From NCBI GenBank assembly GCA_030600545.1, contig JAUVLV010000008.1:1-57791 (forward strand): a DNA stretch of 57,791 nucleotides, written 5' to 3'. A model generated the notes under the pieces. It was not told the origin of the DNA and ran no database searches. It saw nothing but the letters and a program-made list of their open reading frames with translations. Source of the DNA: Candidatus Aegiribacteria sp. (lineage in GTDB: Bacteria; Fermentibacterota; Fermentibacteria; Fermentibacterales; JCC-6). Numbering within the stretch: the stretch's first letter is position 1; each line of letters starts with the position of its first letter. A program made the position numbers and the translations under genes. Below are positions 1 to 57,791 of the stretch, piece after piece.

Positions 1-122
1 GTGAGAGTACTGAGGAAAATGTCGGGGGAACCATCCTGAAGTGCATTCCACGTATCCTGTATTGCTTCTTCAGGAGTATTTGAACTTAGAAGCGCCAGTA
101 TAAGAATGATTACCCGCAGCAT
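1..122 (-). CDS. Truncated secreted protein, N-terminus only
   Basis: An ATG at 122 on the minus strand opens a frame that runs off the window edge. The first residues (MLRVIILILALLSS) form a short basic start plus hydrophobic stretch, as in a signal peptide, followed by a polar segment (TPEEAIQDTW). It begins 3 bases after the stop of the SIMPL gene, so the two are probably co-transcribed. About 40 residues are visible, too few to name a family. Confidence 0.5.
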   Translation of the reverse strand, partial: MLRVIILILALLSSNTPEEAIQDTWNALQDGSPDIFLSTL

Positions 123-125
123 GAT

Positions 126-845
126 TTACTGAATTATCTCGAAGGTTGCGGATACTTCTACGGAAATCGAGAAGGCTCCAGGCGTAACGGAAGGTGATTC
201 CACGTAGCCTCCAAGGCCGCCTTCGTAGTTCATGTATGCCGTTTGGGAGGTGGGGTAGTAGTTGGTCCATTCGCTGATGCTCGTAATTTCACCAAGTGTT
301 ACTCCGAAGTTGTCAGCAAGCTGCTCGGACTTGTCCCTTGCATTTTCAGATGCCCTTTGTCTTGCTTCCTCATACATTGCGGTGGTGTCTTCAACGTAGA
401 AGGATACTCCGTTGATGGAATTGGCGCCTGCGCTCACAACTGCTGCGAGTACATCACCTACAGTGCTTATATCCCGGATATCCGCCTTTATATAATGGTT
501 GACCACATATTCCATTTCACCTGTGTAGTCATATTCGTAATCGTCCCAGACTTCCTGAACCCAGAGGTTGTAGCTGGTGGTTTGCATGTCTTCACCTGCA
601 ACACCTTCACTGCGTGCAGCGGCCATTGCGGATTCGATCAATTGTGCAGCATCGTTTACAGCTAGATTGGGCTCTGATCTTGTAATATTCACACCGAACA
701 CTACGGATGCTACGTCCGGTTCAGCACTGGAAATGCCTGATCCTGTTGAGCTTATAGTGGCTGGATATTCGTAGTATCCCTGTCCCATTGCCATGCCGGT
801 TAAAGCTAAGACACCCAGCAGCAGAATTACTCCCGATCTTTTCAT
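126..845 (-). CDS. SIMPL domain (DUF541) secreted protein
   Basis: A 239-residue protein starting at ATG 845, chosen because AAAGGATG lies just upstream and the first 20 residues (MKRSGVILLLGVLALTGMAM) make a signal peptide; a longer in-frame start at 896 has no such support. The mature part opens with the SIMPL pattern: a strand ending in STGSG, then EPDVA and a V-rich strand. The family is periplasmic or outer-membrane associated; its molecular role is mostly unknown, although some members are linked to oxidative stress or signalling. It is followed after 3 bases by another secreted protein, so a small export-related operon is likely. Family assignment is good, function unknown. Confidence 0.85.
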   Translation of the reverse strand: MKRSGVILLLGVLALTGMAMGQGYYEYPATISSTGSGISSAEPDVASVVFGVNITRSEPNLAVNDAAQLIESAMAAARSEGVAGEDMQTTSYNLWVQEVWDDYEYDYTGEMEYVVNHYIKADIRDISTVGDVLAAVVSAGANSINGVSFYVEDTTAMYEEARQRASENARDKSEQLADNFGVTLGEITSISEWTNYYPTSQTAYMNYEGGLGGYVESPSVTPGAFSISVEVSATFEIIQ

Positions 846-910
846 GTCTACATCCTTTCGTTTTATTTTGTATGCCAGTTCGTGCTTTATATACAATCGA
901 ATCGTTGAAA

Positions 911-1330
911 TTATTCCCCGATTATTTTCACCATGACTCGTTTCCGGCGTCTGCCGTCGAACTCGCCGTAGAAGATCTGTTCCCAGGGTCCAAGGTCAAG
1001 CTGTCCGTCGGTAACGGCTACGACTACTTCCCTTCCCATTATCTGCCTCTTATGGTGGGCATCGCCGTTGTCTTCGCCCGTTCTGTTATGTCTATATCGC
1101 GAAAGGGGTTCATGGGGGGCAAGTCCTTCGAGCCATTCATCGTAATCCTGAAGCAGGCCCTGTTCATCATCGTTTATATAAACGCTGGCAGTGATGTGCA
1201 TGGCGTTCACAAGGCAGAGGCCTTCGCTTATACCGCTTTCCCGCAGTTCCTGCTCGACTGCCGGAGTGATGTTGATGTAATCCCTGCGATTTGGAGTATT
1301 GAACCAGAGGTATTTTCTGTGTGACTTCAT
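911..1330 (-). CDS. yjbQ: YjbQ/UPF0047 family protein
   Basis: A 139-residue protein of the YjbQ (UPF0047) family, annotated in some databases as a secondary thiamine-phosphate synthase because E. coli YjbQ has weak activity of that kind; the true role is unsettled. The family pattern is visible: a central [13 protein letters not shown]-type stretch, [19 protein letters not shown] with the conserved histidines, and a C-terminal [15 protein letters not shown] strand. The start at ATG 1330 overlaps the TGA of the DUF503 gene (ATGA) and has GGGAG just upstream; an ATG four codons earlier is possible. Last gene of the mgtE-glgB-DUF503-yjbQ unit. Confidence 0.9.
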
Positions 1331-1644
1331 ATATGCTCCCATTCAGGTAAAACCTCGTTGTTACCAAGTATATCCATTTCTAATACTACAAGTTCCCAAT
1401 CGGGGCTGTACAGTAGTTTCTCAGCCTGATCCATCATTCTATTAACTCCTGCTTCGCTGCCCGAAATGAATGTTGCCGTAAGCCATGCTTGCTGAACAAG
1501 GTTCGTGGGACCCACCTGTGAAACAGAGAAGCCCATGTTCGAAAGATGATCTTTCAGTGAACGAAGATATCCTCTTCTGTCCTTCAGAGTTCTGCAGCCC
1601 CTGAAAAAGAGCTCAGCGCGGATCAGACCGATGTAGTATTTCAG
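1327..1644 (-). CDS. DUF503 (YlxP-like) family protein, probable CTG start
   Basis: About 105 residues. The frame shows the DUF503 pattern: a first strand ([12 protein letters not shown]), the basic segment [17 protein letters not shown], a V-rich strand with QQAWLTATF and a C-terminal strand ([11 protein letters not shown]). DUF503 proteins are small ferredoxin-fold proteins, often near ribosome maturation genes, of unknown activity. The first ATG (1536) falls inside the conserved domain, so translation must begin earlier. The only plausible codon is CTG at 1644, which overlaps the glgB stop as CTGA, a typical coupling geometry. No Shine-Dalgarno is seen, so initiation would depend on glgB translation. 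Downstream it overlaps yjbQ by 4 bases. Confidence 0.75.
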
Positions 1645-3842
1645 TTTGCAGTCTGGAGGAAAACAGCGGCAAGGGGGGGAAGAGTTACGCTGACAGAGTG
1701 AGGAAGGCCGTGCATTCCGAAGGGTTTTGAGTGAACGGATCCAAGGTTACCTTTGCCGGAGCCGCCGTAGATATCTGAGTCTGTATTAAGTATTTCGGCA
1801 TAAGTACCCTCAGAGGGTACACCTATCAGGTAATCCTCCCGTACGACAGGGGTCATATTGAAGATACAGACAACCTGAGAACTCTCACCAGAATTTCTGA
1901 GGAACGATACGACTGTTGCATGCGTATCGTTGAAATCTATCCATCTGAAGCCTTCAGGGCTGCAGTCGAGTTTATGGAATGCTGGATTGCGCATGATTAT
2001 TCTGTTGAGATCGCTTACGAAGATTTGCAATTTTCTGTGTTCATTGTACTGAAGGAGATCCCAATCAAGCTCAGTTTCGTGGTTCCATTCGTTCCACTGG
2101 CCGAATTCGCTGCCCATGAAGAGAAGCTGTTTTCCAGGATGCGACCATTGATAGGCCAGAAGAAGCCTGAGGTTTGCGAACTGCTGCCATCTGTCTCCGG
2201 GGCACTTGCTCAGGAGAGATGATTTGCCGTGAACCACCTCATCGTGTGAGAATGGTAGAACGAAATTCTCACTGAAGGCGTAGATGAGAGAGAAAGTAAG
2301 GTCATTCATGTGGTGCTTGCGGTGAACCGGTTCCCTCTGGAAGAAATTCAGTGTATCGTGCATCCAGCCCATGTTCCACTTGAATGTGAAGCCAAGGCCG
2401 CCGTATTCAACAGATGTCGTAACACCGGGCCATGCAGTGCTTTCTTCGGCTATTGTCATGGCTCCAGGAAAATCTTTTGCAATTATCGAGTTAAGTGTTT
2501 TAATAAACTCAATGGCACCAAGGTTTTCCCTGCCTCCGTATTCGTTTGGAATCCACTCACCCTCTTTTCGGGAGTAATCAAGGTAGAGCATTGAAGCGAC
2601 AGCATCAACTCTGAGTCCGTCGATATGGTATTTATCCAGCCAGAAAAGCCCGCTTGCCACAAGGAAGTTCTTTACTTCCTGCCTGTCGTAATTGAAAACC
2701 AGTGTCTTCCAGTCGGGATGGGTTCCTTTTTTTGGATCTTCATGTTCGTAGAGGCATGTTCCGTCGAATTTTGCAAGCCCTGTGGCGTCCGATGGAAAAT
2801 GGGCGGGTGCCCAGTCAAGGATTACTCCGATGGATGCTTCGTGGCATCTGTTCACGAATTGCTGGAAATGCTCCGGTTTGCCCAGACGGCTGGTAGGGGC
2901 GAAGTAACCTGTTGTCTGATAGCCCCAGGAACCGTCGAAGGGGTGTTCCATTACCGGCATAAGCTCAATGTGCGTAAAACCAAGCTCCTTTATGTACGGG
3001 ATAAGTTCGTCAGCCAGTTCGGACCAGGAAGTGAAATCCCTCCAGTCAGGTGGTTTCTTCCAGGAGGGGGCATGCATTTCGTATATGGACAGGGGGGAAG
3101 AGAAAGGGTTCCATTTGTTTCTACTTTTCATCCAGATTGAGTCTGTCCACTCGAAAGAGCTGATATCAGCTACAACGGAAGCTGTTCGGGGGCGGAATTC
3201 CGATGCCAGCGCAAGCGGATCCGATTTCTCAATTATTTCCCCGGTATGTGTTTTCAGGGAGTATTTGTAAAGGTCTCCGGGGGAGATGTCCGGAATGAAC
3301 AGTTCCCAGACCCCTGAAGAGCCCCTTGAGCGCATTGGATGGCGTCTTCTGTCCCAGTCGTTGAAAGTGCCGATAACACTAACTGAGGAAGCGTTTGGCG
3401 CCCATACGGAGAACAGTACACCTTCGGTGTCTCCGGCAGCCCATACTCTGCCTCCAAGCGTGTCGTAAAGCTTGTAATGGTTACCCTCGGTAAGAAGGTA
3501 CAGATCGAGTTCGCCCAGCTGTGGAAGAAAACAGTAAGTATCCCTTGTTTCCCAGGTGGTGTCTCCAGTGCTGAAAATAAGTGTATACGAAAAGGTTTTT
3601 TTCTCCGGTTCAGATATCCATACGAACAGTCCCGTATCCGTGACTCTGTTCATCTGCAGCGGTTTCGCGTTCTCTATTTTTATTGAAACCTTCAGTGCCG
3701 CAGGACAGAACGTTCTAACTTCTATTCTGTTATCGTATTCCGGCCCCAGAGGATGCATTCCGAGAAGCATGAAAGGGTTTGAGAGAGTTGCGTTCTCAAT
3801 GCTTTTGATTTCATCCGGTGTAAGAATTGTACGAATTTTCAT
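1641..3842 (-). CDS. glgB: 1,4-alpha-glucan branching enzyme
   Basis: A 733-residue GlgB that makes alpha-1,6 branches in glycogen. An N-terminal module (about 20-105) precedes a CBM48 module (about 140-205, with VWAPNASSVSVIGTFNDW) and the GH13 barrel from about 250. The catalytic motifs are complete: DWAPAHFP (343-350), nucleophile D413 in GLRVDA, acid/base E466 in IAEES and D534 in FSHDEVVHG. Length matches full bacterial GlgB. The ATG at 3842 overlaps the mgtE stop by one base. No other glycogen gene lies nearby, so glycogen metabolism is otherwise encoded elsewhere. Confidence 0.97.
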   Translation of the reverse strand: MKIRTILTPDEIKSIENATLSNPFMLLGMHPLGPEYDNRIEVRTFCPAALKVSIKIENAKPLQMNRVTDTGLFVWISEPEKKTFSYTLIFSTGDTTWETRDTYCFLPQLGELDLYLLTEGNHYKLYDTLGGRVWAAGDTEGVLFSVWAPNASSVSVIGTFNDWDRRRHPMRSRGSSGVWELFIPDISPGDLYKYSLKTHTGEIIEKSDPLALASEFRPRTASVVADISSFEWTDSIWMKSRNKWNPFSSPLSIYEMHAPSWKKPPDWRDFTSWSELADELIPYIKELGFTHIELMPVMEHPFDGSWGYQTTGYFAPTSRLGKPEHFQQFVNRCHEASIGVILDWAPAHFPSDATGLAKFDGTCLYEHEDPKKGTHPDWKTLVFNYDRQEVKNFLVASGLFWLDKYHIDGLRVDAVASMLYLDYSRKEGEWIPNEYGGRENLGAIEFIKTLNSIIAKDFPGAMTIAEESTAWPGVTTSVEYGGLGFTFKWNMGWMHDTLNFFQREPVHRKHHMNDLTFSLIYAFSENFVLPFSHDEVVHGKSSLLSKCPGDRWQQFANLRLLLAYQWSHPGKQLLFMGSEFGQWNEWNHETELDWDLLQYNEHRKLQIFVSDLNRIIMRNPAFHKLDCSPEGFRWIDFNDTHATVVSFLRNSGESSQVVCIFNMTPVVREDYLIGVPSEGTYAEILNTDSDIYGGSGKGNLGSVHSKPFGMHGLPHSVSVTLPPLAAVFLQTAN

Positions 3843-5194
3843 TACAGTATGATAATCATTCCCAGGCCAAGGAGTAGAAGGTAGCCAAGGGAATCGGTGA
3901 AAGCGGTGAGCAGAATGTTGCTGCCCAGGACTGGATCTTTGCCAAGGGCCTTGAGAACCAGTGGAATTGCGGCTCCGAGAAGACCCGCAAGACCCATATT
4001 GCCCACAATGGCCAGGAAGATGACAAGACCCAGTAGAACGGGATCGGTGTCGCCCGGGAACAGAAGAGCAACAGCGGAGGCAACCGTTCCGGCTACAAGC
4101 CCAAGAAGAAGACCAACCCTCGCCTCTTTGAAAATAGCCTTCAGACTTGATGAGAATTCCATTTCCCCAAGAGCTATACCACGTGTAATCACGATAAGTG
4201 ACTGATTTCCTGTATTACCTCCCATTCCGGCTACGATGGGCATGAAGGCAACCAGGGTCGCAACGGATTCGATGGTTCCCTGAAACGCCCTTACAACCGT
4301 GGATGCAACGAAGGCGGTAAAAAGATTCACCCAAATCCAGGGGAAGCGCTGTCTGAAGGCTGTAGATACGGGGCTGAATATTCTATCGTCCTCGGTGAGG
4401 CCAACCATTTTGTACATATCCTCCGTGGCCTCTTCCTCCATTACATCAAAAAGACTGTCGCCGGGTATGACACCGACCAGCCTGTGATTGTCGTCCACAA
4501 CCGGTATGGCCATGATATCGTACTTTCTTGCTAGAATGGCGGCTTCCTCACGGTCTGAATTTGCATTTACAGTGAATGGGTCGGCCATCATTATTTTGCG
4601 AATCGTAGTGTTCTGGGGACATGTGATAAGACGCCGGAGCGGAACGACACCTGCCAGCCTTCCGTCATTATCGGTTACGTATACGTAGTACGGAACATCC
4701 ACATCTTCGCTTTGTTCCCTTATACGCTCCACGGCCTGTTCGGCGGTGAGTTCCGTGGTAACGGACATGTAGCTGGTGCTCATGCAATATCCTGCGGAAT
4801 CCTCGGGGTATATGAAAAGCTGTTCTATGCTTTGTCTTTTAGCGGGGGAGAGCAGCTCCATTAACTCATCCCTGCGGTCCTCAGGTACAGTATCAAGGAA
4901 AAGAAGAGCATCGTTCGATTCCAGTGATGCTAATAGTTCGGCTGCCCGGTCGTTCTCCATTCGTTCCAGGATTTCAAGGAGAATGCCCTCGGGAAGCTCC
5001 AGGAGGACCTTGTCCGCCATCTTCTGTGTAAAGAGTATCTCCACCAGTATGGTAGCTTCAGACGGCGTTAGAGTGCCGAATAGATCTGCAATATCAGCGT
5101 GGTGCATTTTCTTGAGGATGAGGGCTGCCCTGCCCTGTACTCCGCTCGCAATAAGTTTGCGGACGTAATCACCGTGTTTCTGAGTAATCGGCAT
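3842..5194 (-). CDS. mgtE: Magnesium transporter MgtE
   Basis: A 450-residue inner-membrane Mg2+ channel. It has the full architecture: an N-terminal superhelical domain (about 1-125, repeated LFxxLxxxEAxxxxExL units), a tandem CBS pair (about 130-250) that senses Mg2+, and a C-terminal region of about five membrane helices (285-450) with the family GGNTGNQS signature. GGGGGTGA precedes the ATG at 5194. A TTGACA/TAGCTT promoter lies about 30 bases upstream, which leaves a short leader with no room for a Mg2+ riboswitch. It heads the operon with glgB. Confidence 0.97.
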   Translation of the reverse strand: MPITQKHGDYVRKLIASGVQGRAALILKKMHHADIADLFGTLTPSEATILVEILFTQKMADKVLLELPEGILLEILERMENDRAAELLASLESNDALLFLDTVPEDRRDELMELLSPAKRQSIEQLFIYPEDSAGYCMSTSYMSVTTELTAEQAVERIREQSEDVDVPYYVYVTDNDGRLAGVVPLRRLITCPQNTTIRKIMMADPFTVNANSDREEAAILARKYDIMAIPVVDDNHRLVGVIPGDSLFDVMEEEATEDMYKMVGLTEDDRIFSPVSTAFRQRFPWIWVNLFTAFVASTVVRAFQGTIESVATLVAFMPIVAGMGGNTGNQSLIVITRGIALGEMEFSSSLKAIFKEARVGLLLGLVAGTVASAVALLFPGDTDPVLLGLVIFLAIVGNMGLAGLLGAAIPLVLKALGKDPVLGSNILLTAFTDSLGYLLLLGLGMIIIL

Positions 5195-5223
5195 CGTTCA
5201 CCCCCTGATGTCTTGTTCTGTGG

Positions 5224-5251
5224 AAGCTAATCGATACGGGTTTTCTGTCAA
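5224..5251 (-). promoter_or_regulatory. Promoter candidate for mgtE-glgB operon
   Basis: Read on the minus strand: TTGACA (5251-5246), a 16-base spacer, then TAGCTT (5229-5224), 30 bases before the mgtE ATG. The -35 is perfect; the -10 departs from TATAAT at its third and fourth bases but resembles those at 6199 and 28451. It sits downstream of the terminator at 5285-5329, as expected for a new transcription unit. Confidence 0.5.
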
Positions 5252-5284
5252 TGGCAACGTTCTGCACTTCCGGAAGTGCTTTAC

Positions 5285-5329
5285 GGCATTAAAAAGAAAA
5301 GCCGGGAACAGCTGAAAAACTGTTCCCGG
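5285..5329 (-). terminator. Rho-independent terminator after small membrane protein gene
   Basis: A perfect 10-bp stem, CCGGGAACAG (5302-5311) with CTGTTCCCGG (5320-5329), and an 8-base loop. On the minus strand the stem is followed by a T-rich run (CTTTTCTTTTTAATG), so it ends transcription of the gene at 5365-5805. Confidence 0.85.
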
Positions 5330-5364
5330 TACACATTCAGATTGTGATGTCTATGTAGAAATAC

Positions 5365-5805
5365 TTACCAATACTTGCCGATAATCAGATATACTATCGT
5401 CCAGAGACCCACAATTATTCCGAAGAGACCCAGAGTACCCTGCTTTGCGGCAAGCTTGGCAATCATCTCGTCCATTTTTGCCTTGGCATCTTCAGAACTG
5501 ACGAACGATTTGATGACACCTATGCCGAGAAGCAGTCCAAGACCAAGCTGAAGCAATCCTGAAGCAATCCATGTCAATGAACCTACTGGTATATGTTGGA
5601 ACCAATTCAGATGAGTCAGGAATCTGATAACCTGAATAAGTCCGTAGATTGCTGAAAATGCACCTATCCATCCCTGGTAGGGTGCCATCTTCGCGATGAT
5701 GTCCTTTGCCTCAGGTTTTTTTGCAATGATCAGATTGGGTGCTGCAAGTATTCCCAACACGACAAGCCATATACCGTTTATATAGCTAATCCCAAGATAA
5801 CCCAT
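5365..5805 (-). CDS. Small four-helix membrane protein with internal duplication
   Basis: A 146-residue protein of unknown function. Four hydrophobic segments lie at about 3-26, 44-66, 75-98 and 123-144. The sequence looks like two copies of one unit: PEAKDIIAKMAPYQGWIGAF...YGLIQVI near the middle and KMDEMIAKLAAKQGTLGLF...VGLWTIVYLI near the end, so each half has a polar AKM/AKL linker with a helix on either side. The ATG at 5805 is chosen over GTG 5811 because AGGAGG is 6 bases before it. It stands alone with its own terminator. Confidence 0.75.
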   Translation of the reverse strand: MGYLGISYINGIWLVVLGILAAPNLIIAKKPEAKDIIAKMAPYQGWIGAFSAIYGLIQVIRFLTHLNWFQHIPVGSLTWIASGLLQLGLGLLLGIGVIKSFVSSEDAKAKMDEMIAKLAAKQGTLGLFGIIVGLWTIVYLIIGKYW

Positions 5806-5811
5806 TATCAC

Positions 5812-6253
5812 CTCCTGTTTAAATTAACTTTACTGACAAAATCTATAATATCACAAAAACCAAATGGACCTTTCATAACCGTTAATTAGATACAATAATA
5901 TCTTTTTTAATGAAAACCCTGAAAGTCCAGGGTTATTCAACCCCTTTTCTACAACATTTAAATATCGAAGATTATCCTTTCATGCGCAAGTGCCGTGAAG
6001 AGATGATCTTTGTACATCTGAATAAACAATTGCCTCGGAATTCATCTGTTACCGGAACGCAAACAGTTTCAGGAGAGTTACGAAGGAACTTTCAGTGAAC
6101 TGAGCATATATAAGATGCATAGATAATTGTCGCTGTTTCATGTTTGATTCCATGCGAACACCGATTGTATAAATATTGACACGTTGGAACTTCGAGGGTA
6201 GCATTGGTATTAATAAGTAAAGTGATTAATCCACAATATACAGGAGATTACCA
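5812..6253. other. Intergenic region between divergent genes
   Basis: AT-rich and without a convincing gene. It holds the leader of the minus-strand membrane protein, a 7-bp inverted repeat (5915-5921 with 5928-5934) lacking a clear T tract, and at its right end the PilZ promoter. A 62-codon plus-strand frame at 5910-6098 has no ribosome-binding site and no recognisable features. Confidence 0.5.
6176..6204 (+). promoter_or_regulatory. Promoter candidate for PilZ gene
   Basis: TTGACA (6176-6181), a 17-base spacer and TAGCAT (6199-6204), about 50 bases before the PilZ start codon. The -10 resembles the TAGCTT boxes at 5224 and 28451. Confidence 0.55.
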
Positions 6254-6598
6254 GTGAATGAGAATTCTCTTCCGGACAAAAGACTGTTTTCAAGGACCAG
6301 AGCTGACTGTGAACTAACAGTGAGTCCAAAGAACATGCCGCTGCTTCCTGCAACCGCCATCAACGTAAGCGCTTCGGGGATATACTGCGTAAGTTCCAGG
6401 AACATAGGTGAGCTTACACGGGTTGACATTATACTTAGAATAAACGGAGGCGAAGATATTCCCGCAAGGGCTGTTGTTATAAGGGAAGAAGAGCTTTCCG
6501 ATGGCTCATACGGTATTGCCCTTTTTTTCACGAAGATCACCGAACAAGGAAGAAATGCGATTATCGAATACACAGCAGACATTGAATCAACAGGTTAA
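6254..6598 (+). CDS. PilZ domain protein (cyclic di-GMP binding)
   Basis: A 114-residue single-domain PilZ protein. Both cyclic di-GMP signatures are visible: an N-terminal arginine cluster (KRLFSRTR, with R-x3-R spacing) and NVSASGIY, matching (D/N)xSxxG. The barrel strands continue through VDIILRI and YGIALFF. Such proteins convert the second messenger into effects on motility, surface structures or secretion. The GTG at 6254 is preceded by AGGAG. The PorV-like gene starts 6 bases after its stop and is probably co-transcribed, which hints at cyclic di-GMP control of the envelope; that link is inference. Confidence 0.88.
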   Translation: MNENSLPDKRLFSRTRADCELTVSPKNMPLLPATAINVSASGIYCVSSRNIGELTRVDIILRINGGEDIPARAVVIREEELSDGSYGIALFFTKITEQGRNAIIEYTADIESTG

Positions 6599-6604
6599 TT
6601 TATT

Positions 6605-7684
6605 ATGAAAACAATACTTGCAGCGGTTCTGTTCATTACGTTCTCCGTTTCCAGCGCTTCCAAGTATGCTGGAGAATTCCTTTCCATTGGCGCTGGTGCC
6701 AGGGGGCTGGGCATGGGAGGAGCCTTTTGTGCTGTGGTTGACGATGCCTCAGCCGGATACTGGAACCCCGCAGGGCTGTATATGATCGATGGCCAGGAAG
6801 CTCAGTTCATGCACTCGGAAAGGTTCGGTGGAATTGTACGGTACGATTACCTTGGTTATGGAAGATCCGACGGATCAACCGGACTTGGCGCAAGCCTTTT
6901 CAGAACTGATGTCGGGGATATCGCGAACACCAATAATCTTCAGTATTACGATACAGGCTCGGATGGTGTGTTCGGCGTTGACGGAACCGGTGAACCGGGA
7001 GACGCGGGGAACGACGATTACGACTCGACAACCAATCCCGATGGTACCGAGGGTAACGGTGAATGGGATCCCGGGGAAGAGATAATATACGATGAGGGAA
7101 GGATAACCTACGGCAACGGAGTCGATTGGGCCCTTTACCTTTCATGGTCGAGGAAGCTCAATTCGGTGTTTTCCGTTGGAGCTTCAGCAAAAGTTATTCA
7201 AAGAGGACTGATGGACCACAGCGCATTCGGACTGGGTCTTGATGTAGGTGTAAGGTACCAGCCTTCGGAAGCTTTCTCGGCTGGTGTTAACCTGCAGGAT
7301 ATATCCGGGACGCATCTTTTCTGGGATACCGGAAGCAACGAAAGCATTCTGCCAACTGTCAAACTTGGCCTGGCGATGAAATGGCCCCTGACCAAGTTCG
7401 CAACGGTTGCTACTATGGCAGCAGATGGGGATTTCAGATTCGAGGGACGGGAATATTCCGCACAGTACAATTTCAGTGGAATCAGCCTCGATACCCATCT
7501 CGGAGCCGAATTCCTTATTAAGGATCTGGTTGCCCTGCGACTGGGTTCTGCGGAAGGCTCGATGACGGCAGGCCTGGGGCTGCAGTTCAGCCTTATGAAC
7601 CATCCTGTCAACCTTGATTATGCCTATCTGAGCCATCAGGATCTTGATGCAACCCACAGGATGTCTCTGGGTGCAGGATTCTGA
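6605..7684 (+). CDS. PorV/PorQ family outer-membrane protein
   Basis: A 359-residue barrel protein with a signal peptide (first 18 residues, ending SVSSAS) and the PorV/UPF0164 opening: FLSIGAGARGLGMGGAF followed by DDASAGYWNPAGL. Family members are FadL-like barrels; PorV shuttles cargo of the type IX secretion system, and this window encodes cargo with T9SS sorting domains. Residues about 115-165 form a long Asp/Gly/Asn-rich insert that looks like Ca2+-binding loops and has a composition unlike the rest. The barrel resumes with alternating strands to the terminal phenylalanine (LGAGF). Whether it is PorV itself or a paralogue is unresolved. Confidence 0.85.
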   Translation: MKTILAAVLFITFSVSSASKYAGEFLSIGAGARGLGMGGAFCAVVDDASAGYWNPAGLYMIDGQEAQFMHSERFGGIVRYDYLGYGRSDGSTGLGASLFRTDVGDIANTNNLQYYDTGSDGVFGVDGTGEPGDAGNDDYDSTTNPDGTEGNGEWDPGEEIIYDEGRITYGNGVDWALYLSWSRKLNSVFSVGASAKVIQRGLMDHSAFGLGLDVGVRYQPSEAFSAGVNLQDISGTHLFWDTGSNESILPTVKLGLAMKWPLTKFATVATMAADGDFRFEGREYSAQYNFSGISLDTHLGAEFLIKDLVALRLGSAEGSMTAGLGLQFSLMNHPVNLDYAYLSHQDLDATHRMSLGAGF

Positions 7685-7734
7685 TAGTATTAAAAGCCCG
7701 TTCTCTTTACATTTCATGAGATCCATGATGTTAT

Positions 7735-8358
7735 ATGCCGCACTTTGAGGAAGCCGTAAGGAAAACCATTCATGTCGGGTCTTCAATTATCCCAATTGCT
7801 GCAATAATCGTTTACGACCTTTATCCGGAGGAGGGAAGGCTTTACCTTTCAGGAATCCTGGCGCTAATAACCGTTATTCTTCTGATAATCGATTTCCTGA
7901 AGGCCAGATCCCGGCCGTTCAAAAGCTTCATGATGAAATTATTCGGCAAGGTTCTCAGGAAGAACGAGATGGAGGGGGGAATGACGGCTTCAACGATAGT
8001 TGTTGCATCCGCGGCTTTCACCATATTCGTTTTCCGCCAGGAAATAGCGGTTGTTTCCCTTCTATTCCTGAGCTTTGGAGACAGTGCGGCAGCCCTGGTC
8101 GGCAAACATTTCGGAAGGATAAAGCTCGTGGGGCCGCGCACACTGGAAGGCAGCCTGGCAGCATTCAGCGCTTGCCTTATGGTAAGTCTTTTTGCTTTGT
8201 GGGTCTCACCTGAATTCGGATGGTATTTCACGCCTGCAACACTCTTGGTCGGTTCCCTTGTGGCTACACTTTCGGAGCTGTTTTACCTTCCTCTCGATGA
8301 TAATTTCAGGATACCTGTCTTTGCCGGTCTGGCCATGGAATTGATCCTCCCGGGTTAA
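7735..8358 (+). CDS. CTP-dependent lipid/polyprenol kinase-like membrane protein
   Basis: A 207-residue protein with about six membrane segments, of the SEC59/DGK1/VTE5 group within the phosphatidate cytidylyltransferase superfamily. Diagnostic parts are the N-terminal EEAVRKTIHVG (conserved RK-x2-H), GDSAAALVGKHFGR and the following RTLEGSLAAF. The substrate (dolichol, phytol or diacylglycerol) cannot be read from the sequence. An in-frame TGA lies 9 bases upstream of ATG 7735, which is therefore the first possible ATG; the ribosome-binding site is weak. miaB starts 2 bases after the stop. Confidence 0.75.
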   Translation: MPHFEEAVRKTIHVGSSIIPIAAIIVYDLYPEEGRLYLSGILALITVILLIIDFLKARSRPFKSFMMKLFGKVLRKNEMEGGMTASTIVVASAAFTIFVFRQEIAVVSLLFLSFGDSAAALVGKHFGRIKLVGPRTLEGSLAAFSACLMVSLFALWVSPEFGWYFTPATLLVGSLVATLSELFYLPLDDNFRIPVFAGLAMELILPG

Positions 8359-8360
8359 CA

Positions 8361-9671
8361 ATGAGCATGACTTACTATATCGATGTTTACGGCTGCCAGA
8401 TGAACGTTCATGATTCGGAGATTATATCCGGCATACTTGAATCGGAAGGATTTTCATCAACTGAAAAGCCTGAATCAGCGGATGTTATACTTCTTGTATC
8501 CTGTGCAGTCAGAGAACATGCTGAAACAAGGGTTCTGGGCAGGGCTTCCCAGCTGGGAGGTCAATGGAGAGATAGAAAATCGGGGAAACCCCTGATTGTT
8601 CTATGTGGCTGCGTTGCCCAGGAACACGGGAACAGCCTTTTCGCAAGGTTAAAGGATCTCGATCTTGTGGTAGGCCCCGACTGCTACAGAGATCTTCCCG
8701 CATTAATAAGGAATTCCGAAAGGGAAAGCGCCGTTGACTTCAGAGAGAGTGATTATACCGGAATAGAGCCGGTCAGAAAGGAATTTCCAAGGGCTTACGT
8801 TACGATTATGCGTGGTTGCAATAACTTTTGTTCCTACTGCATTGTGCCTTACGTCAGAGGGAGGGAACGGAGCAGGAATTCCGATTCAATACTGAGTGAA
8901 ATTGCTGCACTCTCCCGTAGCGGGTACGGTGAGATCACACTGCTCGGACAGAACGTAAATTCCTACCATGATGGAGATACCTCATTCTCCGAGCTTCTAC
9001 GGAAAGCTGCTTCGGCTGCGGGTAATTCATGGATAAAATTTGTTACCAGTCATCCCAAGGACCTCGGCAACGAAACTGTAAGTGTAATGGCTTCCGAAAA
9101 GAACATCTGCGAATACCTGCATCTGCCATTTCAATCGGGAAGCGATACTGTTCTCAGGAGGATGAACAGGGGATATTCAGTTCAGGAGTATCTTGACAGG
9201 ATTGCACTGCTCAGGGATGCCATGCCGGATATTGTGCTTTCAACGGATGTAATAACAGGATTTCCGGGGGAATCTGAAGCGGATTTTCAGAAGACAGTCG
9301 ACCTTCTTGAGAGTGTAAGATTCGATAACGCGTTCCTGTTCAAATACAGCGAAAGAACGGGAACGGCCGCATGCAGCCTTGAGAATCCTGTGCCGGAAGC
9401 GGAACGCCTTTCAAGATTGAATCATCTTCAGGAGCTTCAAAGAAAGATAACGGTTGAGGAATCGGGAAAGCTGATGGGAAAAACCCTGAGTATTCTTATT
9501 ACAGGGCCTGCAAAACAGCCCGGGCAGCAGGCCTCCAGAACTGAAGGCAACAGAATGGTTATACTGGAGGGTACGGATTTCAGTCCTGGAAGTTTTGTGG
9601 ATGTAAGGATAACAAGAGCTGATGGATGGACCCATTTTGGCGAACCTGTTGAAAACTCCGCTATCCGATGA
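8361..9671 (+). CDS. miaB: tRNA-2-methylthio-N6-dimethylallyladenosine synthase
   Basis: A 436-residue radical SAM methylthiotransferase that adds the 2-methylthio group to i6A37 of tRNAs. The N-terminal UPF0004 domain carries the auxiliary cluster cysteines (GCQMN, VSCAVRE, CGCVAQE). The radical SAM core has RGCNNFCSYCIVPYVRGRERSR, the MiaB hallmark with C-x3-C-x2-C, and a TRAM-like domain ends the protein. miaA, which makes its substrate, is also in this window at 39984. The glycosyltransferase gene overlaps its stop (ATGA). Confidence 0.97.
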   Translation: MSMTYYIDVYGCQMNVHDSEIISGILESEGFSSTEKPESADVILLVSCAVREHAETRVLGRASQLGGQWRDRKSGKPLIVLCGCVAQEHGNSLFARLKDLDLVVGPDCYRDLPALIRNSERESAVDFRESDYTGIEPVRKEFPRAYVTIMRGCNNFCSYCIVPYVRGRERSRNSDSILSEIAALSRSGYGEITLLGQNVNSYHDGDTSFSELLRKAASAAGNSWIKFVTSHPKDLGNETVSVMASEKNICEYLHLPFQSGSDTVLRRMNRGYSVQEYLDRIALLRDAMPDIVLSTDVITGFPGESEADFQKTVDLLESVRFDNAFLFKYSERTGTAACSLENPVPEAERLSRLNHLQELQRKITVEESGKLMGKTLSILITGPAKQPGQQASRTEGNRMVILEGTDFSPGSFVDVRITRADGWTHFGEPVENSAIR

Positions 9672-10663
9672 CATTCGTGAAGCACCTGGAGCGATGGGGC
9701 AGAAAAAGAACAGCAGCCATTCCCGGAGCTCTGCCGGACAGGGAAGAAGTTCTTCCCTCAGATCCATCCAGAATACTTGTAATAAGAACAGATAACAGAC
9801 TTGGTAACCTGGTGCTTCTGGAGCCACTGCTGAGGAGCGTCAGGAATAGATTTCCCCGGGCTGAGCTTGATATTCTTGCAAGCGATGTATTCTCCGAACT
9901 CCTTGAATATCAGGGATATAATGTAATAGAAATGGACAAGAAGGGGCAGATCAGAAATCCCGCGAGATTCGTCAGCCTTATTCGGAAACTCCGCAGCAGA
10001 TCGTACGATGTGGCAATCGATGCCGCGCACCCTCATTCGTTCTCCCTCTCAGGAGCGATTGGCACTGTTCTTTCGGGCGCAGGCTGCCGGATAAGCACAG
10101 ATGCTGGCGATTCCTCCGGATGGTATACGAATACTGTAGCCGAACCTCCCTTTGACTGGCACGAAAGCAGGGCTCTCCACTCGTTGGGCAGTGTCTGGGA
10201 CAGATGGCCTGCGTGGTCACCGCCAGAGCTTCATTTCAGCGATAAAGGAAAAAGAGACACCGCAGGCCTTCACGTAGGGGCAAGTGGAGACAAGAAATAT
10301 CCACTTGAACTCCTTGAGGATATTGTAGATAGAATATGCAGGAAGGTAATCCTGGAGATCTACTGGGGCAGCGAAGAGGAAAGAGAAATCGCTTTGTACT
10401 TGAGAAGCAGGCATCCTGTCGCAGTCATGCCTGAACTATCAGTTGTGGAATTGATAGAGAGAATTGCCGGGCTGAGATTGTTCATTACATCGGATAACGG
10501 GCCGATGCACATCGCTTCGGCTGTTTCAGTACCTGTGATAGCTCTTTTCAGAATAGATAATATGAAAAGATTCGCGCCTCTGTCGGAAGGTTCAAAAACC
10601 TTTTTTGCGAAGGAAGGACCGCGACCGGAAATAATTGCCGCAGCAGTTCTTGAAGCCTATTGA
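9668..10663 (+). CDS. Glycosyltransferase family 9 protein (heptosyltransferase-like)
   Basis: A 331-residue GT-B fold enzyme of the ADP-heptose:LPS heptosyltransferase type. The N-terminal Rossmann half starts with RILVIRTDNRLGNLVLLEPLLRS and continues through FPRAELDIL. The C-terminal half has the nucleotide-sugar site ITSDNGPMHIASAVSVPVIALF, the family's D-x-G-x2-H-x-A signature. The donor could be another ADP- or UDP-sugar; no other LPS core gene is adjacent. It overlaps miaB by 4 bases and converges on xseB with a 7-base overlap of the ends. Confidence 0.88.
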   Translation: MTFVKHLERWGRKRTAAIPGALPDREEVLPSDPSRILVIRTDNRLGNLVLLEPLLRSVRNRFPRAELDILASDVFSELLEYQGYNVIEMDKKGQIRNPARFVSLIRKLRSRSYDVAIDAAHPHSFSLSGAIGTVLSGAGCRISTDAGDSSGWYTNTVAEPPFDWHESRALHSLGSVWDRWPAWSPPELHFSDKGKRDTAGLHVGASGDKKYPLELLEDIVDRICRKVILEIYWGSEEEREIALYLRSRHPVAVMPELSVVELIERIAGLRLFITSDNGPMHIASAVSVPVIALFRIDNMKRFAPLSEGSKTFFAKEGPRPEIIAAAVLEAY

Positions 10664-10884
10664 TCTTCCATTCGTGATTTTTCCAGTTCGCTTAACACTT
10701 CCTGTACCGTGGTTTCAGTTGATGCCAGCCTTTCCCGGAGGCTCCTTATAAGATAAGCAGCCCGTTTGACCTTGATCTCAAGCTGATCTACAGGGCAGTC
10801 TTCCCGGCCTATTTCATCCACGAGTTGTGTCAATTCTTCCAGATCTTCTTCGTATGTTGTTTTCTTACTGTTGCTGTCAACCAT
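10657..10884 (-). CDS. xseB: Exodeoxyribonuclease VII small subunit
   Basis: A 75-residue, mostly helical protein with the XseB pattern YEEDLEELTQLVDEI...CPVDQLEIKVKRAAYLI. It binds XseA to form exonuclease VII, which degrades single-stranded DNA. GGAAGGA lies 7 bases before the ATG at 10884, inside the end of xseA (8-base overlap), so the two are translated together. Its 3' end overlaps the convergent glycosyltransferase gene by 7 bases. Confidence 0.92.
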   Translation of the reverse strand: MVDSNSKKTTYEEDLEELTQLVDEIGREDCPVDQLEIKVKRAAYLIRSLRERLASTETTVQEVLSELEKSRMEDQ

Positions 10885-12304
10885 TATCAGTCCTTCCCGG
10901 GATGATTTTTTCTGTTTTTGCCATCAGAGAACCATCCCTGAGTGTAACCTCTATCTTTTCCTTTATGGCTGTATCCTTGATACTCCGCAGCAGTTTTCCG
11001 TTCTTTCCGCGAACGGTAGCCCATCCCTTTCTGTAGAGTCTTTCGGGGTTATTTCCTTTTACAACTGCTTCAAGATTTTCAATTCGCATAAGACTAATTT
11101 CGAGTTTACGTAAAACGGATGAAGCAAGTTCCCATTCAAGTGAATTAAGTTCTTTGCCGAGCCTTCGGATGTTTCCCGTTTTCAGTACCTTTTCAAAGGA
11201 ATTCCCGCGCCTCTCAAGTCTTCCGGATGCCGCAGATATTGAAATTCCGGTACTTTTGACAAGCCAGTTCTGCAGCGTATTCATCTCCTGATTCTGGACA
11301 CTGAAAATCAGTCTGCCAGATCGGGATAGAACAGCGGCTACCGTTGAGAATCTTTCTCTTGCTGCCGCTGCACTCCTTGATGCTGCTCTGTGAAGAACAA
11401 CGGCAAGAGAGTCGATGTTACCAAGCAGATCCGCCATTCTGTTGACCAGAAAATCCGCTGCGTGTGTTGGTGTCTTTACACTGGTATGTGAAACAAAATC
11501 CGGAAGAGTGGTGTCGGTTTCATGACCTATGGCGGAGATAACCGGCCAGGGTACCTGTGAAATAACACCGGCTATATGTTCGTCGTTGAACCAGGCAAGG
11601 TCGGTTGATGAACCGCCTCCGCGGGTCAGTACAACAGCATCAATATCCGGAACCGTAAGCAGTCTGTTGAAGGAATCGATGACACCCTGTGTTGTACCAT
11701 TGCCCTGCATAGGGGCGTAAGCTGTATGTACACTGAAAGGGTACCTACTGTCTTTCAGCCCCTGTATAAAATCCTGCTCAGCCGCTGACCCATGGGCCGT
11801 TATCAGACCTACGTTCAGGGGAGCTATGGGCATAGCAAGCTCACCGTTCGCTTGCAGGATTCCTTCCTGTCTGAGTTTATCGACAAGCCTGCGAAGTCTC
11901 TTTGCCTGGTTGCCCATTGTCCAGGAGGGGTCGATATCATTTACTATCAGCTGGTATCTGCCGCCTTTGTCCCATAAGGTTATTCTGCCCTGAATTCTGA
12001 TGGTCATACCCTCGGTGAGCTGGAATACCTGTCCTTCCCTCGCGAAAGCTCTTACGATCGAGGGACGGCTGCCGGCGAAGAGAGCGCAGTCTATAACCGC
12101 AAGTGGCTGCCCCATTCCATCCAGTGATGGTTCCACCAGTCTGAAATAGGTATGTCCCCTGGCATTTGTCCCTGAGGTTTCTGCGATTTCTCCCCTGACC
12201 CATACAGGCCGTGGAAAAGCTGTAGAAAGGAGTTCCCCTACTCTTCTGTTCAGCGAGAGAACGGTGAAGTCAGATGATGCTTCAGAATACTCTGAGATGG
12301 TAAT
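10877..12304 (-). CDS. xseA: Exodeoxyribonuclease VII large subunit, non-canonical start
   Basis: Catalytic subunit of exonuclease VII. The N-terminal OB fold is visible as FTVLSLNRRVGELL, VWVRGEIAE and HTYFRL, then RIQGRITLWDKGGRYQLIV; the catalytic domain has GLITAHGSAAEQDF, DAVVLTRGGGSSTDL and ISAIGHETDTTLPDFVSHTSVKTPTHAAD. The first canonical codon (GTG 12136) lies inside the OB fold. The conserved reading continues upstream to an in-frame TGA at 12316-12314, with no ATG, GTG or TTG on the way. ATT at 12304 is the earliest near-cognate candidate and is used for the coordinate; CTG 12253 is another, but would cut off the FTVLS strand. The 5' part overlaps the secreted-protein gene upstream. 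Confidence 0.88.
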   Translation of the reverse strand: MTISEYSEASSDFTVLSLNRRVGELLSTAFPRPVWVRGEIAETSGTNARGHTYFRLVEPSLDGMGQPLAVIDCALFAGSRPSIVRAFAREGQVFQLTEGMTIRIQGRITLWDKGGRYQLIVNDIDPSWTMGNQAKRLRRLVDKLRQEGILQANGELAMPIAPLNVGLITAHGSAAEQDFIQGLKDSRYPFSVHTAYAPMQGNGTTQGVIDSFNRLLTVPDIDAVVLTRGGGSSTDLAWFNDEHIAGVISQVPWPVISAIGHETDTTLPDFVSHTSVKTPTHAADFLVNRMADLLGNIDSLAVVLHRAASRSAAAARERFSTVAAVLSRSGRLIFSVQNQEMNTLQNWLVKSTGISISAASGRLERRGNSFEKVLKTGNIRRLGKELNSLEWELASSVLRKLEISLMRIENLEAVVKGNNPERLYRKGWATVRGKNGKLLRSIKDTAIKEKIEVTLRDGSLMAKTEKIIPGRTDNG

Positions 12305-12662
12305 CCCCGCCGGTCTCAGCTATATCATGGATTATTATATAGGCTGTTCCGGTATAGGGTGCTGTAAGCACAATATCCTCAGTACCTTCGGTGGCACCTT
12401 CAGTTATAGCGAATTCCCTTGCGTACATGTAGTCTTCGAAGTAGGGCAGCTGAATGAATTCGTCGTAATCCATTTCATCAGAGGCTACGATTATGTCAAG
12501 GTCCATTCCATCTTCGAAATTCATGAGAACCCAGTAATCAAGCCCTTCCTCAAGGGTTATCATGTACATCGCTGTTGCGCCTCTGGCGATGGTGTCTTCC
12601 GCTTCAAGCAGTGGTAGCGGAGTTGATATTGAAGTTACAAGAATTAATAGAAATATAGTCAT
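12282..12662 (-). CDS. Small secreted protein, PPC-like domain
   Basis: A 126-residue protein with a signal peptide (MTIFLLILVTSISTPL) and an all-beta mature part rich in acidic and aromatic residues. The end, GTAYIIIHDIAETGGDYHLRV, resembles the last strands of bacterial pre-peptidase C-terminal (PPC) beta-sandwiches, which usually sit at the end of secreted enzymes; here the domain stands alone. AAAGGT precedes the ATG at 12662. Its last codons overlap the conserved 5' part of xseA, so the two are in one unit although their functions look unrelated. The PPC match is inference. Confidence 0.65.
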   Translation of the reverse strand: MTIFLLILVTSISTPLPLLEAEDTIARGATAMYMITLEEGLDYWVLMNFEDGMDLDIIVASDEMDYDEFIQLPYFEDYMYAREFAITEGATEGTEDIVLTAPYTGTAYIIIHDIAETGGDYHLRVF

Positions 12663-13523
12663 CTGTTACCTTTCATATGGTTTTATACACAATTCTACAA
12701 TATCCATAAGATTTGCAATAATCCTTCAACAGTCAAGTTTAGCGATTCTGTTCGGAATTATAATATTTGCAGGTCTTTTTTCTGTTTTTCAGTTTTTTTT
12801 CGTGTTTTATCACTGAATCGATTTCATTGTTCCGGGATTCCGGATTTTCCAATTCTCGAAATTCGGGAATATTTCCCTCATCGGTTTTTTTGTTTTCCTT
12901 CTCCATCTCCAGAATTTCGTTTTCAGACACACATGGATTTTTCAGGGGGGAGGCAAAAATCGAAAATTCATAAAAAATACGACAAAATTCGCTGTATCCA
13001 CTCTGTACAGTGTTATCTCTTGAGTGTAACCGGGGTGGTATACCACCTAACTCCCCATAAGAAGATGGAATGATTTTCATTTATCATGTTCCCGGGTACC
13101 GCATGACACGGATATGTGGGATTCATCCCACTGTTTGGTAAAAGCATTTTATTATTAAATTAAAATATAGTTAACGTCACAGATCTAAGAATCCGGAATG
13201 CAAGCACGCAATCCGTATATCTGATCACAGTGGAATTTATTACACATTGTTGTATTAGTAAGAATAAAACGACATATCTCCAACTGTCAGCGCTTGATTC
13301 TTCTGAATATCTGGGAGAATACCGGATGGTGGTATATCATATAACACTCCTTCTTATGAACAGTTATATATCTTAATAGGATTGAAATTACATATGATAT
13401 CTGGCCTTTTAAGAGTTCGAAAAAGTGCCGAAAATGTCATTTGCTTTACTAAAGAGCTCCATACTGGTATCTTTAGCTGAAGAAATTTCCTGAACTGGAA
13501 AAGCTGATTTGCATGGAGGAATC
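12663..13523. other. Long AT-rich intergenic region with palindromes
   Basis: About 860 bases with no convincing gene. The minus-strand frame at 12739-13080 (113 codons, K/E/N-rich) has no ribosome-binding site. Notable structure: a perfect 14-base palindrome, GGTGGTATACCACC (13034-13047); a 7-bp stem with a 2-base loop, GTGGGAT/ATCCCAC (13116-13131); and an imperfect second copy of the first element near 13321-13352. The stretch may hold the uridine kinase promoter and regulatory sites, or eroded mobile DNA. Confidence 0.5.
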
Positions 13524-15116
13524 TTGAAGAAGAAAAAGACAATTTTTAAAGGACAAACGATTGCGTACAAACTTCACAACGGAAGAATGGTATCACTGTC
13601 CCATGAAATTCCGAAAGATAATGTCATAGAAAAAATATCTGCAGGAACTGGAGAGGGCAGGGAGATCTACAGGAGAGGATTGATTCTGGCACTGGATCAG
13701 GCTGTGAAGAGGAAATTTCCCGATGCGCGGTTATGGGTCGAACATTCGATTTCTCTTGGATACAGGTGCAGGCTTTTAAACCGACCGGATATGACATCGG
13801 AAGAGATAGTGGAGCGGCTTACATGGGAGCTTGAGCGGATAGTCGAAGAGGCAATTCCTATTGAAACTGTTAAGTACGATCCGGATGATACCGATGATCT
13901 TCCAGATGAATTCCTTGAACTGGTATCATGGAGTTCAGGGAACAGGGCAATAAGGGGCAACGGACTGTGTGACAGTTGCGCGTTCGCAATGGGGCCATCC
14001 GTTCCGGATACGTCGTGGCTTACGAAATGGGAGTTGAAACCCCTTGAGAGAGATTTTGTACTGAGATTTCCCGGTTCAGCATCGTGGCCGGAAATAGACG
14101 TATGGGTTCCCAGAAAGAAGCTTAACAAGGAATTCGACCTTGAAGAGAAGCATATCTCACGCATGCGTGTTCAGAATATAGATCAGCTGAACAGGCGTAT
14201 AGAGGAGGATGGCGGCAGGCAGCTTGTAATAATGAGTCATTTCTACCAGACCTACAGGATGGTTCAGATAGTGCGGCAACTGAAGAGGGATTTCCCGGCA
14301 AGAAGGATAATAACGATCGCAGGCCCCTCTTCAAGCGGTAAAACTACATTTGCAAGGCTTCTGAAGACGTATCTGGTCGCGCAGGGCTTCGGCGCAAGAC
14401 TTATTAACGTTGACAATTACTTCAGAAACAGAACTGAAACCCCTGTGGATTCGCATGGAGAGCCTGATTTCGAATGCCTTGAAGCCATTCATACGGAGAT
14501 GTTCGGAGAGCATCTGGAACTGCTTCTTGAGGGAAAAGAGATAAAAATGCCCGAATTCGATTTTCATTCAGGGGTAAGACGCGATAATCGAACTCCTATA
14601 AGGCTTGGAGAGAGGGATTTTCTGCTGGTAGAGGGTATTCACGGGCTGAACGACGCACTTACGCCGGGCGTAGCTCCGGAATCGAAATTCAGAGTATACG
14701 CTTCAGCGCTTACGCAGCTTAACATCGACAGGATTACGAGGATGTCCACCTCTGACAGCAGGCTTGTAAGACGCATGGTGAGGGATAGTACCCAGAGAGG
14801 GTATTCAGCGGAACAGACCATTTCCGTATGGCCATCCGTGAAAAGAGGGGAGAGAAGGAACATCTTCCCATTCCAGGAAGGAGCGGATGCGATGTTCAAT
14901 TCATCGCTGCCCTACGAACTGCCCGTTCTGAAGAAGTACGCGGAGCCGCTTTTGAGAGAGGTTCACTACGATTCACCGGGGTACCATACTGCTACGAAAT
15001 TGCTGGATATACTGGACTGTGTAAGACCAATAGATCAGAATCTAGTTCCAATAACCAGTTTACTCATGGAATTCATCGGTGGCTCGATATTTAGTGAGAA
15101 TAAAAAAGAGAAATAG
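13524..15116 (+). CDS. Uridine kinase-like nucleoside kinase with ThrRS-like N-terminal domain
   Basis: A 530-residue two-part protein. The N-terminal half resembles the TGS and second additional domains of threonyl-tRNA synthetase (VSLSHEIPKDNVIEKI, then a segment with LWVEHSISLGY). The C-terminal half is a P-loop kinase of the uridine kinase/phosphoribulokinase family: Walker A GPSSSGKTTFARL, then NVDNYFRNR and a long PEFDFHSGVRR loop. This fusion is widespread and annotated as nucleoside kinase; the substrate is uncertain. TTG 13524 is chosen over TTG 13509 because GGAGGA lies just before it. It stands alone after a long leader region. Confidence 0.88.
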   Translation: MKKKKTIFKGQTIAYKLHNGRMVSLSHEIPKDNVIEKISAGTGEGREIYRRGLILALDQAVKRKFPDARLWVEHSISLGYRCRLLNRPDMTSEEIVERLTWELERIVEEAIPIETVKYDPDDTDDLPDEFLELVSWSSGNRAIRGNGLCDSCAFAMGPSVPDTSWLTKWELKPLERDFVLRFPGSASWPEIDVWVPRKKLNKEFDLEEKHISRMRVQNIDQLNRRIEEDGGRQLVIMSHFYQTYRMVQIVRQLKRDFPARRIITIAGPSSSGKTTFARLLKTYLVAQGFGARLINVDNYFRNRTETPVDSHGEPDFECLEAIHTEMFGEHLELLLEGKEIKMPEFDFHSGVRRDNRTPIRLGERDFLLVEGIHGLNDALTPGVAPESKFRVYASALTQLNIDRITRMSTSDSRLVRRMVRDSTQRGYSAEQTISVWPSVKRGERRNIFPFQEGADAMFNSSLPYELPVLKKYAEPLLREVHYDSPGYHTATKLLDILDCVRPIDQNLVPITSLLMEFIGGSIFSENKKEK

Positions 15117-15225
15117 GAACGCTACAGAAGGCCGGACGTAACTTCTGGTCACTTGTAGAATAGCATATTGTTAAATAAATTATAGCAATAGATATTTTAC
15201 TAGCTATTCAGTATAATCATTAATA

Positions 15226-15801
15226 CTATGGAAGAGTCATGAAGAGAAGCTTAATGTCACTCCAGCCTTCTTTTCCGGGGTCTGGATAATCCCACCACTG
15301 CCATACGTACCATTCTTCCATTGAATCCTGACGGCAGATGAACTCCGCAGTACCGTATGCGGGAGCGCTTGTTGAGTCATCAAGACCTATGAAAATTCTA
15401 AGATAGTAATCTCGAGGCAGAACAAGGGTAGCACCTGTGGTATCACCACTCCATGTGTATTGTTCAGAGCCTGATAAGGTAAGCCAAACCCGATCTATCT
15501 GATTGAACATTGATTGATGAATTTGCTCTTCAGTATCAAAATCCCAGCTGAGGGTATCTCCATTTGATTCGTAATAGAACACAAAATCGTGTCTGAAGCA
15601 GTGCATATAGCAGGACCAATTCTGTGAAACATAGGAAGTCTCAAAGTTTTCAATTAGCTTGTACACACTATCCACGGGGTCATGATATTCTGGTGGTAGA
15701 TCTGGTTCAGTTGGATTACAGGATAACATTACTATGGATACGGTAGCAATACAGGCAAATAGAATTGAAGGTGAAGTTCGATGATTTCTGTAAAAACTCA
15801 T
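15226..15801 (-). CDS. Lipoprotein, possible NTF2-like fold
   Basis: A 191-residue protein with a lipoprotein signal: a basic start, a hydrophobic core and the lipobox MLSC followed by N. The mature part (VYKLIENFETSYVSQNWSCYMHCF...) looks like the opening helix of an NTF2/SnoaL-like domain, with aromatic-rich strands later; this fold call is tentative. AAGGAGTCGATA precedes the ATG. It lies in the AT-rich block and is divergent from the C25 peptidase gene. Cysteines in the mature part suggest a non-cytoplasmic location. Confidence 0.7.
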   Translation of the reverse strand: MSFYRNHRTSPSILFACIATVSIVMLSCNPTEPDLPPEYHDPVDSVYKLIENFETSYVSQNWSCYMHCFRHDFVFYYESNGDTLSWDFDTEEQIHQSMFNQIDRVWLTLSGSEQYTWSGDTTGATLVLPRDYYLRIFIGLDDSTSAPAYGTAEFICRQDSMEEWYVWQWWDYPDPGKEGWSDIKLLFMTLP

Positions 15802-15811
15802 TATCGACTCC

Positions 15812-15839
15812 TTGTCGTATAATTGTACATTGTTATAAT
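15812..15839 (+). promoter_or_regulatory. Promoter candidate for C25 peptidase gene
   Basis: TTGTCG (15812-15817), a 16-base spacer and a perfect TATAAT (15834-15839), about 75 bases before the peptidase ATG. The AT-rich background makes chance matches more likely here. Confidence 0.35.
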
Positions 15840-15860
15840 TAGAAATATTGATTTGTGCAA
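15832..15860 (-). promoter_or_regulatory. Promoter candidate for AT-rich-block lipoprotein
   Basis: On the minus strand TTGCAC (15860-15855), a 17-base spacer, then TATAAC (15837-15832), about 30 bases before the ATG at 15801. It overlaps the plus-strand candidate at 15812-15839, so the divergent genes share one compact control region. Confidence 0.45.
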
Positions 15861-15915
15861 TAGGAAAAGTCTGCTCTTTTTAGTTAATCGAACAGTTTTA
15901 GAATGGAGGGGTAAT

Positions 15916-17934
15916 ATGAGAAAAGCAATTATAATGGTGTTATTTATATCAATAACTGTTTTTGCATCATCCGTTAATCTCGAAATAATTTCTGAATCAA
16001 TGGATGAAGTTGTGTGCCGTGCAAATCTTGCTTTCTACACACAGAGAGTAATTGATGGCGTTGATGGCATGCAATATGTAAATCTTGATATCGAGAGTGA
16101 TCTTCGTACCCATCTTGAGACTTATCCATCATATCCATACATATGCAAGTATTTCTTGAGTCCATCAGGTTCAAATGTGTCAGTTGAATTGGATACACTC
16201 GCATGGTCATATGAAGGAATAATTAGACTTCCAAGAGTGGAAGAAATATATGAAGAGGATTACTATTATCCACTACAACCAAGTGAAACACCTTTCTGGA
16301 ATCCGGGAGTATTTCTTGGGGAAACAGAAGATTGTGGTTCATTTTGCATTACACCGGTATTTATATTCCCATTTAAATACAATCAATTGAATCAAGAATT
16401 ATTCTCGCTGAATGAATGTGTATTCAGTATAAACATAGATCCTATATCTAACTTCACAGTCAAAAGTAGATATATCGATGATCTAGAAGAATTATGTTTC
16501 AATTATTCAGCTATTGAGGAAATGATAAATGTAGTTGATTCTGGTTTGGGAGACTATTTAGTAATATATTCATATGATAATACAGGAAAACCACAAGCCC
16601 CACCGCAAAATCTGACTGATTACAGAGATGCATTGATGCCTTTAATGGACTATAGAGATATGCAAGGATACAACATCCGATGGGCATACGTTTCTCCAGG
16701 AGTAACAAGCTCTGAAGTACAAAATGTCATAAACTATTATACTCAAATCTTTGATATTTCGAATATTATTCTCTTAGGACAACATACTAGGGTACCAGTG
16801 AATACGTTCACATATGATGATGTTCAAATAAACAGTGATACGAAATATATTGAGGGTTTTGGAAGATTTGGACCTAGAATCGGTAGATTTCCGGGATCCC
16901 CAGGCAAAATAGGCTACCTTGTTGATAAAATACTAGAATATGAAGAATACTTTTCATCAGTTTCTCGTAGACCACAGTATCTCTTCTGCAATAATATGCT
17001 GTTTCTAGCACATGAGGAGCATATATTCACCAGTTGCTGCGAAACAGTTATTGATTATGATCCTTGGTATACAATTAATCTTGAATATATCACATACTTT
17101 CGGGAATATGGCCCTATTTCCGGAAACGATATTGTAAATACAATAAATTCAGGAGTTGGGATAGTATCATATTATGGGCATGGTTTCGTAACAGGGTACT
17201 GTTGGGACGTGCCAGATTTCTGGCATACTAGTGATATAATGGATCTAGAAAATGACTATTATCCAGTTGTCTTTAATATTGCATGTAATACTGGAAATCA
17301 TCTCATCTTTAACTCCCAAGCAGAAGCATGGTTACACAATCCAAATGGAGGTGCATCTGGTGTATTAGCAGCTACTGGAATTACATACGCTTACGCCAAT
17401 GATCTTTTTCTTAGAAGAATATTTTGGAATCTGTTCAGAGATTTTTTTCCTCAGACTTCACCGTTAGTTGCGCATGAAGTGTACGAAGCACTATTTGCGA
17501 TAAGATCCGATGAACCAACATCGCATTCTATGATTAATTTTTATCGTTATACATGGTTAGGGGATCCAGGTCAAAAACTGTGGACTGAGGAATCAATTCA
17601 ATCAAGAGATCATGCTACTAATTCAATAGATTCTGATGTAGCTCTATCTACAAATAGAAATATCTTAGAAAGCATAGAGAGTGTTGTAATTGGACCAAAT
17701 CCTTCGAATTCAAGTGTATCTGTAGTGGTATCTGCAAATGAATCTTCTCAAATAGACATATCAGTGTACGATATTGCAGGACGGAAAATAGATACTATAC
17801 ATAATGGAGAAGTTTCAGAGGGGAACAATTCATTTACTTGGGATAATGAGAGCTTTGCTCAGGGAATATACATGATTAGGTTAATTGATAATACTGGTGC
17901 TTCAAAAGTAGAACGAGTTATGATAATAAGATAG
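15916..17934 (+). CDS. C25 (gingipain-like) cysteine peptidase with T9SS sorting domain
   Basis: A 672-residue secreted peptidase. The signal peptide covers about residues 1-18 (MRKAIIMVLFISITVFAS). The caspase-like C25 domain carries the probable catalytic His422 (SYYGHG) and Cys457 (FNIACNTG). A C-terminal type A T9SS sorting domain begins near GPNPSNSSVSV and has the typical VYDIAGRKI and QGIYMIRL strands. GGAGGGG precedes ATG 15916; a longer frame from 15823 lacks a site. Base composition is far below the surroundings (sampled lines 28-40% GC against about 50% nearby), which suggests recent transfer. A second C25 peptidase lies at 24945-28337. Confidence 0.9.
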   Translation: MRKAIIMVLFISITVFASSVNLEIISESMDEVVCRANLAFYTQRVIDGVDGMQYVNLDIESDLRTHLETYPSYPYICKYFLSPSGSNVSVELDTLAWSYEGIIRLPRVEEIYEEDYYYPLQPSETPFWNPGVFLGETEDCGSFCITPVFIFPFKYNQLNQELFSLNECVFSINIDPISNFTVKSRYIDDLEELCFNYSAIEEMINVVDSGLGDYLVIYSYDNTGKPQAPPQNLTDYRDALMPLMDYRDMQGYNIRWAYVSPGVTSSEVQNVINYYTQIFDISNIILLGQHTRVPVNTFTYDDVQINSDTKYIEGFGRFGPRIGRFPGSPGKIGYLVDKILEYEEYFSSVSRRPQYLFCNNMLFLAHEEHIFTSCCETVIDYDPWYTINLEYITYFREYGPISGNDIVNTINSGVGIVSYYGHGFVTGYCWDVPDFWHTSDIMDLENDYYPVVFNIACNTGNHLIFNSQAEAWLHNPNGGASGVLAATGITYAYANDLFLRRIFWNLFRDFFPQTSPLVAHEVYEALFAIRSDEPTSHSMINFYRYTWLGDPGQKLWTEESIQSRDHATNSIDSDVALSTNRNILESIESVVIGPNPSNSSVSVVVSANESSQIDISVYDIAGRKIDTIHNGEVSEGNNSFTWDNESFAQGIYMIRLIDNTGASKVERVMIIR

Positions 17935-17964
17935 CAAGTGTTCCTGCTGACAGTGATTAGCGAT

Positions 17965-17989
17965 CGCCCTATCCCAAATGGATAGGGCG
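17965..17989 (+). terminator. Hairpin after C25 peptidase gene
   Basis: A perfect 10-bp stem, CGCCCTATCC (17965-17974) with GGATAGGGCG (17980-17989), and a 5-base loop, 31 bases after the stop. The tail (GTTGTACCTTA) has only scattered T residues, so termination may be inefficient. Confidence 0.6.
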
Positions 17990-18000
17990 GTTGTACCTTA

Positions 18001-18231
18001 TTAGCTCGCAATCCGGCGCATCTCTCAACGGTTCTGCTATGGAGTGGAATGGTAGAATCTAACCTTCATGTCGGGCTTTACGACCTTTCAGGCAGAAAAC
18101 TGCAGGACTGGAGCCTTACCGTTGCGGAGAGGGTGCTTAATCTTACCGGTATACCTTCGGGATTGTACCTGATCGAAGCTTCCGGACCTGGAAACATCAG
18201 GCAGACAGCGAAACTGATAGTGCAGGATTAA
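18001..18231 (+). pseudogene. Orphan T9SS C-terminal sorting-domain remnant
   Basis: The frame encodes about 76 residues that read as a complete type A sorting domain: ARNPAHLSTVLLW, VGLYDLSGRKL, IPSGLYLIEA and a terminal KLIVQD. It has no signal peptide or passenger domain, and an in-frame TAG lies just upstream (17983-17985). The first ATG (18049) is in the middle of the domain with no ribosome-binding site. Sorting domains work only at the end of an exported protein, so this is best read as the 3' remnant of a lost secreted-protein gene. Its composition matches the chromosome rather than the AT-rich peptidase gene immediately upstream. Confidence 0.75.
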
Positions 18232-18257
18232 CAGAGATTTCCTGTGAGGAGAAAGAA

Positions 18258-18890
18258 CTGAGTAAAAAAACGAACGTGCTGCCGCTTAACCGTCTTGAGG
18301 GGCTTACGGATGGCATATTCGCCATAGCAATGACAATTATGGTGCTTGGTCTTCCGCTTCCGGAGGCCCGTCATAATATCGCTTCAAGCGATGACCTGCT
18401 GAACCATCTTCTGGATTACTCGGAACTGTTCTGGACCTACGTACTGAGTTTTCTCCTCCTGGGTTATTTCTGGATAAACCAGCAGAAACTCTTCAAGTAT
18501 ATGAATAACACATGTACCCGCCATTTATGGGCCACCCTCGGTGAACTTCTCTTAGTATGCGTCATCCCGTTTTCATCGGGTCTAATAGGAGGTCATATAG
18601 ACTACTTCACGGCAAGTTTTGTTTTTCATATGAATATTCTGCTGATTGCCGTTCTTTTTCTGTTTCAATGCCTCCTGTTGATGAGATACCCGGAAATGCT
18701 GAAGAATGATGCATCCGGAAAAACAGCATTACACATAGTAAAGGTCAACCTGGTAATTCCTTTACTTGCTGTCCTGGGAATAATCATCGCTCTCTTCTCG
18801 CCTCCCTGGAGCCTTGCCGTTTATGTTCTTGTTCCATTCCTTACATCCATTGTTTCGAAAAGAACGAGGGAGAAGGAAAAAACCGCTTGA
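18258..18890 (+). CDS. TMEM175-like (DUF1211) potassium channel family protein, probable CTG start
   Basis: About 210 residues with six membrane segments. The family signature is at the N-terminus: LEGLTDGIFAIAMTIMVLGL, matching the F-S/T-DG-x-FAIA-x-T helix that lines the pore in TMEM175 K+ channels. GAGGAG (18246-18251) lies 6 bases before CTG 18258, giving MSKKTNVLPLNR; the nearest canonical codon, GTG 18276, is 24 bases from that site. CTG is therefore preferred. The next gene overlaps its stop (TTGA), which ties this channel to a B12-binding radical SAM protein. Confidence 0.85.
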   Translation: MSKKTNVLPLNRLEGLTDGIFAIAMTIMVLGLPLPEARHNIASSDDLLNHLLDYSELFWTYVLSFLLLGYFWINQQKLFKYMNNTCTRHLWATLGELLLVCVIPFSSGLIGGHIDYFTASFVFHMNILLIAVLFLFQCLLLMRYPEMLKNDASGKTALHIVKVNLVIPLLAVLGIIIALFSPPWSLAVYVLVPFLTSIVSKRTREKEKTA

Positions 18891-20308
18891 AAATCCTCTT
18901 ATTAACACACGATCTAATAACCGTGCCGCTGGGAATATCCTACATTTCCTCAATATCCAAACTGGCTGGTCATGAAGTAACGGCAACCGCTCTCAACACG
19001 GGGGATCTTCTCGAAAAGGTCAACGAATTCGCTCCCGATGTTGTTGCATTTGGCTGCACTACAGGTTTCCACAGGAAATACCTCGAAGCGGCTGCGAAGA
19101 TAAAATCGAAGTTCGATATTATCACCGTAATGGGAGGGGCGCATCCAACTTTTTTCCCTGAAGTTCTTGAGGAAAGCGAACAGCTGGATTTTGTTATTCG
19201 TGGTGAAGCGGAGGAGGCATTTCCTCAGCTTCTGGAGGCTCTGGAAAGTAAAAGAAGCCTGGACAGTGTCGGGAATCTCAGGTTCATCAGGGATGGGAAT
19301 GTAATTCAGAATCCCCTGCTTCCTCTATGCGAAGATCTTGATTCAATTCCGTTTCCCGACAGGAGGATGCTGGACAGTTACGAAGAGAAACTGAACAGCA
19401 AAGCTCTATTCGTCATTACCGGCAGAGGCTGCCCCTACGATTGCAGCTACTGCTTCAATCATGCTTTCAACAAGCTCTACAACGGTCTTGGCAGACAGTG
19501 CCGGAGGAGGAGCGTTTTGAACGTAATCCTGGAAATTGAAGAGATCAGGAAGGATAATCCCGGTCTTCAGATGATAGTCTTTCAGGATGATATTTTTATA
19601 CTTGACAGGGAATGGGTTTTCGAATTCTGTCGTGAGTACAACGAAAGGATAGATCTTCCATTCCACTGTCACCTGAGAGCTAACCTTGTTGATTCTGAAA
19701 TTGCAGCGGAACTGAAAAAAGCTGGCTGTATAAGCGTTAAAATGGCGATAGAATCCGCTTCCGACAGGCTGCGCAACGGACTGCTGAACAGGAACATGAG
19801 CAGGGAGACCATCGAAAACGCATGCAGAGCCGTCAAAGACGCTGGAATAGTACTTGTCACTCAGAATATTCTTGCAATCCCCACAGGTACGCTCGAAGAT
19901 GATCTTGAAACCCTGGCCCTTAACTGCTCAATTGAACCTGATTTTGCCTTCGCCACACTCATGCAGCCTTATCCGAGGACCGAAATTGGAAAATTCTGCG
20001 TTGAGAACGGTTTCATGGAGGATGATTCAGAAAGTACGCCGGATTCCTTCTTCGACCGCAGCATTCTTAGAATTCCCGACAGGAAAAAGAGGGAAAGGCT
20101 GCGAAAGCTCTTCGCTCTGGCAATTGAGTATCCCATGTTGCGGGATAACGTAAGGACATTGATAAATCTTCCGTTGGATCCAGTTTACGATATCATGGAT
20201 AAGCTATGGAAAGGGTACTGCATAAAACAGAGGGAGTTTCCCTACAAACTTACCATAGGGGAGTATATCCGAAGCATAATAACTTATTTCAGAAGCAGTT
20301 ATTATTAA
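18887..20308 (+). CDS. B12-binding domain radical SAM protein
   Basis: A 473-residue protein with an N-terminal cobalamin-binding Rossmann domain (residues 1-130: MKILLLTHDLITVPLGISYISS, VVAFGCTTGF, MGGAHPTFFPE, VIRGEAEEAFPQLL) and a radical SAM core whose cluster motif is TGRGCPYDCSYCFNHAF (C-x3-C-x2-C). The middle and end resemble the large group of B12-dependent methylases and tailoring enzymes acting on lipids or metabolites; the substrate is unknown. Start TTG 18887 overlaps the upstream TGA and has GGAGAAGGA before it. It converges on the SucD-like gene. Confidence 0.9.
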   Translation: MKILLLTHDLITVPLGISYISSISKLAGHEVTATALNTGDLLEKVNEFAPDVVAFGCTTGFHRKYLEAAAKIKSKFDIITVMGGAHPTFFPEVLEESEQLDFVIRGEAEEAFPQLLEALESKRSLDSVGNLRFIRDGNVIQNPLLPLCEDLDSIPFPDRRMLDSYEEKLNSKALFVITGRGCPYDCSYCFNHAFNKLYNGLGRQCRRRSVLNVILEIEEIRKDNPGLQMIVFQDDIFILDREWVFEFCREYNERIDLPFHCHLRANLVDSEIAAELKKAGCISVKMAIESASDRLRNGLLNRNMSRETIENACRAVKDAGIVLVTQNILAIPTGTLEDDLETLALNCSIEPDFAFATLMQPYPRTEIGKFCVENGFMEDDSESTPDSFFDRSILRIPDRKKRERLRKLFALAIEYPMLRDNVRTLINLPLDPVYDIMDKLWKGYCIKQREFPYKLTIGEYIRSIITYFRSSYY

Positions 20309-20335
20309 ATTTGAACTTCATCGTAAATGGTAATT

Positions 20336-21301
20336 TCAGCTTTTTAACCTGTCTCGAACTGCTCCGAACACAGCATCGGGTCTTTCCACAACCGTTATTC
20401 CCGCATTCAGTAGAGCTCTGTTCTTGGCTTCCCATGTTTCGCTGTTATTCCTGATCATCGCTCCCGCATGACTCTGGGCAACGCCTGCTTTTGTGAATTT
20501 TCCACCAAGAAAGATTACTATAGGCTTTGTTATTCTCCCGTCGATCACCGCAGCGGCCAGGTCGTTCTCCTGAGTAGTTCCAGTTTCACCGTAAGCCGCG
20601 ATGATTTCAGTGCGGGGATCCTTTTCGAACGCTTTCGCAGCGTCGAGCATCGATATGCCGGGAACGGGGTCTCCGCCGACGCAGACAACTGCGGACAGCC
20701 CAGGGTAATCCTCGCCCCAGAGAGGGCCGTACGAACCATCTTCCCTGATTCCAGGAAGGTTCGGTCTGCAGTGGAAAGCTCCCAGAAGCTGTGAAAGCCC
20801 GCCGGAGCGGGATATTACGCCCACTTTTCCCGGTTTGTAATTCTTCTTCGCCCACGTTGCGCTTCCTCCTATCAGACCGAAGAGATATCCCTCGGTATCG
20901 AGGAGTCCGACCGTATTCGGACCAAGATATACGGAATCCTTTGTTGAGGCGTACTCCTTCAGTAATATCTCATCGTGCGATGGAACGCCGTCAGCGGTCA
21001 GTACAAGGAACTTCAGTCCCGCGTCCATGGCATCCATCGCAGCTTTTTTTACGGCTCCCGCAGGTACGAAGAAGACCGCTGTGTTCAACTGTGGGAAGGT
21101 TTCAACCGCTTCAGCGGCTGAATTGAAAACAGGGACGCCATCAACTTCCTGGCCGCCCTTTCCTGGTGTACATCCTGCGATAATGTGTGTGCCGAATTTA
21201 TTCATCAGACGGGATTTACTTTTACCCTGTCTTCCGGTAATTCCGAATACAAGCGTTTCGGGTGTATCAACTCCGGCGAGATATTTGACTATTCCTGGCA
21301 T
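20336..21301 (-). CDS. SucD-like acyl-CoA synthetase (NDP-forming) alpha subunit
   Basis: A 321-residue homologue of the succinyl-CoA synthetase alpha subunit. It shows the CoA-binding Rossmann domain (FGITGRQGKSKSRLMNKFGT, CTPGKGGQEVDGVPVF), the central LGPNTVGLLD, GKVGVISRSGGLSQLL and VGGDPVPG, and the phospho-histidine loop as AQSHAGAMI (canonical GHAGAI), so catalysis looks possible. Replacements in the substrate region mean the acid need not be succinate. The ATG at 21301 overlaps the stop of the beta-like gene (TGATG), consistent with a two-subunit enzyme made in equal amounts. Confidence 0.88.
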   Translation of the reverse strand: MPGIVKYLAGVDTPETLVFGITGRQGKSKSRLMNKFGTHIIAGCTPGKGGQEVDGVPVFNSAAEAVETFPQLNTAVFFVPAGAVKKAAMDAMDAGLKFLVLTADGVPSHDEILLKEYASTKDSVYLGPNTVGLLDTEGYLFGLIGGSATWAKKNYKPGKVGVISRSGGLSQLLGAFHCRPNLPGIREDGSYGPLWGEDYPGLSAVVCVGGDPVPGISMLDAAKAFEKDPRTEIIAAYGETGTTQENDLAAAVIDGRITKPIVIFLGGKFTKAGVAQSHAGAMIRNNSETWEAKNRALLNAGITVVERPDAVFGAVRDRLKS

Positions 21302-22797
21302 CAGTCCACCTCCCGGGGCAATTCAAGATGTACTCTGAGTTCGCAGGTTCCTTCTAAGATTGAAGCGGTTTCACACATGAGACAGCCTATGCAGCGGGCT
21401 TCGGGGTTCGTACTGAGTTTTCCGTTCTTCCACTCAAGGAATCCTGTCGGGCATGCTTTTACCGATGGAGGTGCTTCCTCTCCTGTCCACTTTTCCGGAT
21501 AGAAATATATTTTTCCAGGTGGTCTTTCAACGATAATCGCGGGTTCACCGGAAGGGGGTACATATTCTTTACCCGTTTCAGTTTCAACCGATGCGATTTC
21601 CATGATATCATCAACCATGGCGTTGGGGAATACCTCCGGCGGGTAGGTTCTGACCGGAACAGGCAGGCTGCCTGATACTTTTTCGAAGAGTGCCTGAGCC
21701 TTGTCCTCATCGGTTCCTCCGAACCTCAGGAGCGAAGGCAGAGGGGTGGGGCTTTCCTTAAGAGCTTTCCAGACGGCAGCCGCAAGATGGTACTGGTTCT
21801 GAAAAGCCATTCCCGAACCGGTGAGAAGAAGAACCTGTGCTTCCTTCTGTGCAAGTATGACCCTTAGAATCCGGTAGCTCTTGAAGGCGGAAAGCCCTCC
21901 GGAGGTATCGGACTCGTTCATCGTAAAGATATCCGTCCTTGAACCGGTAGTCATTTCCCACAGCATTTTACCGCCGCCTCCGCAGAGGTTCGTAGCGACT
22001 CTGAGAGAATCTTCAAGAGGTGTTTCTCTGTTCTGCCTGAAAAATCCGGTGCCTGAGGGATCATCCCGGTTGATAAGCTCAACGATTTCTTCAAGTCTTG
22101 TAAGGTTCTTTGATGAACCGATCTCAGGCGGGAAGAATATTTCTCTGTCACTTTTGCTTACAGCGCTGTTTTCGAATTCAGCCCTGCAGTCAACAGCAAG
22201 AACTGTTCCGTCTTTCAGCACTCCTAAAGGATTGACTTCCAAGACAATGAGTTTGTACCTTATATAGGTACTAATCATTCCTTCCAGGAATTCGGCAACG
22301 GCTTTATGTTCCTTCAGGTTTTCAAGTACCTTAAGCTCCTTCTCTATTTCATCAGTGGCAGGGGGGTGCAGGAGCGAAAAGCGCATTTTCAGAAGGCTTC
22401 CCGAACGTACTTCCACGCCGGAACCGCCCTCGGTACTGAAAAGCAGCACTCCTCCGGGGAGTCTGTCCCCGTTTCCAAAATCAAGCATGCAGCCCGCGTA
22501 ATACTCGGTCTCAAGATCGAGACCTTCGGTTATCAGAACACCCTCTGCCTGTCCCCATTTCCCAGGAGACAGGAGAATATTCAGGTTATGCTCAAGCTCT
22601 TCGCATGTATCAACTCTGCGGACAAGGCCGTGACTTTTCCTGCTGGTGGCTCCGGGTATCTGTGCCTTGAGAAAAACGGGCAGTTCGGGAATATCCTGCG
22701 GAGTGCTTTCACCGGGCCTTACAAATACTCCACTTACAAGAGGTACGTTCTCATGTTCCAGCAGAATTCTGGTTCGGTATTCAGGCAATGCTGACAT
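21301..22797 (-). CDS. SucC-like ATP-grasp subunit fused to FixX-like ferredoxin domain
   Basis: A 498-residue protein. Residues about 1-225 form a SucC-type ATP-grasp domain (RILLEHENVPLVSG, FLKAQIPG, IVLEVNPLGVLKDG) and about 255-385 a CoA-ligase domain (LCGGGGKMLWEMT, VLLLTGSGMAF). The last 60 residues are foreign to SucC: C449 in KACPTGF, then C469, C472 and C475 in RCIGCLMC. That order (CP first, then C-x2-C-x2-C) and the glycine-rich linker match the FixX ferredoxin-like protein of electron-transfer flavoprotein systems and should hold a 4Fe-4S cluster. It is cotranscribed with the SucD-like subunit. The purpose of a cluster on this enzyme is unknown. Confidence 0.85.
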   Translation of the reverse strand: MSALPEYRTRILLEHENVPLVSGVFVRPGESTPQDIPELPVFLKAQIPGATSRKSHGLVRRVDTCEELEHNLNILLSPGKWGQAEGVLITEGLDLETEYYAGCMLDFGNGDRLPGGVLLFSTEGGSGVEVRSGSLLKMRFSLLHPPATDEIEKELKVLENLKEHKAVAEFLEGMISTYIRYKLIVLEVNPLGVLKDGTVLAVDCRAEFENSAVSKSDREIFFPPEIGSSKNLTRLEEIVELINRDDPSGTGFFRQNRETPLEDSLRVATNLCGGGGKMLWEMTTGSRTDIFTMNESDTSGGLSAFKSYRILRVILAQKEAQVLLLTGSGMAFQNQYHLAAAVWKALKESPTPLPSLLRFGGTDEDKAQALFEKVSGSLPVPVRTYPPEVFPNAMVDDIMEIASVETETGKEYVPPSGEPAIIVERPPGKIYFYPEKWTGEEAPPSVKACPTGFLEWKNGKLSTNPEARCIGCLMCETASILEGTCELRVHLELPREVD

Positions 22798-22813
22798 TAC
22801 ATTCTCCCGTATG

Positions 22814-23854
22814 TTATTGTTTTGCTTTTTCCTTCATCATACTGTCGGTTTTTCTTACTGAATTATGCCACTGAAGGGCCACAGAGGGGCTGAGGCTGTA
22901 CAGGTAATTGTATTCAGTATAGCAGCTTGCTGTGCAGGACTGACATGGAAGGTCAGCTGTCCTGTTGAACGCTTCCTGGAATCCGGCATCAAGGGCATTG
23001 ATTGACTCAGGATAGAGGCCAATAAGAAGGGAACAGGGGTATACTTTTCCATCGGCATCGATATTGCAGTACATTTTGCCGGCTCTGCAGGGAACACCAT
23101 GAAATTTTTCATCCATCCTTGTGATCGAATAATCGGGCCAGTTCAGGAGGCTTTTCAGGTATCTTGATGAATTGGCGATCGGAGCGCCGTATTTTTTCAA
23201 TTCAAGAAGCTTTCTGTAGACTTCCGTGTATTCCTCATTCGAAGGCATCATGCCGGATGTGTCACCACCAAGTTTTTCGTTGTGGTGAAGTGTCTGAAAA
23301 GTGGTTTGGAATCCGTATTTGACCGCTGTTTCCATTATGTGATCAAGGTAGTTCATGTTGTGCCTTGTAAGGACAGTTATGCTCCATAGCCTTACTTTGC
23401 CGGAAGCTGTTTCCATCGCCCTGATAACTTTTTCGTGGCTGCCGTTTTCCCGGTTCGTATCGTGAGCTTTCTCAGGGCCGTCGTAGGCAAGAACCAGATG
23501 ATCTATGTTGTCCAGTATCTCGATCTTAGAGGGGATAAGGTAACCGTTTGAATCAAGACTGACGTACATTCCAAGGGATCTCGCATACGCACAGAGTTCG
23601 GAGATATCGTCTCGCATCAGGGGTTCTCCGCCCCACACACCGATGCGGCGGGTTCCCGCTTTCGCCATCTGCCTGAAAAGCTCTTTCCACTGTTCTGTCG
23701 TAAGGTCGGGGCGACCCTGTTCGGGTATCTGGCAGTAGCTGCAGCGGCTGCAGCATCTGTCGGTTATTGAAACCATTACGTTGACGGGTCTCCTGCGTCC
23801 GAATAAACCCAGAACTGCATCGAACCCCATGCTCATCTGTCCAAGTAGATTCAT
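22814..23854 (-). CDS. Radical SAM protein with C-terminal cysteine-rich (SPASM-like) region
   Basis: A 346-residue radical SAM enzyme. The cluster motif is TDRCCSRCSYCQIP (C-x3-C-x2-C), followed by the GGEP motif as GVWGGEPLMRDD. Near the end, VPCRAGKMYCNIDADGKVYPCSLL and LPCQSCTASCYTEYNYL supply six or more cysteines for an auxiliary cluster, as in SPASM or twitch domains. ATG 23854 overlaps the DUF362 stop (ATGA) and is preferred; ATG 23884 would add ten residues. SPASM proteins often modify peptides, enzymes or lipids; here the partner could be a product of the same operon. Confidence 0.87.
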   Translation of the reverse strand: MNLLGQMSMGFDAVLGLFGRRRPVNVMVSITDRCCSRCSYCQIPEQGRPDLTTEQWKELFRQMAKAGTRRIGVWGGEPLMRDDISELCAYARSLGMYVSLDSNGYLIPSKIEILDNIDHLVLAYDGPEKAHDTNRENGSHEKVIRAMETASGKVRLWSITVLTRHNMNYLDHIMETAVKYGFQTTFQTLHHNEKLGGDTSGMMPSNEEYTEVYRKLLELKKYGAPIANSSRYLKSLLNWPDYSITRMDEKFHGVPCRAGKMYCNIDADGKVYPCSLLIGLYPESINALDAGFQEAFNRTADLPCQSCTASCYTEYNYLYSLSPSVALQWHNSVRKTDSMMKEKAKQ

Positions 23855-24876
23855 AACAATGGTTTCTCGGGCTGGCCCATCCATTGCGGGCCGTAGACGT
23901 TGTTCTTCATGAATTGCTTTGCCTCCCGATTCTGGCCGAAAAGGTAGTATGCCAGGTTGTACCAGCGCTTAGCGCCGATCTTCATAATACCGATGAAGGG
24001 ACTATCCGTTCCGGGTTTATTCTGTTCTTTATTTCCCCTGATCTTTCTCTCGACTTTTGCTACGAAATTCGGAGCAGCTTTCCTGAAAGAGAATGAAGGA
24101 CGCTGAGAAAGGGGCGGCACGCATACGTTCTCTAGATTCTCGTACGATCCAGTCACGCCGTTGCCCTTAACGGTTGTTTCCACAGAGAGAGGATCGATGC
24201 CCATGACTTCCGCAACGGAATAATCCAGGGCTATCCTGTCGGTTGAAGCCGCGAGGAAATCCGTCTGTCTGGGAATACCGGGTTTTGGTCCGTTTCCTTC
24301 AAGTGATACGGTTCCATCCGCCAGTGTAAGAACAACAGGTATCTGTGAATTCACAGCTACTGCGTAATCAGCAAGCCTGTAGTGGTAATTATGCCTGTTG
24401 TCGTCAAGGCAACCGTACAGGTGTTTCATGGCCACTGAGATAACAGATCTGTAATGGGTTTTGACAACGGGAATGGAAACAACCGGCATTTTTGTGCATA
24501 TCTCGGGAATGCTGAAGCGGAGATCACCAGCTTCTTTCCGGATCCATCTGTTGTCTGAAAAATTGTGCCAGATTAAACCCTGCCTCTCAGCAACATCTTT
24601 CATTCTTGTTATACTGTATGCCCTGGTCGCATTCACCAGTATCTGGCTTGATTCACCGAGGTAAATCCGTCCTACGTGGTTCTTGACCTTCTCGGCGAAA
24701 GCCTCAACAACCCAGGGAGATGTATCAACTCCTGGGCGTAAATAATCCCATGTGAGATTGATCTTTACAAGAATGTCTTCGTTTCTTGGAAGGAGTTTCT
24801 TCCAATCAGCGGCATCAAGAATATTGTTGACAGCACGGTGGACGCCGCTGAAAGTTGATGCATAAAAAACTTTCAT
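23851..24876 (-). CDS. DUF362 family protein
   Basis: A 341-residue protein of the DUF362 family. Matching parts are VKINLTWDYLRPGVDTSPWVVEA near the start, the VVSIPVVKTHYRSVISVAMKHLYGCL core, VLTLADGTVSLEGNGP and STDRIALDYSVAEVMG. DUF362 proteins are often linked to iron-sulfur proteins or carry ferredoxin domains; this one has none, but a ferredoxin-tailed protein is two genes downstream. AAGGAAGC precedes the ATG at 24876. It is the first gene of the four-gene operon running to 20336. Biochemical role unknown. Confidence 0.85.
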   Translation of the reverse strand: MKVFYASTFSGVHRAVNNILDAADWKKLLPRNEDILVKINLTWDYLRPGVDTSPWVVEAFAEKVKNHVGRIYLGESSQILVNATRAYSITRMKDVAERQGLIWHNFSDNRWIRKEAGDLRFSIPEICTKMPVVSIPVVKTHYRSVISVAMKHLYGCLDDNRHNYHYRLADYAVAVNSQIPVVLTLADGTVSLEGNGPKPGIPRQTDFLAASTDRIALDYSVAEVMGIDPLSVETTVKGNGVTGSYENLENVCVPPLSQRPSFSFRKAAPNFVAKVERKIRGNKEQNKPGTDSPFIGIMKIGAKRWYNLAYYLFGQNREAKQFMKNNVYGPQWMGQPEKPLL

Positions 24877-24944
24877 TGCTTCCTTTCAGAGTAAGGCTGA
24901 ATATACTGTCAGAATACCCGGCAGCACCAATTGAAGGATAGTTT

Positions 24945-27900
24945 CTAATCTCTGAGCAGCACAAGCTTTCCGGCAGCTTCAGCGGAGCCTGATAGTCTCA
25001 TGAAATAAATCCCGGAAGAAAGATGGGAAACATCCATTTCTACATCGTCTCCAAAGGGTGACTGCCCGTCTTTTGAAAGAACCAGTCTTCCAGAAATGTC
25101 GTACATGGAAAGATTCCAGTTACCCGACGCGGAAATATTCAGGGGTACGGAGAAATAAGCTGAAGCAGGATTAGGCGCGGGAAGTCCCAGAACAGGCGTA
25201 ACCGGTGAAGGAGATGAAATCCCTGTAGAACCTGTATACGCTCCCTCAATCGAAATATCGTCGATATAAAAACCAGTACCTGTATCATCATCATCATCGG
25301 AGTAGAATCTGAATTCAAGCTGTATAGCTGTTCCCGCTTCGTACATTGAGAGATCATATGAATAGGGCACCCAGCCTGTGCCGATACCTTTACTGACGGG
25401 AGCAAGCGCTCCTCCGGAGCCTATGAAATCGAGTGTATCCTCTGTTCCACCTTCATGGATTACCATATACATTCCGTCGCTGCCGTATATGGCAGTGTCG
25501 AAAGTAGTCCAGAATTCAATTGTCGCGTCTGGGGCGAGTACCATTCCCGGACTGAACAGGCTGCAATCCATCCCATCGATATATCCATCTGTTCCGCCGC
25601 AGAACCACGAATGAGTTGGAGAATGACTGGTGTTTTCTGAGATATTCCACATGTCATTCGTTCCAGAGTGAGTCCATCCTGCAGCACCATCTTCAACATC
25701 GTTCGAAATCCCGGTTTCGCCCACAGTAAGCCGGAGAGAATCTACAGACGAGTAATCGGCTGTGGGAGAAACAATGTCGAAGAAAAGCCACGGGAATGAG
25801 GGGGATGGTGTGCCGGCATCAAGCTGGCAGACAAAGGTGAACGTTTTGGTGCCTTCCGGAGGGATAGAATCAACGTAGGCCGAATCCGAAAGCCATGTCA
25901 CATCGGCTGGATATACTGTCATTACGGCTGATACTTCGGTTGCATTCAGCATTCCCACGTTGGCTATGGAAGCAATCAGATCGAAGGTTTCTCCCGGTTC
26001 CGGAATACCGTTCGCGTTCCCGGAGGTGCTGTCATTTATACTGTAAGTTGTGAAATACAGGCCTGGCGCATACACAAGGAAGGAAATCGTGATGTCCCAG
26101 TTGCCCTGGGCTGTCTGAATTTCTCCCTGGAGGGCTATTACATCACCGTTTGCTGCCGATGTATTCACCTGAAGAGAAATCGATGGCGATCCCGCTGATT
26201 CGGCTCCGGCATCGATATTCCCAAATGAACTTGAGTTCTGGCTGATTACTGCCGGTCCGGTAACTGCGTCTATTACAAGATCCACGCTGGTAAGGTCTTC
26301 TGTTCCCTGGTTGAGAAGTGTGATGTGAAGATCGGAACTGCATCCGGGGGAAAGCTGATCGTACCCCATGTTATCATCGATGATCAGCTGGGAGATCACG
26401 GGGTCAGGGCCGGTTGCCTGCAGTATATCGACTGTGGTTCTTCTTACTGCCGGTCCGGTAATCGTAACCTTTACATCTCCGATCACAGGATCTCCGAAAT
26501 CGAAAGTGTAAGCGCCTGATGCGTCAAGCACCGCTACATCCCAGTTGTTTCCCTGATCATGAACGCAGACGGTCAGCCCTTCGGGATTAACTCCGGATAC
26601 CAGCACAGGGAATACGGAAGTATTTGTGGTAACTATCGCAGGACAATCGATTGTGATATCTGCAGGAAATTTCCTGTAAGGCCGCAGAGAAGGGTCACCC
26701 AGCAGGTTTACATCGTACTGATGCCACCTGTAAACGTTTTCCCATTGGCTGTACGGTATGAAATACTCTTTTGTATGAGCCAGCAGTTCTCCCGTTGTAA
26801 GAGTCCTGTCAGAGTAAAGATAATCATGATAGAGGTGATCGAGCGCGTCGGAGTATCCGTAGCAAGGATTTCCCGGTGAACCCCATCCGTAGCTGGAGTT
26901 GCCGATGTATCCAACGGTGCAACCGTTAGGATTAGTTACGAAATGCTCACCTATGGCATCGAAATCGAATGCCGCGCTCCAGCATCCGATGGAATACATA
27001 GAAGAGGCGTACCTTCCACCTGAATTCACTGCGTTCACATCACTGATTCCCATTAAATCGTCGCCTACACCTATGACTGAGTACCATGCATGCCCGTCAT
27101 GGTTTATGAAATTCTGCCCGGCGTTCATCGCGGCCATGGTTGAGGTAAGATTCTCGTTCCCATTTGCCTGGTACAGTTTTGTAATATCAAGAAAATCGGG
27201 AAGGAACTCCTCATCGATATAATCCTTGCTTTCGCCGGAATTCGTATAGGGATTCGACCAGAGAATCTCTGCCAGGAACAGAACCCTCTGAAGGTGATCG
27301 TCCTGAATGCAGTCTTCGTATGCGGCGATATTGTTGACGAAAGTTTCCGCTTCGGTGACATTTTCAACGGGCGCCCTTCCGACGAAAATATCGGGATACA
27401 GGTCTACATCATCGGCAACCTCTCCGAAAATATCGTTGCCGTTCGCGTCCCATGTTCCATCAAGGTCTGAGAAGTAGAGGTCACATGGAAGGTTGTCTTC
27501 CCGACCGGGGTAGATTCCCGCCTCACAGGTCATCGCATAGGCATACCTGAAGGGTACCTTATTCGTGTCCCCGCCCAGAAGAAGAAAATCAAGGCCATTT
27601 GTTGTGTAATAATCCTTGATGAAGTTCCTGAGTTTTTCAGCGTTGTCGCGCCCTGAAGCCCAGGTGTATATGCTATCCATTATGTATACCTCGGTAAGGA
27701 TTCCCTGATCGTTTCTCCTTTCCGCAAGCTCAAGAAATGCTGGTTCGCAGAACTGATCTGTAACTATCAGCATTCTTCTGAACTCCCCGGAATCAACTGA
27801 AAGCAGCGGCTGCGACTGGATGGGAGCTGTCTCAATGTGTACTTCAAGGGAGGAAAGTCTCTGGAGCTCACCGGTTGAGGGATTCCATCGTAATGGTGTT

Positions 27901-28337
27901 ACAGTAAGTTCCGCAACAGGTGATCCCTTCATGAAGCCTGTTCCAGTAAGTTCGACCGGAGTGGAGGGCCAGAAATCGTTTGACAGATATATATCATCGT
28001 TCCGTTGAACATCCATATCTACATACTCTAGAATTAGTGGAACAGGTTTTGAAAGGGGAGGGACGAACACCGATACCGCGACAGTTTCCCATATCTCGGA
28101 TGATGTTGCTGACAGAGCTCCGAATCCTGCAGGTAGGGTTACAGTCAGTGGGAATTTAGGAAGCATGGGGAAGCCTTCTTCAGTTCCAGCGTAGCTTCCG
28201 GGCAATTCAGGTATGACTCCTCTTGGAGTTTCATTCAGTTTGATCCGACCGTCAAGATCATGGGTCAGATCGACTGTTATCGTTTCAGCTGAGGCAATTG
28301 CGATAATTAATACAGGAACAAAAAGAACTTTGAACAT
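24945..28337 (-). CDS. Large C25 (gingipain-like) peptidase with T9SS sorting domain
   Basis: A 1130-residue secreted peptidase. Signal peptide (residues 1-17), a propeptide region to about 185, then the C25 domain (IVTDQFCEPAFLELAERR, LLLGGDTNKVPFR) with probable catalytic His416 (NHDGHA) and Cys452 (SIGCWSA). Beta-sandwich repeats follow at about 560-870, then a jelly-roll-like module (about 880-1040) and a type A T9SS sorting domain (LPAPNPASAYF, MYDISGRLVL, SSGIYFMRL). AGGTGG precedes the ATG. The composition matches the chromosome, unlike the other C25 gene. It should be exported through the T9SS to the cell surface or medium. Confidence 0.93.
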   Translation of the reverse strand: MFKVLFVPVLIIAIASAETITVDLTHDLDGRIKLNETPRGVIPELPGSYAGTEEGFPMLPKFPLTVTLPAGFGALSATSSEIWETVAVSVFVPPLSKPVPLILEYVDMDVQRNDDIYLSNDFWPSTPVELTGTGFMKGSPVAELTVTPLRWNPSTGELQRLSSLEVHIETAPIQSQPLLSVDSGEFRRMLIVTDQFCEPAFLELAERRNDQGILTEVYIMDSIYTWASGRDNAEKLRNFIKDYYTTNGLDFLLLGGDTNKVPFRYAYAMTCEAGIYPGREDNLPCDLYFSDLDGTWDANGNDIFGEVADDVDLYPDIFVGRAPVENVTEAETFVNNIAAYEDCIQDDHLQRVLFLAEILWSNPYTNSGESKDYIDEEFLPDFLDITKLYQANGNENLTSTMAAMNAGQNFINHDGHAWYSVIGVGDDLMGISDVNAVNSGGRYASSMYSIGCWSAAFDFDAIGEHFVTNPNGCTVGYIGNSSYGWGSPGNPCYGYSDALDHLYHDYLYSDRTLTTGELLAHTKEYFIPYSQWENVYRWHQYDVNLLGDPSLRPYRKFPADITIDCPAIVTTNTSVFPVLVSGVNPEGLTVCVHDQGNNWDVAVLDASGAYTFDFGDPVIGDVKVTITGPAVRRTTVDILQATGPDPVISQLIIDDNMGYDQLSPGCSSDLHITLLNQGTEDLTSVDLVIDAVTGPAVISQNSSSFGNIDAGAESAGSPSISLQVNTSAANGDVIALQGEIQTAQGNWDITISFLVYAPGLYFTTYSINDSTSGNANGIPEPGETFDLIASIANVGMLNATEVSAVMTVYPADVTWLSDSAYVDSIPPEGTKTFTFVCQLDAGTPSPSFPWLFFDIVSPTADYSSVDSLRLTVGETGISNDVEDGAAGWTHSGTNDMWNISENTSHSPTHSWFCGGTDGYIDGMDCSLFSPGMVLAPDATIEFWTTFDTAIYGSDGMYMVIHEGGTEDTLDFIGSGGALAPVSKGIGTGWVPYSYDLSMYEAGTAIQLEFRFYSDDDDDTGTGFYIDDISIEGAYTGSTGISSPSPVTPVLGLPAPNPASAYFSVPLNISASGNWNLSMYDISGRLVLSKDGQSPFGDDVEMDVSHLSSGIYFMRLSGSAEAAGKLVLLRD

Positions 28338-28426
28338 AATCCACCTGCCAGTGTATTTAGTTATATTTTCAACAGTTACATTCTAAATATATAATTACAT
28401 AATGTCATGTCACCGTATGATCGGGA

Positions 28427-28456
28427 TTGACAAGTAATACTGTTATGGTTTAGCTT
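28427..28456 (+). promoter_or_regulatory. Promoter candidate for duplicated-domain secreted protein
   Basis: TTGACA (28427-28432), an 18-base spacer and TAGCTT (28451-28456), 33 bases before the ATG. It is the third TTGACA/TAGC pair in the window. Confidence 0.45.
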
Positions 28457-28488
28457 CTATTCTGAAGAAAAACACTAAGGAGGAAAAA

Positions 28489-29127
28489 ATGACAAAAGCA
28501 ATCCTTTTGCTGGCTGCAATCGGACTTTTCGCATCCGTCTCCGCCGGAACAATCGAAATTATTAACGATACCGGTGGATGGGACATCCATTTTATCTACA
28601 TAGGTCCGAGTACTGATGATTCCTGGGGTGGTGACTGGCTTGACGATGACGAGATACTTTACTCAGGACACTCCGTTGCATTCAGCGTTCCCAACAATGT
28701 ATACGATATCAAACTCATTGATGAGGATGGCGACGAATACATCAGGTGGGAAGTCAGTGTTAATGGTTACTACGAATGGTATGTAACTCTTGATGATATC
28801 GGAGAATACAATGTAAGCGGTGGCAGCAGTTCCAGCGGTGGGGACGACACCGTTTATGGCAACGCTCCCGTAACCATTTACAATGATACCGGCGGCTATG
28901 ACATATGGTACATTCAGGCAAATCCTTCCTCGTACTCTGGATGGGGAGATGACCGCCTCGGAAGTGAGATTCTGTACTCAGGCGACGAATTCACTTTCTG
29001 GGTTGATGGAAGAGATTACTACGACATCAAATGTGAAGATGAAGACGGCGACACCTACACCTTCTGGGAGATGTGGGTAGGAAACGATGGTCTTTATCTG
29101 CCGGTAGATCTGGGAGATATAGACTAG
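28489..29127 (+). CDS. Secreted protein with two copies of an uncharacterised domain
   Basis: A 212-residue protein. Signal peptide (MTKAILLLAAIGLFASVSAG), then two repeats of about 85 residues separated by a Gly/Ser linker (GGSSSSGGDD). Shared positions run through each copy: I-(E/Y)-I-x-NDTGG-(W/Y)-DI, a WG-D-(W/R)-L stretch, EILYSG followed by a four-residue link and a short aromatic strand, (Y)DIK-x-x-DEDGD-x-Y and a final WE-x-x-V. The strongly acidic DEDGD loops could bind Ca2+. I do not recognise the domain. AAGGAGG precedes the ATG; it is monocistronic, with its own promoter and terminator, as for an abundant secreted protein. Confidence 0.8.
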   Translation: MTKAILLLAAIGLFASVSAGTIEIINDTGGWDIHFIYIGPSTDDSWGGDWLDDDEILYSGHSVAFSVPNNVYDIKLIDEDGDEYIRWEVSVNGYYEWYVTLDDIGEYNVSGGSSSSGGDDTVYGNAPVTIYNDTGGYDIWYIQANPSSYSGWGDDRLGSEILYSGDEFTFWVDGRDYYDIKCEDEDGDTYTFWEMWVGNDGLYLPVDLGDID

Positions 29128-29151
29128 AGCCAGCATAAGAAAATAGTAAGA

Positions 29152-29180
29152 GGACCCGTCAAACAGGCGGGTCCTTTTTT
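29152..29180 (+). terminator. Rho-independent terminator
   Basis: Stem GGACCCG (29152-29158) with CGGGTCC (29168-29174), a 9-base loop and six T residues (29175-29180). It follows the duplicated-domain gene and touches the end of the convergent nth gene. Confidence 0.9.
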
Positions 29181-29805
29181 ATGAAATTCTTTTGGGGCAG
29201 AAAGATTTGAAGTCACATGTACCGCAGGAGGGATTTCTGGAGGTGCATACCTGCCTGCCGTGGAATCCGAGCTGGTGGCTGAAGGAAGTCCAGTTATCTT
29301 CAGGCAGCAGTTTCTTCAGGTTGGACTCGATTTTGTCCGGCTGTTTTGAACGGGTAAGATCAAGCCTGCCGGAAAGCCTTCCCACATGGGTATCCACTAT
29401 AATTGCGGGCTTGTTGAATCCTACACCGATAATGACATTTGCGGTCTTTCTTCCCACACCGGGTATCTGAATCAGTCCATCAATTGTATCGGGCAACCCG
29501 TCGTTCTTCAGAAGCCATTCTGCGGCTTTCCGGATTGATCTGGCCTTGGACCTGAAAAAACCCAGGGGGTGGACTATATCCTCTATGAGGCTGATGTCTG
29601 CTCTGGCAAGACCCCTGATATCATATACTTCGTTCCAGAGTCGGGGGGTAACCCCGTTAACTGCACTATCCGTTGTTCTTGCCGACAGAATCGTGGCTAT
29701 AAGGAGTATTTCAGGATCTCCACCATACTCCAGAAGACACCTGGCATCAGGATAAAGAAGAGGCAGGCGTTCAAGAAGTACTTTTATCCGTTCTCTTTTA
29801 TTCAT
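29179..29805 (-). CDS. nth: Endonuclease III (DNA glycosylase/AP lyase)
   Basis: A 208-residue base-excision repair enzyme that removes oxidised pyrimidines. The helix-hairpin-helix is LIQIPGVGRKTANVIIGV, with the catalytic Lys in GRKTA; the catalytic Asp is in IIVDTHVGRLSGRL. The C-terminal 4Fe-4S loop is complete, with C-x6-C-x2-C-x5-C spacing (CTSRNPSC, GTC, DFKSFC). Length is normal. AGGAAAAC sits before the ATG at 29805. It is divergent from rmlC. Confidence 0.95.
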   Translation of the reverse strand: MNKRERIKVLLERLPLLYPDARCLLEYGGDPEILLIATILSARTTDSAVNGVTPRLWNEVYDIRGLARADISLIEDIVHPLGFFRSKARSIRKAAEWLLKNDGLPDTIDGLIQIPGVGRKTANVIIGVGFNKPAIIVDTHVGRLSGRLDLTRSKQPDKIESNLKKLLPEDNWTSFSHQLGFHGRQVCTSRNPSCGTCDFKSFCPKRIS

Positions 29806-29892
29806 GTTTTCCTTTTCTTCATATCAGTTTTTTACTTGAGCTGTCAATCTAGTATCTTCGGTATCCCTAATACAAGTGGAAGGAGCGGTTAC

Positions 29893-30405
29893 TTGAAAAT
29901 AGAGCAATGCGGAATAGAAGGTGTACAGCTTTACATACTTGAGAAATTTCCGGACAGCAGGGGAAGCTTCCTTGAGTTGTTCAGAAGGGAATGGATCCCG
30001 GAGGTATTCGGCGAAAGGATTCAGATCAACTGTTCACGGTCTAAGGCTGGCGTACTCAGGGGGCTTCATTATCACAATCATCAGTGGGATTTCTGGATTC
30101 CTCTGAGTGGGAAAATGACAGCAGGTCTTGTTGATTTGCGAAAAGGTTCATCATCCTACGGTAAATCTTTGTCCCTGGAACTGGACGGGGAAGTACCCCG
30201 GGGGCTGCTTATTCCACCTGGTGTAGCCCACGGTTTCGCGGCCGGAACAGCTCTTACATTGGTGTACATCGTAAGTAACTATTTCGACAATACCGATGAG
30301 CACAGTATAGCCTGGAATGACCCGGGGATATCGATCGAATGGGGTATTGAAAACCCTGTTGTTTCCGAAAGAGATGCTCATAACGAACCGTATGACTGGG
30401 ACTGA
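29893..30405 (+). CDS. rfbC: dTDP-4-dehydrorhamnose 3,5-epimerase family protein
   Basis: A 170-residue cupin of the RmlC/RfbC family. Recognisable parts are FPDSRGSFLELFR, the GVLRGLHYHNH strand with the catalytic-site His, WIPLSGKMTAGLVDLRKGSSSYGK and IPPGVAHGFAAGTALTLVYIVSNYF. It would epimerise a dTDP-4-keto-6-deoxyhexose on the way to rhamnose or a related sugar for LPS. TTG 29893 is chosen because AAGGAG lies 7 bases before it; the open frame extends far upstream but is not coding there. No other rml gene is adjacent. Confidence 0.9.
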   Translation: MKIEQCGIEGVQLYILEKFPDSRGSFLELFRREWIPEVFGERIQINCSRSKAGVLRGLHYHNHQWDFWIPLSGKMTAGLVDLRKGSSSYGKSLSLELDGEVPRGLLIPPGVAHGFAAGTALTLVYIVSNYFDNTDEHSIAWNDPGISIEWGIENPVVSERDAHNEPYDWD

Positions 30406-30412
30406 TATGAAA

Positions 30413-30433
30413 AGGCACCCTTGAAGGGTGCCT
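30413..30433. terminator. Bidirectional terminator between rfbC and tRNA-Leu
   Basis: Stem AGGCACCC (30413-30420) with GGGTGCCT (30426-30433) and a 5-base loop. It ends 6 bases from the tRNA 3' end. The minus-strand tail is TTTCAT and the plus-strand tail CTTCAAT, so it can serve both converging units. Confidence 0.7.
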
Positions 30434-30439
30434 CTTCAA

Positions 30440-30528
30440 TGGTACCGAAGGGGGGACTTGAACCCCCACGAGGAAAACTCCTCACTAGGTCCTGAACCTA
30501 GCGCGTCTGCCTATTCCGCCACTTCGGC
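30440..30528 (-). tRNA. tRNA-Leu (anticodon CAG)
   Basis: A class II tRNA with a 7-bp acceptor stem (GCCGAAG with CTTCGGT), discriminator A and an encoded CCA (30440-30442). The anticodon arm is CTAGG-TTCAGGA-CCTAG, giving anticodon CAG with G37. A long variable arm (GAGGAGTTTTCCTC) and the T loop GTTCAAGTC identify leucine. A promoter lies just upstream. Confidence 0.95.
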
Positions 30529-30542
30529 TCTGTTGTTCGGCG

Positions 30543-30571
30543 ATTCTAGGAACAATATCACGAAAAGTCAA
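30543..30571 (-). promoter_or_regulatory. Promoter for tRNA-Leu(CAG)
   Basis: On the minus strand TTGACT (30571-30566), a 17-base spacer and TAGAAT (30548-30543), ending 14 bases before the tRNA 5' end. Near-consensus sigma-70 type elements with ideal spacing. Confidence 0.7.
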
Positions 30572-30632
30572 TACTCAACTTACCTGACTGAGCCTTATGT
30601 TGTATATTTTCCATCCGGGAAAGGCCGAATAT

Positions 30633-31103
30633 ATGAAAGAAGAAAAAAAAATAATTGCGCGGAACCGTAAGGCCCGTCATGAATACGAGATACTTGATAC
30701 GGTGGAAGTTGGACTTGTACTGGAGGGTTCCGAGATAAAATCCATAAGGGAAGGTAAGATCAGCCTCAGCGGATCCTACGCTTCTTTAGATGACAATGGA
30801 GAACTCTGGGTTCATCAGATGCATATTGCGGAATACCCCCAGGCAAGGGATAATCATGAGCCCTACCGCGACAGAAAGCTGCTTGCGCACAGAAGGCAGC
30901 TAAGAAAAATGGGCAGACTGGTTCGTGAGAAGGGTTATACACTCATTCCTCTGGATGTACATCTTATAGGGGGAAGGGCGAAACTTGAACTTGGAATGTG
31001 CAGAGGTAAGAAACAGTACGACAAGCGTCGTGATATAGCTGCAAGGGACAATGAGAGGAAGATCAGAACAGAGATGAAAAGGGCAACCAGAGGGAATGAG
31101 TAG
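30633..31103 (+). CDS. smpB: SsrA-binding protein SmpB
   Basis: A 156-residue protein that binds tmRNA and delivers it to stalled ribosomes. Motifs are IARNRKARHEYEILDTVEVGLVLEGSEIKSIREG, LWVHQMHIAEY, RKLLAHRRQLRKM and the C-terminal GKKQYDKRRDIAARD tail that enters the decoding centre. The ATG at 30633 is taken over the in-frame codon at 30597 because it has GGGAAAGG upstream and matches the family N-terminus. The amidase gene overlaps its end. Confidence 0.96.
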   Translation: MKEEKKIIARNRKARHEYEILDTVEVGLVLEGSEIKSIREGKISLSGSYASLDDNGELWVHQMHIAEYPQARDNHEPYRDRKLLAHRRQLRKMGRLVREKGYTLIPLDVHLIGGRAKLELGMCRGKKQYDKRRDIAARDNERKIRTEMKRATRGNE

Positions 31104-32253
31104 TGTTCATCTTATATTTTGCATGGCAGTCCTGGCGGGCGGAACGGTAACCACCCGTATCATTCCCCGGTACGATGGACTGCTGATGGAGCTAACCTCT
31201 GATGAGACGATAACGGACAGCATAACTGTTACAGGATATTTCGTGAACGTAAGACCTGGCAACAGAGTCGTTATGCCCGATACCTATCTTCCATTCTGGG
31301 TGTGCGGCTGGGAAACTGATGCTGATTCCAGCGGTTTCACCGTTGAGCTTACAGATGCCGTTGATTCTCTTGAATACTGCCTATCTGAAGACAACCAGGT
31401 GCTGCTGCTTTTCTTCAGGGCAGCGGAGCCACTGGTTTTCCCTGAATTATCATGGAACGGTCCCCCTGAGGAACCTTTTTGTATTGATTCCAGTCTGGTC
31501 TATTCGGATTCATCCATTATTGCAGCCCTTGAACTTGGGCAGCAGTCTCCCTGGCTTGACGATTTCGACTGCATAGTTATAGACCCCGGACACGGTGGCA
31601 GAGACCCCGGAGCTGTGGGCCCCGAAGGTACCTATGAAAAGGACAGGGCACTTGAGATAGCACTGCTGGTGAGGGATATACTTAATATCCGTAGACCCGA
31701 ATTGGAAATTGTTATGACCAGGAGCAGCGACTGTTACGTATCACTCGGAGCCAGAACGCGGTTTGCTAACGAAAGGAAAGCCGATCTTTTCATCAGTATA
31801 CATTGTAATGCGGCCGTAAATTCCTCAGCTAACGGTTTCGAAACCTTCTTCCTCTCAAGGGCCAGATCCGATGACAGCAGAGCGGTGGAAATGCTGGAAA
31901 ATAGTGTGATAGAGTACGATGAAGGCTACAATACAGCCAATCATGATTTTCGGGACGATGCACTTTCGTTCCTTCTGGCTGATATAGCCCAGAACATATA
32001 CCTCGAAAGAAGCAGTTCTCTCGCTGTCACTATCCAGGAGAGCATGGCGGAGAGGTTCCCCGGAAGTTCGAACAGAGGAGTTAAGCAGGCAGGATTTTAC
32101 GTACTTCGCGGAGCACTGATGCCATCCGTTCTGGTTGAAATAGCGTTTATTTCAAATTCGAATGAAGAACGTATGCTCCAATCTCTGGACTTCCGTCTGG
32201 CCTCCGCAGAAGCTATTGTAGATGCTGTTCTGGCATTTGCTGAAAAGCAGTAA
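31096..32253 (+). CDS. N-acetylmuramoyl-L-alanine amidase (Amidase_3)
   Basis: A 385-residue periplasmic peptidoglycan hydrolase. A hydrophobic N-terminus acts as signal sequence; residues about 20-150 are an AMIN-like beta region of low conservation. The catalytic domain (about 155-385) has the zinc ligands His in VIDPGHGGRDPGA, Glu in TYEKD and His in SIHCNA, and the catalytic Glu in VLVEIAFISN. It cuts the glycan-peptide bond during cell separation. It overlaps smpB by 8 bases and is followed by an anchored protein and murI, so this unit mixes cell-wall and ribosome-rescue functions. Confidence 0.93.
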   Translation: MSSVHLIFCMAVLAGGTVTTRIIPRYDGLLMELTSDETITDSITVTGYFVNVRPGNRVVMPDTYLPFWVCGWETDADSSGFTVELTDAVDSLEYCLSEDNQVLLLFFRAAEPLVFPELSWNGPPEEPFCIDSSLVYSDSSIIAALELGQQSPWLDDFDCIVIDPGHGGRDPGAVGPEGTYEKDRALEIALLVRDILNIRRPELEIVMTRSSDCYVSLGARTRFANERKADLFISIHCNAAVNSSANGFETFFLSRARSDDSRAVEMLENSVIEYDEGYNTANHDFRDDALSFLLADIAQNIYLERSSSLAVTIQESMAERFPGSSNRGVKQAGFYVLRGALMPSVLVEIAFISNSNEERMLQSLDFRLASAEAIVDAVLAFAEKQ

Positions 32254-32266
32254 TGGAGGATATCTG

Positions 32267-32878
32267 ATGTTGAACCTTGAAAACAGTGATCTCAGGGGAA
32301 TCCTGATCCGTCTGAGCGTAATCGTTGGTATTGTCATTCTTATTTATTTCGCGATATCCTTCGGGATGAAAACAGTCAATAAATCCATGGGTATAGAGGA
32401 GAGTCCTGATGAAACTGCTTCAAATGTTGAGCTTTACACATCTCCAGAAGAGCTTTACACATCGGAAAACAGGATAACCCTGCCCGAAATTGAAGACCTG
32501 CCCGAAGGACCTGAAGCATCCTGGGAGATTATGTCCTGCTCAATTTATGTATCGGAATCCTCCCAACCGATTATCGATTCGCTCCCCATTGCGCCCGAAA
32601 TCGTAGATAAGCCCCTTGAGGCTTTGTTCCTGGTAGAACGATGGGCTTCTGAAGCGGGGATAGAGGATGAATTCATTGATCAGGTTTACGTATTTACAAA
32701 ACTTGATACTATTTATGTTGATATTCCATCTGAAAAGGATTTTCTGGGTCTGAAACTGACAATTGAGAACCGTTTCATCTGTTTTACCCGTCTGTTCCCC
32801 CTTGTTGCAGGAAATCTGCTTTCTTCCTATCCCGAAGGTATTCCCCTCAGAGGTATAGAAGGGGTATTCAGGCAGTGA
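32267..32878 (+). CDS. Membrane-anchored protein, possible GerMN-like domain
   Basis: A 203-residue protein with one membrane helix near the N-terminus (LIRLSVIVGIVILIYFAISF) and an extracytoplasmic remainder. After an acidic linker with a duplicated ELYTS segment, the C-terminal 110 residues have a pattern (LEALFLVERW, VYVFTKLDTIYVDIPS, FTRLFPLVAGNLLSSYPEGIPLRG) that faintly recalls GerMN domains, often found beside amidases. That match is inference. ATG 32267 has GGAGGA upstream; 32222 lies inside the amidase gene. murI overlaps the stop by 4 bases (GTGA). Confidence 0.7.
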   Translation: MLNLENSDLRGILIRLSVIVGIVILIYFAISFGMKTVNKSMGIEESPDETASNVELYTSPEELYTSENRITLPEIEDLPEGPEASWEIMSCSIYVSESSQPIIDSLPIAPEIVDKPLEALFLVERWASEAGIEDEFIDQVYVFTKLDTIYVDIPSEKDFLGLKLTIENRFICFTRLFPLVAGNLLSSYPEGIPLRGIEGVFRQ

Positions 32879-33681
32879 ATAAAGGAAAGATTGGTATTTT
32901 CGATTCAGGGGTGGGTGGTCTTACCGTTGTAAGGGCTGTAAACAAACTGCTTCCGGGAGAATCAGTTGTCTATTTTGGTGACACCGCTAGAGTACCCTAT
33001 GGCTCAAAATCCCCTGAGACAGTAATCAGGTTCTCCATGGAGGATGCGGAATTTCTCATCGGAAAGGAAATTAAGCTTCTTGTTGTGGCGTGCAATACCG
33101 CATCATCGGTGAGCCTTCCCGCCCTCAGAGAGTTCGCTGAAGTGCCCGTAACAGGTGTAATAATTCCCGGAGCAAGAACAGCAGCGGAAGTGACGAAATC
33201 CGGGGTAGTGGGCGTTATCGGAACCCTTGGTACAATTTCCAGCGGAGCTTACCAGAAATCTCTCAAATCTTTTGATTCGGTCAGTAGAGTGATAGCTCAG
33301 CCCACACCTCTGCTGGTTCCTCTTGTGGAAGAGGGGTGGCTTGACCACAGGATAACCGAAATGGTACTCAGGGAATACACGGCACCCCTTATCAGCGAGG
33401 GTATAGATACACTGGTTCTGGGCTGTACCCATTATCCTCTTCTGAAAAACGCACTTTCGAAGGTTCTTGTAGAGGATATCCGACTGGTTGATTCCGCTGA
33501 ATCAACAGCAGTTGAGGTTGCCTCAATCCTTGACAGGAAGGATATAAGATCCGATAACATACATGGAGAGAACAGTTTTTATGTAAGTGACATCCCCCTG
33601 AAATTTCAGGAAATAGCTCAGAGGTTTCTGGGTAAAGCCGTGCCCCTTGTCACACAAATTGAAGTTGGTGAACTTCATTGA
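32875..33681 (+). CDS. murI: Glutamate racemase
   Basis: A 268-residue enzyme that makes D-glutamate for peptidoglycan. Diagnostic motifs are GIFDSGVGGLTVVRAV, VYFGDTARVPYGSKS, the first catalytic cysteine in VVACNTASS and the second in LGCTHYPLL. Length is normal. The GTG at 32875 overlaps the upstream TGA. It follows the amidase and anchored protein, consistent with a cell-wall operon; rph starts 39 bases after its stop. Confidence 0.96.
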   Translation: MNKGKIGIFDSGVGGLTVVRAVNKLLPGESVVYFGDTARVPYGSKSPETVIRFSMEDAEFLIGKEIKLLVVACNTASSVSLPALREFAEVPVTGVIIPGARTAAEVTKSGVVGVIGTLGTISSGAYQKSLKSFDSVSRVIAQPTPLLVPLVEEGWLDHRITEMVLREYTAPLISEGIDTLVLGCTHYPLLKNALSKVLVEDIRLVDSAESTAVEVASILDRKDIRSDNIHGENSFYVSDIPLKFQEIAQRFLGKAVPLVTQIEVGELH

Positions 33682-33720
33682 TCTGCAGTAAGCCGTAATT
33701 CTGAATAGATTAGGAGCCCG

Positions 33721-34434
33721 ATGAGAGTAGACGGACGCGAAAAAGACCAGCTCAGAGAAATTGAAATAGAAACGGGCTATCAGCCGCTGCCCGATGGCAG
33801 CGTGCTTATCACCTGGGGTGAGACAAGAGTTCTGTGTTCCGCAACGGTTGAATACAGGGTTCCTTTTTTCCTTACCGGCAAGGGTACGGGTTGGGTTACT
33901 GCTGAATATGGAATGCTTCCCGGCAGCGGCAACCGGAGGATAAGAAGGGAGCGCAGTGGAGCAAAGGGACGAACACAGGAGATAGAAAGGCTTATCGGAA
34001 GAAGCCTGAGACAGGCTGTTTTCCTGGATAAAATGGGTGAGCGGACCATAACGATAGATTGCGATGTTCTTGTGGCCGACGGAGGAACAAGAGTAGCATC
34101 AATAGTCGGTGGTGCCGTTGCTCTGAGACTTGCGATCAAGAGACAGATCGTGGAGAGGAAGATGAAGGAGGACCCGTTCAGGGGTTATGTAAGCGCAATC
34201 AGCCTGGGGGTTGTGGGCAACGATATACTTCTCGATCTGTGCTACGATGAGGATTCCAAAGCCATCATGGACATGAATGTGGTAGCCAGCGAATCGGGTG
34301 AGCTGGTTGAACTGCAGGCTACAGCTGAGGGGGGGACAGTTCCCCTTGTTACGGTCAACGCAATGACAGAGAAAGCTATAAGTGCTATCATGGAGATAAT
34401 AATCCCGATTCAGAAAGAAGCTTCAGCGGAATGA
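33721..34434 (+). CDS. rph: Ribonuclease PH
   Basis: A 237-residue phosphorolytic exonuclease that trims tRNA 3' ends. Typical parts are MRVDGREKDQLREIEIETG, GETRVLCSATVE, GWVTAEYGMLPGS, GRSLRQAVFLDKMGERTITIDCDVLVADGG and LDLCYDEDSKAIMDMNVV. It overlaps rdgB by 4 bases (ATGA); the rph-rdgB pair is common in bacteria. Confidence 0.97.
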   Translation: MRVDGREKDQLREIEIETGYQPLPDGSVLITWGETRVLCSATVEYRVPFFLTGKGTGWVTAEYGMLPGSGNRRIRRERSGAKGRTQEIERLIGRSLRQAVFLDKMGERTITIDCDVLVADGGTRVASIVGGAVALRLAIKRQIVERKMKEDPFRGYVSAISLGVVGNDILLDLCYDEDSKAIMDMNVVASESGELVELQATAEGGTVPLVTVNAMTEKAISAIMEIIIPIQKEASAE

Positions 34435-35024
34435 AACGAGTTGTTCTTGCATCTGCAAACCCGGACAAGCTCAGTGAGCTACGATATTTCCTCAGAAACC
34501 TTGAAATCGAAGTAATTTCTGTAAGTGATCTGCTTCCGGACTGGTCCATTGAGGAGACAGGCGCAACCCTCGAAGAAAACGCTTATCTCAAGGCAAGGGA
34601 TGTAGCGGAGAAGACTCAATTGCCTGCAATTGCTGATGATACAGGTCTTTTCGTCGATGTACTCGGTGGAGCTCCAGGCATCTATGCTTCAAGGTTCGCC
34701 GGACCCGATTGTTCGTATGAGAACAATATCAACAAGCTTTTACAAACAATGCTCTGCGAAGAGAACAGGAGAGCATCTTTCAGAACTTCTGCTGTCCTTG
34801 TGTCAACCGGGATGGAGTTCAGTGTAACAGGTGAGGTTGCCGGCATGATAATAGAGAAACCTGATGGAAAAGAAGGCTTCGGCTACGACCCCGTTTTTCT
34901 GCCGGATGACCTTGACCGCACATTTGCCCGATGCTCACCCGAAGAAAAACACCGTATAAGCCACAGAGCTCGAGCAATGCTGAAGCTCAGGGAAATGCTA
35001 GTCGCCTCAGGTATTCCCGGATAA
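34431..35024 (+). CDS. rdgB: Non-canonical purine NTP pyrophosphatase (RdgB/HAM1)
   Basis: A 197-residue house-cleaning enzyme that hydrolyses dITP, dXTP and ITP. Motifs are VLASANPDKLSELRYFL, ETGATLEENAYLKAR, ADDTGLFVDVLGGAPGIYASRFAG, GFGYDPVFLP and SHRARAMLKL. The ATG overlaps the rph stop. It ends the smpB-to-rdgB run; about 120 bases without a clear terminator separate it from the convergent EF-G gene. Confidence 0.96.
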   Translation: MKRVVLASANPDKLSELRYFLRNLEIEVISVSDLLPDWSIEETGATLEENAYLKARDVAEKTQLPAIADDTGLFVDVLGGAPGIYASRFAGPDCSYENNINKLLQTMLCEENRRASFRTSAVLVSTGMEFSVTGEVAGMIIEKPDGKEGFGYDPVFLPDDLDRTFARCSPEEKHRISHRARAMLKLREMLVASGIPG

Positions 35025-35144
35025 CAGATCAGCTTCCGTGAGGTTTGTGAAGCTGTGATTCAGTGTGTTTCTGACTCCAGTTCCAGTTAGAAATTTTCAA
35101 ATCGCAGTGAATTCATATATCCAATTCGTAATAAAGCACTATTT

Positions 35145-37214
35145 TTAAAGTTCTTCCAGCACCTTTTCGGCAATTGAGAACGGAACAGCTTCGTAATGCT
35201 CAAAATGCATTGAGAAGGCAGCCCTTCCCTGGCTCATGTTCCGCAGTTCTGTTGCGTAATCGAACATTCCCGAAAGGGGAATGAGTGATTTAACTATCTG
35301 TGCGTTAGCCTGTTTGTCCATGGAAGTGATCTTTCCCCGCTTCTCGTACACGCTTCCGGTTACGTTGCCCGCGTATTCTTCGGGTGTTGTTACCGAAACG
35401 CTCATAACGGGCTCCAGAAGCTGTGGATTTCCTTTCATGAAAGCTTTCCTGAAGGCTGATGCGGCACATTTTCTGAAAGCCATTTCAGAAGAATCCACTT
35501 CATGGAAAGAGCCGTCATGCAGGGTTACTCTGATGTCTACTACGGGGAAGTCAGCCATAACTCCCCGCGCCATCGCGCTTACGATTCCTTTTTCAACTGC
35601 GGGTATATACTCCCTGGGAATATTGCCGCCCTTCACATTGTTCTTGAAATCAAAACCATAACCTGCGGGCATGGGTTTCAAGGTCATGATGACATGTGCA
35701 TACTGTCCTTTTCCGCCGGTCTGCTTGGAAAGCTTTTCATTTACATCGACTGAAGAAGTGATGGTTTCTCTATAGGCTACCCTCGGGGGTGATGTAATAA
35801 CATCAACAGAGAATTCTCTTCTAAGACGATCAAGAATTATCTCCAGATGGAGCTCACCCATTCCCGAAATGATGGTTTCCGCTGTTTCGGAATCGGTAGA
35901 AACAGTAAATGTTGGGTCTTCCTCCGATAATTTGACCAGAGCACGTGAGAGCTTATCCCTTTCTCCCTTTTTTTCAAGTGTTACCGCCACGCTGAGAACA
36001 GGTGCGGGAAATTCGATGGCTTCCAGAACGATTGGGTTTTCCTCGCAGCATATAGTATCGCCTGTGGATGTATCCTTAAGTCCTGTGACCGCGCCAATCT
36101 CACCTGTGTACAATGCCTCCACCGATTCTCTTTTGTCAGCGTGCATACGGAGTATTCTACCAGCTCTCTGCATCTTATTCGCCGATGAATTGAACACATA
36201 AGATCCTGATTCAAGAGAGCCGGAATAGATCCTCAGATAGACAAGTTTACCGACATGGCGGTCAGTGACAACTTTGAACGCCAGTGCGGCAAGTCTTCCA
36301 TCATCACTGGGAATACGTTCGATAGGATTGCCATCAAGGCACTGGCCGCTTACGGGCGGAAGATCAAGGGGGCCTGGCAGGTAGGACACAACAGCATCCA
36401 GAAGTCTCTGAACGCCCATGTTCCTGTATGCGCTGCCGCAAAGAACAGGGCATACAGCATGTGAATGAGTGGCCTGCCTTATGGCAAGGCTGAGTTCCTT
36501 TCCTGTGATTTTTTCTCCCTCGCAGAACTTTTCGAACAGAGTTTCATCTACTTCACTTACCTTTTCGATAAGGTGTTTTCTCCATTTTTCAGCTTCTGAG
36601 ATCATATCATCGGGAATTGGTTCTTCATGCCATGACATTCCACGGTCGGATTTGTCGTAGTAGACGGCGCAGTTGTCCACAAGATCAACAATACCTCGGA
36701 AATTTTCTTCCGAGCCAATTGGTATTACAACAGGTACTGAATTGGCTCCAAGATATTTCTGAATTGACTCCACAACACCATAGAAATCCGCTCCCAGCCT
36801 GTCCATTTTGTTCACAAAGGCTATCCTCGGTACCGAGTATTTCTCAGCCTGTCTCCATACGGTTTCTGACTGGGGTTCAACACCGCCCACCGCGCAAAAT
36901 AGAGCGATCACACCATCAAGTACCCTGAGACTTCGTTCTACTTCTACAGTGAAGTCAACGTGTCCCGGGGTATCTATCAGGTTTATCATATGATCCCGCC
37001 ATACTGTTGCTGTCGCGGCGCTTGTTATGGTTATTCCTCGTTCCTGCTCCTGTGGCATCCAGTCCATCACAGCATTTCCGTCATGGACTTCACCCATTCT
37101 GTGCAGTTTGCCGGTATAGAACAGTATCCTTTCCGATACGGTGGTTTTACCAGCGTCTATATGCGCCATTATTCCGATATTCCGGAGCTGGTTAAGTGTA
37201 TACTTCCTTGACAA
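35145..37214 (-). CDS. fusA: Elongation factor G
   Basis: A 689-residue translational GTPase. The G motifs are intact: AHIDAGKTT (G1), [12 protein letters not shown] (G2), DTPGH (G3), NKMD (G4) and CGSA (G5). Domain II starts at [25 protein letters not shown]; domain IV has the [12 protein letters not shown] loop and domain V ends with [11 protein letters not shown]. It stands alone rather than beside rpsG or tuf, so it may be the second EF-G that many FCB-group and related bacteria carry; that is inference. Start TTG 37214, with GGAAG upstream. Confidence 0.93.
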
Positions 37215-37330
37215 TTTAATACTTCCGTTCCATCTATCTATGGTAATTCAACAAAGATGCCTGGTTGATCCAGGCAATGCAGGCCAGTAATATACTGAAC
37301 AATTGAGATATTGCCTTATATGGGGGGTAT

Positions 37331-38146
37331 ATGCCAGAATTGAGAGTAAGAATCGCAGCCCTGAATGATCTTGACGATATTGCGGAAATCTCCCGTACAA
37401 CATGGGATGGAGATGATTATCTTGAAGGGAAAGCTCCTGGATGGATAGAAGAGGGCAGTCTGTATGCCGGTGAGCTCGATGGAAAAGTTATAGGAACCTT
37501 CAGGTTAATTCCAATGCCGGATAGAGTGCTGTGGCTGGAAGGGCTTCGTATAAATACCGATTACCAGGGCAGAGGATACGGAAGGCAGCTTGCCGATTTC
37601 TCCTTTGTGAAGGGAAAGAAGATTCTACAAAGCGGTGAAGCCGAATGCATGGAGTTCTCAACCTATATACTGAACCATGAAAGCATACACATATCAGTGT
37701 CGCAGGGCTTCAGAGCAGTAAACCGCTTTATACTCATGACCAGGGAAGGTATTCATTCCTCCGCGGAAATAGAGAGAATTAAACCTTCAGGTAGTGATTT
37801 TATGGGTCTTCCAGATCACATTCCGTGCGGCTGGAAATATCCGAGGCTCTGCCCCGATGGTATCGAGTGGGCATTGAAGCGGTGTGATGCCTATAAAACC
37901 GGGAATGTATGTTTCCTGAGAAAAATGGATTCCGATGAAACGACCCCCCTCAGGGGAGCGCTCGATGATCCCGATAGTTTTCTAGATGGGGCGGAGGCAG
38001 CGGCCTTGACAGCAGGTGACTCGCATTCGTGCATAATTGTCCATGAATCATGGAAGAATGTAATCGAAAGGGCTTATCACAGAGGTTATGGTACATGGGA
38101 ACCTGTAGATAATTACAACGTATTAGTATTCCGATATACGATATAA
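37331..38146 (+). CDS. GNAT family N-acetyltransferase
   Basis: A 271-residue protein. The N-terminal 140 residues form a GNAT fold: VRIAALNDLDDIAEISRTTW, GSLYAGELDGKVIGTFRL and the acetyl-CoA loop INTDYQGRGYGRQLADF (Q-x2-G-x-G). The C-terminal half resembles a second, degenerate acetyltransferase-like fold. The substrate is unknown. GGGGGG lies just before the ATG. It is followed by tRNA-Leu(UAA) with its own promoter, so it is probably a separate unit. Confidence 0.85.
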   Translation: MPELRVRIAALNDLDDIAEISRTTWDGDDYLEGKAPGWIEEGSLYAGELDGKVIGTFRLIPMPDRVLWLEGLRINTDYQGRGYGRQLADFSFVKGKKILQSGEAECMEFSTYILNHESIHISVSQGFRAVNRFILMTREGIHSSAEIERIKPSGSDFMGLPDHIPCGWKYPRLCPDGIEWALKRCDAYKTGNVCFLRKMDSDETTPLRGALDDPDSFLDGAEAAALTAGDSHSCIIVHESWKNVIERAYHRGYGTWEPVDNYNVLVFRYTI

Positions 38147-38179
38147 AATACTATATTTATCAGATTCGCTGAATTCCCT

Positions 38180-38208
38180 TTGTACTGTTCTCCAGTCTTT
38201 GATATATT
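38180..38208 (+). promoter_or_regulatory. Promoter for tRNA-Leu(UAA)-mutL-miaA unit
   Basis: TTGTAC (38180-38185), a 17-base spacer and TATATT (38203-38208), ending 14 bases before the tRNA 5' end, the same distance as for the other tRNA-Leu promoter. Confidence 0.65.
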
Positions 38209-38222
38209 CTGCGTTAACAAAT

Positions 38223-38311
38223 GCCGGGGTGGTGGAATTGGCAGACACAACGGACTTAAAATCCGTTGCTCCTTTAGGGGCGTGAGGGTTCAAGTCCCTC
38301 TCCCGGCACCA
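38223..38311 (+). tRNA. tRNA-Leu (anticodon TAA)
   Basis: A class II tRNA with acceptor stem GCCGGGG/TCCCGGC, discriminator A and encoded CCA. The anticodon arm is ACGGA-CTTAAAA-TCCGT, giving anticodon TAA followed by A37 and A38; the run A36-A37-A38 is what MiaA recognises. A long variable arm (GCTCCTTTAGGGGC) and the T loop GTTCAAGTC mark leucine. The mutL start lies 18 bases downstream without an obvious terminator, so processing from a common transcript is likely. Confidence 0.96.
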
Positions 38312-38329
38312 TTTTTCGAAAGGATCATC

Positions 38330-40006
38330 TTGCCCAGGATTCGCGTATTGCCCGATACAGTTATCAATCTGATCTCAGCTGGTGAAGTGGTGGAGAGGCC
38401 TGCGTCGGTGGTGAAAGAACTCATTGAGAACGCTCTGGATGCGGATGCAACGGAAATCACTGTAGAGCTGGAACAGGGCGGAAGAAAGTCCATCACTGTG
38501 CGGGATAACGGCCTGGGCATGAACAGGCATGATCTTCTTCTCTCCGTTCAAAGGCATGCGACAAGCAAGATCTCATCCAGCAGTGATTTGAGAACCCTTT
38601 CTACACTTGGGTTCAGGGGAGAAGCCCTTCCAAGCATAGCTGCGGTGACCCATTTTTCCGTTCTTACTTCTGACGGTGACGACGGCTGGAGAATGCAAAT
38701 GGACGGTGGAGTTCTAAGGGATGTTTCTCCCGCTGCAAGAACAAGGGGTACTACAGTTACTGCCGCCGGGCTATTTTACAACCAGCCGGCAAGAAGACGT
38801 TTTCTCAGGACGCAGGCTACAGAACTGACCTGGGTGGAAAAATATCTTACCGGATGCGCACTTGCAAGGAACGAGGTAACCTTCAGATTGCTTCATAACG
38901 GAAACGAACTCTTCCATCTTCCCGCAGATCAGTCCATTCCAGAAAGGCTTCGTTCCCGATACAGCCTGCCCGGGGACAGCAGATACGTTAAATCCGAGGG
39001 ACACTCAGGAGGAACATCCGTAAAGCTCATATGGTTTCCCGACAGCCGGTGGAACCGGAAAACTCACCAGTACATCCTGGTAAACGAAAGAATGATTTAT
39101 TCGGGTCTGATTTCAGGTCCTGTGGATACGGCGATCGCAGGTCCCGCAGGTTATCCTCTTCTGTACTGCAGTGTTTCTGTACCTCCAGATGAAGTGGATG
39201 TGAACGTTCATCCCGCAAAGCGTGAAGTAAGGTTCAGAAAACCCTCATCGATAAGGGAGGCTGTTGAATCCGCGCTTGGCGGACTGCCATCATCCAGAAA
39301 GAGCGGTATGGTTACGATGACCGGCAGAAAAGATTATACCGGTATCATGTACGAAAGATCCTATGAAAAGATAAACTCGGATAACCTGTTCAATGCCGCC
39401 ATGAAGGTTCAGGCACCCACTTCAGACAGTGTGACCGAAAAGCCAGAACAGGATTTTCCAATTGTGCAGATAGGCAGATCCTATCTTGTGACTTCTACCG
39501 ATAAAGGCATAGTCCTCATCGACCAGCATGCAGCCCATGAGAGAATACTGTTTGAAACCGTACTTAACACCATGAACAGCGATATGGAATCAGGGCAGCA
39601 GAAACTGCTTCTTCCGGAGAACGTAAAACTCGATGCGTCCGAACGTGAACAGCTGGACGATTACAGAAGCGTTCTTAACAGGTCGGGATTCGAGTTTCAC
39701 ATCGATGGAGAAACACTTGTTCTTACTGCCGTTCCTCCTGGAACTTTCCACGGGATAGGCGCACTGCGCGAAATCCTCAGGTCACTTCAGGATCCTGAAA
39801 ACGAAGATATGCCCATTCGCGAGAAAGTAGCCGCAGCAGCAGCATGTGCAGGAGCAGTGAAATTTGGTGATCCACTATCGCCCGATGAAACCAGGCATCT
39901 TGTTGATCAGCTCTTCTCAACATTGGACCCGTTCCATTGTCCCCATGGAAGACCTACACTTATAGAGATCTCTTTTAAAGAACTTGGTAAGAAATTTGGA
40001 AGGTAG
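38330..40006 (+). CDS. mutL: DNA mismatch repair protein MutL
   Basis: A 558-residue MutL. The GHKL ATPase has LISAGEVVERPASVVKELIENALDA, DNGLGM, GFRGEALPSIAAV and GTTVTAAGLFYNQPARRRFL. The C-terminal dimerisation domain has the endonuclease motif DQHAAHERILFE (DQHA-x2-E-x4-E) and FHCPHGRPT, so this is the nicking type of MutL, used where there is no MutH. The true start is TTG 38330 with AAAGGA before it; the frame stays open back through the tRNA but is not coding there. miaA overlaps the end. Confidence 0.96.
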   Translation: MPRIRVLPDTVINLISAGEVVERPASVVKELIENALDADATEITVELEQGGRKSITVRDNGLGMNRHDLLLSVQRHATSKISSSSDLRTLSTLGFRGEALPSIAAVTHFSVLTSDGDDGWRMQMDGGVLRDVSPAARTRGTTVTAAGLFYNQPARRRFLRTQATELTWVEKYLTGCALARNEVTFRLLHNGNELFHLPADQSIPERLRSRYSLPGDSRYVKSEGHSGGTSVKLIWFPDSRWNRKTHQYILVNERMIYSGLISGPVDTAIAGPAGYPLLYCSVSVPPDEVDVNVHPAKREVRFRKPSSIREAVESALGGLPSSRKSGMVTMTGRKDYTGIMYERSYEKINSDNLFNAAMKVQAPTSDSVTEKPEQDFPIVQIGRSYLVTSTDKGIVLIDQHAAHERILFETVLNTMNSDMESGQQKLLLPENVKLDASEREQLDDYRSVLNRSGFEFHIDGETLVLTAVPPGTFHGIGALREILRSLQDPENEDMPIREKVAAAAACAGAVKFGDPLSPDETRHLVDQLFSTLDPFHCPHGRPTLIEISFKELGKKFGR

Positions 40007-40913
40007 TACTGCTGTACCTGTACTGACCGGATGCACTGCTTCCGGTAAGACCGGAATCCTGCTTAAGTTGAGGCAGAAATACGATTTCGAAATAATCAGT
40101 GCTGACTCCAGACAGGTTTACAGGGGAATGGATATCGGGACAGCCAAACCGGAGCCTGCGGAGCGGTCAATTCTTGCTCATCATCTTATTGATTGCATAG
40201 ATCCCGATGAAACCTTTTCCGCAGGGATGTTCGCCAGGGAAGCACGGAGACTGATTCATGAAATAGAAAACAGAAATACAAATCCGGTAGTTGCCGGTGG
40301 AACAGCCCTTTACTTGATGGCACTTACGGGAGGACTTGATCCTATGCCCGAGAGGTGTGATGGAGTTAGAAATGGTCTGAAGATCCTTGAGGAGGAGATC
40401 CCGGGGATACTGTACCGTATGCTCGAAAAGCTGGATATGAAGACTGCGGAGGTTACAGGTAAAGGAGATATAAGAAGACAGATAAGGGCGCTTGAGCTTT
40501 ATGCACTGACAGGAAAAGCACCGTCAGATATGCGAAAGGGGGGAGATCCGATGCTCAGAAAGAAGTTCAGGATAGTCGGTATTTCCCTGCCGAAGGAGGA
40601 ACATCGCAAAAGAATAAGGGCAAGAGCAGAAAAGATGATCAGACAGGGATTACTGGAAGAAGTCAAATCTCTGCTGGATAACGGCTGGGGAAGGGAGAGT
40701 GTCCTGGGGAGGACCATAGGATACAGAGAAATTCTGGATTTCCTTGAAGGAGTCACACCTTCTTTAGAAGATACTGTAGATGCCATAACCATTAATACAT
40801 GGCACCTTGTGCGAAGACAGAAGAACATGTTCAAACGGCTTGAAGGAATTGTCTGGGTTGAGGATGACCCGGAGCTGATTGAGAAATTACTATTTGGTGA
40901 AAGGGGATTCTGA
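39984..40913 (+). CDS. miaA: tRNA dimethylallyltransferase
   Basis: A 309-residue enzyme that puts the isopentenyl group on A37 of tRNAs reading UNN codons. Motifs are the P-loop TGCTASGKTGIL, ISADSRQVYRGMDIGTAKP, HHLIDCIDPDETFSAGMFAREA and VVAGGTALYLMAL; the C-terminal part has GWGRESVLGRTIGYREILDFL. TTG 39984 overlaps mutL by 23 bases; TTG 39996 is equally possible. Its substrate tRNA-Leu(UAA) is at the head of the same unit, and MiaB (8361) acts next. Confidence 0.95.
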   Translation: MVRNLEGSTAVPVLTGCTASGKTGILLKLRQKYDFEIISADSRQVYRGMDIGTAKPEPAERSILAHHLIDCIDPDETFSAGMFAREARRLIHEIENRNTNPVVAGGTALYLMALTGGLDPMPERCDGVRNGLKILEEEIPGILYRMLEKLDMKTAEVTGKGDIRRQIRALELYALTGKAPSDMRKGGDPMLRKKFRIVGISLPKEEHRKRIRARAEKMIRQGLLEEVKSLLDNGWGRESVLGRTIGYREILDFLEGVTPSLEDTVDAITINTWHLVRRQKNMFKRLEGIVWVEDDPELIEKLLFGERGF

Positions 40914-42070
40914 TGGAGAAGAAGAGGGAAACGGGAGAAATCCTCGAGCATATGCTGTTGGAGGAGATAAAGATTGAAGAAATTGAATTTATCAAACCTC
41001 CGGATGAGTGGGATCCCGATCTTCATCAGAATGAATCCTACGTACCGCCGGTACTTATTGAAGAAAAGTCAAAGAATGAGGCAGGTAAATCGAAGAAATA
41101 CAGCCTCCTGGCTCATCACAGGTGTCTCTGGAAGGCTTTTGCGAAAAGGCAGTTCACTATGAGGGTACTGGTTGTTCACAGCAATGTTCACATATCACTG
41201 GCCCACGATTCCATTAAGAACTGTTCGGAGGAAGCACTGCTGTTCGATGGCCTTCTTCGTAACGGATTATGTGAAAACAGGAGCAGGCTTTCGGAACTTC
41301 TCGGATATTCGAGGGCAAGGATTACTCAGATACTCAATATTCTCAAGCTTCCGCTTGAAATGCGGCGGAAACTTCTGCTGACCGATGATATCAGCGAATT
41401 CCAGCTTCGACCCATTGTGCGGGTAGAAGACAGCAAGCTTCAGAAGGAGATGTTCTCCCATCTCATAAAAGGTAAGCTTACCGGCAGAGAGATGGCTCTT
41501 TTTGCTGATGAGAATGAGAAGGACGATGATCAGGAACCTCTGAAGGATATCGAAGACCTGATGTCCGAGCATATCCAGCTGGATGAATCGGAGGAAATCC
41601 AATACGAAGACAACGATGATTTCAAAGATGAAGCAACCTCCAGCGATATTGTTCAGCAGGTTTACGTTTACGAACTGTTGCAGCTTCTGAAACTCAGAAA
41701 CGCCAACTGGGAAAAGGATGCGGAGAAGAAGGACATCAGCGGAATCGATATGGAATTCTTAAAAGGGATATTCAGTCTGCGAAACGGACTTTATAAAGAG
41801 GCTGTGGATATTCTGGAGGGTGTAATAGAAGAAAATCCGGACTATGCTCCGGCCTACTTTTATATTGGTAAGTGTTTTAATCTCATGGGAAATCCTGATT
41901 CTGCAGAGAATTCACTTAGAACAGCACTTGAGTTGATTCCAGAGGAACCGGATTACCTGATTGAGCTGGCTATAGTCCTTGAAAAGCTGAAAAGAGACAC
42001 CGAAGCTTCGACCTTATACAAGAAAGCCGGTTTACTTCGAAGAAAACCCCGGAGGGGAGATAACAGGTGA
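40913..42070 (+). CDS. ParB-like DNA-binding/TPR fusion protein
   Basis: A 385-residue protein. Residues about 55-95 (KYSLLAHHRCLWKAFAKRQF...VLVVHSN) line up with the ParB N-terminal strand and GERR box, but the box reads AHHR. A helix-turn-helix of the ParB/KorB type follows (about 105-155: ENRSRLSELLGYSRARITQILNILKLPLEMRRKLL). An acidic linker (about 205-245) leads to two to three TPR-like units (about 280-375: LYKEAVDILEGVIEENPDYAPAYFYIGKCFNLMGN). It sits between miaA and a lipoprotein, away from any parA. DNA binding is plausible; CTP binding is doubtful. Confidence 0.75.
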   Translation: MEKKRETGEILEHMLLEEIKIEEIEFIKPPDEWDPDLHQNESYVPPVLIEEKSKNEAGKSKKYSLLAHHRCLWKAFAKRQFTMRVLVVHSNVHISLAHDSIKNCSEEALLFDGLLRNGLCENRSRLSELLGYSRARITQILNILKLPLEMRRKLLLTDDISEFQLRPIVRVEDSKLQKEMFSHLIKGKLTGREMALFADENEKDDDQEPLKDIEDLMSEHIQLDESEEIQYEDNDDFKDEATSSDIVQQVYVYELLQLLKLRNANWEKDAEKKDISGIDMEFLKGIFSLRNGLYKEAVDILEGVIEENPDYAPAYFYIGKCFNLMGNPDSAENSLRTALELIPEEPDYLIELAIVLEKLKRDTEASTLYKKAGLLRRKPRRGDNR

Positions 42071-43659
42071 GATATGGGTTACTCCTGCTGCCTCTCCTTT
42101 TTCTTCTGACCACCTGTGCCAAGATGGCGGCCCCCGGGGGAGGGCCTGAGGACAAGACCCCTCCGGAGATAGTTTCCATATTTCCCACTCCAGGAGCTGG
42201 ATATACTGATCTCCGGGAAATAACCATAGAGTGGAGCGAGAGGCTGGAAGAGGCTTCCGCTGCTGTTTTCATATATCCAGCCATGGAATACAGACTGGAT
42301 ATAAGCGGCTCCACGATGAAGATAGAGCTTGGATCAGCTGTTGGATCAGACCCGCTTGTAATTCACCTGCCGAAGGAGATCCGGGACAGGCGGGGCAATC
42401 AGTCGGGTATTTCTGAGGATCTGGTCTATAGTTCGGGGGATTCGCTGCCGATGGGTCAGCTGGTGGTTAACATGACAAGGCAGGGAGGCGGCAATCTCTC
42501 AGCGATTACGCTGGTTGAACTCTACAGCGATTCAATTATGGTTCGGAGAACAACGCCCGATTCAACCGGTACAACATGGATAAAATGGCTGCAGCCGGGG
42601 AATTACAGTCTGCTCTGTTACGAAGATCCGGACAGGTCGTACCTTTGGAATTCCGAGCAGGAAGCCGGTGTTGACAGTTCGTTCGTACTGACAGGAAATG
42701 ACAGCTTATCGATCGATGCCATATTGACAGTTGTAGATACTGCAGGCCCCGTTCTTACCGAGATAACGGCATTCGACAGTTACCATGTACAGCTGCTTTT
42801 CAACGAAGAAGTGTCCTACGCATCTTTCAGTGCGGGAGAGGTGATTCTGAAGGACAGCATTGGGGACGAAATACCGATAAACGGATTCTGGGTACCGGGC
42901 GGGTTTTCGGGGAATACCGTGGTACTTGATACATACAGGATTCCCGATGCGGAGATAACTGCTTACATATCAGGTATTGAAGACCTTATCCTCAATTCCT
43001 CAGATCCGGATTCCCTTGAGTTTTTCGGTGTGGATTCAATACCCGCGGACAGCCTCAGGATACGATCCTACTATCCAGCTCCCGGAGCAGAAAACGCGGA
43101 TCCTGCAGGCCCCTACCTGATTTCGTTCAATTACTGGATAGACCCCGATTCCCTGGCCGACAGATTCAGCCTTACAAGGATAACCGACAGCACCACGGTT
43201 CAGGGATCACTGGTCGTGGTGGATGGAAGATCTTTTGAGTTCTATCCCGAACATCAGCTCATAGGAGAGCAGCAGTACAGATTAGAACTGCTTCCAGGTT
43301 TGTCAACATTATGGGGTGATACACTTCAGACTCCGTTTACGTGGGCTTTTGCGGCCTTATGGGGGGATGAACCCGGTTCGATCACCGGTAAAATCAGCGG
43401 TTCGGTATCTCCGCCTGTGAAACTGCAGATAAGCAGAACCGGAGGCGGTGGGGACGCAGCAGTAACCTATGCAACTGTCCAATCCGGGGATTACCGGGTT
43501 AACGATATACCCGCCGGACGTTATACTGTCGCGGCATTTGTAGATTCCGACAACGGAGGAACGTGGAGTTCCATGGAGCCATACGGCACATTTCCCGGCG
43601 TGGTTCTTGTCCAACCGGGTCTTATTACAAGGAATGTGAACATTGAAATATTACCCTGA
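42067..43659 (+). CDS. Ig-like domain lipoprotein
   Basis: A 530-residue lipoprotein with a leucine-rich signal and lipobox LLTTC. The mature part opens KMAAPGGGPEDKTPPEIVSIFPTPGA, the standard opening of a family of Bacteroidota-type surface lipoproteins with Big_5-like Ig domains. Further Ig-like units begin near DTAGPVLTEITAFDSYHVQLLFNEEV and IRSYYPAPGAENADPAGPYLISFN; the end (SGDYRVNDIPAGRYTVAAFVDSDNGG) is a carboxypeptidase-regulatory-like strand pair. Function unknown, probably structural at the outer membrane. GTG 42067 has GGAGGGGA upstream and overlaps the ParB-like gene. Confidence 0.85.
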   Translation: MRYGLLLLPLLFLLTTCAKMAAPGGGPEDKTPPEIVSIFPTPGAGYTDLREITIEWSERLEEASAAVFIYPAMEYRLDISGSTMKIELGSAVGSDPLVIHLPKEIRDRRGNQSGISEDLVYSSGDSLPMGQLVVNMTRQGGGNLSAITLVELYSDSIMVRRTTPDSTGTTWIKWLQPGNYSLLCYEDPDRSYLWNSEQEAGVDSSFVLTGNDSLSIDAILTVVDTAGPVLTEITAFDSYHVQLLFNEEVSYASFSAGEVILKDSIGDEIPINGFWVPGGFSGNTVVLDTYRIPDAEITAYISGIEDLILNSSDPDSLEFFGVDSIPADSLRIRSYYPAPGAENADPAGPYLISFNYWIDPDSLADRFSLTRITDSTTVQGSLVVVDGRSFEFYPEHQLIGEQQYRLELLPGLSTLWGDTLQTPFTWAFAALWGDEPGSITGKISGSVSPPVKLQISRTGGGGDAAVTYATVQSGDYRVNDIPAGRYTVAAFVDSDNGGTWSSMEPYGTFPGVVLVQPGLITRNVNIEILP

Positions 43660-44440
43660 GAAAATATTCAAAAGGGAAAATTGCATCGGCTGCGGTATCT
43701 GCGCAGAAGTATGTCCTTCCCATGCCATACATATGAGTAATGGATATCCGGTTTTCAACAGCTCCCGGTGCATCGGCTGCGGTCACTGCGGATCGTTCTG
43801 TCCGGAGAACGTATTTGAAATGGATCCTCTTCCTGAAAACCCGGCCACTCCGAAGCAATACAGAGCACTGCTTGAGATCAGAAGATCTATCCGTTCCTAT
43901 TCGGATATACTGCCATCGGAAGAAGAGATAAATGAGCTTATCTCCATAGTGTCTCAATCCCCTACAGGTGTAAATGCACAGGGCATCATCGTAAGAGCGA
44001 TAAGCGGATCTGAGAACGTCAGCAGATTCGTAGACCCTGTCAGAAAGATGCTCAGGATTCTGTCTTTCACAGGTCTTCCTCATATTATCGGGAAGATAAC
44101 CGGGATGACTGCCTATATAAAGAGCCTGCGCGGGGGAGAGGATGTAATCTTCAGGGGAGCGCCAGTTGTGCTGTTCTTCCATGTACCCAGAAAGAACATT
44201 ACAGGTTACACTGACGGAGTTATCGCCGCTTCCGCAGTTATGAACTATGCGGTATCTATGGGAATGGGAACCCTCTGGAACGGTGTTGCCGAGAAGATCT
44301 ATCCATTCGTAAGATCCTGGCACACCCGTGAAACCAGGAGAACAAGGCTTACAGCTGTTCTATGTGTCGGTTATCCTGCCCTGAAACCAAAATGGAAGGC
44401 TCCGGAAAGAATCTACAATCTTCTACAAAAGGATTGTTGA
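43643..44440 (+). CDS. Ferredoxin-nitroreductase fusion protein
   Basis: A 265-residue protein. Residues 1-60 hold two 4Fe-4S motifs (CIGCGICAEVCP and CIGCGHCGSFCP). Residues about 72-265 are a nitroreductase-type FMN domain (RRSIRSYSDILPSEEEINELISIVSQSPTGVNAQG, APVVLFF, AASAVMNYAVSMGMGTLWNG). This fusion is known in anaerobes, where the clusters pass electrons to the flavin; the substrate is not predictable. TTG 43643 has AAGGA upstream and overlaps the lipoprotein gene by 17 bases. Confidence 0.9.
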   Translation: MKYYPEKIFKRENCIGCGICAEVCPSHAIHMSNGYPVFNSSRCIGCGHCGSFCPENVFEMDPLPENPATPKQYRALLEIRRSIRSYSDILPSEEEINELISIVSQSPTGVNAQGIIVRAISGSENVSRFVDPVRKMLRILSFTGLPHIIGKITGMTAYIKSLRGGEDVIFRGAPVVLFFHVPRKNITGYTDGVIAASAVMNYAVSMGMGTLWNGVAEKIYPFVRSWHTRETRRTRLTAVLCVGYPALKPKWKAPERIYNLLQKDC

Positions 44441-44453
44441 AAAATTCAGTTTC

Positions 44454-44966
44454 CTACTGAATCCCGAGACGTGCAGCTTCCTCAGGTTCTTGCTGTCTAA
44501 GGAGTTCATAGTCGGAATACTGCGTGAGAATATTCATCTGTGAAATTTGATTTGCCAGAGAGTTGTCCTGCTCTCTGTAGAAAATGATTGCATCGTTAAC
44601 CGAATTGAATACATCCATATCAAGATCGTAGAACCTGCTGGTTAGGGCACGGTCAGCGGAATGTCTCTGCTCTTCGGTCATTCCTTCCCTGATAGCACCT
44701 AATTCCACGAACTGGGTGATGTAGGCTTCCTTCATGACTCTGATTTCAGGCCAGAGCTCCTCAGCAGACAATCCCTGGTTTACCAGGTCATTCAAATCGG
44801 CATACATCTCTTCATAAATATCCGCGACCCTGTTTCCAAGAGCCTCAGGATCTGTTACTTCTTCAACCTGATCAAAAGTCTCATCAGTTCCGTCAGCCGT
44901 TTCCCCGCCACATCCTGCTGCAAGCAGAATTGACAGAAAGATAATAGATATTAATGACCATTTCAT
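44454..44966 (-). CDS. Lipoprotein, helical
   Basis: A 170-residue lipoprotein: signal MKWSLISIIFLSILLAAGC with lipobox LAAGC, an acidic linker, then a mostly helical region (NRVADIYEEMYADLNDLVNQ, EIRVMKEAYITQFVELGAI). No family is recognised. AAGGGGG precedes the ATG and a promoter lies further up. It converges on the ferredoxin-nitroreductase gene with 13 bases between their ends. Confidence 0.75.
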   Translation of the reverse strand: MKWSLISIIFLSILLAAGCGGETADGTDETFDQVEEVTDPEALGNRVADIYEEMYADLNDLVNQGLSAEELWPEIRVMKEAYITQFVELGAIREGMTEEQRHSADRALTSRFYDLDMDVFNSVNDAIIFYREQDNSLANQISQMNILTQYSDYELLRQQEPEEAARLGIQ

Positions 44967-45019
44967 CTGTGCCCCCTTTTGAGAAGTGTAATTTAATGCC
45001 TAAATACTAAGTGAATGAG

Positions 45020-45048
45020 AATATCTCCGCGGTGGATCCGGTTGTCAA
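45020..45048 (-). promoter_or_regulatory. Promoter candidate for helical lipoprotein
   Basis: On the minus strand TTGACA (45048-45043), a 17-base spacer and GATATT (45025-45020), about 54 bases before the ATG at 44966. Confidence 0.5.
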
Positions 45049-45169
45049 TACAGAAAGCAAGAACCTTCCCTGTCCCGGCAGATATCAGTAATCAGAGCGT
45101 GAACATGAGGATTCCAGTTGGCCAATCAGACTGAAGAAGAGCGCTGCAACCAGTGAATCCGCATTGCTT

Positions 45170-46096
45170 TTACTGTGGGGGAATGCGGTATCTGAGGGGA
45201 TCGTGAAGATCTTCTCTCGGACCTGCGTTCATGATATTTCTCCAGCCAAGAAGTTCCCTGACACTGTACTGGCTCATATCAAGCCTTCCAAAACGGAACC
45301 AGCCCTCGGGTGAATCAAGAAGGCTTCTCATTGAGGATACGCTTCCGTTGGCCAGAAAACCCATTCTGACAGCCTGCCTGCCCATGAACCGTAATTCCGC
45401 AAGATACTCTTCGGCTCCTATGCCCTTTGGGAATCTGCCGCCGGGATAAGCCATCGCGAAAACCTCACTAATTCGCAGCCCAATCCTTTTGTGGAATTTT
45501 ACCATCGGCAGAAGTACCGCGTCCTCCCATCTGTCCCGGGGGAGTCTGATGAAATCGGCGTGCATATTCGTGTGATTTCCGATGGAGAAACCCATATCAA
45601 GCAGAAGATTGAATTTCTCCGCTGTGTATTACTCCTGACCGAACGGTATTTTGTCCCAGGATATGAAGAATGTTGCACTGTGACCGAATTCAGGATGTTC
45701 GTTGCAGTAATCCTCAAGGATGGCTACAACGCAATTGGGATCTATCTCCACTGAATTGCCGCTGACGATGAAATTGAAATTATCCTGCCATCCGTCATCG
45801 AAAGTAATCATCACAGGTCTGCGATTTTGCGGAACCTGCATCAGGTTGTTCTCGATATCCTCGGCTGTTATAAGAAAGAAACCTGCCTCATTCAGAAGCT
45901 GGAGGTCTGTGAGGAGTCTGCCCGTGGATACTCCGTAGTATCCGTTAACAGGGTCGCTCACATGATGATACATGAGAACTGGTATCCCGCTTGGCGCGTT
46001 ATTATCAACCGGTTCGGGATCGCTGTAACTCAGGCAGGTTGTTTTGCCTGTTCCGGGGGACCATAGAACCAGCAGCGGGATAAGGAGCTGTATCAT
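45170..46096 (-). pseudogene. Polysaccharide deacetylase gene interrupted by in-frame TAA
   Basis: Two halves of one NodB-type deacetylase lie in the same frame. The first (46096-45629, 155 residues) has a hydrophobic start, GIPVLMYHHVSD and the metal-site VMITFDDGWQDNF. It stops at TAA (45631-45629) after KIPFGQE. The frame continues at once with YTAEKFNLLLDMGFSIGNHTNMHADF, holding the second metal motif (H-x3-H), and runs to 45170 with the family's AYPGGRFP. Only one codon separates them, so this is a nonsense change, not a frameshift. Neither half has a full active site. ATG 46096 overlaps the upstream lipoprotein stop (ATGA). Confidence 0.8.
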
Positions 46097-46812
46097 TGTG
46101 AAGGAATCACAGTGATGCGGTCAAGGTCAGTATTCACGTAGCCGTCAACAAATACTCCCACCTGACCCATAGCAGGCATTGGAGTTCTTACAACCTGTAT
46201 CAGCTGTCCATTTATACGCAGGTCTACGTAATTGCCGTGAACAAGTGCCGATACTTCCACTCCAGGCTGGCTGTAGGGGAGAAGCCTGCTTGATTCAAAG
46301 GGATCAAGCCCCATAACGGGTAGCCAAAGGCCGTTGATACACCTCTGAACGGTGTATTGTCCCCTGGAATTAACTCCAAGCAGCAGGAAATCTTCGGTTG
46401 ATTCAGCGCCAACCACCAGGCCAACAACACAGTGGGTGGCAGCATCGAGAAGATCGAACTGGGCTTCGACGAGGCCATCATCGACAAGGCCGGCTGTGGA
46501 AAGAAGAATAACGGGATCGCTGAAAATGGAGTTGTCTATGTGCATCGATCCATTGTAGACTTCGTAATAGCATGAGGAACCGAATGGTTCGGAAAGGATA
46601 TTATCGAAAGTGCAGTTCAACAGCGTGTCTTCGGTTTCGGGTGATGTTGAGTAGGCTGTTGAAGTATATATGGCAGCAGTATCGGAAGTTGCGGTATAGG
46701 TAGTGGTAGCTCCAGCGTAGAAACCCGATAGTCTGGTCTCGCCACAGCCAGGAAGGATAAGCACAGAAGCCAGGAAAAGCACAGTGATGGCAATGTGTAA
46801 TCGGGATTTCAT
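46093..46812 (-). CDS. Lipoprotein with concanavalin-like fold
   Basis: A 239-residue lipoprotein with lipobox LPGC. After a Thr/Ser/Ala-rich linker (about 30-58) the mature domain has alternating strands (LLNCTFDN, GLVEAQFDLLDAATHCVVGLVVG, FLLLGVNSRGQYTVQRCINGLWL, VDLRINGQLIQVV, GQVGVFVDGY), the pattern of glucanase/lectin-like jelly rolls such as DUF1080. Sugar binding is plausible given the deacetylase gene that overlaps its stop. GAAAG precedes the ATG. It is divergent from the HlyD-like gene with only 44 bases between. Confidence 0.78.
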   Translation of the reverse strand: MKSRLHIAITVLFLASVLILPGCGETRLSGFYAGATTTYTATSDTAAIYTSTAYSTSPETEDTLLNCTFDNILSEPFGSSCYYEVYNGSMHIDNSIFSDPVILLSTAGLVDDGLVEAQFDLLDAATHCVVGLVVGAESTEDFLLLGVNSRGQYTVQRCINGLWLPVMGLDPFESSRLLPYSQPGVEVSALVHGNYVDLRINGQLIQVVRTPMPAMGQVGVFVDGYVNTDLDRITVIPSQ

Positions 46813-46856
46813 GCTTCTTCTTTCGTGATTTGAGTGATAAGGAGTATCAGGAACCA

Positions 46857-47726
46857 GTGAAAATTAATACTCTCAGCACTATTTGTCCAGTGCTTTACGG
46901 CATTACATTCGCCGGAGTACTGCTTATTTCAAACTGCGGAACCGCCGGGGAAGAGGTAGAAGCTGTCCCCTCCGTAGAACGTGAACCTGCAGTAGCACAC
47001 GCAGTTGAAGTTACGGGATTCAGTTTTGAGGTTTCACCGCCGGATACTGTATCGGTTAAGTGGTCGGGGGAAGGATCGGCAGTGGTTACCGATATATACG
47101 CTTCTTCCGGGCAGGAAATCCATACCGGTGATACTCTTTTTCATGTTAGAGAAGATCTTCATATTGTTGAGAGAGAAAGGCTTGCCATGCAGCTTGATCT
47201 TGCTTCGGCTATGCTCTCCTCGGCGTCATCGGATACATTGCTTCTGCAAAGGGTGGACAGCCTGGAACTGCTTCTTGATTCACTGTTGTTCTTCGAAAAG
47301 ACATCGTACCTGTCCCCGCTGGAAGGAACCATGGAAAATGTTCATATCACAGCTGATGAGCGAATCAGACCCGGGGATGTTATAGCTGAGATTTCAGTCG
47401 CGAGCAGTGAACTGTTCCATGTCTTCCCTCCGACTGACTGCACGATGAATTCCTGGCCTCCCGGTAGCGGTGCTATCCGTTTCGTTGAGGAAAAACCTGA
47501 ATATGCTGTATATTCGGGGGAACTTCCTGTCCTTGAAGCCGAATTTTCTAAACTTGTGGCAGTGCCGCGCGAAGCTGTATACGAAAGTGACCTTGAAAGC
47601 TATTTAGTTACTGTAGATTATGATACAATATTGGTCATTCGAACGGGAATGAAGAATAACAGCCTGGTGATCCTACTGCCCGAAGAACCTGTTCTGCTTG
47701 ATCTTCTGACATGGGCTGGAAAATGA
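46857..47726 (+). CDS. HlyD-like (biotinyl-lipoyl fold) lipoprotein
   Basis: A 289-residue protein. From GTG 46857, which has CAGGA nearby, the N-terminus is a lipoprotein signal with lipobox LISNC; an upstream TTG at 46830 would bury it. Two half lipoyl motifs flank a short helical hairpin (about 85-165): VVTDIYASSGQEIHTGDTLFHV and YLSPLEGTMENVHITADERIRPGDVIAEI. This is the periplasmic-adaptor architecture of efflux systems, but no transporter or TolC gene is adjacent. Cargo unknown. Confidence 0.75.
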   Translation: MKINTLSTICPVLYGITFAGVLLISNCGTAGEEVEAVPSVEREPAVAHAVEVTGFSFEVSPPDTVSVKWSGEGSAVVTDIYASSGQEIHTGDTLFHVREDLHIVERERLAMQLDLASAMLSSASSDTLLLQRVDSLELLLDSLLFFEKTSYLSPLEGTMENVHITADERIRPGDVIAEISVASSELFHVFPPTDCTMNSWPPGSGAIRFVEEKPEYAVYSGELPVLEAEFSKLVAVPREAVYESDLESYLVTVDYDTILVIRTGMKNNSLVILLPEEPVLLDLLTWAGK

Positions 47727-47739
47727 ATGGAGAATCCCA

Positions 47740-49008
47740 TTGAACACTGAAGCATCCGAGCTTGTTTTTAGAACTTCTTACGATTATGCCCCTGTTCCCG
47801 AAAAGATAATCAGTACCTTCAATAAGTGGGAAGAAGATGGCAAGCTGGGCTTTATGAGTCTTCCCGAAGACTCGGAACTCCTTGACGAAACACTGCGGTT
47901 AGCAGATACGATAAGGGGATTTGTTGACCGCATGATAGTCTGTGGTATTGGCGGATCGTCTCTTGGCCTCAGGGCGCTTCTCAGCGCATTTCCCGGAACT
48001 TTTGATGAGAAGATAAAAGTTATCGTAGCTGATTCGCCGGATTCCGCACTGATCGATGAGATAACAGGGAGTATGAACCCAGACAGGACATCGCTAACTG
48101 TTATTACAAAGTCAGGTGGTACGGCAGAAACCATGTCCATATTTCTTTCTCTTGTCAGATGGATAGCGGAATCGGCAAACGGGGAAAAAGGAATAACGGC
48201 CATAACAGATCCGATCAAGGGTGATTTAAGGAGGCTTGTACGGGACAGAAAATGGCACTCACTTCCTGTTCCTCCCTCAGTAGGAGGAAGATTCAGCGTT
48301 CTCAGTCCGGTAGGTCTTTTTCCCGCTGCATTTGCGGGAATTGATATCAAAGCCCTGCTTTGGGGCGCAGGGGCAGTTGCAGCTGATTACCGTGAGAGAG
48401 GTTCATATAGCCTTGCCGCGGAAATTGCCGCTGGATTCCTATGCAATATTTCCAAGTATCCTATACATACTTTCTTTCCATATAACGACAGACTCTTTGA
48501 CACAGCACTCTGGTTTTCCCAGCTCTGGGCTGAAAGTCTTGGGAAGAAGGAGAATCTCTCTGGAGATCCAATCGTGACGGGACAAACTCCTCTTGCTTGC
48601 AGGGGGCCCGCCGACCAGCATTCACTGGTTCAGCTGTTCATGGAGGGCCCACAGGACAAGACCGTGACCATACTCACGACGCCTAAGGACAGTAATGCAC
48701 CGAAATTGCCAGGTGGTTTCGAAGAATACCCATCTCTTTCGTACCTTGAAGGTATTACCCCTGATGAACTTAGAACTGCTGAAGCCGGAGCCACGGGTAA
48801 AGCACTTGAAGAGAACGGAATCCCGGTCAGCTACATCGAAATGAAGAAATTTGATGAAAGAACTATCGGGGAACTCCTCATGTCACTTGAGATAGCAACC
48901 GTTCTTACGGGGCTTGCTCTTGACATTAACCCCCTTGACCAGCCCGGTGTGGAGAGGGGAAAGGTTTTAACCTATAAGGCGCTGAACCGTCCGGGGTACG
49001 AGGCTTGA
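47740..49008 (+). CDS. pgi: Glucose-6-phosphate isomerase
   Basis: A 422-residue enzyme that interconverts glucose-6-phosphate and fructose-6-phosphate. Motifs are VCGIGGSSLGLRALL, VITKSGGTAETMS (phosphate loop), VGGRFSVLSPVGLFPAAFAG, the conserved QHSLVQLFMEGP region and a C-terminal catalytic Lys near KVLTYKALNRPG. It is a short PGI, as in many bacteria. TTG 47740 has TGGAGA upstream. With glgB it supports sugar storage and use; the next gene overlaps its stop (TTGA). Confidence 0.95.
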   Translation: MNTEASELVFRTSYDYAPVPEKIISTFNKWEEDGKLGFMSLPEDSELLDETLRLADTIRGFVDRMIVCGIGGSSLGLRALLSAFPGTFDEKIKVIVADSPDSALIDEITGSMNPDRTSLTVITKSGGTAETMSIFLSLVRWIAESANGEKGITAITDPIKGDLRRLVRDRKWHSLPVPPSVGGRFSVLSPVGLFPAAFAGIDIKALLWGAGAVAADYRERGSYSLAAEIAAGFLCNISKYPIHTFFPYNDRLFDTALWFSQLWAESLGKKENLSGDPIVTGQTPLACRGPADQHSLVQLFMEGPQDKTVTILTTPKDSNAPKLPGGFEEYPSLSYLEGITPDELRTAEAGATGKALEENGIPVSYIEMKKFDERTIGELLMSLEIATVLTGLALDINPLDQPGVERGKVLTYKALNRPGYEA

Positions 49009-50246
49009 TACATTGTTTTATACTGAGCGCACTAACTGCTTTCCCGGTTCTTTATCCGAGCCCGTCGGACGTTCTTGAAACATCATCTATTTACTCATGG
49101 ACCGTTTCTAACCTGCTTGAATGGGAAACAGCGTTTGTCCGCGACGGAGTTCCCGTGCTTAACTCCGTATTTCAGCCATTTCCAGCATGGGGTTCGTTCG
49201 AATCGCTGACACTGAGATCTCCGCTTGATGCCGGAGTATGGGGAAACGGAGGCTGGGAGATGGATTTCACTTCCTATTCTATTCCCGACAGCTCTTTTTC
49301 AAGCGGGGTTGGCCTTATTGAGAACAGCGCATCAAGGAACAGGTATTCAGCCTACCTCAGAAGACCTCTGATGTCCGACCTGCTGGTTGATTTCACCATG
49401 TCAAGAGAGGATACGCTGAATAATCAGAGGTACATACTGCGGCACGGCGATTTTGAAACGGGGGGACGCAGCTGGAAGACAACCGAGAACGGTTATACGC
49501 TTTGGGCTGGATGGAATCCCGGTGATGCGGTAACACGTTTTGCGTTCGCTCATCTGCATCCTGCAGGCAGATACTGGGAAGCTCTGGGTTCCTATAGAAC
49601 GGAGATCTCCCGGTTAGATATCCGAGCCGCCGGTTCAGTCAGCATTTATGATGATTCACTCTTCAGCGCGGAAGCTCATCTCAGAACGGAGTATCCTGTT
49701 TATGGAATGAGGGGTGTGATCAGAAGCGATATCATCGATCTTGACGGAGATGTCTCACTGGGTGGCACGGCCGGAATACTTGCTGAAACTGGCATATTCA
49801 ATTTCCAGGCAGGGGTCGCTGTCATTCCTGATTCTCATCCGCGAATCATAGGAATTACTGGTATTGATCCTATTGAAATAGTGCTGGAAGCTGATAAGAA
49901 CGGTTTTGAAGGAGGAATTCAGTCTCTGATCAGTACTGATTACGGTTTTCTTCATGCTGGAACCTCAATAAAGAAGGACACTGTCCGTTTTCAGGGAATT
50001 GCGTTGCCTTCACTGCCATGGGGAGCTTCTGGAAGGATACATGGAGGTGTTTCGTGGCAACTTCTGCATGCTGACACCAGCACAAGCGGAACCATGGATG
50101 TCAAAACCCTGTTTACATTAGGGAGGTTTGCATTCATTTTCGACCTTGAGGATGTTCTGGACGACTGTAGAAGCTATTCTTTCGGGATAACATGGACATT
50201 CAGTGACTACCCACCGCGTATTATTGAAGAGGATGACAGAAACTGA
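49005..50246 (+). CDS. Putative outer-membrane beta-barrel protein
   Basis: A 413-residue protein with an N-terminal signal sequence (MIHCFILSALTAFPVLY) and a body of alternating hydrophobic/polar strands rich in aromatics and glycine (SAYLRRPLMSDLLVDFTMS, YTLWAGWNPGDAVTRFAFAHL, FAFIFDLEDVLDDCRSYSFGITWTF), consistent with a barrel. No family is recognised. TTG 49005 overlaps the pgi stop and purN overlaps its own (TGATG), so the three are translated in sequence. Confidence 0.68.
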   Translation: MIHCFILSALTAFPVLYPSPSDVLETSSIYSWTVSNLLEWETAFVRDGVPVLNSVFQPFPAWGSFESLTLRSPLDAGVWGNGGWEMDFTSYSIPDSSFSSGVGLIENSASRNRYSAYLRRPLMSDLLVDFTMSREDTLNNQRYILRHGDFETGGRSWKTTENGYTLWAGWNPGDAVTRFAFAHLHPAGRYWEALGSYRTEISRLDIRAAGSVSIYDDSLFSAEAHLRTEYPVYGMRGVIRSDIIDLDGDVSLGGTAGILAETGIFNFQAGVAVIPDSHPRIIGITGIDPIEIVLEADKNGFEGGIQSLISTDYGFLHAGTSIKKDTVRFQGIALPSLPWGASGRIHGGVSWQLLHADTSTSGTMDVKTLFTLGRFAFIFDLEDVLDDCRSYSFGITWTFSDYPPRIIEEDDRN

Positions 50247-50881
50247 TGATATCAGGTAAGCAGGAAAAAGGAAGCACAATCAAAGTTGCAGTTCTCGCTT
50301 CAGGCAGAGGTTCAAATTTTGAGGCTCTATGCAGGGGTAAAACTGGAAATGGAAGAATCGCACTGCTGATCTCGGACAACGAAAAGGCGGAAATTCTGCA
50401 GAAGGCATCCGCATCAGGAGTTGAAGCCCTTTACATGTCACCGGGAAAGTACCGAACAAAATTTGAAGAGTCAGAAGAGATGGAATGGGTTCGTCTTATG
50501 CGAAGCAGAGGTATTGAACTTGTCTGTCTCGCCGGACTTATGAGAATCATCAAGGGACCGATGCTGGAGGAGTACAATGGCAGGATTCTTAACATACACC
50601 CATCACTGCTTCCATCATTCCCGGGATTGAACGCTCAGAAGCAGGCACTTGATTATGGTGTCAGGATAACAGGGTGTACGGTTCATTACGTAAACGCTGG
50701 AGTTGACACGGGGCCGATTATTCTGCAGAAAACTGTTCATGTAGCTGATGATGATACAGTTGAGACACTATCCGGCAGAATACTGCAGCAGGAACATCTG
50801 GCCTATTCCGAAGCTGTAAAGCTTCACTGCGGGGGTGTTCTGGCTGTTGATGGAAGACGTATATTCAAAAGAAAAATATAG
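50246..50881 (+). CDS. purN: Phosphoribosylglycinamide formyltransferase
   Basis: A 211-residue enzyme of purine synthesis that formylates GAR using 10-formyl-THF. Motifs are VAVLASGRGSNFEAL, VCLAGLMRIIKGPMLEEYNGRILNIHPSLLPSFPG (with the catalytic Asn-His pair in LNIHPS), TGCTVHYVNAGVDTGPIILQK. Length is normal. The ATG overlaps the upstream stop. No other pur gene is in the window. Confidence 0.95.
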   Translation: MISGKQEKGSTIKVAVLASGRGSNFEALCRGKTGNGRIALLISDNEKAEILQKASASGVEALYMSPGKYRTKFEESEEMEWVRLMRSRGIELVCLAGLMRIIKGPMLEEYNGRILNIHPSLLPSFPGLNAQKQALDYGVRITGCTVHYVNAGVDTGPIILQKTVHVADDDTVETLSGRILQQEHLAYSEAVKLHCGGVLAVDGRRIFKRKI

Positions 50882-50923
50882 ATTGTTACTGATTCATTAA
50901 AAAATTGAGAGGATAATAAAATA

Positions 50924-51853
50924 ATGTATTGGCTGCTGATATGGATGATGCTCTTTTCAACTGCGGATGATCCTTCACCGGCGCAGCCTTCCTTTGATCT
51001 TCACGTCGATGGAACGTCGCTGCCCGCTCAAAGGCTGGCATTTATCGTAATGCCTGGTGATTCTGTGACATTATCGGTACAGAATGAGAATACCGGATGG
51101 AGTGCAAGGAACGGGTATCCTTCCAGCGGTGCTGGCGCTTCCTTCGGATGGAGAGCCCCCAGGAACCATGGTATCTTCAGTATTGATGTGAGCAGCGGAG
51201 ATGCGGTGCAGAAGTATACAGTGATAGTTCCCGTTGAATCCTGCAGATGGAGGACAACAACTCTTAACTCATGCCTGATAGGAAGCTACGGAAACGGGAA
51301 CACTCGAAACGGCATCCCGGATTATTTCATTGAACTGACCTCCGCTTCATCAGGGGCATTGATTTCGACCCATCTTACACTTGGCCAGTTCCTGTGTCAT
51401 ATTGAGGGGGGTTACCCGCAGTACATGGCCTTTGACCTCAGGCTTGCCGATAAGCTCGAAGCAATTCTGGCCGCTGTACAGGAAGTTTATCCACAGGCAT
51501 CCGATATTCACAATATCAGTGGTTTCAGATCACCTGCTTACAACGCGGCTATCGGCAACGATACCAGCGAGAGCCTTCATCTTTATGGGAAAGCCGCTGA
51601 TATATGGATTGAAAGCTGGCCTTCGAATAATCTCATGGACGATATAGACCGGAACAAGCGGGTTGATGTATACGATGGCGAATATCTTGTTGAGATAGTC
51701 AGGGTACTGGAAGTTGAAGGGGAAGTTGTAACAGGCGGAGCGTCCGCGTACAGATGGATTCCAACCCACGGTCCCTTTGTTCATATTGATATTCGTGGAA
51801 GCAGGGCTGTATGGCCTACGACAAGAACTCTTGTATCGAATCCTGTCATCTGA
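50924..51853 (+). CDS. M15-family peptidase (D,D-/L,D-carboxypeptidase-like)
   Basis: A 309-residue secreted peptidase. The N-terminus is hydrophobic (MYWLLIWMMLFSTA); about 25-110 form an Ig-like prodomain. The catalytic part has ISGFRSPAYNAAIG, the zinc motif SLHLYGKAADIWIE (H-x6-D) and the second His in GPFVHIDIRGSRAVW, as in M15_3/DUF882 enzymes that trim peptidoglycan stem peptides. It overlaps the frame leading into the L,D-transpeptidase gene, and the two likely work together on wall cross-links. Confidence 0.87.
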   Translation: MYWLLIWMMLFSTADDPSPAQPSFDLHVDGTSLPAQRLAFIVMPGDSVTLSVQNENTGWSARNGYPSSGAGASFGWRAPRNHGIFSIDVSSGDAVQKYTVIVPVESCRWRTTTLNSCLIGSYGNGNTRNGIPDYFIELTSASSGALISTHLTLGQFLCHIEGGYPQYMAFDLRLADKLEAILAAVQEVYPQASDIHNISGFRSPAYNAAIGNDTSESLHLYGKAADIWIESWPSNNLMDDIDRNKRVDVYDGEYLVEIVRVLEVEGEVVTGGASAYRWIPTHGPFVHIDIRGSRAVWPTTRTLVSNPVI

Positions 51854-51867
51854 AAGGCGTAGCCGGA

Positions 51868-52674
51868 ATGAATTCACTCAGAATTGCCTTTATCGTACTT
51901 GCCTGTGTACTTTTGACCGGCCTTATTATAAGTCTTGTAAGTGCGAACACCCTCTCAAGAAGATTGATGAATCTGCAACTGGACTACAGATTCACCGGGA
52001 ATGAGTTGAGGGCGCTAACTGCGGAAAGGGATACACTCGCTGATATCAACGCTTTTTACCGCATAAGGGAGGACTCCCTTGATTTACTGTCGTACAGGCT
52101 GGATTCACTGCAGGCGAGAATGCAGGAGATTGAGCTGAGAGAGAATTATGTAGGTTATTACCTTCTTATCGATACGCACCAGAACAGATTTCATCTCAGA
52201 AGAAACCTGGGCGACGGAAACGATGTTTTGATAAGATCAGGTTACTGTGGGACAGGAAAAGGATGGACAGACAACGATAATGGCCAGGCGTGGAATTTTT
52301 CCACCCCCAGAGGTATCAGGTACATAGTAGAAAAAGGTGAGCATCCATACTGGTACAGACCGGACTGGTACTGGGAGGAAATGAACATGATTCCTCCCGA
52401 ACCCGATGAGTACATTGTCATACCTGACACCATCTCCTGGGATGAACAGATATCCTATTACCATGATTCCCTTACCGCATCTGAAAGAGTGTTCGTACAG
52501 AGAGTTCCCGGAGCCCTGGGCTCATATAAAATAGACCTCGGCGGGGGAATTCTCATCCATTATGGAGTAGGCAGAGGAAGAAACGTAAGCCATGGATGCA
52601 TCAGAATGGGAAGCAGTGATCTGGATGCTCTATACAGATCACTTCCAGTTGGTGCTCCGGTAATTATATACTGA
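51868..52674 (+). CDS. L,D-transpeptidase (YkuD domain)
   Basis: A 268-residue protein with an N-terminal membrane anchor (LRIAFIVLACVLLTGLIISLV), a coiled coil (about 30-90, NLQLDYRFTGNELRALTAERD...) and a C-terminal YkuD domain. The catalytic motif is complete: IHYGVG then SHGCIRM with the nucleophile Cys, about 12 residues apart. It makes 3-3 cross-links or attaches lipoproteins. ATG 51868 was chosen because the frame further upstream overlaps the M15 gene; AAAGG is about 11 bases away. Confidence 0.9.
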   Translation: MNSLRIAFIVLACVLLTGLIISLVSANTLSRRLMNLQLDYRFTGNELRALTAERDTLADINAFYRIREDSLDLLSYRLDSLQARMQEIELRENYVGYYLLIDTHQNRFHLRRNLGDGNDVLIRSGYCGTGKGWTDNDNGQAWNFSTPRGIRYIVEKGEHPYWYRPDWYWEEMNMIPPEPDEYIVIPDTISWDEQISYYHDSLTASERVFVQRVPGALGSYKIDLGGGILIHYGVGRGRNVSHGCIRMGSSDLDALYRSLPVGAPVIIY

Positions 52675-52686
52675 AAGGCAGTTCCA

Positions 52687-54213
52687 TTGCATAAATCTCA
52701 GACACACGCTGAAGAAGGTATTCAAACTTCCCGGAATAGCAACAACAGGCATATCGCCATTATTGGAACAAGCCTTATAGCCGCACTTGTACTGCTGTTT
52801 CTTATCTCAACGATTTTCAATTCAAACGGATCAGACGGGGAACATGCGGAAGTTGCTCAGGTTGTTCCTGTTGAAGATTCTCTTCCCGCAATTGAAATCC
52901 TTGATGAGGAGTTACCTGAATTCTGGCTTCAGGCAAGAGGTTTATCCACTGGCAATGCCGGATGGGGCCCGGATATAACTGCGCCTTTTGATACCCTCTG
53001 GCACATGAGATCCAATGCGGGAAGGGAATTTTTCTCTTCTCCGGCTCTTGTGGACGGAATACTTTATTTTGGCTGCAACGACGGAAATCTTCGCGCAGTT
53101 GACGCTGCCAGCGGTTCTGTAAACTGGACATTCGGCACTGCATGCGGAATCTGCGGAGAACCAGCTGTGAATTCCACCACAGTCTATTTCGGCGGACAGG
53201 ACGGTGTGGTTTATGCCATCGACAGGTTCTCAGGAAGCAAAAAGTGGTCAGCTGGTCTTGGCTACCATGTATTCTGCAATACCGGTATTTTTTCCGATAC
53301 ACTTATCGTTACAGGTAATTCAATGGGAAAGGTATGCGCACTGAATGCACGAACAGGCGAACCGGTCTGGGATGATGAGATAGGGGGAATAGTACTTGGT
53401 CCCGTAATAATAGATTCCATGATTATCTTCTCTACCGAAGGCGGGAAAATTGCCGCATTCGATCCCTCGGGAAATCGGCTCTGGTCAAAGGATTACAGCA
53501 GTCAGGCATCACCGCCATCGGCCGATAGTACAGGTGTATATGCAGGCTTTTCGAACGGCGTAGTAAGAAAATTCTCACTGGATGACGGGCATGTTATATG
53601 GGAAACCGATGTTGTAAGCTCCGTTTCAAAATGTGTAATGGCAAGACCTGTGATTGTTGGTAACGTGGTTTTATCAGGCACAAATGACGGGCAGCTTGTC
53701 TCACTGACCGCTACAGACGGAACCGTAATCTGGAGACAGAATTTCGATAACTGGCTTCAGCTGCCGCCTGCCGTGGGCAGGGAACTGGTTTACATAGCCT
53801 GTGATGATCAGCGCCTGCATATTGTTGAACTTGAGACCGGAGCAAAGATCGATTCACTTGAGATGGACGGTTATTCGGGCACAGCTCCTCTTCTTCTGAA
53901 TGGTATTATTTATTATGGGAATACATCCGGTGGTTTCACCGCACTTACAGGTACCATATCAGAGGAAGAAGCAATCGAGCCGGTTGAAGATCAACCGGAA
54001 GAGCAGCCGGAAGATCAGCCGGATGAGCAGCCGGAAGAGCAACCGGAAGAGCAGCCGGAAGAGCAGCCGGAAGAGCAACCGGAAGAGATGCCTGATGAAG
54101 TTATAGAAGAGGTTGCAGACGATGAAGATATTCCCGGAGAAATGATACAGCCGCTTGACGAAGACCTTGTGGACATAACTGCTGATGATATGGATTCAAC
54201 GGAGACGGAGTAA
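52687..54213 (+). CDS. Membrane-anchored PQQ-type beta-propeller protein with Glu/Pro/Gln repeats
   Basis: A 508-residue protein with one N-terminal membrane helix (about 20-42, IAIIGTSLIAALVLLFLIS) and a BamB-like propeller of PQQ repeats (about 95-410; units such as LYFGCNDGNLRAVDAASGSVNWTF, VYFGGQDGVVYAIDRFSGSKKW and VLSGTNDGQLVSLTATDGTVIW). The C-terminus has about nine tandem PEEQ-type tetrapeptides (about 430-470) and a very acidic end. Likely a periplasmic scaffold. TTG 52687 has AAAGGCAG upstream; era starts at the stop (TAATG). Confidence 0.85.
   Translation: MHKSQTHAEEGIQTSRNSNNRHIAIIGTSLIAALVLLFLISTIFNSNGSDGEHAEVAQVVPVEDSLPAIEILDEELPEFWLQARGLSTGNAGWGPDITAPFDTLWHMRSNAGREFFSSPALVDGILYFGCNDGNLRAVDAASGSVNWTFGTACGICGEPAVNSTTVYFGGQDGVVYAIDRFSGSKKWSAGLGYHVFCNTGIFSDTLIVTGNSMGKVCALNARTGEPVWDDEIGGIVLGPVIIDSMIIFSTEGGKIAAFDPSGNRLWSKDYSSQASPPSADSTGVYAGFSNGVVRKFSLDDGHVIWETDVVSSVSKCVMARPVIVGNVVLSGTNDGQLVSLTATDGTVIWRQNFDNWLQLPPAVGRELVYIACDDQRLHIVELETGAKIDSLEMDGYSGTAPLLLNGIIYYGNTSGGFTALTGTISEEEAIEPVEDQPEEQPEDQPDEQPEEQPEEQPEEQPEEQPEEMPDEVIEEVADDEDIPGEMIQPLDEDLVDITADDMDSTETE
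53990..54090 (+). repeat. 12-bp tandem repeats inside the PQQ-propeller gene
   Basis: Eight to nine head-to-tail copies of a 12-base unit close to CCGGAAGAGCAG, with a few A/G and GAT/GAG variants, encoding PEEQ tetrapeptides. Repeats of this kind change copy number by slippage, so the length may vary between strains. Confidence 0.9.
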
Positions 54214-55085
54214 TGGAGAATCAGGTAAGAGAACGATCGGGATATGTTGCCATAGCCGGACTGGCGAATTCAGGAAAATCCGCACTGATTAATGCCCTTT
54301 CAGGAAGGAACATATCCCCTTCGCATATACATAAAGGTACAACACGGATTCCAATTTCAAGCATTTACATGACGGAAAATGATCAGGTGTGCTTTATCGA
54401 TACTCCTCCGCTTGATTTTTACGAAGATGAAAAACTGTTCAACAGTGTTGACGCCATATGTCTGACTCTCAACACCACCGAGTTCTCAAAACAGCTGAAA
54501 TCCGGTGTTCTGCAAGGTTTTGTAAACCGCATAAGGACGATACCGATTATATTCGTACCTACTTTCATCGATTATTTTCCATCGGAATTGCATAGTGCTT
54601 TTGTAAACCAGATTTCAATGCTGGTCAATTATCAGGAAATAGTTCCGGTATGTGCTCCTACTGGTCAGGGCATAAAGAGGCTCCGTAAGGTTTTGGTGGA
54701 ATATATACCGGAAAGTGGTAGACTCTTCCCCGATGGCTGTACCTCTCTGCATTCTGAAAGATTTCTGGTCAGTGAGCAGATAAGGATCAGTCTCTTCAGC
54801 GTTCTTCCATCGGAAATTGCCGCAACCACTGCTGTACAGATAGAGGAGTTTTCCATACGCGATGAGAAAAGGTACGTAAGGGCCAATTTGCACGTTGCGC
54901 GTCATTCCAACAAAGGAGTAGTGATAGGCAGAAAGGGAACGATGCTTCAGAATATAGCGGATATAGCATCAGATGGAGCCTCCAGAATGATTGAAAGACC
55001 ACTCTACCTCGATCTATGGGTGAAGGTCCGCGAAGCATGGCCGGAGAACATTGATGACCTGACTGAATTCGGGTACGTCTGTTGA
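54213..55085 (+). CDS. era: Era-like GTPase with degenerate G motifs and KH domain
   Basis: A 290-residue Era homologue. G1 is intact (GLANSGKS, 16-23) and Thr43/Thr44 keep G2. G3 reads DTPP (63-66) instead of DTPG, and the NKxD G4 box reads TFID (117-120), so Asn and Lys are lost. The C-terminal KH domain is well kept (ARHSNKGVVIGRKGTMLQNIA, with its GxxG loop). Era helps 16S rRNA maturation; this version may bind RNA but bind or hydrolyse GTP poorly. It sits between the PQQ protein and scpA, overlapping scpA by 4 bases (TTGA). No second era is visible. Confidence 0.88.
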   Translation: MENQVRERSGYVAIAGLANSGKSALINALSGRNISPSHIHKGTTRIPISSIYMTENDQVCFIDTPPLDFYEDEKLFNSVDAICLTLNTTEFSKQLKSGVLQGFVNRIRTIPIIFVPTFIDYFPSELHSAFVNQISMLVNYQEIVPVCAPTGQGIKRLRKVLVEYIPESGRLFPDGCTSLHSERFLVSEQIRISLFSVLPSEIAATTAVQIEEFSIRDEKRYVRANLHVARHSNKGVVIGRKGTMLQNIADIASDGASRMIERPLYLDLWVKVREAWPENIDDLTEFGYVC

Positions 55086-55834
55086 CAGAACAGCAGGTTT
55101 ACACCAGAAGCTGCAGGATAGAACTTGATTCCTTCGAAGGACCCCTTGATCTGCTTCTGTATCTTATAAGGCGGGATGAGATCGATATTTACGACATTCC
55201 CGTTGCACATGTAGCCGATCAGTACCTTAAATATATCAGAGAAGCCAGTGAACTTGATCTGGACATAGCCAGCGAATACCTTGTCATGGCCGCGACGCTT
55301 ACGAAGATGAAGAGCAAATCTCTCCTTCCAACCCATAGATTCGACGGGGAGGATGATGTCGATCCTGGAGCTGAACTAAGGCGTCAGCTGATTCTCTACA
55401 GAACATTCCGCGATATAGCCGAAGAACTTCAGAGAAGCGAAGAAACCTGGACCGAGATATACACTTCACCCGGTGAGCGTGACAGATGGTCTGGTGATTC
55501 CAATGAGATCGAACCCGGTCAGGCGTCACTGCTTGACCTTCTGAAAGCCCTCAACAGCCTTTCCGAAGAGGAACCTGAAATCCCTTCCCAGAGAATTCAG
55601 CGGACTCTCTTGACTATAAGCGAGTGCATAAGCACACTTGAAAAGGAGATCGTACCTGGCAGAACCATTCCATTCAGATCGATCATCGGTCCGAAACCTG
55701 CGAGATCCAGGATTGTATCATATTTCATTACATTACTTGAACTTATCAGAAGGGGATGGGTGTGTTGTCACCAGGCTTACCCATTCTCGGAAATAGAAAT
55801 CCAACGAACTGAAAGGTGGAGCGTTGATTCTTGA
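55082..55834 (+). CDS. scpA: Segregation and condensation protein A
   Basis: A 250-residue kleisin of the SMC-ScpAB complex. The N-terminal SMC-binding region is FEGPLDLLLYLIRRDEIDIYDIPVAHVADQYLKYI, with SEYLVMAATLTKMKSKSLLP following; the C-terminal winged helix includes IRRGWVCCHQAYPFSEIEIQRTE. TTG 55082 overlaps the era stop. scpB overlaps its end by 11 bases, the usual pairing. Confidence 0.95.
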   Translation: MTEQQVYTRSCRIELDSFEGPLDLLLYLIRRDEIDIYDIPVAHVADQYLKYIREASELDLDIASEYLVMAATLTKMKSKSLLPTHRFDGEDDVDPGAELRRQLILYRTFRDIAEELQRSEETWTEIYTSPGERDRWSGDSNEIEPGQASLLDLLKALNSLSEEEPEIPSQRIQRTLLTISECISTLEKEIVPGRTIPFRSIIGPKPARSRIVSYFITLLELIRRGWVCCHQAYPFSEIEIQRTERWSVDS

Positions 55835-56402
55835 CAGACTGGCAAGAGAAGTGGAAGCACTGATCTTTGCTTCGGAAAAACCATTGAGTATCCAGCAGCT
55901 GTGTGAATGTACCGGAAGCGGTGAAGATTCCATTCATCAGGCGCTTGATAGACTTAACAAGGCATTTCTGGACCAGCAGCATGCCCTTACGATAATTGAT
56001 GTTGCAGGCGGATTCCGCATAGCAACCGACAGCGAATTCGGAGGTGTTGTTTCGCAGCTTTTTGAAGGGAGAAAACCCGGAAAACTCTCACGAGCAGCCC
56101 TTGAGACAATGGCTGTAGTCGCTTACAGCCAGCCATGTACAAGAATGGCAATAGAATCCATCAGAGGAGTGAACTGCGATAGTGCCATAAGAACTCTGCT
56201 TGAGCGGAATATGATTAGAATCTCAGGTAGAATGGAAACACCGGGAAGACCTCTGCTTTATTCAACAACTCAAGCTTTCCTTGAGTATTTCGGGCTAAGC
56301 AATCTTGACCATCTTCCAAGATTCGATGAAGTTGGAGAACTCCTTGGTATGAGTTCTTCTGAGATGGAAGAAAGGGACCTGTTTGGCTCAGACAAAGAAT
56401 AA
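55824..56402 (+). CDS. scpB: Segregation and condensation protein B
   Basis: A 192-residue protein of two winged helices. Typical stretches are REVEALIFASEKPLSIQQLCECTG, LTIIDVAGGFRIATDSEFGGVV, LSRAALETMAVVAYSQPCTRMAIESIRGVNCDSAIRTLLERNMI and GRPLLYSTTQAFLEYFGL. It bridges ScpA to the SMC heads. AAAGGTGG lies 4 bases before TTG 55824. The pseudouridine synthase gene overlaps its end by 20 bases. Confidence 0.95.
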   Translation: MILDRLAREVEALIFASEKPLSIQQLCECTGSGEDSIHQALDRLNKAFLDQQHALTIIDVAGGFRIATDSEFGGVVSQLFEGRKPGKLSRAALETMAVVAYSQPCTRMAIESIRGVNCDSAIRTLLERNMIRISGRMETPGRPLLYSTTQAFLEYFGLSNLDHLPRFDEVGELLGMSSSEMEERDLFGSDKE

Positions 56403-57111
56403 CTACCGGCTTAACAGATACCTCGCGAGGTCAGGGATAGCATCCAGAAGAAAGAGCGATCTTCTGATCCAGGGAGGGAAAGTATCGGTTAACGGTAAAA
56501 TTGTCACTGTTCCCGGATTCAGGGTTTCCGATGAAGACAAAGTGATGTACCGAGGGGAGACTGTAAGGCTTCAGCTTCTCAGGACGGCTGCACTCAATAA
56601 ACCCCATGGTTTCGAAACAACCCTGTCAGTTGATTCAAAAAGATCAATACTCAAACTGGTCAAAGGTCTTCCCCCTGGAACCGTTCCGGTGGGACGTCTG
56701 GATATCAATACTGGCGGGTTGCTCATACTCAGCAATGACGGAGAGCTTGTGAACCGTCTCATGCATCCATCATGGGAGGTTGAAAGGGAATACAGAATAT
56801 TCCTGAAGAACCCGCCAGGTCCGTCGGTTTTCCGATCTCTGCGAAGGGGTGCATCAATTGGCAGTGGTGAATTCTCCAAACCACTCTCAGTCGAACCCTC
56901 AGGCAAGAAATCAGTTAACATAGTTCTTCGTACAGGAAGAAATCGCGAAGTTCGCAGGCTGTTCGAAGCATGCGACATTCAGTTTGAAGGCCTTGAGCGC
57001 GTTAGATATGGGCCAATTACGCTGAAAGGGATTAAACGCGGCGAGTGGCGCCTGCTCGTTGATGATGAGCTCAAGGCACTGATGAAAACAGTAAAACTTA
57101 CCCGCAACTGA
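56383..57111 (+). CDS. rluB: RsuA/RluB-family pseudouridine synthase
   Basis: A 242-residue rRNA pseudouridine synthase. An S4 domain (YRLNRYLARSGIASRRKSDLLIQGGKVSVNG) precedes the catalytic domain with VPVGRLDINTGGLLILSNDGEL, where the Asp is catalytic, and GRNREVRRLFEA near the end. scpA-scpB-rluB order is common in bacteria, which supports RluB over RsuA or RluE. TTG 56383 has AAAGGG upstream. Confidence 0.92.
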   Translation: MAQTKNNYRLNRYLARSGIASRRKSDLLIQGGKVSVNGKIVTVPGFRVSDEDKVMYRGETVRLQLLRTAALNKPHGFETTLSVDSKRSILKLVKGLPPGTVPVGRLDINTGGLLILSNDGELVNRLMHPSWEVEREYRIFLKNPPGPSVFRSLRRGASIGSGEFSKPLSVEPSGKKSVNIVLRTGRNREVRRLFEACDIQFEGLERVRYGPITLKGIKRGEWRLLVDDELKALMKTVKLTRN

Positions 57112-57141
57112 TGTGAATTCCGGCAGAACAAATACCTGCTC

Positions 57142-57170
57142 TTGACTTATATCCTGTTTATTCAAATATT
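57142..57170 (+). promoter_or_regulatory. Promoter candidate for cmk
   Basis: TTGACT (57142-57147), a 17-base spacer and AATATT (57165-57170), about 35 bases before the probable CTG start of cmk. Confidence 0.4.
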
Positions 57171-57204
57171 TGCAGCCAAATTAACAGAAAGGGTGTGACC
57201 TTGC

Positions 57205-57791
57205 CTGATTCGCCTGACTAGAGTAATAGCCATTGACGGACCCGCCGCTTCCGGGAAGAGCACCACTGCTCGACTGGTTGCAGACAGGCTGGGTTATTCT
57301 TACCTTGATACCGGGGCCATGTACCGTGCTTCGGCTCTATTAACGATCCGTAATTCGATAAAGCTCGATGATTACTCTCGGATAGCTCTGGTCATTCGCA
57401 ACCATTCAATTGATATCAGGAACGGGAACATCTTCATTGATAATGAGGATGTTTCAGCGTTTATCAGAACTCCGGAAATAAGCGATGCAGCCAGCATGAT
57501 ATCATCGGGCACTCCGGTCAGACGCGAGATGGTGATTCTTCAGCGCAGGTTCGCCGAGAGCCATGATACCGTTGCCGAAGGAAGAGATATGGGAACGGTA
57601 GTTTTCCCTCAGGCTGATCTGAAAGTATACGTTATCGCTGATGTTGCCATACGTGTTGTCAGAAGGTGGAGAGAATTCAACGCCGCCGGTGAAAATGCCG
57701 ATTTCGACGTGCTTCTGAAATCCCAGCTGATGCGGGACTATAGAGACAGAAGCAGGGTCGACAGCCCGCTTCGACTGGCTCCCGGAGCAGT
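57205..57791 (+). CDS. cmk: Cytidylate kinase, 3' truncated by window, probable CTG start
   Basis: The frame encodes RVIAIDGPAASGKSTTARLVADRLGYSYLDTGAMYRA, the CMP kinase P-loop and substrate motif, and later VAEGRDMGTVVFPQADLKVYV. The window ends before the C-terminus (about 195 residues seen). It phosphorylates CMP and dCMP. No ATG, GTG or TTG exists in frame between a TGA at 57196 and the P-loop. CTG 57205 lies 9 bases after AAAGGGTG (57188-57195) and gives MIRLTRVIAIDGP, a normal family start. ATT 57208 and CTG 57214 are weaker choices. Confidence 0.9.
   Translation, partial: MIRLTRVIAIDGPAASGKSTTARLVADRLGYSYLDTGAMYRASALLTIRNSIKLDDYSRIALVIRNHSIDIRNGNIFIDNEDVSAFIRTPEISDAASMISSGTPVRREMVILQRRFAESHDTVAEGRDMGTVVFPQADLKVYVIADVAIRVVRRWREFNAAGENADFDVLLKSQLMRDYRDRSRVDSPLRLAPGA

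Follow-up and report, generated by a model that had tools for sequence, protein, structure and literature searches.

The locus described here raises the question of whether four adjacent genes, encoding a DUF362 protein, a radical SAM protein and the two subunits of a SucC/SucD-type CoA ligase, constitute one system or whether the ligase acts with partners encoded elsewhere in the genome. The window, the whole 57,791-nucleotide stretch of DNA that was analyzed, belongs to a Fermentibacterota metagenome-assembled genome that is 73% complete; the Fermentibacterota are fermenting bacteria that have been little studied. All four ORFs lie on the minus strand, encoding the DUF362 protein (341 aa, 23851..24876, PF04015), an optional operon member; the radical SAM protein with its auxiliary-cluster region (356 aa, 22814..23884, PF04055); SucC', an ATP-grasp CoA-ligase beta subunit with a C-terminal Fe-S domain (498 aa, 21301..22797, ATP-grasp_2); and SucD', a CoA-binding alpha subunit carrying an 18-residue insertion (321 aa, 20336..21301, CoA_binding and Succ_CoA_lig). 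ORF calls and Pfam matches agree with the initial annotation on these four genes running in one direction, and the ORF coordinates bear out its two overlapping junctions and one gap: the DUF362 and radical SAM frames overlap by 34 bases as called, 16 bases separate the radical SAM and SucC' frames, and the SucC' and SucD' frames overlap by 1 base. The radical SAM frame begins later in several homologues; a possible start at 23854, giving 346 aa, would make the DUF362/radical SAM overlap 4 bases (ATGA).

The proposal of a four-gene system had been staked on co-occurrence of the genes in other genomes, and the four were found side by side in 18 of 30 related loci, a count that takes in one locus with a broken DUF362 frame (L055) and one in which DUF362 is cut by the contig start (L059). 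Gene order is kept phylum-wide at protein identities of about 48-95%, a constancy indicating that the arrangement is more than chance. The operon they form is genuine and conserved, and is probably expressed as a shared transcript. The operon may mislead with regard to function because closer partners of the ligase lie elsewhere in the genome.

SucC' matches ATP-grasp_2 at 30.0 bits (cut-off 29.5) and Citrate_synth_N, the ATP-grasp model of ATP-citrate lyase (ACL), at a sub-threshold 30.7 bits (cut-off 83). Residues K44, E187, N189 and D203, presumably catalytic, are invariant in the aligned homologues. In a fold search, citryl-CoA synthetase ranked first (6hxq_B, E 5.9e-23) with succinyl-CoA synthetase nearly tied (9a7l_B, E 7.0e-23). 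SucD' matches CoA_binding at 73 bits (cut-off 22.3) and Succ_CoA_lig at 35.5 bits (cut-off 27.4), and its His278 (codon 20468..20470, minus strand), within an SHAGA motif, is invariant in all 15 aligned SucD proteins, one of which is the genome's own succinyl-CoA-synthetase-type SucD; we take this residue to occupy the place of the succinyl-CoA synthetase phosphohistidine. Judged by sequence, the pair shares with citryl-CoA synthetase (CCS) the make-up of a two-subunit ATP-grasp CoA ligase with a phosphohistidine position. SucD' yields no Citrate_synt match and thus has no fused citryl-CoA lyase (CCL) domain. Its identity is 40-41% with lyase-linked SucD and 34% with SucD of the succinyl type, and in a small tree it lies far from both. 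The 18-residue insertion is present in 8/8 family members and 0/4 of the outsiders compared.

The suggestion that the ligase subunit has its own iron-sulfur domain is corroborated by four C-terminal cysteines (C449-P and C469-x2-C472-x2-C475; 21304..21480, minus strand), which are invariant in 13/13 and in 23/23 aligned homologues. By sequence these could suffice for one [4Fe-4S] cluster, the domain scoring under the Pfam cut-offs (Fer4_9, 13.8 bits against 27); in the distant relative L094 a more complete set of ferredoxin-type cysteines occupies the same position. To our knowledge, an Fe-S cluster incorporated in an acyl-CoA synthetase would be a rarity. Of four citrate contacts of human ACLY compared, one is kept in a single pairwise alignment: the positions of Asn346, Thr348 and Arg379, which we take to be citrate contacts, are A, Q and F in SucC'. 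The residue kept, F332, is, as read by eye, the counterpart of Phe347, a citrate contact of ACLY (PMC10115795).

The radical SAM protein is what the initial annotation described, with a Radical_SAM match (PF04055) of 74.9 bits (cut-off 29.5), a CxxxCxxC motif (C44/C48/C51; 23732..23755, minus strand) invariant in 17/17 aligned proteins and an auxiliary Fe-S cluster region (22922..23089, minus strand) whose six cysteines, at 266, 273, 284, 314, 317 and 321, are likewise invariant in 17/17. Its SPASM score, 15.5 bits, is under the cut-off of 21.5. Among the 25 matches listed of 68 NCBIfam families matched, none is above its own cut-off and the best is PTO1314 (90 bits, 306 needed). The DUF362 protein matches PF04015 at 104.7 bits (cut-off 24). 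Its structure model is of low confidence (pLDDT 64) and returned zero fold matches at E <= 0.001, and no conclusion regarding identity by fold was drawn. DUF362 and DUF2088 (LarA) belong to one Pfam clan (PMC11770544).

Whether these two proteins serve the ligase was assessed from their distribution. The initial annotation had suggested a redox-linked acyl-CoA ligase with a dedicated maturation enzyme. An acid:CoA ligase with intact catalytic residues is supported; a dedicated maturation enzyme is not, the radical SAM gene being present in 24/24 good-quality genomes of the phylum (38/42 overall; in G015 the count rests on a 56-residue fragment at the end of a contig) and SucC' in 18/24 (30/42 overall). 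A radical SAM gene without a ligase match occurs in 8/42 genomes, including 6/24 good ones. Six ligase-less genomes were viewed: in G014, G026, G039 and G040 the radical SAM gene lies beside genes that flank the window's copy, in G004 it does not, and in G005 the contig is too short to tell. Conversely, the ligase pair occurs with neither gene adjacent at Myxococcota, Phycisphaerae and Riflebacteria loci (L040, L042 and L045); at L041 only 228 bases lie upstream of the ligase. Because the radical SAM gene and the ligase can occur apart, the dedicated maturase was not retained as the main reading. That all four genes nevertheless act as one system, the radical SAM protein (with DUF362) modifying the ligase or its product, is quite improbable. 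Such a system would fit the contiguity in 18 loci, the radical SAM gene in 30/30 SucC'-containing genomes and, over all 42 genomes with incomplete ones included, the association of SucC' with radical SAM (p 0.0044) and, weakly, of the ligase with DUF362 (p 0.026; DUF362 match in 29/42); against it stand radical SAM genes in genomes with no ligase match, ligase loci with neither gene adjacent, and the lack of a DUF362-ligase association when just the 24 good genomes are taken (Fisher p 0.57), among which the radical SAM association is untestable because the gene is universal there. Combined, the radical SAM and DUF362 proteins look like separable neighbors, not dedicated ligase helpers.

Closer functional partners are encoded elsewhere in the genome: a CitE-type lyase, an isocitrate-dehydrogenase (IDH)-like enzyme, an HD protein and two aconitase-family enzymes. 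One Myxococcota and one Phycisphaerae contig carry a same-strand eight-gene cluster, IDH-HD-AcnF-LeuC-LeuD-CCL-SucC'-SucD', ending in the ligase pair, in which AcnF is a fused aconitase-like protein, IDH is isocitrate-dehydrogenase-like and CCL is citryl-CoA-lyase-like. The CCL-type lyase adjoins SucC' in L040 and L042; in G043 a relative lies at a contig edge, apart from SucC' (L041), and the cluster was not found by eye within the 8-kb flanks of the Riflebacteria locus. The genome of the window holds close relatives of 7/8 cluster proteins: identity is 74% for IDH, 59% for HD, 52/48% for the LeuC/LeuD halves of AcnF (next 36/33%), 57% for LeuC (next 34%) and 63% for LeuD (next 30%). In the Fermentibacterota the IDH and HD genes are adjacent or have one small ORF between them (G000). 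A citrate-synthase-family (PF00285) match is absent from 35/42 phylum genomes, including that of the window (73% complete). SucC' relatives (E <= 1e-40) were found, besides the search-center genomes, in 0/38 genomes from the phylum of the Riflebacteria hit, 2/391 from that of the Phycisphaerae hit and 1/281 from that of the Myxococcota hit, the latter two sets being samples of larger groups in which scoring was limited to the top 3 or 5 candidates from each genome.

The cluster also bears on whether the pair is simply a succinate- or malate-type CoA ligase paralogue used in fermentation, its correlation with a lyase reflecting lineage history. The SucC/SucD fold, with succinyl-CoA synthetase almost tied as nearest, and absences confined to about four lineages are compatible with this. 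In the Myxococcota relatives, however, SucD' and SucC' are 74% and 62% identical to the window pair and 31% and 27% to the genome's succinyl-type pair, and the lyase-containing cluster occurs in two phyla, rendering a plain ligase improbable. Also encoded in the window's genome is a second SucC/SucD pair, which clusters with the SucCD of E. coli. SucC' and SucD' share the fold and catalytic positions of succinyl-CoA synthetase but fall far under its NCBIfam cut-offs (TIGR01016, 51.8/375.6 bits; TIGR01019, 197/353 bits).

Presence of the ligase coincides with that of a lyase in the good-quality genomes of the phylum. PF03328 CitE-type lyase and SucC' agree in 24/24 good genomes, 18 having both and six neither, G015 being one of the six; the missing ligase of G015 and G018 may be an assembly gap because the location is beyond the contig edge. 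The absences are concentrated in few lineages, about four, and the co-occurrence p values overstate independence accordingly. All four lyase proteins scanned are CitD-CitE fusions (PF06857 and PF03328 over cut-off), the best family, TIGR01588 citE, is under cut-off in 2/2 scanned, and the CitD-domain serine presumed to serve for attachment, in what we take to be the attachment motif, is kept in 5/6. The search for a CitE-type lyase gave no match in the genome of the window (73% complete). IDH and SucC' occur together in 17 of the 24 good genomes, with one having ligase only (G033), two IDH only (G004, G005) and four neither. In the co-occurrence table G018, whose sole IDH match is short and distant, was scored IDH-absent. 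In G024 (79% complete) the ligase is present and a PF00330 match is absent.

The pair is probably an unusual iron-sulfur form of a citrate-activating enzyme or a close relative of one. With modest confidence, SucC'D' is viewed as a ligase that resembles citryl-CoA synthetase, depends on ATP and carries an additional Fe-S domain, functioning in a module for cleavage or formation of citrate or an analogue. The substrate, direction and chemistry that we infer for this ligase, and the role of its Fe-S domain, would be as follows. ATP would phosphorylate SucD' His278, phosphate would move to a hydroxy-tricarboxylic acid, most likely citrate, with homocitrate or citramalate possible, and CoA would displace the phosphate to give a CoA thioester. 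A C-C lyase would then cleave, or make, this thioester: a protein of citryl-CoA-lyase type in the Myxococcota and Phycisphaerae clusters and, in Fermentibacterota, the CitD-CitE fusion encoded at a separate locus. Two aconitase-family dehydratases and the IDH-like enzyme would connect the module, in one direction or the other, with a 2-oxo acid, the C-terminal cluster of SucC' might be a redox sensor or structural element, and DUF362 and radical SAM would share the transcript in Fermentibacterota and perform a separate job.

The identity of the acid is less certain. The cluster CCL is nearest to citryl-CoA lyase, both among solved structures (6hxp, E 1e-33; best citrate synthase 9e-18) and among NCBIfam families (180 bits, 245 needed). 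Use of the same module for a citrate analogue of the homocitrate, citramalate or 2-isopropylmalate type, in chain extension of the leucine, lysine or isoleucine kind run forward or in reverse, appears doubtful. It would account for two separate dehydratases with a dehydrogenase, and the IDH-like and LeuC-like proteins match homoisocitrate dehydrogenase, homoaconitase and isopropylmalate/citramalate isomerase models or structures as well or better, none over an equivalog cut-off: the best NCBIfam dehydrogenase family is homoisocitrate dehydrogenase (276 bits, cut-off 540) and the best solved relative of LeuC is isopropylmalate/citramalate isomerase. A saccharopine-dehydrogenase-like gene, named by eye, also adjoins L094. 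Opposed to this are the lyase assignment and the best solved relative of IDH, a putative NAD isocitrate dehydrogenase at 200 bits, ahead of homoisocitrate dehydrogenase at 187. Returning to citrate, we tentatively suggest that the Fe-S citryl-CoA synthetase and CitD-CitE lyase form a further route of ATP-dependent citrate cleavage, or in reverse of ATP-yielding formation, replacing citrate synthase in most of the phylum and gated by redox through the Fe-S domain.

Among known systems, CCS/CCL of Hydrogenobacter thermophilus is similar in its separate SucC- and SucD-type subunits, in the CCL-type lyase adjacent in two phyla, and in providing the first-ranked fold match of SucC' and the best sequence match of the clustered lyase. 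It differs in that SucC' has the C-terminal Fe-S domain and SucD' the insertion, and in that 35/42 Fermentibacterota genomes lack a PF00285 protein, a lyase of CitD-CitE type taking its place in the phylum. ATP-citrate lyase (Chlorobium AclAB, human ACLY) is similar in the sub-cut-off Citrate_synth_N match and in a SucD-CCL fusion at L094, but the window pair has no CCL fusion and, in the one alignment made, does not keep most compared citrate contacts. The presumed partner lyase has the CitD- and CitE-type domains of citrate lyase CitDEF, here fused, and an ATP-dependent ligase may stand in place of the CitF transferase. A search among open-licence papers, which is weak evidence of novelty, found none joining DUF362 with radical SAM or describing a ferredoxin-domain CoA ligase, and among the matches listed no title or abstract start concerned such a module. 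The direction of carbon in the citric acid pathway depends on whether citrate is formed or cleaved and on the ATP that this costs, and the pair could explain citrate handling in the 35 genomes without a PF00285 match. A carbon-fixation survey used ACL and CCS markers (PMC9802188). A ligase/lyase pair of such make-up would probably be missed by these. Among more distant SucC relatives, the HD gene lies within about 5 kb of three (L092, L093 and L094) and a CCL domain is found near two of these, L092 and L094.

The four minus-strand open reading frames of the initial annotation (window 20336-24876), encoding in order a DUF362 protein, a radical SAM protein and the CoA-ligase subunits SucC' and SucD', coincide exactly with the ORF coordinates. 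The two overlapping junctions and the 16-base gap are likewise confirmed, the first overlap measuring 34 bases and the last 1 base. Pfam supports the four products as DUF362, radical SAM, ATP-grasp_2, barely above cut-off, and CoA_binding with Succ_CoA_lig, respectively. The claim that one ligase subunit carries its own iron-sulfur domain is borne out by four cysteines at the SucC' C-terminus, C449, followed by proline, and a CxxCxxC motif (469/472/475), which are invariant in 13/13 and 23/23 aligned homologues. Pfam ferredoxin models fall under cut-off on this domain, and we infer that the cysteines constitute the set for one predicted [4Fe-4S] cluster. K44, E187, N189 and D203 of SucC' and H278 of SucD', corresponding to catalytic positions of succinyl-CoA synthetase, are kept. 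An 18-residue insertion in SucD' is present in 8/8 family members but in 0/4 of the outsiders compared.

The window is located on contig C6 of a MAG with 73% completeness, whose relatives with a name include Candidatus Aegiribacteria and Sabulitectum along with other Fermentibacteria. SucC' was found in 30 of the 42 phylum genomes searched (18 of the 24 good-quality ones). All four genes are contiguous in 18/30 loci from named genomes; among the remaining 12, four are in other phyla and five run into a contig end (L031, L038, L048, L054, L057), while DUF362 is missing from L039, L058 and L060 despite at least 2 kb of upstream sequence there. The set therefore survived, within the phylum, the possibility that the four genes do not co-occur elsewhere. 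Their distribution across genomes nevertheless argues against one tight functional system and shows the operon to be modular. Radical SAM is present in 38/42 genomes (24/24 good ones) and DUF362 in 29/42 (19/24). Ten radical SAM neighbourhoods were compared, six from ligase-less genomes; in the latter, DUF362 adjoins radical SAM in G014, G004 and G005, and radical SAM occurs alone in G026, G039 and G040. Radical SAM of G014, G026, G039 and G040 adjoins genes that are its neighbours in the window as well; that of G004 does not, and the G005 contig is too short to judge. Radical SAM and SucC' are both present, without DUF362, in G001 and G003. Association of SucC' with DUF362 is absent in the good genomes (15 with both, 3 and 4 with a single one, 2 with neither; Fisher p 0.57) but present over all 42 genomes, incomplete ones included (p 0.026).

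SucC' and SucD' also occur together on contigs of one Myxococcota, two Phycisphaerae and one Riflebacteria MAG, with identities to the window pair of 59-62% and 71-74%, respectively; single cases among these could be affected by binning errors. No DUF362 or radical SAM relatives were found beside the ligase at these four loci, of which L041 has only 228 bases upstream. On the Myxococcota and one Phycisphaerae contig the ligase genes close a same-strand series of eight, encoding isocitrate-dehydrogenase-like (IDH), HD-domain (HD), fused aconitase-like, LeuC-like, LeuD-like and citrate-synthase-family proteins, SucC' and SucD'. The closest solved protein to the clustered citrate-synthase-family member is Hydrogenobacter citryl-CoA lyase (E 1e-33), the best citrate synthase scoring 9e-18. 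The L041 genome has a relative of this lyase away from the ligase locus, where a contig breaks off, and the Riflebacteria flanks, checked by eye, contain no members of the cluster.

The window's genome possesses clear counterparts to 7/8 cluster proteins, at scattered sites (IDH 74%, HD 59%, LeuC 57%, LeuD 63%, SucC' 62% and SucD' 74% identity, and, for the fused aconitase-like protein, 52 and 48% over its two parts), each far ahead of its paralogue where one was compared. The HD gene lies beside the IDH gene in 5/6 Fermentibacterota IDH loci printed (L145, L146, L148, L149, L150; Pfam check in L145, others by eye), L147 counting as not resolved; in the window's genome one small ORF intervenes. 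A small HD-domain protein accompanies the module in several phyla (L040, L042, L092, L093, L094, L145).

CitE-type (PF03328) lyases are present in 33/42 phylum genomes. Lyase and SucC' are concordant in 24/24 good genomes, 18 having both and six neither, although the Fisher p of 7e-6 overstates the case, as the six genomes with neither gene represent only about four lineages and one of them, G015, ends at a contig edge. Over all 42 genomes, 29 have both, one, the window's own, ligase only, four lyase only and eight neither. The lyase is a CitD-CitE fusion (CitDE) in 4/4 proteins scanned with Pfam and in two more by alignment; the others are known as open frames only, mostly of similar length, the G029 match being split over two frames. 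IDH fits SucC' more poorly in the good genomes (17 with both, 1 with ligase only, 2 with IDH only, 4 with neither).

The predicted SucC' model (pLDDT 82.7, pTM 0.56) has citryl-CoA synthetase as its top match (E 5.9e-23), with succinyl-CoA synthetase nearly tied in second place (7.0e-23), so the fold does not discriminate substrate. In the proposed mechanism, H278 of SucD' would be phosphorylated by ATP, the phosphoryl group would activate a citrate-like acid to its CoA thioester, and CitDE, or a citryl-CoA lyase (CCL), would split this into acetyl-CoA and a 2-oxo acid; run in reverse, the pair would form the acid and save one ATP. Since PF00285 citrate synthase was not found in 35/42 phylum genomes, including that of the window, both directions are possible. 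Citrate as substrate stays presumptive because the similarities of the IDH- and LeuC-like proteins to isocitrate, homoisocitrate and isopropylmalate/citramalate enzymes are roughly even or favour the latter. The Fe-S domain may, as a guess, gate the ligase by redox state.

A carbon-fixation survey gives ACL and CCS/CCL as the two marker sets for ATP-dependent citrate cleavage (PMC9802188). The window pair scores under cut-off for every NCBIfam ligase model matched, and no published description of it was found in the open-licence literature searched. Three more distant SucC relatives (E 5e-47 to 1.5e-53) were detected among sampled genomes of the phyla to which the Phycisphaerae and Myxococcota hits belong. 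All three loci include an HD gene: in L092 it accompanies SucC, SucD and a citryl-CoA-lyase-type protein; in L093 it accompanies SucC and SucD, the lyase not being resolved at the locus; in L094 it accompanies a SucD-CCL fusion and a SucC with a fuller ferredoxin-type cysteine set. The SucC proteins of L092 and L093 have lost the C-terminal CxxCxxC, and these C-termini, together with that of L094, suggest that the Fe-S domain probably predates the window's SucC' family. The L094 genes (1802-3337 and 3337-5034) form an ACL-like pair, with a saccharopine-dehydrogenase-like gene (by eye) before it and the HD gene after it.

Other neighbouring genes were observed. A B12-binding radical SAM gene (window 18887-20308, plus strand; best NCBIfam HpnJ, 126 of 578 bits) converges on the operon and is also kept in L031, L032, L034 and L037. 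Directly upstream on the operon's strand lies a gene for a 1130-aa protein (24945-28337, minus strand) whose sequence, by eye, suggests a secreted peptidase carrying a sorting tail; relatives occur immediately before DUF362 in L109 and slightly further upstream in L115, and in L039 an ORF judged similar by eye is found immediately before radical SAM. Contigs C13 (L095) and C52 (L096) of the window's genome carry nearly identical gene series in mirror order, with a LeuC/LeuD pair and a DUF362 gene, representing a duplication or two strains within one bin. A GlcD-type FAD oxidase gene (L119 10052-11500) is divergently paired with a LeuC-type gene in four Fermentibacterota genomes (scanned in L119; by eye in L121, L123 and L124).
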